Shown here: positions 1 to 45,300 of the stretch, piece after piece | How the letters are laid out: each line of letters opens with the position of its first letter | Position numbering within the stretch: the stretch's first letter is position 1 | Assembly (NCBI GenBank): GCA_021791335.1 | Contig: JAJYWS010000039.1 | Coordinates: 1-45,300, forward strand | From: Thermoplasmata archaeon | GTDB lineage: Archaea; Thermoplasmatota; Thermoplasmata; Lutacidiplasmatales; UBA184 | DNA length: 45,300 nucleotides | Reading direction: 5' to 3' | Translations under genes and position numbers: made by a program | The notes under the pieces: model-generated | What the model was told of the DNA's origin: nothing | What the model saw: only the letters and a program-made list of their open reading frames with translations | Databases searched by the model: none

Positions 1-1070
1 CCCGCCTGGATGGCCGCCCCCATGGCCACGCATTCCATGGGATCGACCCCGCGCTCGATGGGGCGGCCCACCGCCTGCTCGAGGAACCGCTGGACGATCG
101 GCATCCGGGTCGGTCCGCCGACCAGGACGATCCGGTCGATCTGATCCTTGGTGACCTTGGCGTCCCGGATCGCCTGCTCCACCGGGGTGCGGCAGCGATC
201 GACGGTCGGCCGAATGAGGTCTTCGAGCTTGGCGCGCGTGAGGGGCAGCGCGAGGTGCTTCGGCCCCTCCTGGGTCGCGCTCAGGAACGGCAGGTTGATC
301 GAGGTTTCCAGGGTGGAGGAAAGCTCGATCTTGGCCTTCTCGGCCGCGTCCCGGACCCGCTGCATCGCCATCTTGTCCTTGCGGATGTCGATGCCGGACT
401 CCTTCTGGAACTCCGAGGCGATGTACTCCGTCAGCGCGAGGTCCATGTCGGTGCCTCCGAGTTGGGTGTCTCCGCTGGTCGAGAGCACCTCGAAGACGCC
501 GTCCCCGAACTCCATGATCGTGACATCGAGGGTGCCCCCGCCCAGATCGAAGACGAGGATCTTCTGGTTCTTGCCGGCCTTGTCCACGCCATAGGCCAGT
601 GAGGCGGCGGTCGGCTCATTGATGATCCGGACGACCTCCAGGCCCGCGATCGACCCGGCATCCTTGGTGGCCTGCCGCTGGTTGTCGTTGAAGTAGGCCG
701 GGACCGTGATGACGGCCTTCTCGACCTTCTCTCCGAGGAACGCCTCCGCGTCGCGCTTGATCTTCTGCAGGAGGAAGGCACTCAGCTGCTGGGGGGTGTA
801 CTCCTTCCCAAAGATCCGGTAGCGGTAGTCGGTCCCCATCTTGCGCTTGAAGGCCGAGACCGTGCCGTCGGGGTTGGAGACGGCCTGGCGCCGGGCCGGC
901 TCCCCCACGATCAGCTGACCGTCCTTGGTGAACGCCACATACGAGGGGAACGCCTTGCCGCCGCCGACCGTGGTCCCTTCCGCGCTGGGGACAATCACGG
1001 CCCGGCCGCCTTCCAGAACTGCGGCCGCCGAATTGCTCGTACCTAGGTCAATCCCGATGATTTTGCTCAT
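1..1070 (-). CDS. dnaK: DnaK/Hsp70 chaperone, N-terminal part (runs off window)
   Basis: ATP-dependent cytosolic chaperone that binds exposed hydrophobic segments, normally with DnaJ and GrpE. The visible 356 codons run from the start at 1070 ([15 protein letters not shown], Hsp70 phosphate loop 1) through the actin-like ATPase domain: [31 protein letters not shown], the [13 protein letters not shown] phosphate-2 motif, and [13 protein letters not shown] near residue 340. The substrate-binding domain and lid lie beyond base 1. The ATG is preceded by GGAGGT, and a TATA box about 65 nt upstream implies a leader of about 40 nt, unlike the leaderless genes elsewhere in the window. A small winged-helix gene lies upstream on the same strand. 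DnaK is a laterally acquired chaperone in archaea, found in Thermoplasmatota among others. Identification is secure. Confidence 0.97.
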
Positions 1071-1130
1071 GGTAACCTCCCGGAACGGAACCAGATTCCG
1101 CCCAGGTTTCCCGCATTAGAAAGAAAGCAC

Positions 1131-1140
1131 TCGTATAAAA
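1131..1140 (-). promoter_or_regulatory. dnaK: TATA box of dnaK
   Basis: On the minus strand this reads TTTTATACGA, the best TATA match upstream of dnaK. A start site about 26 nt downstream would fall near 1111 and leave a leader of about 40 nt that contains the GGAGGT ribosome binding site. Confidence 0.6.
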
Positions 1141-1163
1141 AGACTACTGAACCGGAGTTGCCG

Positions 1164-1176
1164 TCTGGAGTCCAGA
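1164..1176. promoter_or_regulatory. Perfect inverted repeat upstream of the dnaK TATA box
   Basis: TCTGGA-G-TCCAGA, two perfect 6-bp arms around one base, lies about 25 bp upstream of the dnaK TATA box. The symmetry and position fit a dimeric regulator site, but the regulator is unknown. It is distinct from the GC-rich hairpin at 1185-1201. Confidence 0.35.
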
Positions 1177-1184
1177 AATTAGTT

Positions 1185-1201
1185 CCCCCGTCGGGCGGGG
1201 G
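1185..1201 (-). terminator. Possible terminator hairpin after the winged-helix gene
   Basis: On the minus strand CCCCCG and CGGGGG pair around a 5-nt loop, followed by AACTAATTT. It sits 30 bp past the stop of the small winged-helix gene and upstream of the dnaK promoter, so it could separate the two transcripts. Confidence 0.35.
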
Positions 1202-1231
1202 GACGGAGTCTCGCGGGCACCGGGGCTCCCG

Positions 1232-1456
1232 TCAAGGGGACGCGGAGACCCCCTCCGGCCGTTCGACAGTGGAGCGATTCTCGGCGCAGTGCTGGAGGAT
1301 TCGGTTCAGGCCGGCGAGCGAGATACGGTGCCCCCGACGGTCGAGTTCTTCCAAGAGGGCGCGTCGCTTCATGGGGGCCTTCTGGCTCCGCAGAATCTCC
1401 AGGGTCGCCTGGAGCGCCGACACCGGAATCCCCCGGGGCGGAGGGACGAGGGCCAT
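1232..1456 (-). CDS. Small winged-helix-like DNA-binding protein (putative)
   Basis: A 74-residue protein with a predicted three-helix pattern: helix 1 about residues 14-24 (ALQATLEILRSQ), helix 2 about 30-42 (KRRALLEELDRRG) and a recognition-like helix about 46-57 (SLAGLNRILQHC). This is typical of archaeal winged-helix domains, but I cannot name a family. The ATG at 1456 has a TATA-like AGTTTAG about 27 nt upstream (plus-strand 1481-1486), as expected for a leaderless transcript. It lies immediately upstream of dnaK on the same strand with a possible terminator between them, so it could regulate dnaK; that is only a suggestion from position. Antisense ORFs here lack any recognisable family. 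Confidence 0.55.
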   Translation of the reverse strand: MALVPPPRGIPVSALQATLEILRSQKAPMKRRALLEELDRRGHRISLAGLNRILQHCAENRSTVERPEGVSASP

Positions 1457-1581
1457 GGAGTTGGAACGCCCGGGGAGAACTAAACTTTTTTCGGCCGTGA
1501 TCGATGGTCCAAGGTCGGGGCGGGGGAGGGATGGGCCGCCGCGAGCCGGGAAGGTTAAGGCTCGGGGGAGCTCCCGGAGTC

Positions 1582-2772
1582 ATGCCACCTCAACCGGGCC
1601 CGTGGCTCCGACGGGCCCGAAGGATTCTGCCCTCGCTCCGCCGTTGGCGGTGGGAGCTCCACCGGCATCCCGAGCTTTCGAACCAGGAGGTGGCGACCCG
1701 GGCCCTCCTGGTCGGGTTTCTGAAGGATCTAGGGTTCGAACCGGAACTGCCCCGGGGATTCACGGGAGTTGCGGTCCGTGAGTCGACCGCCGGGGACGGC
1801 CCGGTGGTCGCGCTCCGGGCCGACATGGATGCGCTCCCCGTATCGGAAGCGACCGGTGCACCGGGGGCCTCCCGGCGGCCGGGCATCATGCACGCCTGCG
1901 GCCACGACGTACATATGGCCGCCCTCTTGGGGGCGGCCTGGATGCTCCGGACGGAGCGGCCCAAGGGTCGGTTCCGGCTCATCTTCCAGCCGGCCGAGGA
2001 GGAGGGGGGAGTCGGCGGAGCGGGACCGTGGATTGCCCGTGGCATCCTGGGCGCTCCGAGGGTCCGGGCCATCGTCGGCGCCCACGTCGAGCCCGCCTTG
2101 CCGACCGGATCGGTCGGGCTGCGGACCGGGGCGATGATGGCCGCGGCCGACCGGTTCCGGATCCGGGTCTACGGCCGGGCCGGACACGCCGGCTATCCGC
2201 AACGGGGGCGGGACGCCGTGGTCACGGCCGCCGAGATCGTCACCGGGCTCCAGACTCTCGTGAGCCGCCGCCGGGACCCGATCGATCCCACCGTGATCAC
2301 CGTCGGCACCCTCCAGGGAGGGCTCCGCCACAACATCCTGGCGGGGGAAGCCGAGATGACCGGCACGGTCCGGACCGTACGACCCGAGACCCGCGACGCC
2401 GTGGAGCAGGAGCTCCGCCGACGGGTCTCGGGCATCGCCCGATCGTCCGGCCTTCGGGCGAAGGTCGACTACCGTCGGGGCTACCCCGCTCTCCTGAACC
2501 CCCCGGAGCCCACCGGACGCGTTCGGGAGGCGCTCCGGTCGGAGCTCGGCCCCGGGCGAGTCATCGAGCTACCGGGGCCGGTCATGGGGGCGGAGGACTT
2601 CGCCCGGTACCTGGAAGCGGTTCCGGGCTGCTTCTTCTTTGTCGGGGCCGGGCGCCCCGGGGCCCCGGAAAGCCTCCATAGCCCGACGTTCCTCCCTCCG
2701 GACGAGACGCTCACGGTCGCGGCCGCGTCCCTGGCCGCGGCAGCGGCGGCCCTCGGAGGCCGAACGCCATGA
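1582..2772 (+). CDS. M20 family metal-dependent amidohydrolase/peptidase
   Basis: A 396-residue zinc-type hydrolase of the M20D group (hippurate, IAA-amino-acid or N-acetyl-amino-acid hydrolases), which cleaves amide bonds of N-acylated amino acids in the cytosol. Visible motifs are ELHRHPELS near the N-terminus, RADMDALP, HACGHDVHMAA (metal ligands about residues 104-109, with the extra Cys106 ligand typical of this group) and QPAEEEGG (catalytic Glu about 139-140), then the dimerisation domain with GRAGHAGYPQRG and a C-terminal MGAEDFARY. The in-frame ORF can extend upstream to 1504, but those residues are low complexity; the ATG at 1582 gives the usual family length and has a weak TTAAGG element about 27 nt upstream. 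Its stop overlaps the start of the aminotransferase (ATGA), implying coupled translation. The substrate cannot be read from the sequence. Confidence 0.9.
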   Translation: MPPQPGPWLRRARRILPSLRRWRWELHRHPELSNQEVATRALLVGFLKDLGFEPELPRGFTGVAVRESTAGDGPVVALRADMDALPVSEATGAPGASRRPGIMHACGHDVHMAALLGAAWMLRTERPKGRFRLIFQPAEEEGGVGGAGPWIARGILGAPRVRAIVGAHVEPALPTGSVGLRTGAMMAAADRFRIRVYGRAGHAGYPQRGRDAVVTAAEIVTGLQTLVSRRRDPIDPTVITVGTLQGGLRHNILAGEAEMTGTVRTVRPETRDAVEQELRRRVSGIARSSGLRAKVDYRRGYPALLNPPEPTGRVREALRSELGPGRVIELPGPVMGAEDFARYLEAVPGCFFFVGAGRPGAPESLHSPTFLPPDETLTVAAASLAAAAAALGGRTP

Positions 2773-4070
2773 ACCTCCCCCGGCTCCGGGCGGAGTTTCC
2801 GGCCCTCGTCGCGACCGGCCCCGAAGAGTCGATCGCCTACCTGGACTCGGCCTGCATGTCGCTGGTTCCCCGTCCGGTGCTCGCGGCGATGGAGGAGTAC
2901 TACACCCGATTCCCCGGCTGCGCGGGCCGCAGCCGCCACCGGTTTTCCACCGCGGCCGGCGAGCGGGTCGAGGCGGCCCGCTCAGCCTTCGGGCGCTGGT
3001 TCGGCCTCGGCGACGCCGGCCCGGTGGTCTTCCTTCGCAATGCGACCGAGGCGATCAACCTCGTCGCTCGAGGGTACCCCTGGCGTCGGGGGGACCGGGT
3101 CCTCGTGTCGGATCAGGAGCACAATTCGAATCTCGTGGTCTGGCAGCGCCTGGCCTCCGAGCGGCGCCTGCGCCTCCACTCGTTCGCGCTGTCGGACGAC
3201 GGCGGTTTCGACCTCGACCGCTTTGCCGCCGAGGTCGATCGCCACCGGCCGCGGCTCATCAGCCTCTTCCACACGTCGAACCTGGACGGGCGGAGCCTGC
3301 CGGTCCGGGCGATCGGCGAGATCGCCCATGACCGGGGCGCCGAGACGTTGTTTGACGGATGCCAGGCGGCGCCGCACGAGGCGGTCGACCTGAAGCGGAT
3401 CGGGGCGGACTACTACGCCGTGTCCGCGCACAAGATGCTGGGGCCGACCGGGGTGGGCCTGCTGCTCTCGGCGCCCGGGGCGCTCGACCGGATCGCGCCC
3501 CTCAACCTCGGGGGCGAGACGGTCGAGTGGACGACCCAGGAACGGCACCAGCTCCGCCCCCCGCCCTACCGGTTTGAGGCGGGATTGCAGAACTACGCGG
3601 GCATCATCGGCGCCCATGCCGGCCTGCGATTCCTCGAGCGGGCGGGCCTCGACCGCATCCGCAGCCACCAGGCGGGGCTCAATGCGATCGCGACCCGGGC
3701 ACTCGCCGACGACCCTCGGATCTCGATCCTCGGACCGTCGGCGCCTCAGGACCGCCCGAGCATCCTGGGGTTCACCCTCGACGGGGTGGACCCCCACGAT
3801 GCGGCGGTCTTCCTGGACGAGGGCTATCGAGTCCTCGTGCGGTCCGGCCAGCATTGTGTCCACTCGTGGTATGCCCGCCGGGGACTCACCGGGTCCGTGC
3901 GGGCATCGTTCTATCTCTACAACACCGCCGCGGAGGTCCGGCGGTTCGTCCGGGGGGTCCGGGAACTGCTGGATCGCATCCCGGCCCGGGCCGTCCCGCC
4001 GCCGGTCAGAGCGAGCGGTCGACGATCTGGCCGATCTCCCGGGCCAGGACGTCGAGCAGATCCTTCGTGA
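2769..4070 (+). CDS. Class V aminotransferase, SufS-like cysteine desulfurase
   Basis: A PLP enzyme of 433 residues. SufS-type members take sulfur from L-cysteine as an enzyme persulfide for Fe-S cluster, thiouridine or thiamin synthesis. Evidence: ATEAINLVA and the EHNSNLV segment of the cofactor pocket, DGCQAAPHEAVDL (PLP-binding Asp), SAHKMLGPTG with Schiff-base Lys222, and RSGQHCVHSW with Cys363 at the SufS nucleophile position. No SufBCD or scaffold gene is nearby, so the sulfur acceptor is unknown, and a related class V activity is possible. It overlaps the M20 gene by 4 bp. The last 20 or so residues are Arg/Pro-rich and overlap the convergent unknown gene at 4006-4365 by 65 bp, so the C-terminus may be a poorly constrained read-through tail. 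Confidence 0.85.
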   Translation: MNLPRLRAEFPALVATGPEESIAYLDSACMSLVPRPVLAAMEEYYTRFPGCAGRSRHRFSTAAGERVEAARSAFGRWFGLGDAGPVVFLRNATEAINLVARGYPWRRGDRVLVSDQEHNSNLVVWQRLASERRLRLHSFALSDDGGFDLDRFAAEVDRHRPRLISLFHTSNLDGRSLPVRAIGEIAHDRGAETLFDGCQAAPHEAVDLKRIGADYYAVSAHKMLGPTGVGLLLSAPGALDRIAPLNLGGETVEWTTQERHQLRPPPYRFEAGLQNYAGIIGAHAGLRFLERAGLDRIRSHQAGLNAIATRALADDPRISILGPSAPQDRPSILGFTLDGVDPHDAAVFLDEGYRVLVRSGQHCVHSWYARRGLTGSVRASFYLYNTAAEVRRFVRGVRELLDRIPARAVPPPVRASGRRSGRSPGPGRRADPS

Positions 4071-4365
4071 GGCTCTGGCGCATCTCGTCGGGGAGGGCGG
4101 AGATGCCCAGACGGGCGGTGCATGCCCCGACCCGGACGAGCGCGGCGTACTCGAGGGCCCGGGCCTCGAGCAAGGAACGGACCGCATCGCGCAGATCCTT
4201 GGCGAGTTTGGGGTCGTCGTGGAGGGTCTTCTCAATGTGCCGACGGATCTCGGCCTTGACGATATCCCGGGTGGCCTCGCGCACCAACTCTTCCGGTCGG
4301 AGGAGATCGCCGGTGCTCTTCATGAGCATCCCGAGGGGGTCGGCGTTCGTTCCTTCGTCCGGCAC
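4006..4365 (-). CDS. Conserved-looking protein of unknown function, helical, 119 residues
   Basis: I do not recognise the family. The protein is predicted to be almost entirely alpha-helical and charged, with segments such as ELVREATRDIVKAEIRRHIE and a C-terminal LTKDLLDVLAREIGQIVDRSL; there is no signal peptide or membrane span. I chose GTG 4365 because a TATA-like TTATGG (4388-4393) is centred 26 nt upstream, which fits leaderless transcription; ATG 4329 is the alternative. It is divergent from the MMPL gene at 4468 and convergent with the desulfurase, whose 3' end it overlaps by 65 bp. Of the two overlapping frames, this one looks protein-like right to its stop. Confidence 0.6.
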   Translation of the reverse strand: MPDEGTNADPLGMLMKSTGDLLRPEELVREATRDIVKAEIRRHIEKTLHDDPKLAKDLRDAVRSLLEARALEYAALVRVGACTARLGISALPDEMRQSLTKDLLDVLAREIGQIVDRSL

Positions 4366-4387
4366 GTCCCGACCACCCGGACCCTCC

Positions 4388-4393
4388 CCATAA
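4388..4393 (-). promoter_or_regulatory. TATA-like element for the 119-residue protein gene
   Basis: TTATGG on the minus strand, centred about 26 nt from the proposed GTG start at 4365. This spacing decides the start choice. Confidence 0.4.
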
Positions 4394-4437
4394 GCGTTGT
4401 TGTGTCGGCCCTGGGCCCCCGCTGTCGGGGGCGTAGA

Positions 4438-4444
4438 CTTAAAT
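4438..4444 (+). promoter_or_regulatory. TATA box of the first MMPL gene
   Basis: CTTAAAT centred 27 nt upstream of the ATG at 4468, the spacing expected for a leaderless archaeal transcript. The TTAA core is symmetrical and could also be read towards the divergent gene. Confidence 0.6.
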
Positions 4445-4467
4445 CCGCCGGTTGACCGCCTCCCCCG

Positions 4468-7134
4468 ATGGCGACCGCCGGCTCCGGGACCGGTGCGGCG
4501 AAGGGATGGGCTCGGGCGGTGCTCCAGCACCGCCGCTCGGTCCTCATCGGCTGGATCGTGATCCTGCTCCTGATGGCCCCCGCGGCGGTTCTGTACCAGA
4601 GCTACGTGAACTACTCGTCGAGCGGGACTACGGTGGCGGGCAGCCAGTCGGCCCAGGCCGAGAGCCTCCTGGCGCAGGCGAACCCCCAGCTCTCCACCCT
4701 CTTCATCGTCGTCCAGAACGCAACCTCGCCCGGGCCGGCCTACTGCAACTCGACCTACGCCCTCGCGAAGGCGCTCGGGCAGGCCCACCTCCGCTACTTC
4801 AACTCGACCAGCTCGGTCTGTTCGGCCCTCGCCGAGGCGCTGGACTCGGTGCTCGATCCGGTCCGGCCGGCGCTCGCCGCCAACGGTTCGCTCTTCGCCG
4901 GGCTATCGCGCGACGCCTGGGGGTTCCCTTCGGCGTTCTGGGTCAACTGGTCCGGCGCCGAACAGACGATCAACTCGACCTACAACCGCTCCGGGGGCCC
5001 CCCGACCGGGTACCCGCAGGCCTTCCGGGAGGCTCTGTGGGAGAACTATTCGGCCGGGACTCCGGCGGCCGACCAGGTCACCGCGGCCGTCCGGGCGACG
5101 GCCCTCCCGTACCTTCCCGATCCGGCCGCCGGCCGCTTCCTCCTGGCCCGCACGACCGTCCTCAATGCGACCTCGGCGATCCCGAGCCTCGTCGGTGAGT
5201 GGCTGGCGTTGGGCGGGGTCACCATCTTCGGCTACCCGATCCCCGGCCCGCTGGTCGAGGCCTTCACCGGGCCCGGCGACGGTGGAGTTCGGTTCGTGAC
5301 CACCGAGGGCTGGCAGCTCGCCCCGGCGGCCCTCCGGGCCCCGTTCGTCAGTCCCAATGGGGCGGTCAGCCTCATCTACGTCCGCTTCAGCGTCGCCGAT
5401 GGGTTCCGCGGTCCGGGCAACTTCTATCCGGCCCAGGCCGCGGTCCCCGAGATCCGGAGCGTGGCCACCGCCATCTTCGGCTCGGCCGCCGGGGTCGCGG
5501 GTAACGGGGCGGTCAGCTACGACTCGCAGGCCGCGAGCAACTCGGAGGGGTTCCTCTTCGGGTTCATCTTCATCTTCCTCGCCATCGCCGTCTTCCTGAC
5601 GCTGCGCTCCTGGGTGGCCCCGATCCTTGCGGTGGTGTTCGTCGGGACCGGCACGCTGTTCGGTTACGTCGGGATCCTGCTCACGGGCGCGCTCCTCGGG
5701 CCGGTCAACTACATCGTCACGTACGTGCTGACGGCGGTGGTCCTCGGCATCGCCACCGACTTCCTGGTCTTCCTGCTCTACCGCTACCGGGAAGGGCTTC
5801 GGGAGGGGCTCACACCGGAACGGGCGATCGAGCGGGCGACCGAAACCGCGGGGGGCGCCATCCTCACCAGCGCGGTGACCGTCGCCGCGGGGTTGGGGGC
5901 CCTCTCGTTCCTCCCCGGGATTTCGACGTGGGGACCGGTCCTGTTCATCACCGTCCTCTTGGTCGGGATCTGCGAAGCCACCCTGCTCCCCGTGCTCGCG
6001 AGTTTCATCGGACCGCGGCTCTTCCTGGCCCGGGGCCAGGCCCGGCGCTCCCGGCCGCTCGAGCAGTCGCCCTTCTACCGGGCCGCCGACGTGTCGGTCC
6101 GGCACCGCTGGGCGGTCCTCGCGATCGTCGTGATCGTCGCGGTGCCGACCGTGGCCGTGGCGCTGACGGTGCCGACCAGCTACGACATCACCCAGGGACT
6201 GCCCGCCTCGTTCCCCAGTGTCCAGGCCCAGAACGCACTCGAGTCGGCCTTCGGGGCGAACCTCCTCTTTCCGACCACGGTGCTGGTCCATGATCCGGCC
6301 GGCTACCTGGCGGCGAACGGGAGCCTGACGCCGTCGGGAGCCGCGATGCTGTACCGTGCGGCCCTCGCGATGCACACGACCGCGGGCCTGGCGAGCGGCA
6401 CCGGGCCCTTCCTGCTCGGCCGGGAACTGGCGCCCAACAGCACGTCGGGCGCGACGCTCTCCGGCGCGGCCCGGTACCTCTTCTCGAACGGGACCTGGGC
6501 CTACTGGAATCTCTATTCGGTCGCGAGCCCGTTCAGTGATGGGGGCTCCGCGTTCGTCCAGGCCCTGCGGACCCACGCCGGCTGGATCGTCGGAGGGGCG
6601 GCGGCCGGGGTCGTCGACCAGAAGGCCCAGAACCAGGTGCTCTACCCCGAGCTCGAACTCCTGATCGTCGTCCTGATCGGCGCGGTCCTGGGGATCGCGT
6701 TCCGGTCGCTCACCTACCCGCTCATCTCCCTCTCGGGCGTCTACCTGTCGATCACCGCCACGACCGTGCTGCTCTACTTCATCTCGACCGACCTGCTCCA
6801 CGAGGCGCTCATCTACCTCATCCCGCTGATCCTCTTCGTCATCCTCGTCTCGCTCGGCAACGACTACACGGTCTTCATCCTGAGCCGGGTGGTCGAGGAG
6901 GGTCGTCAGGCGCCCCCCCGGCGCGCGATCCCGAGGGGGATCGGCTTCTCGGGCGCCGTCGTGACGAGCCTCGGCCTGATCCTCGCCGCCTCCCTCGGAT
7001 CGCTCGGCCTTCAGCCGCTCGGCTTCCTCCAGCAGCTCGGGATCGCCTTCGCGATTTCGCTCGTCATCGACACCTTCCTGGTCCGCCTCTTCTACTTCCC
7101 CGCGATCCTCTCGGTCACCGCACGGCGGTCGTAG
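4468..7134 (+). CDS. MMPL/RND-superfamily membrane transporter
   Basis: An 888-residue polytopic membrane protein with the RND duplication. The first span is at about residues 24-44, followed by a long extracytoplasmic domain to about 355, then a multi-span block from about 361 (FLFGFIFIFLAIAVFLTLRS) with the family signature GIATDFLVFLLYRYRE near 430. The second half starts with a span at about 545-570, has a shorter ectodomain, then spans from about 731 and the second signature SLGNDYTVFILSRVVEE near 798. The paired acidic residues in TDF and NDY are where RND proton-relay residues sit. The first ectodomain has ten N-X-S/T sequons and two cysteines, suggesting N-glycosylation and possibly a disulfide. 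Family members export lipids or hydrophobic compounds; the substrate here is unknown. A second, larger paralogue lies at 32758-35781. Confidence 0.92.
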   Translation: MATAGSGTGAAKGWARAVLQHRRSVLIGWIVILLLMAPAAVLYQSYVNYSSSGTTVAGSQSAQAESLLAQANPQLSTLFIVVQNATSPGPAYCNSTYALAKALGQAHLRYFNSTSSVCSALAEALDSVLDPVRPALAANGSLFAGLSRDAWGFPSAFWVNWSGAEQTINSTYNRSGGPPTGYPQAFREALWENYSAGTPAADQVTAAVRATALPYLPDPAAGRFLLARTTVLNATSAIPSLVGEWLALGGVTIFGYPIPGPLVEAFTGPGDGGVRFVTTEGWQLAPAALRAPFVSPNGAVSLIYVRFSVADGFRGPGNFYPAQAAVPEIRSVATAIFGSAAGVAGNGAVSYDSQAASNSEGFLFGFIFIFLAIAVFLTLRSWVAPILAVVFVGTGTLFGYVGILLTGALLGPVNYIVTYVLTAVVLGIATDFLVFLLYRYREGLREGLTPERAIERATETAGGAILTSAVTVAAGLGALSFLPGISTWGPVLFITVLLVGICEATLLPVLASFIGPRLFLARGQARRSRPLEQSPFYRAADVSVRHRWAVLAIVVIVAVPTVAVALTVPTSYDITQGLPASFPSVQAQNALESAFGANLLFPTTVLVHDPAGYLAANGSLTPSGAAMLYRAALAMHTTAGLASGTGPFLLGRELAPNSTSGATLSGAARYLFSNGTWAYWNLYSVASPFSDGGSAFVQALRTHAGWIVGGAAAGVVDQKAQNQVLYPELELLIVVLIGAVLGIAFRSLTYPLISLSGVYLSITATTVLLYFISTDLLHEALIYLIPLILFVILVSLGNDYTVFILSRVVEEGRQAPPRRAIPRGIGFSGAVVTSLGLILAASLGSLGLQPLGFLQQLGIAFAISLVIDTFLVRLFYFPAILSVTARRS

Positions 7135-7166
7135 GGCCGGAGGGGGCGACGATTTGGCGGCAAGGG

Positions 7167-7172
7167 TTTATG
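7167..7172 (+). promoter_or_regulatory. TATA box of tRNA-Ala
   Basis: TTTATG lies about 30 nt upstream of the mature 5' end of the tRNA at 7201, placing transcription start a few bases before the tRNA. Confidence 0.5.
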
Positions 7173-7200
7173 CCCCGGCCGGGCTGGGGCCCTCGGGCAT

Positions 7201-7299
7201 GGGCCGGTAGATCAGCGGAAGATCGCTACCTTGGCAAGGTAGAGGTCGCGAGTTCAAAGGGAGGCGGACCCCCGCCTCCGGAAACTCTCGCCCGGTCCA
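7201..7299 (+). tRNA. tRNA-Ala (anticodon GGC) with a 27-nt T-loop intron
   Basis: The cloverleaf reads: acceptor GGGCCGG (7201-7207) with CCGGTCC (7292-7298); D-stem GATC/GATC; anticodon stem CTACC/GGTAG with loop TTGGCAA, anticodon GGC at 7233-7235; T-stem GCGAG (7248-7252) with CTCGC (7287-7291). The G3:U70 pair, the alanine identity element, is present (G7203, T7296), and the discriminator base is A7299. CCA is not encoded. The T-loop is interrupted: removing 7259-7285 gives the consensus loop TTCAAAT, placing the intron between positions 59 and 60. A bulge-helix-bulge fold is visible: outer helix is the T-stem, central helix TTC/GAA plus one A-G mismatch, bulges AAG and ACT, and an 8-bp inner helix 7260-7267/7272-7279. 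A standard tRNA scan could miss it. Confidence 0.9.
7259..7285 (+). other. Archaeal tRNA intron (non-canonical position 59/60)
   Basis: 27 nt with an 8-bp self-complementary helix and ACCC tetraloop. Cutting after the second base of each 3-nt bulge (A7258/G7259 and C7285/T7286), as the archaeal splicing endonuclease does, restores a 7-nt T-loop and an uninterrupted T-stem. Confidence 0.8.
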
Positions 7300-7356
7300 T
7301 TCCCCCCCAGGGTTTCGGCGCCTGTCGAACTCCAAGAACGACAGGAGCGGCACCGC

Positions 7357-7362
7357 TTTATA
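7357..7362 (+). promoter_or_regulatory. TATA box of the mevalonate-entry operon
   Basis: TTTATA centred about 26 nt upstream of GTG 7385, the first codon of the HTH regulator. It supports a leaderless operon transcript and the GTG start. Confidence 0.65.
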
Positions 7363-7384
7363 CCGTGGCCCGAGTCGGGGGCCC

Positions 7385-8062
7385 GTGGAAGCGGAGATCC
7401 GGGAGAAGATCGCGGGGGAGGTCGTGCTGAGTCCCCACCCGGGACGGACGCTCCGCAAGTGGCGGGAGGATTTCGGCATCACCCAGCGGGATCTCGCCCA
7501 CCAACTCTCCACGGTCCCCTCGGTCATCAGCGACTACGAGTCGGAGCGACGCGCGAGTCCGGGCGCCGCCTTCATCCGGCGGTACGTCGACGCTCTGGTC
7601 GAGGTCGACCACCACCACGGCGGCCGGATGTACCAGCAGCTCGGGGGCCTGCCGGCCTCCCTGGGGATCCTCGGGCGCCGGGAGTTCTCCGCCGCCGTAC
7701 CGCTCCCCAAGCTGGCCGCCCGGCTCGACGCGATGGCGGTCAGCGCGGTGGACCTGCACCGGGACATCCATGGATTCACCCTCATCGACGCCCCGAAGGC
7801 GATCCTGTCGATCGATGCGACCCGCTACTCCGAGGTGTTCGGCTGGACCACCCAACGGGCGCTGATCTTCTCGCAGGTCAAGTACGGCCGCTCTCCGATG
7901 GTCGCGGTCCGCGCCCACCCGCTCAAACCCTCGGCGGTGGTCTTTTCCGACCCCGGCCGGGTCGATCCGCTCGCCGTCCGGCTGAGCGAGGTCGAGCGGA
8001 TCCCCCTGCTGACCACCCCCCTTCACCCTGCCGAGATCTTGACCCGACTGGAACGATTGTAG
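7385..8062 (+). CDS. XRE-type HTH transcriptional regulator, COG1709-like
   Basis: A 225-residue archaeal regulator. Residues about 20-75 form a Cro/CI-type helix-turn-helix (LRKWREDFGITQRDLAHQL, then VPSVISDYESERR as the recognition helix region). The C-terminal part is a separate alpha/beta domain typical of COG1709-like proteins, probably for ligand binding or dimerisation. It is the first gene of an apparent operon with HMG-CoA synthase (15 bp gap), the thiolase homologue and DUF35. From this position I infer that it controls mevalonate synthesis or its own operon; no operator could be identified. GTG start chosen because of the TATA box 26 nt upstream. Confidence 0.88.
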   Translation: MEAEIREKIAGEVVLSPHPGRTLRKWREDFGITQRDLAHQLSTVPSVISDYESERRASPGAAFIRRYVDALVEVDHHHGGRMYQQLGGLPASLGILGRREFSAAVPLPKLAARLDAMAVSAVDLHRDIHGFTLIDAPKAILSIDATRYSEVFGWTTQRALIFSQVKYGRSPMVAVRAHPLKPSAVVFSDPGRVDPLAVRLSEVERIPLLTTPLHPAEILTRLERL

Positions 8063-8077
8063 GAGGAAAGAGAATCC

Positions 8078-9130
8078 ATGGACGCCGGCGTGGTGAGCTA
8101 CGGAGCGTACGTCCCGAAATACCGGATCGCCCCGACCGAGATCGGCTCGGTCTGGGGGGCCGATGGTGCCGCCATGGGCCAGGGGCTCTACATCGTGCAG
8201 AAGAGCGTCCCTTCCCCCGATGAGGACACCATCACGATCTCGACCGAAGCGCTGCGCCAGGCGCTGCAGCGGGGCCGGATCGACCCGCAGTCGATCGGGG
8301 CGCTCTACGTCGGCTCCGAGTCGCACCCCTACGCGGTGAAACCGACGGCGACGATCGTCGCCCAGGCGGTCGGCGCCACGCCGCACCTGACCGCCGCCGA
8401 CTTCGAATTTGCCTGCAAGGCGGGCACCGCCGCGATCCAGACCTGCCTCGGCCTGGTCGGAGCCCGCATGATCGACCTCGGCGTCGCGATCGGCACCGAC
8501 ACCAGCCAAGGCGCCCCCGGCGATGCGCTCGAATACTCGGCGAGCGCCGGTGGAGCGGCCTTCGTGATCGGCCGGACCGGGGTCATCGCCCGCATCCACC
8601 ACACGGTGAGCTACACCACCGACACCCCCGATTTCTGGCGCCGGGAAGGGCAGCGGTATCCGAGCCACAGCGGACGGTTTACGGGAGAGCCGGCGTACTT
8701 CAAGCACGTCACCGAGTGCGCCCACCACCTCATGGAGGTCGCGAAGACGACCCCGGCCTCCTACCAGCATGTGGTCTTCCACCAACCGAACGGGAAGTTC
8801 CCCCAACGGGTCGGCAAGCAGCTCGGGTTCACCGACGACCAGATGCGCTACGGCCTGGTCACCCCCTTCATCGGCAACACCTACTCCGGGGCCGCCTTGA
8901 TCGGCCTCGCCAACGTGCTCGACCACGCCGACCCGGGCGAGCGGATCCTCATGGTCGGCTACGGGAGCGGGGCGGGGAGTGACGCGTTCGACATCGAAAC
9001 GACGCCCGAGCTCAAGCGGTTCGACCGGGCCCTCGGCCCCTCGGTGGAGAGCCACCTCCACGGCGGGACCTTCCTCAACTACGCCGTCTACGCCAAGTTC
9101 CGCGGCAAGATCCACATGGGGGGAACCTGA
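8078..9130 (+). CDS. Hydroxymethylglutaryl-CoA synthase (archaeal type)
   Basis: Condenses acetyl-CoA with acetoacetyl-CoA to HMG-CoA, the second step of the mevalonate route to archaeal isoprenoid lipids. The 350-residue length matches archaeal HMGS. The catalytic triad is complete: Glu81 in [14 protein letters not shown], nucleophile Cys113 in [11 protein letters not shown], and His235 in [11 protein letters not shown]; the C-terminal [10 protein letters not shown] is also conserved. A GGAGG motif lies about 10 nt before the ATG. In archaea HMGS forms a complex with thiolase and DUF35 that channels acetoacetyl-CoA through a shared CoA site, and the three genes are adjacent here (2-bp and 9-bp gaps), so the same complex is expected. 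Confidence 0.96.
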
Positions 9131-9132
9131 CG

Positions 9133-10305
9133 ATGCGCGAGGTCGCGGTCCTCGGTACCGGGATGACCCGCTTCGGGGAGCTCTGGGATCGATCGTTCCG
9201 GGAGATCGGGATCGAGGCCGGTCTCCAGGCCCTCGTGGACGCGAAGCTCTCCTCCAAGGATCTGAGCGCCCTCTACCTCGGGAGCATGGCGAGCGGTCCG
9301 CTGCTCGACCAGGAGCACATCGCCCCCCTGATCCTCGACTACGCGGGCCTCGCCGGCCGGCATCTCCCGGCGATCCGGATCGAAGGCGGCGGCGCCTCGG
9401 GCGCCCTTGCGCTCCACCAGGGATATTTGGCCGTGGCGAGCGGCCAGTACGATTATGTCGTGGTCGGCGGCGCCGAAAAGCTGACCGACGTCCCCGACAC
9501 GACCGGCAATCAGATCGCCAGCGCCTCGGCCGACCACGAATGGGAGGTCGTCTTCGGGGCCACCCTCCCGGCCCTCTGGGCGCTCATCGCCCGACGCCAC
9601 ATGCACCAGTACGGCACCACGCCGGAGCAGTTGGCCCAGGTCGCGGTCCACGCCCATGCGATGGGCGCGAAAAACCCCCTCGCCCACTACCGCAACCGGC
9701 TCACGGTCGCCCAGGTGCTCGGCGCGAGCCGGGTCGCGGAGCCGCTCGGCATGTTCGACTGCGCGCCGCTCAGTGACGGGGCGGCGGCGGTCGTCCTGGG
9801 GCCGCTCTCCGAGGCGAAGCGGCACACCGACACGCCCATCCGGATCGCGGCGAGCAGCGTCGCCACCGACACGATGGCGTTGCAGCACCGGCGGGACCCG
9901 ACCGTGCTCGAGTCGACGCGGGTGGCGGCCCAGAACGCCTTCCGGGCGGCCCGTCTCACGCCGTCGGACGTCCAGGTCGCCGAGATCCATGACGGCTACA
10001 CCATCAGCGCCCTGGTCGCCCTGGAGGACCTCGGATTCGTCGAGAAGGGCCAGGCGGGACCGGCGTTCGAACGCGGCGAGTTCACCGGCCGCGGCCGGCT
10101 CATGATGAACCCCTCCGGGGGACTCAAAGCCCAGGGCCGGCCCTTCGGGGCGGTCGGGGTGGCCCAGGTCGTCGAGATCGTCCGGCAGCTCCGCGGGGCG
10201 GCGGGCGACCGTCAGGTGCCGAACGTCCGCGTCGGCCTCACCCACGATGTCGGCGGCACCGGCGCCACGAGCGTGGTCCATCTGTTGGAACGGGGGGAAC
10301 CCTAG
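9133..10305 (+). CDS. Archaeal thiolase homologue lacking catalytic residues
   Basis: A 390-residue protein aligned over its full length with the archaeal acetyl-CoA C-acetyltransferase that makes acetoacetyl-CoA for HMGS; the N-terminal VLGTGMTRFGELWDRSFREI, MARRHMHQYGTT-like and NPSGGLKAQG segments are typical. Three active-site motifs differ from what I know of the family. The nucleophile motif EAACASGG reads EGGGASGA, with Gly87 at the Cys position (codon 9391-9393); HDCF reads HDGY (His286 kept); and GHP reads GRP (Arg336). The C-terminal THDVGGTGAT is kept. As written it should not form the acetyl-enzyme intermediate. It may be a scaffold or CoA-binding subunit of the HMGS/DUF35 complex. 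The reading frame is intact with normal codon use, so it is not a decaying pseudogene. Confidence 0.9.
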   Translation: MREVAVLGTGMTRFGELWDRSFREIGIEAGLQALVDAKLSSKDLSALYLGSMASGPLLDQEHIAPLILDYAGLAGRHLPAIRIEGGGASGALALHQGYLAVASGQYDYVVVGGAEKLTDVPDTTGNQIASASADHEWEVVFGATLPALWALIARRHMHQYGTTPEQLAQVAVHAHAMGAKNPLAHYRNRLTVAQVLGASRVAEPLGMFDCAPLSDGAAAVVLGPLSEAKRHTDTPIRIAASSVATDTMALQHRRDPTVLESTRVAAQNAFRAARLTPSDVQVAEIHDGYTISALVALEDLGFVEKGQAGPAFERGEFTGRGRLMMNPSGGLKAQGRPFGAVGVAQVVEIVRQLRGAAGDRQVPNVRVGLTHDVGGTGATSVVHLLERGEP

Positions 10306-10314
10306 GGAGCCACC

Positions 10315-10755
10315 ATGTCGATCGCACGGTTCTGGAGGGCGACGCCCCAGCGGTACAATCTCGGCGCCTCGAAGTGCACGGTCTGCCAGCAGGTCTACTT
10401 TCCCCCGCGTACCGTCTGCCCGAACTGCACCCACCACCGGGAGTCCATCGGGAAGATGCAGCCGCTCCAGCTTTCGGGGGACGGCGAGGTGATCTCGTAC
10501 ACGATCGTCCACGATGCGGCCGAAGGCTTCGAGATGCAGGTCCCGTATGTCCTGGCCCTCGTCCGGACCGACGAAGGCCCGGTCCTGACCGGCGCCGTCG
10601 TCGACGTCTCCCCTTCGGAGGTCACGATCGGCCTTCGGGTCCGGGCGACGTTCCGTAAGCTCCGGGAGGAGGGCAAGGCCGGCGTCATCCACTACGGATA
10701 CAAGTTCGCTCCCCGGGAGACGGCGCCGGCCCCCGGAGCCCCTCCGACGGGCTAG
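10315..10755 (+). CDS. DUF35 zinc-ribbon/OB-fold protein of the HMGS-thiolase complex
   Basis: A 146-residue protein with an N-terminal rubredoxin-like zinc ribbon (Cys21, Cys24, Cys35, Cys38: CTVC...CPNC) followed by an OB-fold (GEVISYTIVHDAAEGFEMQVPY, VLALVRTDEGP, LRVRATFRKLREEG). DUF35 proteins bridge thiolase and HMGS in archaea and help form the shared CoA site. It follows the thiolase gene by 9 bp with a GGGAGCC motif before the ATG. Its presence argues that the complex still assembles although the thiolase subunit lacks its nucleophile. Confidence 0.93.
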   Translation: MSIARFWRATPQRYNLGASKCTVCQQVYFPPRTVCPNCTHHRESIGKMQPLQLSGDGEVISYTIVHDAAEGFEMQVPYVLALVRTDEGPVLTGAVVDVSPSEVTIGLRVRATFRKLREEGKAGVIHYGYKFAPRETAPAPGAPPTG

Positions 10756-10763
10756 AGGGAGCC

Positions 10764-11519
10764 GTGAACGGTCGCAGCCCCGAGCCCCGCGACCGGGCCG
10801 GCCCGGAGCCGGCGCCGGACGAGGAGTTCGCGCGGGCGTATGCCCTGGGCTACGAGGAGGGGATCCGCACGGCCCTCAAGGAGATGATCGAACACGCCGC
10901 CCGGGGCCACAGCCCGGCCGAGCTGCGGATGCTGCTGGAGAGCCGCGTCGCCCGACTCTCCGAGGAGGTCGAGGTCAAGCGTCGTACGCTGCTCGCGCCC
11001 CCCCGACGGACCCACTGGGCCTCCGCCGCGAGCCCGCCGCGTCCGTGGACCGCCTCGCCCGCCGGTCGGGGAACGGTCCCCCTCGAACTGGGGCGCGGCT
11101 ATCTGATTCCCGAGAGCCGCCCCGACCGGGCCCTCGAGCTGATCCGGCGCGCCGCCCCCGGGGCCCCCCGGGTCGTGATCCTCTCGCGCCGCCCCCCATT
11201 GCTGCCGGGGGTGGCCGACGACCGCCGGGTCGATCTGCGCCCGAGCGGAGCCGACAACCCCTCCGCGCCCGGTTCACTCGGGGACCTCAGCGGCCGGCTC
11301 CGCGACGCCCTGTCGGGACCGTCGGGGGCCTGGATCTACATGGACTCGATCGAGTTCCTGCTCACCTCGCTCAGCCCGGAACTGGTGCTCCACTTCCTCC
11401 GCTGGCTGGTGGGCCTGGTCGAAGAGGTCCGGGCGGGTCTGGTGGTCTCGGTCGACCCCGCGGCACTGGAGCCACGGGATTTTAGTAGGCTGTCGCATCT
11501 CTTCGACGGGCCGGCCTGA
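10764..11519 (+). CDS. DUF835 domain protein
   Basis: A 251-residue cytosolic protein. The N-terminal ~75 residues are helical and charged (ALGYEEGIRTALKEMIEHA, ELRMLLESRVARLSEEVE), likely a coiled coil. A proline-rich linker follows, and from about residue 110 to the end is a DUF835 domain: GYLIPESRPDRALELIRRA, VVILSRRPP, then GAWIYMDSIEFLLTSL and LRWLVGLVEEVRAGLVVSVD. DUF835 is an archaeal domain of unknown function often attached to signalling proteins. GTG 10764 is preceded by GAGGGA and lies 8 bp after DUF35, so it is probably co-transcribed with the mevalonate genes. Function not assigned. Confidence 0.78.
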   Translation: MNGRSPEPRDRAGPEPAPDEEFARAYALGYEEGIRTALKEMIEHAARGHSPAELRMLLESRVARLSEEVEVKRRTLLAPPRRTHWASAASPPRPWTASPAGRGTVPLELGRGYLIPESRPDRALELIRRAAPGAPRVVILSRRPPLLPGVADDRRVDLRPSGADNPSAPGSLGDLSGRLRDALSGPSGAWIYMDSIEFLLTSLSPELVLHFLRWLVGLVEEVRAGLVVSVDPAALEPRDFSRLSHLFDGPA

Positions 11520-11540
11520 CCTGGGGGAATCGCGCGACGG

Positions 11541-12809
11541 ATGGAGATCGCCCTGTTCACCGATTCGTTCGCGCCCACCCACGACGGCGTCGCCCGGGTG
11601 ACCGCCGACCTGGCCGATTCGTTGGCCCGACGGGGCCACTCGGTCCGGGTCTACGCCCCCGGCCTTGGCCGCCGGTCGGCCCCCGCCGAGCTCCGGTCCT
11701 CGGGGGTCCGGGTCCGTCGGTTCCGGGCGGTCCCGGTGCCGCTCTACGGCCAGTACCGCTGGCCGGTCTTTCCCTACCTCTCCCTCCGGGGCGAAGGCCT
11801 CACCGGGGTGGATGTGGTGCACCTCCACTCCCCGGGCGGGATCGGCTCGCTCGGCTTCCTCGCCGCCCGGCATTTCCGTACGCCCTTGGTCGGCACCTTC
11901 CACACCGACATCTGGGCGATGCGCGAGAGCCTCCCCCAGAAGTGGCTCGTCCCCTTGTTCTTCCGGTGTGCGTGGTGGTTCAACCTCGGCCTCTACTGGC
12001 GGTGCGATCGGGTCACCGCCCCCTCCCGCGCCGCCGCGCAGGTGCTGGACGCCCACGCCCGCAAACCGTTCCGCCCTCCCATCCAGATCCTGCCGAACGG
12101 GATCGACACCCACCGCTTTGCCCCGGACCGACGTGCACCGGAGTGGCGGACCCGGGAAGGCTGGGGCGACCGGCCGATCGTCACCTACCTCGCCCGCTGG
12201 ACCCGGGACAAAGGCATCCACCGCTTCCTCGACGCCGTGGCCGCCGCCCGGCCGAAGACCGAGTTCCTCGCGGTGGTCGCCGGGCGGGGCCCGGAGGATT
12301 CGGCGGTCCGGGACCGGATCGCCCGGGACCGGCACTTGCGCGAACGGACCCGGTTGGTGGGACCGGTGCCGGAGGAGGAGAAAGCGTCGCTCCTCGCCGC
12401 CAGCACGATCTTCGTCCTGCCTTCGGTGAGCGACACCGGAGGGATCGCGCTCCTCGAGGCGATGGCCTCGGGCGTGTGCACGGTCGCGCTGCGGCAGGGC
12501 GGTCCGGCCGAGACGATCACGGACGGGGTGACCGGACGCCTCGCGGATCCGGCCGATCCCCCTGCGCTCGCCCGGATCCTCTCCGAGCTCCTCGACCGGC
12601 CCGAGGAGCGGGAGCGGATGGCCCGGGCCGGGCTCGACTGGGTCCGGCGGACCGCCTCCCTGGAGGTGATGACCGACCGGTACCTGGCCATCTACCGGGC
12701 CGCGAACTCGGGGTCCCGATGCGCCCTTCCCGAGGAGGACGGGCCTGTCGGGAGTTTCCGCCCCGGCCCCCAGCTGCCGGAGCCTTTGAACCCGAGATTG
12801 CTGGCTTAG
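11541..12809 (+). CDS. GT4 family glycosyltransferase
   Basis: A 422-residue GT-B fold enzyme that transfers a sugar from a nucleotide donor, probably to a lipid or glycan at the inner membrane face. The N-terminal acceptor domain has FTDSFAPTHDGVARVTADLA and FHTDIWAMRE; the C-terminal donor domain has LPNGIDTHRF, YLARWTRDKGIHRFLDAVAA and PSVSDTGGIALLEAMASG, the E-x7-E region, in which the first Glu is replaced by Asp. The pattern is close to alpha-mannosyltransferases that make phosphatidylinositol mannosides or glycolipids, so a polar-lipid head-group role is plausible. It follows the DUF835 gene by 21 bp and may be the last gene of the mevalonate-headed operon, linking lipid precursor and glycolipid synthesis (inference). 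Confidence 0.88.
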   Translation: MEIALFTDSFAPTHDGVARVTADLADSLARRGHSVRVYAPGLGRRSAPAELRSSGVRVRRFRAVPVPLYGQYRWPVFPYLSLRGEGLTGVDVVHLHSPGGIGSLGFLAARHFRTPLVGTFHTDIWAMRESLPQKWLVPLFFRCAWWFNLGLYWRCDRVTAPSRAAAQVLDAHARKPFRPPIQILPNGIDTHRFAPDRRAPEWRTREGWGDRPIVTYLARWTRDKGIHRFLDAVAAARPKTEFLAVVAGRGPEDSAVRDRIARDRHLRERTRLVGPVPEEEKASLLAASTIFVLPSVSDTGGIALLEAMASGVCTVALRQGGPAETITDGVTGRLADPADPPALARILSELLDRPEERERMARAGLDWVRRTASLEVMTDRYLAIYRAANSGSRCALPEEDGPVGSFRPGPQLPEPLNPRLLA

Positions 12810-12940
12810 AAGGCCAGTACTTTATCCAAGCTAAGCTACAGGCCCGCTCGGACGGAGGCCGGGGGTCGCTTAATCCTTCGCCTGCCTTGAGCGCGGTCGT
12901 TCCGGCACCGGCCCGGACCCCGATCCCCCCGCCCAGGTAC

Positions 12941-12973
12941 CCCCGAGCCGCGGAGGCTCCGCGAGGGTCGGGG
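12941..12973. terminator. Two-part hairpin between convergent genes
   Basis: CCCCGA pairs with TCGGGG (outer 6 bp), and CGCGGA with TCCGCG (inner 6 bp) around the triloop GGC. It lies in the 195-bp stretch between the stop of the GT4 gene and the stop of the convergent DUF99 gene, where it could end transcription in either direction. No coding sequence was found in this stretch. Confidence 0.35.
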
Positions 12974-13004
12974 CCGGCGCGCCCCCTTGGGCCGGCGCGG
13001 CGCA

Positions 13005-13625
13005 CTACGACCCCGGATCCGAACGCCGGCCGGCCCGGGGGAAGCCCGCCCGGGCCACCAGGTGGGCGAGCCGCAGGGGCTCCGGCCAGCGTCCGTCGAC
13101 CGCGGCCCGGTCGAGCAGCCGGGCCGCCTCCCGCCGGTCGGCGCCCACGACCGATCCCCAGAGGGGCTTGGGACCCCGGCCCCACGGGCGCGGAGGGTGC
13201 CGGGTCAGAAGCCGCCAACGCGCGTCCGCGTCCTCGGGAAAGTTCTGATGAAGGACCTCCCGGATCCGGCGCAGGTCCGGGCGGTGTCGGGCCACCGTCA
13301 CGACCGGGAGGCGGAGCTCCTCGGCAAGGCGGTCGAGGTCGACCACGTTGAAGCCCCCGACCAGTGGCCCGTCCAGCAGCAGGGCCCGAAGGTCACCCAC
13401 CGACGCGGTGGACCGGATGAGGCCGAGGATCCGGTCGGTCGCGTCGGTGCCGTCGACCCGGACGAACGAGCGGCCCACCGCCTCGATGCGGCGGGGGAGC
13501 GAGACGAGGACGGCGGCGAGCGGGGCCCGGACCATCTCACGTCGGAACGGGCCGTCGTCGATCCCCAGGACCCGGGGGTGCGGACGCTGGAGCGCCCGCC
13601 CCAAGGATATCAACGGCCGGGGCAT
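13005..13625 (-). CDS. DUF99 family protein (endonuclease V-like fold)
   Basis: A 206-residue archaeal DUF99 protein. Members share a fold with endonuclease V but their cellular role is not established. Motifs seen: RVLGIDDGPF near the N-terminus (the Asp pair at the usual metal-binding position), LLDGPLVGGFNVVDL in the middle, LPVVTVARHRPDLRRI, and the C-terminal PEPLRLAHLVARA. The ATG at 13625 leaves 12 bp to the divergent gene at 13638; no TATA box is visible at the right distance, and a TTG about 12 nt inside could be the true start. Convergent with the GT4 gene. Confidence 0.82.
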   Translation of the reverse strand: MPRPLISLGRALQRPHPRVLGIDDGPFRREMVRAPLAAVLVSLPRRIEAVGRSFVRVDGTDATDRILGLIRSTASVGDLRALLLDGPLVGGFNVVDLDRLAEELRLPVVTVARHRPDLRRIREVLHQNFPEDADARWRLLTRHPPRPWGRGPKPLWGSVVGADRREAARLLDRAAVDGRWPEPLRLAHLVARAGFPRAGRRSDPGS

Positions 13626-13637
13626 CGGTTCCGGGCG

Positions 13638-14558
13638 ATGGCGGCCGGCCCTTCGTTGCTCCGGTGCCCCTCCTGCGGCGGGCTCTTCCGTGCCGCCCCG
13701 CCGTCGGCCGGCCCGGTCCCCTGGGTTCCCTGCCCCCACTGCTCCCGGCCGGTCGCGTTGCTGGGCGCCCGCGACCCGCCGCCCCTCTTCCGATGGGAGG
13801 TGGTCCCGGGGCTATATCCCGTTCCCCGGCTCCCGCACCGGCGACGGGACCCCCGGCGGGCGGTGGCGGCGGTCCTCCTGGCCGCCGCCCTGCTCGCCGC
13901 CGGGATCGCGGGGGCGCTGTTGGTCGAGGGGTACGATGCCGCCCGCCCGCTCGACGTCACGGTGAGCGGCGTGGTGCTGCGATCCAGCGCGGTCGGGAAC
14001 CTCTCGGCGTCCGGAGGTCGGGTCGTCCTGACCGACGACTCCGGGGCCCAACGGAGCCTCACGCTGGGCGCCACCGGCGAGTTCCAATTCGTCGCGGTAC
14101 CCGCCGGCGCGATCCAACTCAACGCGACCCTCCCCGGTTACGCCCCCCAGGTCCTCATCACCTTCGTCTCCGCGATCTACTCGGCCGGCCCGACCACCGG
14201 CCTCGTCTTCGTGCTGACCCCCGGCGGCCCGGCCAACACCACCACCGACATCGTGAGCCCGTTCCCGAACCTCGCCGGTTTCATCGCCTCGCTGGGGGCC
14301 ACGGCGGTCCTGATCCTCCTGGGCGCCGCGGTAGCGGCCGTCGCCGCCCGCCACACCTACCGGGACGGTCGGCGTCCGATCGGCATCGCCGGCGGTTCGG
14401 CGGTCCTTTTGGTCCCGGTCGCGATCCTGCTCACCGGGGTCGCGCAGGTCATGCCGCTGCTCTGGCTCGCCTCGGGTCCGCTCGCCGGTCTCGGGGCGTA
14501 CGTCGTGGCGTCCCGACTGACCGAAGCGGCCCGGATCGGGGATCCCCCCGAGCTCTGA
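13638..14558 (+). CDS. Zinc-ribbon membrane protein with carboxypeptidase-regulatory-like ectodomain
   Basis: A 306-residue protein with an unusual layout. Residues 10-35 form a cytosolic zinc ribbon (CPSC...CPHC: Cys10, 13, 32, 35). A membrane span follows at about 76-97, then an external beta-rich domain at about 100-190 resembling the carboxypeptidase regulatory/Cna-B sandwich (VTVSGVVLRSS, GEFQFVAVPAGAIQLNATLP, GYAPQVL), and three further spans at about 207-230, 243-262 and 266-288. The ectodomain carries sequons (NLS, NAT, NTT). This arrangement recurs in archaeal surface proteins but I cannot name a function. ATG 13638 has a GATATC element about 29 nt upstream. It is convergent with the DUF2203 gene. 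Confidence 0.72.
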   Translation: MAAGPSLLRCPSCGGLFRAAPPSAGPVPWVPCPHCSRPVALLGARDPPPLFRWEVVPGLYPVPRLPHRRRDPRRAVAAVLLAAALLAAGIAGALLVEGYDAARPLDVTVSGVVLRSSAVGNLSASGGRVVLTDDSGAQRSLTLGATGEFQFVAVPAGAIQLNATLPGYAPQVLITFVSAIYSAGPTTGLVFVLTPGGPANTTTDIVSPFPNLAGFIASLGATAVLILLGAAVAAVAARHTYRDGRRPIGIAGGSAVLLVPVAILLTGVAQVMPLLWLASGPLAGLGAYVVASRLTEAARIGDPPEL

Positions 14559-14580
14559 GGGCGGCGCCCCGGTGGGGGCC

Positions 14581-15069
14581 TCAGACGCTGTGGTGGGTGG
14601 GGGTCGAAGGGAGGTCCCCTGCGGATGGGATCGGACGCCGGTGGCGGTAGCCCTCGGTCAGGGCGTGGTAGAAGCCGACCTGGTCTTCACCCCGCTGCCA
14701 GCAGAGGTACGACATGTCGCCGAAGGCCCTCGTGTAGAAGTCGACCAGTCCGGTGTCGAGGTCCTTGACTTCGATCCCCTCCGCGAAGAGCGACTGGACC
14801 TCGTCTTCGATCCGGCGGGTCAGCCGCTGCCGCTCGGCCTCGAGCCGGAGGTGGATCCGCCCGTCCGGGTGATCCGGCGATCCGATCTCGGTGCCCCAGA
14901 ATCCCCGGAGGCGGCCGAGCTCCCCGAGGATCGCCCGGAGCCGGACCGCCCAGGACCGCAGGCCGACCAGGAGGTCGGTCAGCGATTCGATCCGGTCGTT
15001 CGCCTCCTCGACGGTCCAGACCTTCGGCCCCCCGGGGAGGCGGCGAGCCCGTCGCGGACGGTCGGTCAT
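14581..15069 (-). CDS. DUF2203 family protein
   Basis: A 162-residue soluble protein. It has the DUF2203 pattern: a helical N-terminal part (WTVEEANDRIESLTDLLVGL), then IEVKDLDTGLVDFYTRAFG and the signature MSYLCWQRGEDQVGFYHAL. The function of the family is unknown. The start at 15069 is preceded by a TATA element (TAAATA on the minus strand, 15101-15106) that overlaps the stop codon of the upstream threonine ammonia-lyase gene; a start site about 8 nt before the ATG follows. The two genes lie on the same strand 30 bp apart. Confidence 0.85.
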   Translation of the reverse strand: MTDRPRRARRLPGGPKVWTVEEANDRIESLTDLLVGLRSWAVRLRAILGELGRLRGFWGTEIGSPDHPDGRIHLRLEAERQRLTRRIEDEVQSLFAEGIEVKDLDTGLVDFYTRAFGDMSYLCWQRGEDQVGFYHALTEGYRHRRPIPSAGDLPSTPTHHSV

Positions 15070-15099
15070 GGGTCTTCCGAACCCCTAGAGCGCCGGGGT

Positions 15100-16302
15100 C
15101 TATTTACGACTTGATGGCGGCTCGGCCCGGGGGGGTTCGGTCCCGAGATCGGCGACGAGGGGGACGGTTTCGACGCCCCACCCCGCCGTCCGGTAGACGT
15201 CGAGGAGCCGGCGCGCATGCTCGGGCCCCTCCACCTCGAGTTCCACCTCGACCCGGACCTCGGTCGGACCCCGGCCGGGGGCCTCCCGCTCATGGTGAAT
15301 CTGCCGGACGTTCGCGCCCTCGCGGGCGGCAACCTCCAGAAAGCTGTTGAGCTGGCCCGGACGGTCGCGGAGGAGGGTCCTCAGCCTCAGGAGCCGTCCC
15401 TCGGCGACCAGACCGTACCACAGCACCCGGTCGAGGACAAACGGATCGAGATTCCCCCCGGAAATGATCGCCACGATCGGCCCTTCGGGGAGCGGACCCG
15501 ACGGGTTCAGCAGGCCGGCGAGCGGCGCCGATCCCGCCCCTTCGGCGAGGATCTTGGCCTGCTCCAGCAGCAGGAAGGAGGCGCGGGCGATCTCCATGTC
15601 GTCGACGACCCACCCCTCGACCCGGGCCGCCTTCAGGATCTCGAGGGGGAGCCGTCCCACCTCCCGGGTCGCCAGTCCGTCCGCAAAGGTGCGGGGGGGC
15701 GCCACCGTCACCACCCGGCCCGCCTCGAGCGCCGGCCGGAGCGAATCCACCCCGGCCGGCTGGACCCCGATGATCCGGAGCTTGGGGCCCCCGAGGGCCC
15801 GGGCCGCGACCGCGACTCCGGCGAGAAGTCCCCCTCCACCGACCCCGCCGATGATGGCCGCGGTGGTGGGGAGCGCCTCGAGGATCTCCAACCCGACCGT
15901 CCCCTGGCCGGCGATCACCATCGGATCGTCGAACGCCGGGATGAACGCCCGGTCCTCCCGACGGGCGAGCGCGAGGGCGAACTCCTTGGCCTCATCGTAG
16001 TTCGATCCCTCCAGGATCACATTCGCCCCGAGCGATCGCGTCGCGGCCACCTTGAGGGGAGAGGCCGTCCGGGCCATCACGATCGTGACCGGGATCCCCT
16101 TCGCCCGGCCGGCGTAGGCGACCCCCTGGGCGTGGTTCCCCGCGGAGGCGGCGACCACCCCCCGGCGGAGTCGGTCGTCCGGCAGGTGGGCGATGCAGTT
16201 CAGGGCGCCGCGCAGCTTGAATGACCCGGTCCACTGGAGATTCTCGAGCTTGAGGTAGAGCTCCACCGATTCCAAGCCGGGGAACCGGGGGGCCCGGATC
16301 AA
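15100..16302 (-). CDS. ilvA: Threonine ammonia-lyase with C-terminal ACT domain; true start upstream
   Basis: PLP enzyme that deaminates L-threonine to 2-oxobutanoate, the first step of isoleucine synthesis. Motifs: SFKLRGALN with the PLP lysine, AASAGNHAQGVA, GVGGGGLLAGVA (phosphate-binding glycine loop) and SGGNLDPF. The last ~80 residues (LRTLLRDRPGQLNSFLEVAA) form an ACT-type effector domain. The coordinates start at the only standard in-frame start codon, TTG 16302, but homology clearly continues upstream in frame: GGVTLAQIREAAQG (to about 16371) and ILPTPLIRAP, the family's N-terminal region with the TPL substrate loop. No ATG, GTG or TTG exists in frame between 16302 and the stop at 16423-16425, so a non-standard start or a sequence error must be involved. 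Confidence 0.88.
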   Translation of the reverse strand: MIRAPRFPGLESVELYLKLENLQWTGSFKLRGALNCIAHLPDDRLRRGVVAASAGNHAQGVAYAGRAKGIPVTIVMARTASPLKVAATRSLGANVILEGSNYDEAKEFALALARREDRAFIPAFDDPMVIAGQGTVGLEILEALPTTAAIIGGVGGGGLLAGVAVAARALGGPKLRIIGVQPAGVDSLRPALEAGRVVTVAPPRTFADGLATREVGRLPLEILKAARVEGWVVDDMEIARASFLLLEQAKILAEGAGSAPLAGLLNPSGPLPEGPIVAIISGGNLDPFVLDRVLWYGLVAEGRLLRLRTLLRDRPGQLNSFLEVAAREGANVRQIHHEREAPGRGPTEVRVEVELEVEGPEHARRLLDVYRTAGWGVETVPLVADLGTEPPRAEPPSSRK

Positions 16303-16608
16303 CGGGGTCGGGAGGATCTGGCCGGTGAGCCCTTGTGCCGCTTCGCGGATCTGGGCCAGGGTGACCCCGCCGTCGTCTGCCGTAGACCTCCTCCGGGACG
16401 GCGCCCAAGGGTCCCCGGAGGCTTAACCTCATGGGCGCCGGCGCTGCCCCGGGGTCGCCCCTCCGCTCTACGCGCGCGTTCGGATCCTCCCCGCTCCCCC
16501 GGCGATGGCCCCCTTCCCGGACGGGGAGACTCCTCGAGGCCGCGCGAGCCGTTATATAGGGCACCTTTCTCCCCGAGCCCCACCGGAGGAAGGACCCTCC
16601 GACTACCG
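16303..16608. other. Divergent interval: ilvA N-terminal coding extension and two promoters
   Basis: About the first 65 bases still encode the N-terminus of the threonine ammonia-lyase on the minus strand. A minus-strand GGAGGAGGT at 16387-16395 could be its ribosome binding site, and GGTTAAG at about 16421-16427 its TATA box. The rest holds the promoter of the ribosomal protein operon. No other gene was seen. Confidence 0.5.
16552..16558 (+). promoter_or_regulatory. TATA box of the ribosomal protein operon
   Basis: TTATATA, the strongest TATA match in the interval. A start site about 26 nt downstream leaves a leader of about 30 nt carrying GGAGGAAGGA (16585-16594) ahead of the uL3 ATG at 16609. 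Unlike most genes here, this operon is not leaderless. Confidence 0.75.
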
Positions 16609-17610
16609 ATGGCACGACGACATCGTCCCCGACGCGGATCCCTCGCTTTCTCGCCCCGTTCCCGAGCCGTACGGCCGCTGCCCCGGATCCGGTCGTGGGG
16701 GCCCGGCGGGAAGAGCCCGTCCATCGAGGGCTTCGCCGGATACAAGGTCGGCATGACCCATGCCTTCATCGTCGATTACCGCAAGCGGTCGACCACCGCG
16801 GGCCAGGAGGTCTCGGTCCCGGTCACCGTGGTCGAGGTCCCGCCCCTTCGGGCCGTCGGGGCCCGCGTCTACCGGCGGGGGCCGTACGGCCAGCAGGTGA
16901 CCGCCGAAGCCTGGAAGGGCACCGATCACCCCGCCCTGCTCCGTCGGATGCCGGCGCACGCGGAGAGTTCGCCCGAGGCTCTCGAGCAGTTCAAAGCGGC
17001 TCCCGGCGATGAGGTCCGGTTGATCCTCCACACCCAGCCCGAGCACGTCTACGCGGTCGGCGAGAAGGTGGGCCGTCTCTTCGAGGTCCGGGTCGCGGGC
17101 GAGAAGATCGAGGAACGCAAGGCGTTCGCGCTCGAGCGGCTCGGCACCGAGCTCTCGGTGGACCAGCTGGCCAAGGAGGGCGAGTTCGTCGATGTCCTGG
17201 GCGTGACCAAGGGGTTCGGGTTCCAGGGCCACATCCAGCGCTGGGGCGTCAAGCTCCAGCCGCGGAAGAACAGCAAGCACCGCCGCATGATCGGAACGCT
17301 CGGTCCCCACAACCCGAGCTTCGTCTCGTATCGGATCCCCCAGGCGGGTCAGCAGGGCTATCACCGACGCACCCAGTTCAACCTGCGGGTCCTCAAGGTC
17401 GTTCCGGACCCCCGGACCGATCCGATCACCCCGGCGGGCGGATTCCCCAACTACGGCGAGGTCCGCAGCGGCTGCCTCATCCTCCATGGCTCCCTCCCCG
17501 GTCCGGCCAAGCGGCTGATCCGGCTGCGAAGCCCGATGCGCCGCCGGGTGGGTTCCGTCGAGAAGGTCGACCTCCGCTACCTCAGCGTCCGGTCGAAGCA
17601 GGGAACATGA
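16609..17610 (+). CDS. rpl3: Large subunit ribosomal protein uL3
   Basis: Early-assembly 23S rRNA-binding protein near the peptidyl transferase centre. The 333 residues show the archaeal form: MARRHRPRRGSLAFSPR start, GYKVGMTHAFIVD, VLGVTKGFGFQGHIQRWGV, and the HRRMIGTLGPHNP and GYHRRTQFNLRV stretches of the core extension. The ATG at 16609 matches the conserved archaeal N-terminus; the in-frame upstream ORF is not protein-like. First gene of the cluster, with its own TATA box and leader; its stop overlaps the uL4 start (ATGA). Confidence 0.97.
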   Translation: MARRHRPRRGSLAFSPRSRAVRPLPRIRSWGPGGKSPSIEGFAGYKVGMTHAFIVDYRKRSTTAGQEVSVPVTVVEVPPLRAVGARVYRRGPYGQQVTAEAWKGTDHPALLRRMPAHAESSPEALEQFKAAPGDEVRLILHTQPEHVYAVGEKVGRLFEVRVAGEKIEERKAFALERLGTELSVDQLAKEGEFVDVLGVTKGFGFQGHIQRWGVKLQPRKNSKHRRMIGTLGPHNPSFVSYRIPQAGQQGYHRRTQFNLRVLKVVPDPRTDPITPAGGFPNYGEVRSGCLILHGSLPGPAKRLIRLRSPMRRRVGSVEKVDLRYLSVRSKQGT

Positions 17611-18434
17611 CGCCGCCCACTACCCGTCGATCTGCCGAGATCGAGCCGCACACCCCGCACCACCGGGCCCCGGTCCTGGCCCTTGACGGTTCGTCGACCG
17701 AACATGTCCAGCTTCCGCTCGCCTTTTCGGAGCCGGTCCGGCCGGACCTGATCCGCCGGGCCGTCCTCGCCGCCCGCGCCAACCGCCGCCAACCCTACGG
17801 CACCTCGCCCACCGCCGGTCTCCGCCACTCGGTCCAGTGGTCCGGGAAGGGGAAGGGCGTCTCCCGTACCCCCCGCCTCATGGATTCGATGCGCGGAGCC
17901 CAGGCTCCCAACACGGTCGGCGGGCGGCCGGCGCACCCGCCCCGGCCCGACCGGATCTGGACGCTCAAGATCAACACCAAGGAACGGAAGAAGGCGTTCG
18001 CTTCGGCGCTCGCGGCGACGCGGGAGGAGAAGCTGGCCCGCGCCCGGGGCCACCAGATCCCCGACGGCCTCGCGCTGCCGGTGATCCTCGAACCCGGCCT
18101 CGAGACGATCCGCGAAACCCAGGAGGCGCTCGGGCTGTTGGATCGGCTCCAGCTCGTCTCGGATGTGGATCGGGCGCGGGAGCACAGCCACCTTCGGGCC
18201 GGCCGCGGCAAGCGGCGGGGCCGGGTCCGCCGCACTCCGCGCAGCCTTCTGGTCGTGACCGCAGGCCCGGGACAGGCCTCGGGATTCCGCAACCTCCCCG
18301 GGGTCGATGTGGTGGACGTGCACCGATTGACCACCGAGGACCTGGCGCCCGGAGGCGATCCGGGGCGCGTGACGATCTTCTCCCGCCCGGCCCTGAGTTC
18401 CCTCGCCGAGCGGCTGGAGGGCCACCGCCCATGA
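17607..18434 (+). CDS. rpl4: Large subunit ribosomal protein uL4
   Basis: Binds 23S rRNA and lines the exit tunnel. The 275 residues contain the archaeal LPLAFSEPVRPDLIRRAV start region, the long internal loop with KGKGVSRTPR and GGRPAHPPR that reaches the tunnel, and the KINTKERKKAFASALAATR helix. It overlaps uL3 and uL23 by 4 bp each, so translation is probably coupled. Confidence 0.96.
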   Translation: MTPPTTRRSAEIEPHTPHHRAPVLALDGSSTEHVQLPLAFSEPVRPDLIRRAVLAARANRRQPYGTSPTAGLRHSVQWSGKGKGVSRTPRLMDSMRGAQAPNTVGGRPAHPPRPDRIWTLKINTKERKKAFASALAATREEKLARARGHQIPDGLALPVILEPGLETIRETQEALGLLDRLQLVSDVDRAREHSHLRAGRGKRRGRVRRTPRSLLVVTAGPGQASGFRNLPGVDVVDVHRLTTEDLAPGGDPGRVTIFSRPALSSLAERLEGHRP

Positions 18435-18694
18435 GCGACCTACGGCACCGGATCCTGCTGCACGCCTATGTGACCGAGAAGTCGATGGACGAGATGGAGC
18501 GGCAGAACAAGCTGGAGTTCTCCGTCGACCGGCGGGCGACCCGCGCCGAGGTCAAGCGGGCGGTCGAAGAGCTCTACCAGTGCAAGGTCGCCAAGGTCAA
18601 CATCAAGATCGTGCGTGTCGGCAAGATCGCGACGGTCAAGTTCGCCAAGGAGTACTCGAGCGAGGACATCGGCAGCCGGGCGGGGGTGTTCTAA
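18431..18694 (+). CDS. rpl23: Large subunit ribosomal protein uL23
   Basis: An 87-residue rRNA-binding protein at the tunnel exit, docking site for SRP and the Sec channel. The family pattern is complete: YVTEKSMDEMERQNKLEFSV, ATRAEVKRAVEELYQCKV and VNIKIVRVGKIATVKFAKEY. The ATG at 18431 overlaps the uL4 stop by 4 bp, and the uL23 stop shares one base with the uL2 ATG (TAATG). Confidence 0.96.
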   Translation: MSDLRHRILLHAYVTEKSMDEMERQNKLEFSVDRRATRAEVKRAVEELYQCKVAKVNIKIVRVGKIATVKFAKEYSSEDIGSRAGVF

Positions 18695-19422
18695 TGGGCA
18701 AACGTGTCGGCTCGCGGCGGCGAGGGGCCGGTACCGGCGCCTGGACGTCCCCGAGCCACCGGCACCACGGCCCGATCTACCACCCCGCCCCCTCCCTCAT
18801 CGGAGTGGGCACCGTGGTGGGGCTGGAGCACGCCCCCGGCCGATCCGCACCGGTCGCCCGGATCGATGGGCCGGACGGCAAGGAGATCCGGACCCTCGCC
18901 ATCGCCGGCCTCGCGACCGGCGACAAGATCCAGCTCCACGAAGGCGCGGTCGAGCGCGGTTCGATCCTGGAACTCGCCCGGATTCCCGACGGCACGCTGA
19001 TCTCGAACATCGAGGTGAAGCCGTACGACGGGGGCCGGCTGGTCCGCGCGGCGGGCGGGAGCGCCCTGGTCGTCGCCCATACCGGCGTCGAAGTCACCGT
19101 CCAGCTCCCCAGCGGGGCGTTCAAGCGGTTCCTCGCCACCTGCCGGGCGCAGATCGGCGCGGTCGCCGGGGGCGGCCGGGGCGAGCGCCCGATCGTCAAG
19201 GCGGGCAAGAAGGTCTGGAGCACCCGGTCCCTCGCCCGGGCGCCGTTCAAGGTGCGCGGGGTCGCCATGAACCCGGTCAACCACCCGTTCGGAGGGGGGG
19301 CCCACCAGCATGTCGGACGCCCGAGCACCGTCAGCTCCGGCACCTGGCCGGGCGCCAAGGTCGGCCGGTTCTCCCGGTCCCAGCGGCGCAAGAAGATGCG
19401 GGCGGCGGAGAAGGGAGGATAA
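18694..19422 (+). CDS. rpl2: Large subunit ribosomal protein uL2
   Basis: Core 23S rRNA-binding protein needed for subunit joining and peptidyl transfer. The 242 residues show MGKRVGSRRRGAG, LIGVGTVVGLEHAPGRSAPV, the SH3-like and OB-like body, and the conserved VAMNPVNHPFGGGAHQHVGR loop with the catalytic-centre histidine region, then a basic C-terminus. It starts within the uL23 stop codon. Confidence 0.97.
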   Translation: MGKRVGSRRRGAGTGAWTSPSHRHHGPIYHPAPSLIGVGTVVGLEHAPGRSAPVARIDGPDGKEIRTLAIAGLATGDKIQLHEGAVERGSILELARIPDGTLISNIEVKPYDGGRLVRAAGGSALVVAHTGVEVTVQLPSGAFKRFLATCRAQIGAVAGGGRGERPIVKAGKKVWSTRSLARAPFKVRGVAMNPVNHPFGGGAHQHVGRPSTVSSGTWPGAKVGRFSRSQRRKKMRAAEKGG

Positions 19423-19428
19423 CGGTTC

Positions 19429-19854
19429 ATGCCGAAAGCACGACGCACCAAGAAGGTCGAAGCCCGCCGCAAGCGGGAGTTCTCGTACCGGGGCCGCAGC
19501 CTGGCCGACCTCAAGGGGATGTCCCTCGAGGAGCTCGCGACGGTACTGCCGGCCCGGGCGCGGCGATCGATCCGCCGCGGATTCAACACCGAGACCCTCC
19601 GCTTCCTGGATCGGATGCGGTCGACCCCGGTGGAGAAGGTGGTCCGGACCCACTGCCGGGACGCCCTCATCCTGCCCGAACATGTCGGGCGCCGCGTCGC
19701 GATCCATACCGGCAAGGAGTTCAAGGAGATCGAGGTCCGGCCGGAGATGATCGGCCACTACTTTGGCGAGTTTTCGCTCACCCGGCGCTTTGAGAAGCAC
19801 TCCGGTCCCGGAGTCGGAGCGACGCGCTCGTCCAAGTTCATGCCGCTCAAGTGA
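19429..19854 (+). CDS. rps19: Small subunit ribosomal protein uS19
   Basis: A 141-residue head protein that contacts uS13 and the A-site tRNA. Conserved parts: REFSYRGRSLADLKGM, the IRRGFNTETLRFLDRM helix typical of archaea, VVRTHCRDALILPEHVG, and VAIHTGKEFKEIEVRPEMIG followed by the SLTRRFEKHSGPGVGATRSS tail. A GGAGG motif at about 19414-19418 precedes the ATG at 19429. Confidence 0.96.
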   Translation: MPKARRTKKVEARRKREFSYRGRSLADLKGMSLEELATVLPARARRSIRRGFNTETLRFLDRMRSTPVEKVVRTHCRDALILPEHVGRRVAIHTGKEFKEIEVRPEMIGHYFGEFSLTRRFEKHSGPGVGATRSSKFMPLK

Positions 19855-19868
19855 GGGAGGACGAATTC

Positions 19869-20327
19869 GTGAAGGGATACACCTACCAGGGTCCGAAGAC
19901 ACGGGCGGTTGCGCGGGCCCGGGGCATCGAGGTCCCGATGTCGCCCAAGAAGACCTACGAGGCGCTCAACGCGATCCGGGGACTCCCCCTCGCCCGGGCC
20001 CGGTCGATCCTCGAGGAGGCGGTCGCCCTCCGCAAGGCGATCCCCTACCGGCGTTACAACCAGGAGACCGCCCACCACCGCGGGGTCGGACCGGGACGGT
20101 ACTCCCCGAGGATCGCGCGCCAGCTCCTCCAGATCCTGTCCAATGCGGAGGCCAACGCCGACTACGAGGGGATGGACGCGGAGCGGCTCGTGGTCGAGGT
20201 CGCCGCCTGCGCCCGGGGCCGGATCCGCAAGGCCTCGATGCCCCGGGCCCAGGGTCGGGCCACCGCCTGGAACGAGCAGACCACCAACGTCGAGATCGTG
20301 CTGGCCGAGCCGGAGGAAGAGTCGTGA
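19869..20327 (+). CDS. rpl22: Large subunit ribosomal protein uL22
   Basis: A 152-residue protein with a beta-hairpin that lines the exit tunnel. Seen: the archaeal KGYTYQGPKTRAVARARGIE start, MSPKKTYEALNAIRGLPLARARSILEE, and GRYSPRIARQLLQILSNAEANA. GTG 19869 was preferred over an in-frame GTG at 19851, which overlaps the uS19 stop, because GGGAGG (19855-19860) lies 8 bp before 19869 and the conserved sequence begins there. It overlaps uS3 by 4 bp (GTGA). Confidence 0.94.
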   Translation: MKGYTYQGPKTRAVARARGIEVPMSPKKTYEALNAIRGLPLARARSILEEAVALRKAIPYRRYNQETAHHRGVGPGRYSPRIARQLLQILSNAEANADYEGMDAERLVVEVAACARGRIRKASMPRAQGRATAWNEQTTNVEIVLAEPEEES

Positions 20328-21010
20328 GCACCGAACGGAAGGTCATCCAGGAGCAGATGCGCCGCGTCCTCCTGAAGGACTACTTGGTCCAGGAGAGCGC
20401 CCGGGCGGGATTCGGGGGCTTGGACATCCAGCGCACCCCGATGGGCACCCGGGTCACGTTGATCTGCGAACGGCCGGGCATCCTGATCGGTCGGCGCGGC
20501 GAGCTCATCAAGCGGCTCACCGGCGACATCCAAACCCGGTTCCAGCTCGACAACCCCCAGATCGAGGTCCAGGAGGAGCGGGAACCGAACCTCAACGCCC
20601 AGTTGATGTCGGAGAAGCTCGCCAACACCCTCGAACGGGGCTGGCATTTCCGGCGCGCCGGCCATTCGACCGTACGACGGATCATGGAGTCGGGGGCCCG
20701 GGGCTGCCAGGTCATCCTTTCCGGCAAGCTCACGGGGGAGCGGCACCGGACCGAGCGGTTCAAGGCCGGGACGATCAAGTACTGCGGAGAGGCCGTCCAC
20801 CTGTTCATGGGCAAGGGATTCTACCAGGCCCGCCTCAAGCCGGGCGTCATCGGCGTCAACGTCTGGATCATGCGCCCCTCGGCCAAGCTGCCCGATGAGA
20901 TCCGGGTGAAGGGGATCGAGGAGCGACCGAAGCCGGTCGTGGTCGACCTGCCCCCCCTGGAAGACCCCAAGATCGAGCCGGCGCCCGCCGATCCGGAGGT
21001 GCTGCCATGA
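20324..21010 (+). CDS. rps3: Small subunit ribosomal protein uS3
   Basis: A 228-residue head protein at the mRNA entry. The type 2 KH domain lies at about residues 20-85 (ICERPGILIGRRGELIKRL with the GRRG loop). The C-terminal domain follows: LANTLERGWHFRRAGHSTVR, GCQVILSGKLTGERHRTERF and KYCGEAVHLF. The last ~30 residues are a Pro/Glu-rich tail. The GTG start overlaps the uL22 stop, and its own stop overlaps uL29 by 4 bp. Confidence 0.95.
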   Translation: MSTERKVIQEQMRRVLLKDYLVQESARAGFGGLDIQRTPMGTRVTLICERPGILIGRRGELIKRLTGDIQTRFQLDNPQIEVQEEREPNLNAQLMSEKLANTLERGWHFRRAGHSTVRRIMESGARGCQVILSGKLTGERHRTERFKAGTIKYCGEAVHLFMGKGFYQARLKPGVIGVNVWIMRPSAKLPDEIRVKGIEERPKPVVVDLPPLEDPKIEPAPADPEVLP

Positions 21011-21228
21011 GCCTGCTCCGCCTCAAGGAACTGCGCGCCCTCACCGACGAGGAGCTGCGCCGGAAGATCCAGGAGGCCGAGAACGACCTCCTCCGGGAAC
21101 GGGGCGTGGCCGCGATGGGCGGTGCCCCTCCCAGCCCGGGCCGGATGCGGGCCCTGAGGACCAACGTCGCCCGGTCCCTGACCGTGCTGAGCGAGCGGCG
21201 GATCGCCGGCTCCCGCCGGAGTCCGTGA
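21007..21228 (+). CDS. rpl29: Large subunit ribosomal protein uL29
   Basis: A 73-residue two-helix protein near the tunnel exit: LKELRALTDEELRRKIQEAE and GRMRALRTNVARSLTVLSER, with a 12-residue linker containing GGAPPSPG. In many Euryarchaeota a SUI1/eIF1 gene follows; here Rpp29 comes next directly. Confidence 0.92.
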   Translation: MSLLRLKELRALTDEELRRKIQEAENDLLRERGVAAMGGAPPSPGRMRALRTNVARSLTVLSERRIAGSRRSP

Positions 21229-21242
21229 ACGGAGGGAGAATC

Positions 21243-21572
21243 GTGCCGATCCGTACCGACCTGCGCACCTCGTTCGACCGGGCCGTCCGTGAACGGCTGG
21301 CCGGTGAGATCCTCGGAAGCCCCATCACCATCGACCGAGCCCCCGGCCTCGCGCACCTGCCGATCACCGGCCGCCTCCAGGATGAGACCCTGGGGACATT
21401 GCGGGTCGCGCTCCCCGGCCGGGACCGGAGCCTCTGCGTCCCCAAGACCGGCCTCGAAGCCCGCCTTCTCCTCGAAGGTCGAGAGATATCGTTAAGAGGC
21501 GAAGACCTTCGGATGCGGCCCGAAGACCGCACGAAGCGCCTCTTGCTCGGCGGTTCCCGGAGATCTCCATGA
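21243..21572 (+). CDS. rnp1: RNase P protein component 1 (Rpp29/POP4)
   Basis: A 109-residue subunit of archaeal RNase P, which matures tRNA 5' ends; it pairs with Rpp21 on the specificity domain of the RNA. The Sm-like barrel is visible: LAGEILGSPITIDRAPG, LPITGRLQDETLGTLRVAL, SLCVPKTGLEARLLLEGRE and LRMRPEDRTKRLLL. GTG 21243 was chosen because GGAGGGAG lies about 8 bp upstream; the in-frame GTG 21225 overlaps the uL29 stop. The uL29-rnp1-uS17 position is the usual archaeal one. Confidence 0.9.
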   Translation: MPIRTDLRTSFDRAVRERLAGEILGSPITIDRAPGLAHLPITGRLQDETLGTLRVALPGRDRSLCVPKTGLEARLLLEGREISLRGEDLRMRPEDRTKRLLLGGSRRSP

Positions 21573-21985
21573 CCCCCACCTCCTCGGTCCGACCCCGCGC
21601 CCGGGACATCGGTCTCGATGTCCGCGCGCCGAAGAACACCTGCGACGACCCGCACTGCCCGTTCCACGGTCAGCTCTCGGTGCGCGGTCAGGTGCTCGAG
21701 GGCGTGGTCGTGTCGACCGCGATGCAGCGGACCGCGGTCGTCGAGCGCACCCTCCTCCACTACGTGCCGAAGTTCGAGCGGTATGAGAAGCGCCGGCGAC
21801 GCTACCTCGCCCATGCCCCCAACTGCCTCGCGGTCCCGGTGGGCCACCGGGTCCGGATCGCCGAGACCCGACCGCTCAGCAAGGCCGTCGCGTACTGCAT
21901 CGTCGAAGACCTGGGCGAGGCCGCAATGGTCGTGCCCGGCGACGACCCGCACGTCGTATCGTCCCCGCCGGAGGCCGAGCCATGA
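21569..21985 (+). CDS. rps17: Small subunit ribosomal protein uS17
   Basis: A 138-residue 16S rRNA-binding protein with OB fold. The archaeal N-terminus contains [21 protein letters not shown], then [21 protein letters not shown] and the basic [21 protein letters not shown] loop. The ATG overlaps the Rpp29 stop by 4 bp, and the stop overlaps the uL14 start. Confidence 0.95.
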
Positions 21986-22380
21986 AGGGCCTTGCGGGCC
22001 GGCGCGGCCGGGGGCTCCCCAAGGGGGCCCGCCTCGACTGTGTCGACAACACCGGGGCGAAGGTCGTCGAAATCATCGCCGTGCGGAACTGGCACGGTAC
22101 CCACCGGCGCTACCCCCGGGCGGGGATCGCCGACCTGGTCATCGTCTCGGTGAAGAAGGGGACGCCGGAGATGCGCCGCCAGGTCCTCCACGCGGTCATC
22201 GTCCGCAGCCGGTCCGCGATCCGCCGGGCCGACGGCACCCGCCTCGAGTTCGAGGACAATGCCGCGGTCATCACGACCGAGACCGGCGAGATCAAGGGTT
22301 CCCAGATCAAGGGCCCGGTGGCGAAGGAGGCCGCGGAACGGTGGCCGAGGATCGCGGCCGCCTCGTCGATCATCCTGTAG
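21982..22380 (+). CDS. rpl14: Large subunit ribosomal protein uL14
   Basis: A 132-residue beta-barrel protein forming intersubunit bridges and the eIF6 docking surface. Seen: [60 protein letters not shown] and the C-terminal [19 protein letters not shown]. The length is normal for archaea. Confidence 0.96.
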
Positions 22381-22394
22381 GAGGTTCGAAAGTC

Positions 22395-22877
22395 ATGAAA
22401 GGTTCTCCCCACTCCCCGCGTCGCCAGCGTCGTGCCCTCTACGAGGCCTCTCCGCCGAGCCGGAGGCTCCGCATGTCGGCGCCCCTCTCCCGGGAACTTC
22501 GGGCCCGGTTCCACGCCCGCTCCCTGCCGGTCCGCAAGGGCGACACGGTCCGGGTGATGGCGGGCAGCTTTGTCGGGCAGGAAGAGCGGATCGCGCGCGT
22601 CAACCGCCGGGCGTACACCGTGACCCTCGAGAACGTCACGGTCAAGACCGGCGAGGAGAAGATGACCGCCCTCCCGATCCGGCCGAACCGGCTTCTGCTC
22701 GTCCGGCTCAACCTCGCCGACCCCTGGCGTCGGCGTGTGCTCCAGGTCACCAACGAGGAGTTGACCCCCGAGGAGCGGGGGGAGACCCCCGCGACCGAAG
22801 GTCCGGCGGTCGACACGCCCTCGTCGGCGGCCTCCGCGCCGCCCTCCGCCTCGGAGCCGGAGGAGGAGGCGGCATGA
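22395..22877 (+). CDS. rpl24: Large subunit ribosomal protein uL24 with acidic C-terminal tail
   Basis: An assembly-initiator 23S rRNA-binding protein of 160 residues. The basic N-terminus with SRELRARFHARSLPVRKGD is archaeal, and the KOW motif spans about residues 47-75 (VRVMAGSFVGQEERIARVNR). After about residue 118 comes a low-complexity tail rich in Ala, Ser, Pro and Glu ending EPEEEAA, longer than the usual protein of about 120-125 residues. GGAGG at 22380-22384 precedes the ATG at 22395. The stop overlaps eS4 by 4 bp. Confidence 0.93.
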   Translation: MKGSPHSPRRQRRALYEASPPSRRLRMSAPLSRELRARFHARSLPVRKGDTVRVMAGSFVGQEERIARVNRRAYTVTLENVTVKTGEEKMTALPIRPNRLLLVRLNLADPWRRRVLQVTNEELTPEERGETPATEGPAVDTPSSAASAPPSASEPEEEAA

Positions 22878-23590
22878 CGCTGAGGCTCAAGCGGCGGGCG
22901 GCCCCGCGGACATGGACGATCCCCCGCAAGGGCACCCGCTGGGTGTTGAGGCCCCGGGCGGGCCCGCACGCCCAGGACCAGTCGATGCCGCTCCTCCATG
23001 TCTTGCGCGACCTGCGGAAGATCGTCCGAACGACCCGGGAGGCCCGCCTCCTGGTCAATGCCGGCCAGGTCCGGGTCGATGGCGAAGTCATCCACGATCT
23101 GGCCCGCGGCATCGGACTCATGGACACCGTGTCGTTGGCGGCCCCGCTGGACGAGCATTATCGGGTGGTTAAGAACCCCCGCGGGAAGCTCATCCTGGTC
23201 GCGATCCCCCCGAACGAGGCCGCGCTCAAGATCGGCCGCATCCGCTCGAAGCAGACGGTCCCCGGGGGGCAGGTCCAGATGACCCTCCATGACGGGCGGA
23301 ACCTGTTGGTCGCTCCGGACTCCGGCTACCACGTCGGCGACACCCTCAAGATGGAGATGCCGGGCCAGAAGGTCCTCGACCACCTCCCGCTCGCCCCCGG
23401 CCGGCTCGCCTTCGTCTCGGGCGGAAGCCATGTGGGGCAGCTCGCCCACGTCGAGCGGATCGAGGTCCGCAACTCCTCCCAACCGAACCTGGTCCACTTC
23501 AAGGAGGGGTTCGCGACGACCAAGGAGTACGTCTTCGTGGTCGGTGAGAACGCTCCGATCCTGACGTTGACCGCGGGGGCCTCCCGATGA
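22874..23590 (+). CDS. rps4e: Small subunit ribosomal protein eS4
   Basis: A 238-residue archaeal/eukaryotic protein. Seen: LKRRAAPRTWTIPRKGTRWV, an S4-type RNA-binding domain at about residues 40-100 (LRDLRKIVRTTREARLLVNA, GQVRVDGEVIHDLARGIGLM) and a C-terminal KOW segment (LAFVSGGSHVGQLAHVERIE). Its place between uL24 and uL5 is diagnostic of archaea. Starts and stops overlap both neighbours by 4 bp. Confidence 0.95.
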   Translation: MTLRLKRRAAPRTWTIPRKGTRWVLRPRAGPHAQDQSMPLLHVLRDLRKIVRTTREARLLVNAGQVRVDGEVIHDLARGIGLMDTVSLAAPLDEHYRVVKNPRGKLILVAIPPNEAALKIGRIRSKQTVPGGQVQMTLHDGRNLLVAPDSGYHVGDTLKMEMPGQKVLDHLPLAPGRLAFVSGGSHVGQLAHVERIEVRNSSQPNLVHFKEGFATTKEYVFVVGENAPILTLTAGASR

Positions 23591-24111
23591 GCGCTCCTGA
23601 GGTGCCTTCCGCCCGGAGCCTCCGGGTGATCAAGGTCGTGGTGAACTCTGGGGTGGGCGACTCCGGGGAGGCTCGGGCGAAGGCCGAGCGGGTGCTCCAG
23701 ATGATCACCCACCAAAAGCCGGTGGCGACCCGGGCCCGCTCGACGAACCGGGACTTCGGGATTCGCGCCGGCCAGGAGATCGGGGTCAAGGTCACGCTCC
23801 GGGGCGACAACGCCCTCGACTTCCTCCAACGGGCCCTGGAGGCCCGCGACCGCCAGCTCGATCCGGAGTCGATCGACCGGAGCGGCAACTTTTCCTTCGG
23901 GATCGCCGACTATACCGATTTCACGGGCATGCGCTACGATCCCCAGATCGGGATTCACGGCATGGACATCTCGGTCGAAATGGGCCGGGCCGGCTGGCGG
24001 CTGCGGGACCGGCGGATCGCCCCGAAGCCGCTCCCCGGCCGGGTCCGGGCGACGCGCGACGAGACCCGCGCCTATCTGAAGGAACGCTTCCAGGTGGCGT
24101 TCCTGGAGTGA
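23587..24111 (+). CDS. rpl5: Large subunit ribosomal protein uL5
   Basis: A 174-residue 5S rRNA-binding protein of the central protuberance. Seen: [57 protein letters not shown] and [19 protein letters not shown]. Two bases separate its stop from the uS14 ATG. Confidence 0.95.
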
Positions 24112-24113
24112 TC

Positions 24114-24260
24114 ATGAAACCAAAGAAGCTGTTCGGCCGGAAAGTGGGCTGCCTGCGCTGCGACCGCAAGCGGGGCATCGTCCGGCGCTACGGGCTCCAC
24201 ATCTGCCGCCAGTGCTTCCGCGAGGTCGCGACCGATCTCGGGTTCCACAAATACCAGTGA
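24114..24260 (+). CDS. rps14: Small subunit ribosomal protein uS14 (zinc form)
   Basis: A 48-residue protein of the 30S head, short enough to be missed by simple ORF cut-offs. It has four zinc-ligand cysteines, Cys13, Cys16, Cys31 and Cys34 (CLRC and CRQC), flanked by the archaeal sequence [17 protein letters not shown] and ending LGFHKYQ. Position between uL5 and uS8 is as expected. Confidence 0.95.
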
Positions 24261-24270
24261 GGAGAGGAGG

Positions 24271-24660
24271 ATGCGGCACGACCTATTGAACGATGCGCTC
24301 GTCACGCTCCGGCACGCCGATATCCAGGGGCAGTCCAAGGTGGAGCTGGCCCCGGTCTCCCGGCTGGTCGGCGAGGTGCTGAGGATTTTCCGGGAGCACC
24401 AGTACATCCAGGAGTTCACCTTCATCCCGGACGGGCGGGGCGGCCGCTACGAGGTCCAGCTCTCCCGTCGGATCAACGCCTGCGGGGTCATCAAGCCCCG
24501 GACCGCGGTGCCCCACCAGGAGTTGGAGCGCTACGAGTCCCGGTTCCTCCCCGCCCAGGACTTCGGGCTCCTGGTCGTCTCGACCAGCCGGGGGGTCTTG
24601 ACCCAGCGCCAAGCGCGGGAGCAGAAACTTGGCGGGAGGCTGATCGCCTATGTCTACTGA
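24271..24660 (+). CDS. rps8: Small subunit ribosomal protein uS8
   Basis: A 129-residue 16S rRNA platform protein. Seen: DLLNDALVTLRHADIQGQSK, the VLRIFREHQYIQEFTFIPDG motif, and the C-terminal GLLVVSTSRGVLTQRQARE. The 8-bp GGAGAGGAGG precedes the ATG. Its 3' end overlaps uL6 by 11 bp. Confidence 0.95.
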   Translation: MRHDLLNDALVTLRHADIQGQSKVELAPVSRLVGEVLRIFREHQYIQEFTFIPDGRGGRYEVQLSRRINACGVIKPRTAVPHQELERYESRFLPAQDFGLLVVSTSRGVLTQRQAREQKLGGRLIAYVY

Positions 24661-25216
24661 GCCCGCGTTCCTCACCGACACCGTCCGCATCCCGTCGGGG
24701 GTCCGCGTCGTCGCCCGGGACCGGTCCCTCGAAGCGAAGGGTCCCCTCGGGAGCGCGACCCGCCCGTTCCCGAGCGATCTCTTCCGGGTCGAGGTGAAGG
24801 CCGACCAGGTGAAGCTCACCCTCGAGCTGCCGCCCGAGCGCAAGCAGGCCCGGGCGCTCCTCGGGACCTGGGTCGCCCACCTCCGCAACCTGACCCTCGG
24901 CGTCAGCCAGGGGGTCGAAGCCCGGATGAAGGTCGTCGCAGCCCACTTCCCCATGAAGGTCCAGGCGAAGGAGGGGGAGCTCCAGATCGAGAACTTCCTC
25001 GGGGAGAAGTACCCCCGGACCGCGCCCCTGGTCGCCGGCGTCCGCGCCACCGTCGACGGGGAGTTCGTCATCCTCAGCGGCGTCGATATCGAACAGGTGG
25101 GCCAGAGTGCCGCCAACATCGAACGGGCGACCCGCATCCGAAACTACGACCCCCGGGTCTTCCAGGACGGGATCTACCTCGTTCAGCGGGCCCACGTGAA
25201 GGAGGCCGGACCGTGA
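24650..25216 (+). CDS. rpl6: Large subunit ribosomal protein uL6
   Basis: A 188-residue protein at the base of the stalk, near the sarcin-ricin loop. Two similar domains are visible: VRIPSGVRVVARDRSLEAKG in the first, and the C-terminal ERATRIRNYDPRVFQDGIYL typical of archaea and eukaryotes. The 11-bp overlap with uS8 fixes the start at 24650. Confidence 0.95.
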   Translation: MSTEPAFLTDTVRIPSGVRVVARDRSLEAKGPLGSATRPFPSDLFRVEVKADQVKLTLELPPERKQARALLGTWVAHLRNLTLGVSQGVEARMKVVAAHFPMKVQAKEGELQIENFLGEKYPRTAPLVAGVRATVDGEFVILSGVDIEQVGQSAANIERATRIRNYDPRVFQDGIYLVQRAHVKEAGP

Positions 25217-25800
25217 GCGATCCCCAACCCTCCGAGCCCGAGAGCACCGCTGCGGTGGTGGTCTCCGACTCGCCGAAGACCCGCGCCCGGCCCCGCAAGC
25301 CGGCACCCAAGTCCGAACGGCCCGCCGCTCCGGCCGAGGCGACGCCCAGCGAGGCCGCCCCCCCGAAGCCGCCGCGCCGGCCGGTGCTCGACCCGGCCGA
25401 AGCGAAGCTGCTCACCGAGCGCCGCCAGATCGTCCGTCGACGCCCGTATTTCGGCCGCCAGGCCCGCGGCCGCTACTACCGGATCGGCCGGGACGAATCC
25501 TGGCGCCGACCCCGGGGATTGCAATCCAAGCAGCGGCGGCACTACGGCTACCGCCCCGAGATCGTCAGCATCGGCTACCGCTCTCCGGCGTTGGTCCGGG
25601 GTCGGACCCCGACCGGATTCCGGCCGGTGCTCGTCCGCAACTCCTCGGAGATGGGACGGCTCGACCGGGAGCGGGACGCGGCCGTCATCGCCCGGACCGT
25701 CGGCACCCGCCGTCGGCTGATCTTGGAAGAGGTCGCCCGCAAGCTGGGCATCCATGTCCTGAACCCGATCGTCCGCACCGAACCGGAGGCGTCGACATGA
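25213..25800 (+). CDS. rpl32e: Large subunit ribosomal protein eL32 with disordered N-terminal extension
   Basis: A 195-residue protein. The eL32 core starts near residue 70: YFGRQARGRYYRIGRDESWR, RPRGLQSKQRRHYGYRPEIV, SIGYRSPALVRGRTPTGFRP and IARTVGTRRRLILEEVARKL. It is preceded by about 65 residues rich in Pro, Ala, Ser, Lys and Glu without predicted structure. Similar extensions occur in some archaeal eL32 proteins. GTG 25213 overlaps the uL6 stop by 4 bp. Confidence 0.93.
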   Translation: MSDPQPSEPESTAAVVVSDSPKTRARPRKPAPKSERPAAPAEATPSEAAPPKPPRRPVLDPAEAKLLTERRQIVRRRPYFGRQARGRYYRIGRDESWRRPRGLQSKQRRHYGYRPEIVSIGYRSPALVRGRTPTGFRPVLVRNSSEMGRLDRERDAAVIARTVGTRRRLILEEVARKLGIHVLNPIVRTEPEAST

Positions 25801-26258
25801 GCGACCTGAGCAACCAGCGCCGCATGGCCGCCCAAATCCTGAAGTGCGGCGAGGGCCGGGTCTGGCTCGATCCGGCGAGCGAGGAGCAGCTCGCCGAGGC
25901 GGTCACCCGGGCCGATATCCGGCGCGCGGTCAAGTCCGGCGCGATCCGGCGCCAGGCGATCCAGGGCACCTCCCGCGCCCGAGCGAAGCAGCACGCCCGG
26001 GAGGTCGCGAAGGGGCGCCACCAGGGTCCCGGTTCCCGGCGAGGGACTCCGGCGTCGCGCATTCCCCGCAAGGAGCGGTGGATCCGGCGGATCCGGGCGC
26101 AGCGCGAGGAACTGGCTGCCCTTCGGGACTCGAAGAGGATCACCCCGGCGGTCTACCGGGAGTTCTACCGGCGCGCCAAGGGCGGCATGTTCCGCAGCCG
26201 GGCGCACCTTAAAATGAACCTGAAGCTCGCGGGCCACCTCACGGAGGAGTCGTCATGA
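25797..26258 (+). CDS. rpl19e: Large subunit ribosomal protein eL19
   Basis: A 153-residue long-helical protein forming intersubunit bridges. Seen: LSNQRRMAAQILKCGEGRVW, VTRADIRRAVKSGAIRRQAI, GRHQGPGSRRGTPASRIPRK and the C-terminal YRRAKGGMFRSRAHLKMNLK. 4-bp overlaps with both neighbours. Confidence 0.95.
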   Translation: MSDLSNQRRMAAQILKCGEGRVWLDPASEEQLAEAVTRADIRRAVKSGAIRRQAIQGTSRARAKQHAREVAKGRHQGPGSRRGTPASRIPRKERWIRRIRAQREELAALRDSKRITPAVYREFYRRAKGGMFRSRAHLKMNLKLAGHLTEESS

Positions 26259-26779
26259 GCACCGGGCCACGCTATCGGGTCGCCTTCCGGCGCCGCCGGG
26301 AGGGACGGACCGACTACCGGGCCCGGCTCCGGCTCCTCAAGTCGGACCGGCCCCGGGCCGTGGTCCGGCTCTCCCACACGCGCATCCGGATCTCGCTCAC
26401 CACCTTTGACCCGGTCGGCGACCGGGTGCTCGCGGCCGCCTCCAGCGATGAGCTCGGCCAGATCGAGTTCCCCTCGAAGAGCCTGGCCTCCACCCCCGCG
26501 GCCTACCTCACCGGCTACCTCGCCGGCCTGCGGGCCCAGAGCGCGGGGGCCACCACGGCGGTGCTGGACGCCGGGCTTCGGCGCCCGACCCCCGGGGGCC
26601 GCCTCCAAGCCGCCCTCAAGGGGCTCCTGGACGCCGGCCTCGATGTACCGCACCGGGACGAGGGATTCCCCAGCGCGGACCGGCTGAACGGCAAGCACCT
26701 GCCCCAGCCGCTCCCCCAGCCACTCGAAATGTACAAGCAGAAGCTGCCGACACTCTCGGCGCAAGCGGAGGCGTCGTGA
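26255..26779 (+). CDS. rpl18: Large subunit ribosomal protein uL18
   Basis: A 174-residue 5S rRNA-binding protein. Archaeal N-terminus [40 protein letters not shown], then [20 protein letters not shown] and the C-terminal [20 protein letters not shown]. Starts inside the eL19 stop and overlaps uS5 by 4 bp. Confidence 0.95.
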
Positions 26780-27639
26780 GCGCGATGGGACCGGCCCAGG
26801 GCCCCCCGACGTCCGGCCCCGCCGCCGAAGCCCCGTGGGTGCCCCGGACCGAACTCGGCCGACGCGTGGCCGCCGGGGAGATCACCACGATGAGCCAGGC
26901 GATCCGCACCGGCCTGCCGCTTCGGGAGGCCCAGATCGTCGACAAGCTCCTCCCCGACCTCCACGATGAGGTGCTGGATGTCAACATGGTCCAGCGGATG
27001 ACCGACTCCGGCCGCCGGTTCAAGTTCGCCGTCACGGTCGTGGTCGGCAACGGTGACGGCTTCGTCGGCCTTGGCCGGGCCAAGGGCCGGGAGGTCGGCC
27101 CGACCATCCGCCGCGCGATCGACCGCGCGAAGCTCGAACTGGTCGAGATCTACCGGGGGTGCGGCAGCTGGGAGTGCGGGTGCGGCCGTTCCCACACCGT
27201 ACCGTTCCAGGTCCGGGGCCGCTCCGGATCGGTCGTCGTCACCTTCAAACCCGCCCCCCGGGGGGTCGGGCTCGCGGTGGGCGATGTCGCCAAGCCCATC
27301 CTGAGGTTCGCGGGGATCACCGATGCCTGGGGGTACACCGACGGGCACACCAAGACGACCGTCAACTACGCTCAGGCCGCGTACGGGGCCCTGGTGGCGC
27401 TCTCCCAGATCAAGGTCGCCGCGGAGGACTCCGACCGACTCCGGATCGTCCGGGGCGGGGTCGGCGCGTCGATCCTTCCTCCGAAGGAGGACGGACCGAG
27501 GCCGATGGGCGGCCGCGGAGGCCGAGGACGCCGCCGCCCGATGGGGGGCCCCCGTGGGGGCCGTCCCCCGGGACGCGGGCCCGGCGGGCCCTCGAGCGGC
27601 GGGGCGCCGCGGAGTTCGCCCCCGTCAGGAGGTGCTTAG
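26776..27639 (+). CDS. rps5: Small subunit ribosomal protein uS5 with Arg/Gly-rich C-terminal tail
   Basis: A 287-residue protein at the mRNA channel. The core shows [60 protein letters not shown] and the archaeal cysteine cluster [18 protein letters not shown]. After about residue 235 it ends in a tail rich in Gly, Arg and Pro ([20 protein letters not shown] and beyond), about 50 residues not found in typical uS5 of about 210-235 residues. Codon use does not change in the tail and the frame is intact. GTG start overlaps the uL18 stop. Confidence 0.94.
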
Positions 27640-28101
27640 ATGGCGTTTTTGGTGGTCCGGGTCCGCGGCGGGATCCACTCCGGCCACGAGATCCAGGAGA
27701 CCCTCCGTTTCCTCCACCTGACCCGGGCCAACCACGCGACCGTCGTCGCCGAGGCGGCGCAGGTCCGCGGGATGCTCCACAAGGTCCAGGGCTACGTCAC
27801 GTGGGGCGAGGCCGAACCGGAGACGGTGGAGCTTCTGCTCACCCAGCGGGGCGAGGCGGTCAATGGCGCCGCGCTCACCGATCCGAAGACCCTCGAGGAG
27901 CTGGTCCGGCTCCCGACGCTCTCGGACGTCACCCGTTCGGTGACCGAGGGCGGGCTCACCCGGGTCGCCGGGATCAAGCCGCTCTTCCGGCTCAAGGCCC
28001 CGAAGGGCGGGTGGCGCTCCACCAAGAAGCCGTTCTCGCTCGGCGGAGCCCTCGGGTACCGGGGCCGCGCCGTCAACGATCTCGTTCGCCGGATGGTGTG
28101 A
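27640..28101 (+). CDS. rpl30: Large subunit ribosomal protein uL30
   Basis: A 153-residue archaeal long form. Seen: LVVRVRGGIHSGHEIQETLR, FLHLTRANHATVVAEAAQVR, GMLHKVQGYVTWGEAEPETV and the C-terminal RLKAPKGGWRSTKKPFSLGG. The ATG abuts the uS5 stop codon. Confidence 0.94.
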   Translation: MAFLVVRVRGGIHSGHEIQETLRFLHLTRANHATVVAEAAQVRGMLHKVQGYVTWGEAEPETVELLLTQRGEAVNGAALTDPKTLEELVRLPTLSDVTRSVTEGGLTRVAGIKPLFRLKAPKGGWRSTKKPFSLGGALGYRGRAVNDLVRRMV

Positions 28102-28111
28102 GGGAACGAAG

Positions 28112-28543
28112 ATGCCGAGTCGGACGCGGAAGTTCCGGGGGCTGCGGACCCACGGGCGGGGAATCAAGGCCGGTCGGGGCGCGGGCAAGCAGGGCGGTCG
28201 GGGCAATGCGGGCCTGCACAAGTACAAGTTCAAGTCGATGCTGATCTATGCGCCGGATCACTTCGGTCGGCACGGCTTCAAGCGGCCGCCCGAGATCGTC
28301 GAGCGCCCGACGACGCTCAACGTCGGCGACCTCCCGAAGTTCCTGCCGATTCTGGAGGCGGCCCGCGCGGTGCGCAAGGACGGGGAGCGGTACGTCGCCG
28401 ACCTGTCGAAGGCCGGCGTCGACCGGCTGCTCGGTGGAGGCCATCTCGAGGGCCGCTGGCAGGTCTATGTGGGCCACGCGACCAAGCACGCGCTCACCAA
28501 GGTCGATCGGCTGGCCGAGCCGCCGAAGGCCCCGGACGCGTGA
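28112..28543 (+). CDS. rpl15: Large subunit ribosomal protein uL15
   Basis: A 143-residue protein, last of the ribosomal genes in the run. Seen: KFRGLRTHGRGIKAGRGAGK with the Gly/Arg-rich loop inserted into 23S rRNA, FGRHGFKRPPEIVERPTTLN, and a C-terminal VDRLLGGGHLEGRWQVYV. GGGAACGAAG precedes the ATG. A separate TATA box for secY follows. Confidence 0.94.
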   Translation: MPSRTRKFRGLRTHGRGIKAGRGAGKQGGRGNAGLHKYKFKSMLIYAPDHFGRHGFKRPPEIVERPTTLNVGDLPKFLPILEAARAVRKDGERYVADLSKAGVDRLLGGGHLEGRWQVYVGHATKHALTKVDRLAEPPKAPDA

Positions 28544-28601
28544 GCGGGATGCGACCCGGACGGGGCCGGACCCATCCCCCAGGGAGTTCTCCCCCCGCAG
28601 A

Positions 28602-28610
28602 CTATATAAA
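28602..28610 (+). promoter_or_regulatory. secY: TATA box of secY
   Basis: CTATATAAA is a near-consensus TATA box centred about 34 nt before the secY ATG. Transcription would start near 28632, leaving a leader of about 8 nt, so secY and downstream genes can be made independently of the ribosomal operon. Confidence 0.75.
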
Positions 28611-28639
28611 TTGGTCCGCTGCTCGATGGCCCGCGTAGC

Positions 28640-30403
28640 ATGGTAGAGGAGGAGATCCCCCGGGACCCGCGCTGGGCGATCCCGCTCGGCGTGATCGCGG
28701 TGGGGCTGGTCGCCCTGGCCTGGTTCTGGGCCCACCCGACGCCGATCGCCCTCGCCCTGATCGGGGTCATCACCTTCGTCCTCTTCGGACTCCTCTACCT
28801 CGGCCTCTCCTACAGCGGCCCCAAGTCGAAGCTCTACGGTCTCAAGCCGATCGCCGGCCGATTGCCCGCGATCACCCAGCCGAAGGGGCACGTCCATTTC
28901 CGGACGAAGATGTTCTGGACGATCGGCATCGTCCTGCTCTACTTCCTCCTGACCAACATCTTCCTCTTCGGCGTCGACCAGGCCACGGTCATCGACCTCT
29001 TCGCGAGCTACCGCGCGATCCTCGCCGGGGCGCAGGGGACCCTGATGCAGCTCGGCATCGGGCCGATCGTCACCGCATCGATCGTGATGCAACTGTTCGT
29101 CGGGGCCAAGATCATCAACCTCGACCTCACCGACGACGAGGACAAGGGGACCTACCAGTCGGCCCAGAAGATCCTCGTGCTGGTCATGATCTTCGTCGAG
29201 GCGGTCCCCCAGGTCTTCGGCTACCTGTCCCCCTCCTCCTCGATCGTCGCCTCCCTCAACTCGGCCTCGCCGGGCAACGGCGTCCTCCTGGCCAACGCGA
29301 TCATCATCGCCCAGATCGCCTTCGGGAGTTACCTCGTCTTCCTGATGGACGAGGTGATCTCCAAGTGGGGGATCGGGAGCGGGATTTCGCTCTTCATCGC
29401 GGCGGGCGTGAGCCAGCAGATCGTCCAGGGCACGCTCAACTGGCTGCCGGGGTCGGCCGGGGCGATCAGCACGGCGAACCCGCCGAGCGGCACGATTCCG
29501 AAGACGATCTACTTCTTGACCACCTTCACCCCCGCCCAGATGTCCCAGGGGGGCTGGGAGCAGGTCTTCCTCCATCCGCCGAATCCCATCGTGGCCTTGG
29601 TGGGGACGGCCGTCATCTTCTTCGTGGTCGCCTGGACCGAGTCGACCCGCATCGAGCTTCCGCTCTCCCATGCCGAAGCTCGGGGCGCCCGGGGCCGCTA
29701 CCCGCTCCGCCTGATCTACGCCTCGAACATCCCGGTCATCCTCATGGCGGCGCTCCTCGCGAACGTCTCGATGTTCAGCATCCTGCTCTGGACCAACCCG
29801 ACGCTCGCCAGCTTCCCCCTGATCGGCCACCAGTGGTGGATCGGGGCCTATCCGACCGCGGCGCAAGCGACCGCGCTGCAGATCCAGCAGACCACCCCGC
29901 TCACCGGTGGGGCCTTCTACCTTTCGCAGGTCAACGGGCTCGAATCCTGGCTCTTACCCATCCTGAATCCGGTGACGTACGGCTCCTACCTTCTGGGCCA
30001 TGCCTGGTGGCAGGGACTGCTCCACGTCGTGGTCTACTTCGGCGCGATGGTGGGCGGGTCGATCCTGTTCGCCAAGTTCTGGATCCAGACCACGAACATG
30101 GGCCCCGAGGCGGTCGCCCGCCAGATCGAGTCGTCCGGGATGCAGATTCCCGGATTCCGTCGGGAGCCCCGGGTGCTGCGGCGGGTGCTGGAGCGCTACA
30201 TCCCGGTCATCACCGTGATCTCGGGGGCGGCGGTCGGAGCGCTGGCGGCCGGAGCCGATCTCATCGGCACGGTGGGCAGCGCGAGCGGTACCGGCGTGCT
30301 GCTGATGGTCGGGATCATCATCAACCTCTACGAGGCGATGGGCCAGGAGCAGCTGATGGAGATGAACCCGCTGCTGCGGCGCTTCATCGGTGGGGAGGCC
30401 TAA
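28640..30403 (+). CDS. secY: Protein translocase channel subunit SecY with two extra N-terminal spans
   Basis: The pore-forming subunit of the SecYE-beta channel that exports and inserts proteins in the cytoplasmic membrane. At 587 residues it is longer than the roughly 430-490 typical of archaeal SecY. Residues 13-31 and 35-57 are two hydrophobic segments with no counterpart in the standard protein; the canonical sequence begins near 66 (LYGLKPIAGRLPAITQPKGH, then span 1 at about 91-108). Later landmarks are TLMQLGIGPIVTASIVMQLF, LVFLMDEVISKWGIGSGISL and AWTESTRIELPLSHAEARGA (cytosolic loop 8/9), and the C-terminal YEAMGQEQLMEMNPLLRRF. The periplasmic loop around 29430-29580 also looks expanded. 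It follows uL15 as usual in archaea. Confidence 0.95.
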   Translation: MVEEEIPRDPRWAIPLGVIAVGLVALAWFWAHPTPIALALIGVITFVLFGLLYLGLSYSGPKSKLYGLKPIAGRLPAITQPKGHVHFRTKMFWTIGIVLLYFLLTNIFLFGVDQATVIDLFASYRAILAGAQGTLMQLGIGPIVTASIVMQLFVGAKIINLDLTDDEDKGTYQSAQKILVLVMIFVEAVPQVFGYLSPSSSIVASLNSASPGNGVLLANAIIIAQIAFGSYLVFLMDEVISKWGIGSGISLFIAAGVSQQIVQGTLNWLPGSAGAISTANPPSGTIPKTIYFLTTFTPAQMSQGGWEQVFLHPPNPIVALVGTAVIFFVVAWTESTRIELPLSHAEARGARGRYPLRLIYASNIPVILMAALLANVSMFSILLWTNPTLASFPLIGHQWWIGAYPTAAQATALQIQQTTPLTGGAFYLSQVNGLESWLLPILNPVTYGSYLLGHAWWQGLLHVVVYFGAMVGGSILFAKFWIQTTNMGPEAVARQIESSGMQIPGFRREPRVLRRVLERYIPVITVISGAAVGALAAGADLIGTVGSASGTGVLLMVGIIINLYEAMGQEQLMEMNPLLRRFIGGEA

Positions 30404-30407
30404 GGCC

Positions 30408-31241
30408 ATGCCCCTATCGGAGGACACGCCGCTCTCCTCCGCACCGGACGTCGAGGCCGACACCGAGGAGGAGACCGAGGCGGAGAGTGCGGCCGAGCGG
30501 GCTCCGTCGACCGATACGCCCGCCCCGCGCCCGGCGGCCCGGCCTCCGCCCCCGACGTTCAAGTTCTCGACCTTCGTATTGGTCTTCCTCGGGATGCTCG
30601 GCCTGTGGATGCTGATCGACGCGAGCGCCCGGAACTCGATCATCAGCCTCCTCGGGACCAGCCCGACCAACTCCGGCCCGCTCTACGTCGCGATCGGTTT
30701 CGGGAGCCAGCACATCCTGGTCACGATGGCCCTCGCCGGGGCGATCGAGATGGTGATCACGGCGCTGGCCTACAACTGGGCGACCGACTGGGTCAAGGCC
30801 GCCACGGTCCAGAAGTGGAGCTCGGCGTTCCGCAAGGTCCAGATGGAGGCGATCCGGTCGGGGAAGAAGGATCGCACCGCGGCCCTCAAACCCCACCAGG
30901 ACCGGCTGACCCGGCTCTCCAGCGAAGTGTCGATCGCCCAGTTCAAGGGCATGGCGATCACCTGGTTCCTGCTGATCCTCATCTACAGCTGGGTCGGCGT
31001 GGTGATCGGCGATGCCACCGTCGCCCAGCAGACGGTCTTCCTGGGAGGGACCTCCGTGAACCTCATGCAGACGATCATCGGGCCGATCCCGGTCTGGTTC
31101 GTGATCTTCAGCCTCTACACCGTCCCCCTTTCGCTGATCTTCCGCCGGTTGCTGAAGCACTACTGGCTCCAGCGGTACGCCGAACGCAAAGGTCTCCCGA
31201 TCGCGCGGCCCACCCCCGGCGCGACGGGGGGCTCGTCGTGA
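30408..31241 (+). CDS. DUF106/EMC3-like membrane insertase of the Oxa1 superfamily
   Basis: A 277-residue membrane protein. DUF106 proteins are archaeal relatives of YidC/Oxa1 and EMC3/TMCO1, thought to help insert membrane proteins. The first ~50 residues are acidic and Pro-rich and probably cytosolic or unstructured. Spans are at about 53-72 and 100-122, then a charged coiled region (WSSAFRKVQMEAIRSGKKDR) characteristic of the family, then spans within AITWFLLILIYSWVGVVIG and VWFVIFSLYTVPLSLIFRRL. ATG 30408 was chosen with GGGGAGG about 10 nt upstream, rather than GTG 30390 inside secY. Adjacent to secY, in keeping with a role in membrane biogenesis. Confidence 0.88.
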   Translation: MPLSEDTPLSSAPDVEADTEEETEAESAAERAPSTDTPAPRPAARPPPPTFKFSTFVLVFLGMLGLWMLIDASARNSIISLLGTSPTNSGPLYVAIGFGSQHILVTMALAGAIEMVITALAYNWATDWVKAATVQKWSSAFRKVQMEAIRSGKKDRTAALKPHQDRLTRLSSEVSIAQFKGMAITWFLLILIYSWVGVVIGDATVAQQTVFLGGTSVNLMQTIIGPIPVWFVIFSLYTVPLSLIFRRLLKHYWLQRYAERKGLPIARPTPGATGGSS

Positions 31242-31774
31242 TCGCCCGACCGATCACCCTCGGGGGCCCGCCCGGCGGGGGCAAGTCGACCGCCGGCCGG
31301 GCGCTGGCGCTCCGGCTCGGTCTCACCTACGTCTCCGCCGGGGAGTTCTTCCGGGCCGAGGGCCGCGCCCGCGGGATGACCGTCGAGGAGTACTCGAGGT
31401 ACGCGCAAGCCCACCCCGAGGTGGACGAGGCCCTCGACCGGCGCGTGCAGGAGTTCGCCCGGCCCGGCCACATTCTGGACGGCCGGATCCAGGGGCCGCT
31501 CGCCCGCCGCCGGGGCGTGGAGGTCTATGGATTCATCGTCACCGCCCGGCCCGACGTCCGGGCGGCCCGGGTGGCGCGTCGGGACGGCCTGGACGTGGCC
31601 GAGGCGGCGCGGCGGATCGCCGAGCGCGAGGCGAGCGAACTGGACCGGTACCGGCGCCTCTACGGGATCGACCTCCGCACCGAATCCGGCGAGACGACGG
31701 TCGATTCCTCGGAGCTCACCCCGGCCGAGGTGGTCGAGGCCCTCGCGGGGGCGCTCCGGGAGGGATCCCCTTGA
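31238..31774 (+). CDS. cmk: Cytidylate kinase (archaeal Cmk)
   Basis: A 178-residue P-loop kinase that phosphorylates CMP/dCMP with ATP. Walker A is GPPGGGKST at residues 10-18; GLTYVSAGEFFRAEGRARGM and HILDGRIQG are the nucleotide-binding and lid-adjacent motifs of the archaeal family, and VARRDGLDVAEAARRIAERE covers the lid. The secY-DUF106-cmk-cbf5 order is archaeal; the eL34 and eL14 genes that often lie between these genes are absent. GTG 31238 overlaps the DUF106 stop by 4 bp. Confidence 0.92.
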   Translation: MIARPITLGGPPGGGKSTAGRALALRLGLTYVSAGEFFRAEGRARGMTVEEYSRYAQAHPEVDEALDRRVQEFARPGHILDGRIQGPLARRRGVEVYGFIVTARPDVRAARVARRDGLDVAEAARRIAEREASELDRYRRLYGIDLRTESGETTVDSSELTPAEVVEALAGALREGSP

Positions 31775-32733
31775 GCGCCCCATCGGCCGGGCCCGCGGCG
31801 ATCACCGAGCGGATCGCGGAAGGCGCCTTCCTGCTGATCGATAAGCCCCGCGGTCCCTCCTCCCACCAGGTGACCGCCTGGGTGCGGGATCTTCTGGGCG
31901 TCGATCGGGCCGGCCACGCCGGGACGCTGGACCCCAATGTCTCGGGTCTCCTATGGATCGGGGTCGGACGGGCCCTGAAACTGATCCCTTTGGTGCTCGA
32001 ATTCTCCAAGCGCTACGTCGGGGTGATGGTCCTCCACGGGGCGGTCCCGGTCAAGGAGATCGAGCTCGTGGCGTCGGAGTTCCAGGCGGCGATTTTCCAG
32101 ACCCCACCGGTACGGTCGGCGGTCAAGCGGGAGCGTCGGATCCGCCGGATCCACCGCCTCTCGGTGCTGGAGATCGACCCGCCGCGGGTCCTCCTCGATG
32201 TGACGGCCGACTCGGGGACCTACCTGCGCACCCTGGCGGTCGACCTCGGCGAGGCGTGGGGGACCGAGGCGCATCTCGAGGAACTCCGGCGGGTCGCCAC
32301 CGGCCCGTTTCGGGAGGCGCAGTCGATCACCGTGACCGACCTGGAGGACGCCCTCGAGCGGGCCCGCCAGGGGGAGCCCGGGCCGGCGCTGGCGGCGCTC
32401 CACCCCCTCTCGGAGGTCTGGCAGGAGTTCCCCAAGATCGTGCTCAAGGAGGCGGCCGCGGCGGCGGTGGCCCACGGGGCCTCGCTCGCCCGCGGCGGCA
32501 TCCTCCACCTCACCACCCCCTTTGGCCGGGGCGACTCGGTCGCGTTGGTCAGCCGCACGGGAGCGATCGTCGCCGTCGGCGAGGCCCGGGTCGGCTCGGA
32601 GGAGCTCGGGACGGTGCGCTCCGGTTGGGTGGTCGAGACCCGGAGGGTGCTCGCCGAGGCGGCCGATTACCCCCCGCTCTGGCGCCCTCCGACCGGCCCG
32701 CCGACGCCCCCATCGACCCCCCACGGCTTATGA
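31771..32733 (+). CDS. cbf5: tRNA/rRNA pseudouridine synthase Cbf5 (TruB family)
   Basis: Catalytic subunit of the archaeal H/ACA RNP (with Nop10, Gar1 and L7Ae) that makes guided pseudouridines in rRNA and can act on tRNA U55. The 320 residues show FLLIDKPRGPSSHQVTAWVR, catalytic Asp54 in GHAGTLDPNVSG, KLIPLVLEFSKRYVGVMVLH, ADSGTYLRTLAVDLGEAWGT, and a C-terminal PUA domain beginning about residue 235 (IVLKEAAAAAVAHGASLARG). The TTG start overlaps the cmk stop (TTGA). The C-terminal Pro-rich tail is short. Confidence 0.95.
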   Translation: MSAPSAGPAAITERIAEGAFLLIDKPRGPSSHQVTAWVRDLLGVDRAGHAGTLDPNVSGLLWIGVGRALKLIPLVLEFSKRYVGVMVLHGAVPVKEIELVASEFQAAIFQTPPVRSAVKRERRIRRIHRLSVLEIDPPRVLLDVTADSGTYLRTLAVDLGEAWGTEAHLEELRRVATGPFREAQSITVTDLEDALERARQGEPGPALAALHPLSEVWQEFPKIVLKEAAAAAVAHGASLARGGILHLTTPFGRGDSVALVSRTGAIVAVGEARVGSEELGTVRSGWVVETRRVLAEAADYPPLWRPPTGPPTPPSTPHGL

Positions 32734-32734
32734 A
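32728..32734 (+). promoter_or_regulatory. TATA-like element of the second MMPL gene
   Basis: TTATGAA centred 27 nt upstream of GTG 32758. It overlaps the cbf5 stop codon, so the MMPL gene probably has its own leaderless transcript. Confidence 0.5.
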
Positions 32735-32757
32735 GGGGGGACGGTGCCGTTGAGACC

Positions 32758-35700
32758 GTGCAGTCGGAGGAGGAGCTCCACCGGGGCCGGGGGCCGCGGA
32801 TGTTCCGGGCGCTCGGGCGTTGGGTCGTCCGGCACCCGTGGTATCCGATCGCCTTCTGGGTCGCCCTGCTGGTGATCACGCTCCCGTTCCTGCCGCTCCT
32901 CGGATCGGTCACCAACAACTCGGCGACGAACCTGCCGTCCAACTCCCCGAGCGGCCAGGCGGCCGCCGAACTGGCCCTCCTGTTCCCGAACACCACGGGC
33001 GCCCCGTCGTCGAGCCTGCTCCTGATCGTCGGATCGAATGTGACCGACGCCTACGCCCAGCGGGCCGTCCTGAACCTGACCGCGGCGATCGGGAGCGATC
33101 CGGCCCTCACCCACGTGACCTCCGTCGCCAGCATCTACTCGAGCTATGCGGACTACCTGGCCGGCCAGGCCGGGGCCACGTGGAAGCTCGCGGCCGACCT
33201 CCGGCAGGCCGTCAACCAGTCGGCCGGGCTCCTCTGGGGTCCGCCGGCGGCCTACTACGCCACCTGGGTGGGGATGGTCGACCGCAACCCCAACGCCTCG
33301 CCGGCCGAGTTCAACTACCCGGCGTACGTCGCCACCCTCGCCCAGTTCAACGGATCGGCGGCGCCCTACGAACGGGCCGTGCTCGGGGCGGTGTACGCGG
33401 GGTACGATGGATCCGGCACCGGTTTCAACGGCACCCTGGACTGTGCGGCGGCGAACGGCACCGCCCTCCAGATCGCCTGCGTGGAGTCGGCCGCCCGGAT
33501 CAACCTGCCGATGCTCATCGCGGCCGAGGTCCCCAACCCGACCGAACAGATCCCCGGTCGGGTGGTCCTGACGACCCTGGGACTGGTCAACTTCACCGAC
33601 CCCGCTGCGATCGCGGCCGCGGTCGGAGCCGCGACCCCGGGGTTCCTGGTCCCGTACCCGATCGGCTGGGTCCACGAGGTCACCACCGAGTTCGGCACGA
33701 CCCCACCGTCCGAGTCGGCCCTGCTCGCCTTCGCGCGGGCCCTGGTGGCCAACACGACCCTGGCCCACGAACCCCTGCCGGTCCCCGCGGCCCTCCAGGA
33801 CTCCTGGGTCAGCCCGGCGGGGACCGCCACGCTGATCGAGGTCGGGTTCGGCGTCTCCGACAGCTTCACCGACGCCTCCGGCGCCTCGCCGGTCTTCCAG
33901 GACGTCGCGACGCTCCAGGGGCTCCTGACGAGCGTGCTGCATCGCTCCGACCCCGCCCACCGGTTCACCGCCTACCAGACCGGCCCCGCGGCGCTCGACC
34001 GGGACGAGAGCACCGTGCTGGCGAGCTCCCTCGCCTTGGTCCTTCCGCTGACGCTCGGCACGCTGCTGATCATCACGATGCTCTACTTCCGCAGCCCGCT
34101 CACCCCCCTGGTCACCTTCGCCGGGATCGGCACCGCGCTCGCCATCGGTCTCGGCGGTCTGGTATTGCTGGCGACCCTCTTCGGCCACGTCGATTCGACG
34201 GCGATCACGCTGGAAACGACCTTCGTCCTGGGGATCGGCACCGACTACTCGGTCTTCATCGTGGCCCGGTACCGGGAGGAGCTCATCGCGGGCCGCAGCC
34301 GGGAGGAGGCGGTCGTCCGGGCGACGACCTGGGCCGGGCAGTCGGTGGCCACGAGCGGAGCGACGGCCATCCTGGCCACCCTGGCCCTCGCCTTCAGCGG
34401 GGTCAGTCTGCTGAGCCAGTGGGGGATGGTGCTCTCGCTCGCGATCCTCATCACGGTCCTCCTCTCCCTCACCCTGGTCCCGGCGGCGCTGAGGCTCCTG
34501 GGGCCCCGGATCTTCTGGCCGACCAGCGGGGCGCGGTTCGAGCGGCATGCGGCGGTGGTCCGCGACCGCATCCAGGGCGAGCGGACCTACTTCTTCCGCG
34601 CCGGCCGGCTGAGCCAGCGGCGGCCGCGGTCCGTCGTGGCGCTGGTCCTGCTGGTCTCGATCCCGCTCGGACTGGTCGCCCTCTCGGTACCGATCTCCTA
34701 CGACTTCTACCAACAGCTGCCCAGCGGGAGCTCGGCGACCGACGGACTCAGCGAACTCGGCCAGCAGTTCGGTCCCGGCTTTGCCTTCCCGTCGACCGCA
34801 TTGCTCACGTTCCAGAGCCCGCTCGTCTCGGGCACCACGGTCAATGCGACCGAGTTCTCCGATCTCGCCAACCTGACCCAACGGGTGGGTGAGGTGCCCG
34901 GGGTCGCCCGGATCCAGTCGCTGGTCGGGCCGGGCGGGGCGCCGCTCTCCGACTGGCTCGAGTTCGGTCAGCTGCCCCCGGCCGTCCAGCTCAGCCTCCA
35001 CCAGCTGGTCGGCACCTACGTCGGGACGGACGGACGGACGGCGCTCATCGCCATTCAGACCAACGCGAGCGGCCTCTCCGTATCGGCCATCCAGACGATC
35101 AACTCGGTCACCCAGACGGTCCGATCGTACGCCCAGGACCACGCGGGGCTCGAGCGGGCGGCGTACGCGGGCGGTGCCCCGGCGACCCGGGACCTGGCCC
35201 AACAGACCTCCGAGGCCACCCTCCGGCTGGTGGTGGCCGTCAGCATCGGTCTCTTCGTCGTGCTCGCGGTGGTGCTGCGCAGCTGGATCCTTCCGCTCAT
35301 GGCGGTCGGGACGATCGGTCTTTCGATCCTCTGGTCGTGGGCGCTGACCGACCTCACCCTGCGTCAGGGCTTCGGGCTGCCGCTCTTCTTCTTCGTGCCG
35401 ACCGTCCTCTTCATCCTGATCCTCGGGCTCGGGATCGACTACAACATCTTCCTCCTCACCCGGGTCCGCGAGGAGCGGATGCGGGGCCAGAGTTCCGGAC
35501 AGGCCGCGGTGACGGCGGTCGGCCGGACCGGCGGGATCATCACGGCGGCCGCGATCATCCTGGCGAGCGCCTTCGCCATCCTGTCGGTCGGGAACTTCAC
35601 GATCCTGAGGGCGATCGGGTTCTCGGTCGCCGTGGCCGTTGTCCTCGACGCGATGGTGGTCCGGACCTACCTGGTGCCGGCGGCCCTCCACCTCCTCGGC

Positions 35701-35781
35701 GATCGGGTCTGGGGGTTCTTCGGACGGGGCGCCCCGGCCACGGCGAGCCCCCCGTCCCCGCCGACGCCGCCCTCGGAGTGA
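32758..35781 (+). CDS. MMPL/RND-superfamily membrane transporter (larger paralogue)
   Basis: A 1007-residue membrane protein with the RND repeat. Span 1 is at about residues 27-48; the first ectodomain runs to about 420 and carries about eleven N-X-S/T sequons (NTT, NVT, NLT, NQS, NAS, NGS, NGT and others) and two cysteines. The first multi-span block starts near 422 (LASSLALVLPLTLGTLLIIT) with the signature GIGTDYSVFIVARYREE near 494. The second half starts with a span near 624 and ends with a block containing GLGIDYNIFLLTRVREE near 891. TDY and IDY hold the proton-relay acidic residues. The GTG start is set by the TATA element 27 nt upstream. Substrate unknown; lipid or drug export are the usual family roles. 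Confidence 0.92.
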   Translation: MQSEEELHRGRGPRMFRALGRWVVRHPWYPIAFWVALLVITLPFLPLLGSVTNNSATNLPSNSPSGQAAAELALLFPNTTGAPSSSLLLIVGSNVTDAYAQRAVLNLTAAIGSDPALTHVTSVASIYSSYADYLAGQAGATWKLAADLRQAVNQSAGLLWGPPAAYYATWVGMVDRNPNASPAEFNYPAYVATLAQFNGSAAPYERAVLGAVYAGYDGSGTGFNGTLDCAAANGTALQIACVESAARINLPMLIAAEVPNPTEQIPGRVVLTTLGLVNFTDPAAIAAAVGAATPGFLVPYPIGWVHEVTTEFGTTPPSESALLAFARALVANTTLAHEPLPVPAALQDSWVSPAGTATLIEVGFGVSDSFTDASGASPVFQDVATLQGLLTSVLHRSDPAHRFTAYQTGPAALDRDESTVLASSLALVLPLTLGTLLIITMLYFRSPLTPLVTFAGIGTALAIGLGGLVLLATLFGHVDSTAITLETTFVLGIGTDYSVFIVARYREELIAGRSREEAVVRATTWAGQSVATSGATAILATLALAFSGVSLLSQWGMVLSLAILITVLLSLTLVPAALRLLGPRIFWPTSGARFERHAAVVRDRIQGERTYFFRAGRLSQRRPRSVVALVLLVSIPLGLVALSVPISYDFYQQLPSGSSATDGLSELGQQFGPGFAFPSTALLTFQSPLVSGTTVNATEFSDLANLTQRVGEVPGVARIQSLVGPGGAPLSDWLEFGQLPPAVQLSLHQLVGTYVGTDGRTALIAIQTNASGLSVSAIQTINSVTQTVRSYAQDHAGLERAAYAGGAPATRDLAQQTSEATLRLVVAVSIGLFVVLAVVLRSWILPLMAVGTIGLSILWSWALTDLTLRQGFGLPLFFFVPTVLFILILGLGIDYNIFLLTRVREERMRGQSSGQAAVTAVGRTGGIITAAAIILASAFAILSVGNFTILRAIGFSVAVAVVLDAMVVRTYLVPAALHLLGDRVWGFFGRGAPATASPPSPPTPPSE

Positions 35782-35805
35782 GGCCGCGGCGGATCCGGGC
35801 CCGGT

Positions 35806-36246
35806 CTACGACTCCAGGAACCGCCGGCGCGCGGCGGCGAGATGGACGTCGGCCTTGGGGTTGTCGATGACCTCCAAGACCTGGTGATCCGGGGAGAGGA
35901 GGAACGAGACCCGGCGCGCGTAGCCCTGCGGAGCCAGGACCCCGTAGGCCTTGGCCACCGACTTCTCCGGATCGGCCACGAGGCGGAACGGAAGCCCGTA
36001 CTTTTCCGCAAAGGCCTTCTGGGCGGGGCAGTCGTCGACGCTGACCCCGACGACCTCGACCTTACGGGTGCGGTACTGGGCGTGCGCGTCCCGGAACCCC
36101 TTCGACTCCAGGGTGCACCCCGGGGTGTCCGCCTTCGGGTAGAAGTAGAGCACCACGGAACTCCCCTTCAACGACGAGAGCCGGAACGGGGAGCCGTCGG
36201 CCAGCTTCGCTTCAAAATCGGGCGCCTGGGCCCCTACGTCGACCAT
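35806..36246 (-). CDS. bcp: Peroxiredoxin, Bcp/PrxQ type
   Basis: A 146-residue thiol peroxidase that reduces H2O2 and organic hydroperoxides. Thioredoxin fold with VGAQAPDFEAKLADGSPFRL, VVLYFYPKADTPGCTLESKG (peroxidatic Cys44) and a C-terminal RVSFLLSPDHQVLEVID. The position five residues on, where many Bcp proteins have the resolving Cys, is Lys49; Cys73 (SVDDCPAQ) is the only other cysteine and may resolve, as in other PrxQ subtypes. A leaderless start is supported by a TATA element on the minus strand at about 36270-36276. It is convergent with the MMPL gene, 25 bp apart. Confidence 0.93.
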   Translation of the reverse strand: MVDVGAQAPDFEAKLADGSPFRLSSLKGSSVVLYFYPKADTPGCTLESKGFRDAHAQYRTRKVEVVGVSVDDCPAQKAFAEKYGLPFRLVADPEKSVAKAYGVLAPQGYARRVSFLLSPDHQVLEVIDNPKADVHLAAARRRFLES

Positions 36247-36301
36247 GCGACATCGATCCGTCGCGGGGTCTTATGCTTCGCGGCCGGGATCGGCCCCTCG
36301 G

Positions 36302-36535
36302 CTAGCGTCCGACGGCCACCAGGGTCTCGGTGGCGAGCACGCCCGGGATTCTCCGGACCCGCTGGAGTACGATGTCGAGCGCGGTGGGAATCCGTTCGGC
36401 CTCCAGCTTGACGATCACATCGTAGGGCCCGGTGACCGCCTGGACATCGGCGACCTCCCGGATCTCCCGGAGTCGGTGGACGACCTCCTCCAACCGGCCC
36501 ACGTCCACGCGGGCCAGGAGATAGATGAGTTCCAT
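36302..36535 (-). CDS. Stand-alone Lrp/AsnC effector-binding (RAM) domain protein
   Basis: A 77-residue protein consisting only of the alpha/beta ligand-binding domain of Lrp/AsnC regulators: LIYLLARVDVGRLEEVVHRL, REVADVQAVTGPYDVIVKLE, and IPGVLATETLVAVGR. There is no helix-turn-helix. Such proteins bind amino acids and form dimers or octamers; some modulate full-length Lrp proteins. TATTAA at 36563-36568 lies about 30 nt upstream, supporting a (nearly) leaderless start. Its partner regulator is not in the window. Confidence 0.88.
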   Translation of the reverse strand: MELIYLLARVDVGRLEEVVHRLREIREVADVQAVTGPYDVIVKLEAERIPTALDIVLQRVRRIPGVLATETLVAVGR

Positions 36536-36900
36536 GGATGCCCACTGGGGTGGTCACCGGGCTATTAACCATTCCGCCCGAGGTGACCGGGAGTCCAGAC
36601 TCACGCAGCCCGGTGGGACGGCGCCCGACCCCGAGCGTGGCCCGGAGCCCATCCTGACCTGGGAGGGCGGCCGGGGGGAATCTGAAGAAGAAGGCCCACC
36701 CGATCCTCGGCCCGGTTCCCGACTCCGCCCCACATCAATATCCAGTACGTCGGTGGGGCCTGCCCCAGGCGCCCAACGACCGCTCAATGGTTCCCAGCCT
36801 TCAATCCCTTCCGCAACCCCCCCGGCTTATGGATGTCGGGAGCGGATCATTCCCGTCCGCACGTCGGCCGGTCCGCAGACGGCCCCATGACGGCCGTCGA

Positions 36901-36956
36901 CGGCTCCGTCCCGGACCCGGGAAGGGTCCGGGCCCCCGGCGAACCCGACGGAGCCG
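36901..36956. repeat. Long perfect inverted repeat (nested 10-bp and 8-bp stems)
   Basis: The outer stem 36901-36910/36947-36956 and inner stem 36911-36918/36924-36931 are both perfect and abut on the 5' side; the inner loop is GGGAA and the 3' side has a 15-nt bulge. Confidence 0.6.
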
Positions 36957-37114
36957 CCGGCCGATCCGGCCTGCACCCCCTCCCTCCGGCCGTCGCTCCC
37001 GGCCGAGCCCACGGCCGCCCCACGTGCCCCCAAGCGCCGCCGAATGCACGGTCCCTCCGGTCGGGAGGGGGTCCTTGAGACCCCCAGTTACTCCCGCACC
37101 ACTGCCGGCCAAAC

Positions 37115-37121
37115 CTTATGG
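37115..37121 (+). promoter_or_regulatory. cysS: TATA-like element of cysS
   Basis: CTTATGG centred about 29 nt upstream of the cysS ATG, giving a leaderless or almost leaderless transcript; GGCGGAGGC lies just before the ATG. Confidence 0.5.
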
Positions 37122-37146
37122 GTCATCCGGAAAGAACGGCGGAGGC

Positions 37147-38412
37147 ATGGCGCTCCGGCTCCGGGACACCCGCACGGGCACGGTCCGCTCAGTGACCCCG
37201 GGTCGGCCGGGGCCCCTGGCCCTGTATGTCTGCGGGCCCACGGTGTACGACGCCGCCCATGTGGGCCACGGGCGCACCTACCTCTACTTCGACCTGCTCC
37301 GCCGGACCCTCGAGGAGGGGGGGACCCCGGTCCGGCACATCATGAACATCACCGACTTTGAAGACAAGGTCGACGTCCGGGCGGCTGAGCTGGGGCTCAC
37401 CTGGAAGCAGCTGGCCCGACAGGAGGAGCGCCGGTTCTTCTCGGACCTGAACCACTTCGGGGCCCGAATGCCCCACGTCACGCCGAGAGCCAGCGACTTT
37501 GTGTCCCGGATGGTCGAGGTGGCCCGCCGGCTCGATCGGACCGGGCGGGTCCACCGCCAAGGCGACTCCTGGTTCTACACCCCGCCGATCGGTTCCCGCT
37601 GGAAGAACTTCATCATCGCGGGCGACCTGGAGCAGCACGCGGTGGCGGAGCCCGGCCACCCCCTGACCGAGACGGACGGACGGACGTTCATGGTCTGGAA
37701 GCTCCAGAAGCCTCCGCTGCCGTCCTGGCCGAGCCCCTGGGGTCCGGGAACCCCCGGCTGGCAGCTCGAGTGTTACGCCATGGCCAGCCGATACCTCGGG
37801 ATGCCCGTCGATCTCCACGGGGGCGGTCAGGATCTCATCTACCCGCACCATTTTGCCGGCAACGAGATCGCCTTCGCCCTGGACCGGTCGCCCTTCTCCC
37901 GGGTCTTCTTCCACGCGGCCTTCGTCCTCCGGGAAGGCCGGAAGATGTCGAAGTCCCTGCGGAACCTGGTGCCCTTGGCCCAGCCGCTCCGTGAGGTGGG
38001 AGCGGGCGCCCTTCGGTGGTACCTCGCGGGGCCGGCGCCGACCGAGAAGCTCGAATGGGATCCCCGACGCCTGCGGCGGGCCGCCGAGACCTTCGCGCTG
38101 GTCCAGGGGACCCTCGCGGCGCTCGGGGCTCCGGTCGCCGAAGGCTCCGTCGGCGGCGCGGACCTCCACCGGCTGGCGGATGGGGTCCAGCGGGACCTCG
38201 AGCGCGGGTTTAGGCCCGACCTGGCCCAGCAACGGATTCTCCGGTTCACCGACGCGGTCCGACATCGGGCGGCTCCGGGCCTGCAACGCGGCGACCGCCG
38301 GGCGGCCCGGAGCGCCCTCGCCCGGATCGAGCGGCTGATCGGACTGGATTTCGGCGCGTCGGAACGGCGGCGCGGTGGGCTCAGAGCCCCGTCCGATCGA
38401 CCGCGGTCGTGA
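37147..38412 (+). CDS. cysS: Cysteinyl-tRNA synthetase
   Basis: Class I synthetase that charges tRNA-Cys. At 421 residues it is slightly shorter than the usual 450-480. Motifs: YVCGPTVYDAAHVGHGRTYL with zinc ligand Cys29 and the HIGH-type sequence HVGH (38-41), NITDFEDKV, GWQLECYAMASRYLG, the zinc-ligand segment DLHGGGQDLIYPHHFAGNEI, and KMSKS at 266-270 within EGRKMSKSLRN. The C-terminal helical domain is reduced. The ATG at 37147 is taken from the conserved N-terminus and the TATA element upstream. Its last 32 bp overlap the convergent thiolase gene. Confidence 0.94.
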   Translation: MALRLRDTRTGTVRSVTPGRPGPLALYVCGPTVYDAAHVGHGRTYLYFDLLRRTLEEGGTPVRHIMNITDFEDKVDVRAAELGLTWKQLARQEERRFFSDLNHFGARMPHVTPRASDFVSRMVEVARRLDRTGRVHRQGDSWFYTPPIGSRWKNFIIAGDLEQHAVAEPGHPLTETDGRTFMVWKLQKPPLPSWPSPWGPGTPGWQLECYAMASRYLGMPVDLHGGGQDLIYPHHFAGNEIAFALDRSPFSRVFFHAAFVLREGRKMSKSLRNLVPLAQPLREVGAGALRWYLAGPAPTEKLEWDPRRLRRAAETFALVQGTLAALGAPVAEGSVGGADLHRLADGVQRDLERGFRPDLAQQRILRFTDAVRHRAAPGLQRGDRRAARSALARIERLIGLDFGASERRRGGLRAPSDRPRS

Positions 38413-39592
38413 GCCCGTTGCCGCCCCCCATGCAGAGCGTCGCGAGACCGTAGCGCCCGTGGGCATGGATGAGTTCGTGAATCAAGCTCACGACGATCCG
38501 GGCGCCGCTGGCGCCGATGGGGTGGCCCAGCGCCACCGCCCCCCCGTGGACGTTGAACCGGTCGTCCGGTAGGTCAAACGTCCGTTGGACGGCCAAGGAG
38601 GCCGAACTGAACGCCTCGTTGTGTTCGACCCGATCGAAACGGTCGATCGTCCATCCGAACCTCGAAAGATGCTTGCGGATGGTCGGGATCGGCGCCTCCA
38701 TGACCTCCGACGGGTGGACCCCCGACTCCGCCCATGAGTGGATCCACGCCAGCGGGCGGGCTCCGCGGCGCTCGACCTCCGATTCGCTGGCCAACACGAG
38801 CGCGGCCGCGCCATCGGAGAGCTGGGAGGAGTTGCCGGCCGTCAGGAGACCGTCGGGCCGGAAGACCGGCCGGAGCCCCCCGAGCCGCTCCAGGCTGGTC
38901 GTGGGCCGGGGACCTTCGTCGTGATCCAAGGCGGGGCTGCCCGGGGCGATCCCCGCGGGGACCGGCACGATCTCGGAGGCAAAGCTGCCGTCCCGATGGG
39001 CCGCGACGGCCCGCTCGTTGCTCCGCAGCGCAAACCGGTCCAGGTCGGTCCGGGTCAGGTGGAATTTCTGGGCGATCCGCTCACCCGTGAGCCCCATGAG
39101 CTCGTGCTCGCCGTAGGCGTCCCGGAGAGCGTCATGCTGAACGGCATCCTCGAGGCTCTGGGGGCCATAGCCGAGGCCGCGACGGGCCTCCGGCATGAGG
39201 AGATAGGGGGCTCCCGACATGCTCTCCATGCCGCCCACGACCGCGATGGAACACTCCCCGGACCGGACGGCCAGGCTCCCCCAGTGGAGGGCCTTCATCC
39301 CGGACCCGCAGACCATGTTGACCGTGGCCGCTCCGACCGCATCGGGAATGCTGGCCCCGCGGAGCACCTGCCGGGCCGGATTCTGTCCGGCCCCGGCCTG
39401 GATGCCCTGTCCGAAGAGCACCGACTCCACTTCCTCCGGTCGGACGGCGGCCCGGTCGAGCGCTTCCCGGACCACCAAGGTCCCCAGGGTGGTTGCGGGC
39501 AGCAACTTGAGCGCCCCACCGAACTTCCCGATCGGCGTCCGGACGGCGGAAAGGACAGCGACCCGCGGGTGCGGCTCGGGCGACTGGACCAT
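38381..39592 (-). CDS. Acetyl-CoA C-acetyltransferase (bacterial-type thiolase)
   Basis: A 403-residue thiolase of the AtoB/PhaA/FadA type, which joins two acetyl-CoA to acetoacetyl-CoA or cleaves 3-ketoacyl-CoA. All catalytic motifs are present: NMVCGSGMKAL with the nucleophile Cys, VEHNEAFSSASL, GGAVALGHPIGASG with the GHP His, and CMGGGNG with the second Cys. It lies 28 bp downstream of PCNA on the same strand, with GGGGAGGGG before the ATG. This is a different subfamily from the archaeal thiolase homologue at 9133-10305, which lacks these residues, so it is the better candidate in this window to supply acetoacetyl-CoA; a role in fatty acid breakdown is also possible. Confidence 0.93.
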   Translation of the reverse strand: MVQSPEPHPRVAVLSAVRTPIGKFGGALKLLPATTLGTLVVREALDRAAVRPEEVESVLFGQGIQAGAGQNPARQVLRGASIPDAVGAATVNMVCGSGMKALHWGSLAVRSGECSIAVVGGMESMSGAPYLLMPEARRGLGYGPQSLEDAVQHDALRDAYGEHELMGLTGERIAQKFHLTRTDLDRFALRSNERAVAAHRDGSFASEIVPVPAGIAPGSPALDHDEGPRPTTSLERLGGLRPVFRPDGLLTAGNSSQLSDGAAALVLASESEVERRGARPLAWIHSWAESGVHPSEVMEAPIPTIRKHLSRFGWTIDRFDRVEHNEAFSSASLAVQRTFDLPDDRFNVHGGAVALGHPIGASGARIVVSLIHELIHAHGRYGLATLCMGGGNGLTTAVDRTGL

Positions 39593-39620
39593 CGGCCCCT
39601 CCCCGACCGGCCGATCCCCT

Positions 39621-40361
39621 CTACGCCTCTTCGACCCGGGGCGCGAGGAGGAACTCGCCCGAGCCCTTCTGCTGGGCCACGGGGAACTCGATCTTCAGCG
39701 GATACTCATTGCCCACATGGAGCGTGACCTCATCGGCCGAACTGATCGACTTCATCATCGCCGAGAAGAAGTCGAGGGGGTACATGCTCTTGACCCGGTC
39801 CTTCGCCTCGATGCTCACGAGCCCGTCGGTCGGGGTGAGCCGCATGTCCATCTTGTCGGTCTCGCTCTCGGAATGGAGCGTAAAGGAGTCGGAGTCCAGT
39901 TCGAGGATCACATTGTCGGCGATGCTCTCGCTGCCGCGGATCCCCTGCCGGAGTTCCTCCATGCGGACCACGGCCTTTGCCGGCGGGTTGACGGTCGGCA
40001 CCTTGGGGTCGGTCAGGCTCGCCGGATCGACGAGCGACATCGCCCGGACCACCTTGCCGACCCGGGTCACCAACGGGTTCTTGCCCCCGTCGTACTGGAG
40101 CGACACCGTATCGCCCGGCTTGGACAGGCGCAGCACGTCCTTGAACCGCTCCATGTCGACGCCGATCTCGGTCGGTTCCCCGGTGAACTCCTCGAAGGCG
40201 GACGGGCTGAGGCGGAGGAGGAGCATCGCCACATGGGACGGGTCGACCGCCTTGACTTCGAGGCCCTCCTTGGAGACGGAGAACTTGGCCTCGGAGACGA
40301 GGGTGGACACCGCTTCGACCACCTCGCGCAGGACCTCCATCCGGATACGAGCCTTGAACAT
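39621..40361 (-). CDS. pcn: DNA polymerase sliding clamp PCNA
   Basis: A 246-residue ring clamp that tethers polymerases, FEN1, ligase and other PIP-box proteins to DNA. Seen: MFKARIRMEVLREVVEAVST, GLEVKAVDPSHVAMLLLRL, FKDVLRLSKPGDTVSLQYD, the interdomain region near VDPASLTDPKVPTVNPPAK, and the C-terminal HVGNEYPLKIEFPV with a FLLAPRVEE end. ATG 40361 matches the conserved N-terminus; TATTTAGA (minus strand, 40393-40400) gives a leader of about 9 nt. Divergent from alaX and probably co-transcribed with the thiolase. Confidence 0.96.
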   Translation of the reverse strand: MFKARIRMEVLREVVEAVSTLVSEAKFSVSKEGLEVKAVDPSHVAMLLLRLSPSAFEEFTGEPTEIGVDMERFKDVLRLSKPGDTVSLQYDGGKNPLVTRVGKVVRAMSLVDPASLTDPKVPTVNPPAKAVVRMEELRQGIRGSESIADNVILELDSDSFTLHSESETDKMDMRLTPTDGLVSIEAKDRVKSMYPLDFFSAMMKSISSADEVTLHVGNEYPLKIEFPVAQQKGSGEFLLAPRVEEA

Positions 40362-40392
40362 TGGGCAACCTGACCGGCCCACACTGCCCCGC

Positions 40393-40400
40393 TCTAAATA
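40393..40400 (-). promoter_or_regulatory. pcn: TATA box of the PCNA gene
   Basis: TATTTAGA on the minus strand, centred about 36 nt from the ATG at 40361. Confidence 0.6.
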
Positions 40401-40546
40401 GGTTGCCTTGCCCCCCGAGGGTGACCGGGGGCGCGCCGGTCGTGACCCGCGCCCGGGGCCCCCGGCGCCACCGACGCGGGGGCAGGACCGCCGCAAGCGA
40501 CTTCCACCGCGCGGTCTTGGGGTCCGGGCGGGGGGCTGCAGGACCG

Positions 40547-41296
40547 ATGCCGACCGAGCTCGCGTATCTCCCCGACTTCGATGCCGCGTACCGACGCCGG
40601 TTCAGCGCCCGGGTGGTCGGGCGTCCCCCGGGGGCCATCGTGCTCGATCGGACCTACTTTTACCCGACCGGGGGCGGTCAGCCGTCCGATTGGGGGTGGA
40701 TGCGCGTCCCCGCCGGCGAGGCGGTCCGGATCACCGAGGTCCGACGGGACGGTGCGGTGGTGGTTCATCGGTACCGGGGCGCGCCGGAGGTCGCCCGGGG
40801 CTTCGTACCGGGCACCGAGATCGAAGGGGAGATCGACTGGGACCGACGCTACGCCCACATGCGGCTCCACTCCGGCCAGCACCTTTTGAGCGGACTCATC
40901 TTCGCCCGGACCGGCCGGCGGACGCTCAAAGCGGCCCTCGACGCGACACGGGCGACGATCGAACTCGACGCGCCGCTCAGCGCCTCCGAGGCCCCGGCGC
41001 TTCAGGAGGAACTGGACCGGGTCATCCGGGAGGATCGCCCCCTCCGGATCCGATCCGTCCCCCGGGAGGAGTGGGAGCGGGGCCGGACCGGCCGGGCCCA
41101 GGGCCTCGCACTGGCCCCGGGGATCGATCCCGTCCGGCTCATCGAAATCGAGGGGCTCGACTCCGGCCCGTGCGGGGGGACCCATGTCCGTTCGACCGCA
41201 GAGATCGCGTCGGCCGTGGTCGGGCCGGGGTCGCCGAGCGGAGCCCGGTGGGCGCTTAGCCTCGCGCGGCCGTCCCCGTCCACTCGCCCCGGGTAG
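40547..41296 (+). CDS. alaX: Alanyl-tRNA editing protein AlaX
   Basis: A 249-residue free-standing homologue of the AlaRS editing domain that hydrolyses Ser- or Gly-tRNA(Ala). Seen: LDRTYFYPTGGGQPSDWG, the zinc motif RLHSGQHLLSG (His108, His112) and GLDSGPCGGTHVRSTAEI (Cys209, His213). The length and N-terminal beta-barrel fit the AlaX-M type. ATG 40547 was chosen at the start of the conserved sequence. It is divergent from PCNA (185 bp between) and overlaps the convergent GNAT gene by 41 bp. Fits with the tRNA-Ala gene in the same window, though the two are far apart. Confidence 0.92.
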   Translation: MPTELAYLPDFDAAYRRRFSARVVGRPPGAIVLDRTYFYPTGGGQPSDWGWMRVPAGEAVRITEVRRDGAVVVHRYRGAPEVARGFVPGTEIEGEIDWDRRYAHMRLHSGQHLLSGLIFARTGRRTLKAALDATRATIELDAPLSASEAPALQEELDRVIREDRPLRIRSVPREEWERGRTGRAQGLALAPGIDPVRLIEIEGLDSGPCGGTHVRSTAEIASAVVGPGSPSGARWALSLARPSPSTRPG

Positions 41297-41822
41297 TGCC
41301 GTAGACGAACACATCGTGCCAGGCGCCGTGATGGAAGAGGGCGCGGTTGAGCCGACCTTCCCGGCGGAGCTTCAACCGCTCGAGCAGCTTGTAGGACGGG
41401 GCGTTGTCGACATCGCAGGTGGCCCCGACCCGCTCGACCGTCTCCCGCTGGAACAGGTGGTCGATCAGGAGGCGGACCGCTTCGGTCCCGTAGCCCCGGC
41501 CCCGCTGCTCCCGGTCTCCGACAACGTACCACACATCGAGATACTCCAGGATCGGATGCGGCGAGTAGTACCCGACGAAGCCGAGGGTCCGGCCGTCGGT
41601 GCGCTCCTCCACGATCCACCGGGGCGCAACCGAACGGGGATCCCCGGGGGCCGACTCCACGGCCGTGACGAACGACTCCCAGGTGTCGACCTCGAACCGA
41701 TCGAAGGGGGCGACGATCTCGGCGTCGTTGTACCATCGGAAGATCCCGAGGTAGTCCGCCTCCGTCAAGGGACGGAGCCGGACCCGGGCCCCCTCCAGCG
41801 TCGGCTCGACCCCGGTCGTCAT
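41256..41822 (-). CDS. GNAT family N-acetyltransferase (RimJ/RimL-like)
   Basis: A 188-residue acetyl-CoA-dependent transferase. Seen: VRLRPLTEADYLGIFRWYND at the N-terminus, the acetyl-CoA pyrophosphate loop EQRGRGYGTEAVRLLIDHLF, and VGATCDVDNAPSYKLLERL with the Asn/Tyr of motif B, then EGRLNRALFHHGAWHDVFVY. The last segment is typical of the RimJ/RimL branch, which includes protein N-terminal and antibiotic acetyltransferases; the acceptor is unknown. TATTTAAG (41857-41864) shared with the divergent epimerase gene gives a leader of about 12 nt. Its 3' end overlaps alaX. Confidence 0.9.
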   Translation of the reverse strand: MTTGVEPTLEGARVRLRPLTEADYLGIFRWYNDAEIVAPFDRFEVDTWESFVTAVESAPGDPRSVAPRWIVEERTDGRTLGFVGYYSPHPILEYLDVWYVVGDREQRGRGYGTEAVRLLIDHLFQRETVERVGATCDVDNAPSYKLLERLKLRREGRLNRALFHHGAWHDVFVYGTTRGEWTGTAARG

Positions 41823-41856
41823 CTGTCGGCCCGGTGTCCGAATAGAGCAGCCCCCC

Positions 41857-41864
41857 TTAAATAC
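41857..41864. promoter_or_regulatory. Palindromic TATA element between divergent GNAT and epimerase genes
   Basis: CTTAAATA on the plus strand, TATTTAAG on the minus strand. It is about 30 nt before the epimerase ATG at 41891 and about 38 nt before the GNAT ATG at 41822, so it may serve both. Confidence 0.55.
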
Positions 41865-41890
41865 GCCGACCTCCGTCCGCCACGCCGTCC

Positions 41891-42859
41891 ATGGTCGCAG
41901 CCGGAGCGTCAGGGCCGGTCGTGGTGACCGGCGGCGCCGGAGCCATCGGAGCCGTGCTGGTCCGGGCCCTCTTGGCGGAAGGACGGCCGGTCCGGGTGAT
42001 CGACAACCTCTCGGGCGGCCGCCCAGAGCACCTGGCCGGGGTGGCCGACGACCCCCGCCTCACCTTCGTCCGGTCCGACCTTGCCGACCCCGATCACTAC
42101 GAGGAGCAGTTCCGCGGGGCCTCCGAGGTCTGGCATCTCGCGGCCAACGCGGACATCCAGAAGGGGACGGCCGATCCGGGGATCGACCTGCGGGAAGGGT
42201 TGCTGAACGCCTTCCGGGTGATGGAGGCGGCCCGTCGCCATGGAGTGAGGCGGCTGCTCTTCTCCTCCTCCAGTGTGGTCTACGGCCGTCCGTCGGTCTT
42301 CCCGACCCCGGAGGGATATGGACCGCTGCTGCCCCAGTCGATCTACGGCGCGTCCAAGCTGTCGGTCGAGGCGTTCCTCTCGGCGTTCGCCCACTCCTAC
42401 GGCCTCAAGACCTACCTCTTCCGGTTCGCCAACATCATCGGACCGTTCATGACGCACGGGGTGATCTACGACTTCTTCGGGAAGCTCCAGCGGGACCCGA
42501 ATCGACTCGAGGTCCTGGGCGACGGCCGGCAAGCGAAGAGCTACCTTCGCAGCGAGGATTGCGTCGCCGGCATGCTCTTTGTCCGGGACCATGCCGACGA
42601 ACCGGTCAACGTCTTCAACCTCGGGGCCCGGGACCGGATCAGCGTCCGGGAGATCGCCGAACGGGTCGTCGCGATCCACGGCGGACGGGCCCGGATCGAG
42701 TATACCGGCGGCGAGCGGGGCTGGGTCGGGGACGTTCCCCAGCAGCTCCTGGACATCGCCAAGGTCGAACGGCTCGGCTGGACCCCGGCCCTCACCAGCG
42801 CGGCGGCCGTCGACCGGACGATCGCCGAGCTGGCCCGGGAACGCGGCATCGGGCGCTAG
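41891..42859 (+). CDS. NAD-dependent sugar-nucleotide epimerase/dehydratase (extended SDR)
   Basis: A 322-residue Rossmann enzyme, most like UDP-glucose 4-epimerase and related nucleotide-sugar epimerases. Seen: VVTGGAGAIGAVLVRALLAE (GxxGxxG NAD motif), VWHLAANADIQKGTADP, LLFSSSSVVYG with the catalytic Ser, SIYGASKLSVEAF (YxxxK), and FRFANIIGP. Cytosolic. Six bases separate it from the GT2 gene, so the two probably supply and transfer a sugar for surface glycans or glycolipids. Which sugar is not visible from the sequence. Confidence 0.92.
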   Translation: MVAAGASGPVVVTGGAGAIGAVLVRALLAEGRPVRVIDNLSGGRPEHLAGVADDPRLTFVRSDLADPDHYEEQFRGASEVWHLAANADIQKGTADPGIDLREGLLNAFRVMEAARRHGVRRLLFSSSSVVYGRPSVFPTPEGYGPLLPQSIYGASKLSVEAFLSAFAHSYGLKTYLFRFANIIGPFMTHGVIYDFFGKLQRDPNRLEVLGDGRQAKSYLRSEDCVAGMLFVRDHADEPVNVFNLGARDRISVREIAERVVAIHGGRARIEYTGGERGWVGDVPQQLLDIAKVERLGWTPALTSAAAVDRTIAELARERGIGR

Positions 42860-42865
42860 GCGACC

Positions 42866-43921
42866 ATGCCGGGCTCCCCCCGACGACCCGGTGCGGTGAC
42901 GGTGATCGTCACCGTCCTGCGGGATCCCCGGGTCGAGCGGACCCTCGGCTCCCTTCGACGGCAGACCCGGCCCCCCGATCGGATCCTGGTGGACGACGGG
43001 GGCGGGCCCGGACCGATCCGGGAGATCGCCCGACGACTGGCGGCCGAGGACCCCCGGATCGTCTACCTGGACGCCCCGGGATCGATCCCCGAAAGCCGCA
43101 ACCGGGCGCTCCGGGAGGTCGATACGGAGTTCGTCGCCTTCCTTGACGCCGACGAGGTCGCCCCCCCGGAATGGCTCGCGAAGCTCCTGGCCCCCATGAC
43201 CGACCCGACGGTCGGATTCACCGGGGGACCCACCCCGGCGATGGAGGGAACCGCCCGGACCATCGGGGCCCGGTACTACGATGCCTACCTCCGGCGGTTC
43301 TACGAGACGGTGGCCCGGCACCACCCCCATGCCCTGCCGATGGGCAACAGCGCCTGGAGGACCGAGGTCTTCGATCGGGTGGGGCTCCTCGACACTACGC
43401 TCTACGAGTCGGCCGCGAGCGAGGATCAGGAGATCGCACTGCGGGCCCTGCGGGCGGGCTACCAGGGCCGCTATGTGGCCGAGGCCTGGGTCGCCCACGA
43501 CTTCTCCGACCTGAGCCTGTACCGCTGGCTTTCGAAGCAGAGCCGCTACGCCCTCGGCGGATACGTGGTTTGGCGACGCCACGGATCGACCTACGAGGCA
43601 AGCCCGGGAGGGCTGCTGCCCTATGTCGCGCCCCCGGCCTTGATCGTCCTGGGAGCCCTCCTGCTGCCCTGGCCCATCCTGCGGACCCCGGGCGAGATCC
43701 TCCTGGTCGTGGGGGCCCTGCTCGGTCTCGGGGTCCTTCTGGGGCTCGGGCTCCAAGGTATGGCCTGGGAACGGAGCTACCCGGGGATGCGGTATCGGCC
43801 CGTCGAGTTCCTCCGGCGCTGGGCGACGCTCCTCGGGGCGGCTCGAGGATTCCTGCGGTACGGCAGGGGAGGATACGATCGCCCGGCGTCGCCCCCGGAC
43901 CGATTGGGTGGGTCCCCATAG
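42866..43921 (+). CDS. GT2 family membrane-anchored glycosyltransferase
   Basis: A 351-residue GT-A fold enzyme. The N-terminal catalytic domain has VTVIVTVLRDPRVERTLGSL, RILVDDGGGPGPIREIA, FVAFLDADEVAPPEWLAKL (metal-binding DAD), MGNSAWRTEVFDRVGLLD and SEDQEIALRALRAGYQGRYV. The C-terminal part, from about residue 250, has two to three hydrophobic segments (APPALIVLGALLLPWPILRT, ILLVVGALLGLGVLLGLGL) that anchor it in the membrane. It follows the epimerase gene closely. Likely adds sugar to a lipid-linked glycan; acceptor unknown. Confidence 0.9.
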   Translation: MPGSPRRPGAVTVIVTVLRDPRVERTLGSLRRQTRPPDRILVDDGGGPGPIREIARRLAAEDPRIVYLDAPGSIPESRNRALREVDTEFVAFLDADEVAPPEWLAKLLAPMTDPTVGFTGGPTPAMEGTARTIGARYYDAYLRRFYETVARHHPHALPMGNSAWRTEVFDRVGLLDTTLYESAASEDQEIALRALRAGYQGRYVAEAWVAHDFSDLSLYRWLSKQSRYALGGYVVWRRHGSTYEASPGGLLPYVAPPALIVLGALLLPWPILRTPGEILLVVGALLGLGVLLGLGLQGMAWERSYPGMRYRPVEFLRRWATLLGAARGFLRYGRGGYDRPASPPDRLGGSP

Positions 43922-44002
43922 CCGCCCCCGGGGCCTCCGCGCCCTTGGCATCACCAGCCGCGGCCCCGGGGCCCCGCTACCGAGGTGCCGCTGCTGGAAA
44001 AC

Positions 44003-44009
44003 CTTAAAC
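44003..44009 (+). promoter_or_regulatory. TATA box of the FKBP gene
   Basis: CTTAAAC centred 26 nt upstream of the ATG at 44032, consistent with a leaderless transcript. Confidence 0.6.
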
Positions 44010-44031
44010 CCGAGGGGGTCTCGGCGCGGGG

Positions 44032-44823
44032 ATGACCAGCCAATCCACGGAAAGCCAGACCCCGGTGAAGGCGGGCGAACTGGTTTCGTTGGACTACGAG
44101 ATCTGGGCCGAAGGCGGAGGTCGAACCGACCTCATCGACACCACCCGGGAGGAGGTGGCCCAGCAGGCTGGCGCCGAACGGGGAGACGGCAGCCGTTTCG
44201 CCCCCCGACCCCACCTGATCGGTGGGGAGTTCTTTCCCTCCGGAATCGAGAAGGGCCTCGAGGGCCTCGTCCCGGGCCAGGAGGTCACCAAGACCTTCCC
44301 CCCGGCCGAAGCGTTCGGGGAACGGGATCCCAAGCTGATCGAGCTCTTCGGGATGCACGAAATCCAGCGGCTGCCCGAAATGCGCCGGGAGGATGCCCGC
44401 CTCGACATCGGCACCGTCCTGACCATCCGGGGACGCCGGGGCCGCGTCGTGAGCCTGACGGCCGCTCGGGTTCGGGTCGACTTCAACCCGCCGTACGCCG
44501 GCCGGACGGTCCGGGGTACCTTCAAGGTCCTCGCCCGAATCGATGCGCCGGCCGACCAGGCCCGCGCGATGGTCGAACTTCACTACGGTCACGGGTCCGA
44601 ATTCAAGGTTGAGATGGACGGATCCACCCTCCATCTCCACCTCCCGGACCGAGCCAAGTTCGATTTGGCCTGGGTTGCCACCAAGCCTCGCCTGATCGAG
44701 GCCCTGCGCCGGCAGGTCCACCCCAAGGAGATCCGGATCGTCGAGGAGTTCGTCACTCCCGAGAGCCCGGCTCCGGCGGCTGGGGGTTCGGAGACCGCGC
44801 CCTCCGGAGCGCCCCCGGCCTGA
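44032..44823 (+). CDS. FKBP-type peptidyl-prolyl cis-trans isomerase (archaeal long form)
   Basis: A 263-residue foldase. The N-terminal SlyD-like FKBP domain shows VKAGELVSLDYEIWAEGGGR, the LIGGEFFPSGIEKGLEGLVP flap region, the VTKTFPPAEAFGERDPKLIE insert-in-flap chaperone part, and GRVVSLTAARVRVDFNPPYA (the HNHPLAGK-type strand, here FNPPYAGRTV). The rest (from about 165) is the C-terminal alpha/beta domain of archaeal long FKBPs, ending in a Pro/Ala/Ser-rich tail. No signal peptide, so cytosolic. Residues of the active site are only partly those of classic FKBP. Confidence 0.9.
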   Translation: MTSQSTESQTPVKAGELVSLDYEIWAEGGGRTDLIDTTREEVAQQAGAERGDGSRFAPRPHLIGGEFFPSGIEKGLEGLVPGQEVTKTFPPAEAFGERDPKLIELFGMHEIQRLPEMRREDARLDIGTVLTIRGRRGRVVSLTAARVRVDFNPPYAGRTVRGTFKVLARIDAPADQARAMVELHYGHGSEFKVEMDGSTLHLHLPDRAKFDLAWVATKPRLIEALRRQVHPKEIRIVEEFVTPESPAPAAGGSETAPSGAPPA

Positions 44824-44888
44824 TCCGCCCCGCCCCCACGACGGAGTACGAACCGAGGGCTCTTGAATCCCGCCCCGGTCGCAACGCC

Positions 44889-45038
44889 ATGAGTTGGTGG
44901 ACCGAAAACTACACGGCCGAGCAGCGCCGGTTCATCCTGGCGGTGTTCGCGGTCGGATTCATAGTCGCCGGCCTCCTCATCTACCTCGGCCTTTCCGGTA
45001 CCCTGCTGGGCGCGATGCCCGGGCCGGTGACCCCGTGA
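44889..45038 (+). CDS. Small single-span membrane protein, 49 residues
   Basis: Not recognised. The sequence starts MSWWTENYTAEQRRF, followed by one hydrophobic segment at about residues 16-38 (ILAVFAVGFIVAGLLIYLGL) and a short Gly/Pro tail. Type of protein: possible accessory subunit of a membrane complex. A weak TATA-like CTTGAAT is centred about 25 nt upstream of the ATG at 44889. It is shorter than usual ORF cut-offs. A second small membrane protein follows at 45087. Confidence 0.55.
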   Translation: MSWWTENYTAEQRRFILAVFAVGFIVAGLLIYLGLSGTLLGAMPGPVTP

Positions 45039-45057
45039 GCGCGGGGTCGTCGAAACC

Positions 45058-45063
45058 GTTTAG
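45058..45063 (+). promoter_or_regulatory. TATA-like element of the 39-residue membrane protein gene
   Basis: GTTTAG, centred about 27 nt upstream of the GTG at 45087. Confidence 0.4.
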
Positions 45064-45300
45064 TGGTCCGGGGAGGTGACCGGCACGTGACGCTCGCCTC
45101 CGACCAGGACGACCGGGGAGTCTATACCGGCTGGATTGCCGGCGCGGTGGTCATCGTGGCGGTCCTTCTGGTCGGCGCCGGATTCTGGATCTACTTCCAC
45201 GGCTGAGGCCCGGCTCTCGGGGACCACGTACAGGTACAGCCGGTGGACCGGATCAACCGTCCGGGGCCTCCAGCCGGGGATCGGGTGGTAGTGACTGACG
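45059..45300 (-). CDS. Possible C-terminal part of a gene entering from the right edge
   Basis: An open minus-strand frame runs in from the window end, reading VSHYHPIPGWRPRTVDPV and RLYLYVVPESRA over 45207-45299. Codon third positions there are almost all G or C, as in the real genes here; this falls off further left, where the frame runs antisense to the 39-residue membrane protein before a stop near 45059. Family not recognisable; the true 3' end is uncertain. Confidence 0.25.
45087..45206 (+). CDS. Small single-span membrane protein, 39 residues
   Basis: Not recognised. A hydrophilic start (VTLASDQDDRGVYTG read with GTG as Met) is followed by one hydrophobic segment (WIAGAVVIVAVLLVGAGFWI) and a stop after YFHG. 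GTG 45087 has a TATA-like GTTTAG about 27 nt upstream. It resembles its 49-residue neighbour in design but not in sequence. An open frame on the opposite strand, 45059-45300, covers the same bases, so only one of the two may be real. Confidence 0.45.
   Translation: MTLASDQDDRGVYTGWIAGAVVIVAVLLVGAGFWIYFHG

Follow-up and report, generated by a model that had tools for sequence, protein, structure and literature searches.

The complex formed by thiolase, HMG-CoA synthase (HMGS) and a DUF35 protein is the textbook example of acetoacetyl-CoA channelling, placed where the archaeal isoprenoid (membrane lipid) pathway begins. The locus described here raises the question of what a thiolase encoded with these partners does once its catalytic residues are gone, and of where the acetoacetyl-CoA then comes from. 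The gene concerned lies in a 45,300-nucleotide stretch of DNA from a Thermoplasmata archaeon, analysed as a whole (the window). An initial annotation had described its product as a full-length archaeal thiolase homologue deprived of its key residues, which might be only a scaffold or CoA-site contributor, with acetoacetyl-CoA made elsewhere, or might use another chemistry.

Organization of the locus

The thiolase ORF (9133-10305, + strand; protein span 9133-10302) starts with ATG and encodes 390 amino acids without any internal stop. It sits between the genes of an archaeal HMGS (8078-9130, +) and of a DUF35 protein (10315-10755, +), and the three make up the gene set of the archaeal complex solved for Methanothermococcus thermolithotrophicus (6esq/6et9). 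The HMGS exceeds the cut-offs of both NCBIfam models PRK04262 and TIGR00748 (518.8 bits versus 353.35 for the latter) and its catalytic residues Glu81, Cys113 and His235 are intact. The DUF35 protein comprises zf-ChsH2 and OB_ChsH2_C domains (Pfam PF12172 and PF01796) and retains the four cysteines of its C4 zinc ribbon (21, 24, 35 and 38). Both neighbours thus keep their key residues, as had been claimed. Directly upstream of the operon, a gene for an HTH regulator (7385-8062, +; Pfam HTH_31/HTH_3) has its likely start inside the ORF, and a homologous HTH ORF is also found 5' of HMGS at another locus (L276). A promoter and terminator scan yielded nothing of use.

The window harbors a second thiolase gene, 28 kb away from the first (38381-39592, -), whose translation identifies an AtoB/PhaA-type acetyl-CoA acetyltransferase, a thiolase of bacterial type. 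It possesses both thiolase domains (Pfam Thiolase_N, 271 bits; Thiolase_C, 132 bits) and the full catalytic set: Cys95, HNEAF, His357 of GHP, and Cys387. To note, some 29 bases separate the start of this gene from a PCNA-like ORF lying upstream of it on the same strand (39621-40496, -), with which it is possibly co-transcribed. A stand-alone Lrp/AsnC ligand-binding domain of 77 amino acids, devoid of DNA-binding domain, is encoded nearby at 36302-36535 (-).

A thiolase fold without thiolase residues

The AlphaFold model of the thiolase subunit (pLDDT 94.2) leaves little doubt on its fold: the best structural relatives returned by Foldseek are the thiolases of the archaeal complex, 6et9_C and 6esq_A (TM 0.96, rmsd 1.1-1.2, 44% identity), in agreement with its description as a full-length homologue in an intact frame. 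The score of the protein lies above the cut-off of the subfamily model PRK06064 (484.8 versus 420 bits) but below that of the equivalog model AcCoTHIOL_METTL (490 versus 600 bits). The phmmer alignment with 6esq_A confirms the three replacements reported initially. The segment R-I-E-G-G-G87-A-S-G faces R-V-E-A-A-C-A-S-G, Gly87 replacing the acetyl-accepting Cys; H286-D-G-Y289 faces HDCF; and G-R336-P faces GHA, the equivalent of the GHP found in most relatives. A displaced active-site Cys, named beforehand as an observation that would speak against this description, was searched for in the same alignment, and no shifted or alternative Cys is present near the nucleophile position.

The same three differences are observed in about 30 orthologues of the same genus. 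The nucleophile column contains Gly, or Asp in one species; the HDCF site reads HDAY or HDGY, with variants NDAY and FDGY; the GHP site reads GRP, with a single GQP. The three changes being common to these orthologues, sequencing errors and frameshifts are ruled out. The subunit would be, as far as its residues can tell, a pseudoenzyme deprived of catalytic activity.

Distribution of the Cys-less subunit among archaea

A sample of 228 thiolases encoded directly after HMGS was assembled, a few of the loci being duplicates. The Thermoplasmatota were retrieved by genome search, whereas a search by name provided the remaining archaea and some bacteria. The nucleophilic Cys is absent in 125 of them: the column contains 103 Cys, 80 Gly, 18 Asp, 14 Thr, 10 Ser and 3 Glu. 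The HMGS Glu/Cys/His set is complete in 224 of the 228 aligned HMGS, that of the window included. A complete methanogen genome exhibits an unusual case (L268, G169:C1:586000-589700): its HMGS is matched in two pieces, one with an internal TGA, and an Arg occupies the catalytic Glu column, the result of either an assembly frameshift or a broken HMGS. In another genome (G066), where HMGS and thiolase also occur as a regular pair (L267), a divergent second HMGS-like gene has a thiolase homologue in its vicinity, arranged otherwise than in the usual succession of HMGS and thiolase (L270, G066:C103:35700-40000).

The Cys-less set spans the greater part of the class Thermoplasmata and also includes Archaeoglobus and a single Halobacteriales metagenome-assembled genome (MAG). 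Every fetched member of the window's own family is Cys-less. Loci named as Methanomassiliicoccales (L108, L140, L153) exhibit a Gly at the nucleophile column, while those of Archaeoglobus (L169, L175) display Asp, HDSF and GHA, and the Halobacteriales MAG (L164) also displays Asp. Two Cys-less genomes that we take to be Thermoplasma acidophilum and T. volcanium read EASTASGG, NDSY and GNP. Cys and GHP are kept in Aciduliprofundum-like genomes (L054, L257) and a named relative (L173), as well as in two further families of the class Thermoplasmata (L043, L046). Loss of the Cys is thus a trait of most Thermoplasmata and of Archaeoglobus, and is not peculiar to the window's genome. The three changes occur together within the genus; beyond it, the His of GHP is retained in some Cys-less thiolases. 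In the Cys-less group as a whole, Gly, Asp, Thr, Ser or Glu is found at position 87, and His, Asp, Asn, Tyr, Gln, Phe or Arg at position 336.

No earlier report of a Cys-less HMGS-linked thiolase was found in a search that covered the open literature, and the word thiolase is absent throughout a survey of archaeal mevalonate genes. Priority of the observation is unproven.

Association with an AtoB-type thiolase

The presence of the nucleophilic Cys and of AtoB was scored in 142 Thermoplasmatota genomes possessing an HMGS-linked thiolase. AtoB is present in 96 of the 98 Cys-less genomes and absent from 27 of the 44 Cys-bearing ones, leaving 2 Cys-less genomes without AtoB and 17 genomes with both Cys and AtoB (Fisher p 2.4e-15, kinship being ignored). 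Both exceptions are drafts, G031 being 90% and G046 74% complete. Loss of the Cys is therefore almost confined to AtoB-carrying genomes across the phylum. Conversely, the 17 genomes that kept the Cys despite AtoB indicate that AtoB permits the loss and does not force it. Catalytic residues are kept in all AtoB homologues checked (51 sequences, one of them cut by masked sequence). Outside the phylum, a classical thiolase accompanies all three Cys-less loci (two Archaeoglobus and the Halobacteriales MAG), although the two Archaeoglobus matches are weaker (~1e-80) and could correspond to another classical thiolase type. In the 14-locus search by name, which includes some Thermoplasmatota, it is absent for 8 of the 11 Cys-bearing loci.

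No family in the 142-genome table holds both Cys-bearing and Cys-less members. Kinship was taken into account with two trees, one concatenating HMGS and thiolase without the active-site columns, the other made with HMGS alone. The state changes at least 4 times on the concatenated tree and 8 times on that of HMGS. When pairs are drawn along independent paths, they differ in the predicted direction or not at all, and on average never in the opposite one; their number is too low for the sign test to be significant, and two-state likelihood models were therefore added. A rate of Cys loss that depends on AtoB fits better, both with irreversible loss (likelihood-ratio test, p 9.9e-6 on the concatenated tree and 4.5e-8 on the HMGS tree) and with reversible loss (p 0.0066 and 7e-5, respectively). 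The rate of loss in the absence of AtoB settles at its lower bound in every fit: the models place Cys loss only in the presence of AtoB. Since likelihood tests may overstate significance when changes are few, this association is strong but not final.

Some genomes act as natural controls. In ten methanogen genomes of one family (97-99% complete), placed as Methanomassiliicoccales-type through named relatives, the only two thiolases other than HMGS detected by Pfam are the Cys-less HMGS partner and AtoB. These genomes exhibit no strong match to a 3-hydroxyacyl-CoA dehydrogenase, with one short match just over the cut-off and two below, and a β-oxidation role of AtoB is therefore unlikely there. 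The idea that AtoB is a mere marker of β-oxidation is weakened by these methanogens. The mirror case is provided by a genome, probably Aciduliprofundum or like it (G111), in which the intact HMGS-linked thiolase is the sole thiolase and AtoB is absent. The window's genome is less simple: it encodes two further SCP2-type thiolases, on contigs C9 and C55, whose sites are intact, along with several 3-hydroxyacyl-CoA dehydrogenases, and AtoB therefore need not be the supplier there.

The same genome contains two thiolase-like paralogues in which GHP is kept and the nucleophilic Cys is missing: one reads DAASASG and lies beside a 3-hydroxyacyl-CoA dehydrogenase (contig C10, L058:5700-6803, -), the other reads EWGGATG (contig C31, L059:6132-7469, +). 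Both are possible further pseudo-thiolases. At another locus (L057:5623-6678, -), a 351-residue protein encoded beside an intact SCP2-type thiolase harbors a DUF35-type zinc ribbon after about 200 residues without Pfam match.

Selection on the subunit and its pocket

The catalytic columns of the Cys-less group are relaxed, as would be expected of a decaying relic hitch-hiking in the operon and heading for loss. Selection on the gene makes such a fate very improbable. In the closest pair, dN/dS is 0.078 for the Cys-less thiolase (0.08 once rounded), as compared to 0.038 for HMGS and 0.065 for AtoB, and mean identity across the genus is 79%, versus 69% for AtoB. With a single exception, the fetched HMGS loci all have this gene after HMGS, in part through selection, most of them having been retrieved for the thiolase or for HMGS. 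The subunit is under strong purifying selection, and the relic hypothesis was rejected on dN/dS.

Of the 145 thiolase columns that are conserved when the Cys is present, the Cys-less thiolases have lost 22, while their HMGS have lost 4 out of 140. Many of the thiolase losses fall in known active-site motifs (86, 87, 288, 289, 336, 338, 341) or in the segment 129-149, and the backbone loops NxSGGLK and GG are kept in Cys-less members. In the window's family, new residues have been fixed in the pocket: Gly86, Trp149, Tyr289, Arg336, Phe338 and Val341, each at 91-100%.

Possible functions of the Cys-less subunit

The conserved fold and loops could be taken to mean that some weak thiolase activity persists in the subunit, or that it performs a non-covalent Claisen condensation with the help of another residue or of a bound thiol. 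We consider this highly unlikely, as the nucleophilic Cys, the Cys of HDCF and the His of GHP have all changed in the window's protein, the Cys-less group exhibits no conserved alternative residue, and its genomes nearly always possess AtoB.

A change of chemistry within the HMGS complex, either a Cys-independent (retro-)aldol reaction as in Ltp2 and Sal or a decarboxylation, also has arguments in its favour. The pocket of the window's family has been re-fixed and has not drifted at random, and aldolases of the thiolase fold, too, function with a DUF35 partner and lack the nucleophilic Cys, CtSal having likewise a Gly in its place (PMC12329534). These enzymes need a Tyr as first residue of their Y-D-x-F/Y motif (Y-D-H/C-F/Y), while Tyr305 of CtSal is not essential (PMC12329534). 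The first position is precisely the one where the Tyr is missing here, and the Ltp2/Sal reading was rejected on this ground: it is occupied by His286 in the window's protein and by Asn, Phe or Asp elsewhere in its family. Tyr289 aligns instead with Tyr305 of CtSal, the loss of which costs only ~8-fold. Furthermore, no catalytic residue is common to the Cys-less group, positions 87 and 336 being too variable, and the conserved operon points to no new substrate. As none of the three motif positions has an invariant acid, base or nucleophile across the Cys-less group, the other chemistry envisaged in the initial annotation is disfavoured, and we hold it to be quite improbable. A new role is also unlikely in a broader form, in which the pocket re-fixed with Trp149, Tyr289, Arg336 and Phe338 would carry a new CoA-thioester chemistry, or in which the subunit would be, instead of a passive scaffold, a gate or docking site that takes acetoacetyl-CoA from AtoB and governs access to the first committed steps of lipid synthesis in archaea.

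The best-supported reading is the other one initially proposed: the protein is probably an archaeal acetoacetyl-CoA thiolase turned pseudoenzyme, kept as a scaffold or part of the CoA site, with AtoB supplying acetoacetyl-CoA. It draws on features read directly from the sequences (the missing residues, the intact partners, the presence of AtoB in the window, purifying selection and the near confinement of Cys loss to AtoB genomes), from which we infer the role of AtoB as supplier; the physical scaffolding of HMGS is suggested by the conserved operon, by the fold and by the selection acting on the subunit. The free AtoB-type thiolase would condense acetyl-CoA into acetoacetyl-CoA, which would reach, together with acetyl-CoA, the intact HMGS and be converted into HMG-CoA. 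The Cys-less subunit would have given up thiolysis and condensation and would be an obligatory structural partner that completes, with DUF35, the CoA-binding site of HMGS. A 2018 article by Vogeli et al. reportedly describes a fused CoA-binding site in the thiolase/HMGS/DUF35 complex; if HMGS indeed shares its CoA site with the other two proteins, a thiolase that is dead would still be expected to be kept. As to the evolutionary route, the presence of AtoB may have made catalysis by the complex-bound thiolase dispensable; the nucleophile, the Cys of HDCF and often the His of GHP would then have been lost while the subunit stayed, its pocket being re-filled in the window's family by the bulky Trp149, Tyr289, Arg336 and Phe338.

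The association with AtoB brings new evidence for the subunit being a scaffold. If the thiolase is dead across most Thermoplasmata, methanogens included, and Archaeoglobus, direct channelling out of a thiolase bound in the complex cannot be the general rule, and the annotation of the Cys-less genes as acetyl-CoA acetyltransferases would be wrong. The natural series formed by an intact thiolase, an intact thiolase with AtoB, and a dead thiolase with AtoB offers a clean test of the structural need of HMGS for its thiolase subunit.

Comparison with known systems

The closest known system is the thiolase of Methanothermococcus thermolithotrophicus (6esq/6et9), which the window's protein resembles in operon partners, fold, length and loops. 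It differs from it by the absence of the acetyl-accepting Cys, of the HDCF Cys and of the GHP/GHA His, and by its score with the equivalog model. The Ltp2-ChsH2(DUF35) and Sal-Shy(DUF35) pairs share with it the thiolase fold, the Gly in place of Cys and a DUF35 partner, here encoded by the adjacent gene; the window's protein is, however, encoded in an HMGS operon, is far closer by sequence to archaeal thiolase, and has its catalytic Tyr replaced. Two other thiolase-like proteins are also comparable. The Trypanosoma brucei SCP2-thiolase-like protein (TbSLP, 5ab4-5ab7), reportedly devoid of the SCP2-thiolase Cys residues, has been crystallised with acetoacetyl-CoA and malonyl-CoA, but it is eukaryotic, possesses a YDCF motif, displays 26-27% identity and has no known link to HMGS. 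The archaeal thiolase-like protein ST0096 of Sulfolobus tokodaii (4yzo) likewise lacks a Cys at the nucleophile position (RVDNTSGSGG), but shares only ~30% identity with the window's protein and keeps its GHP.
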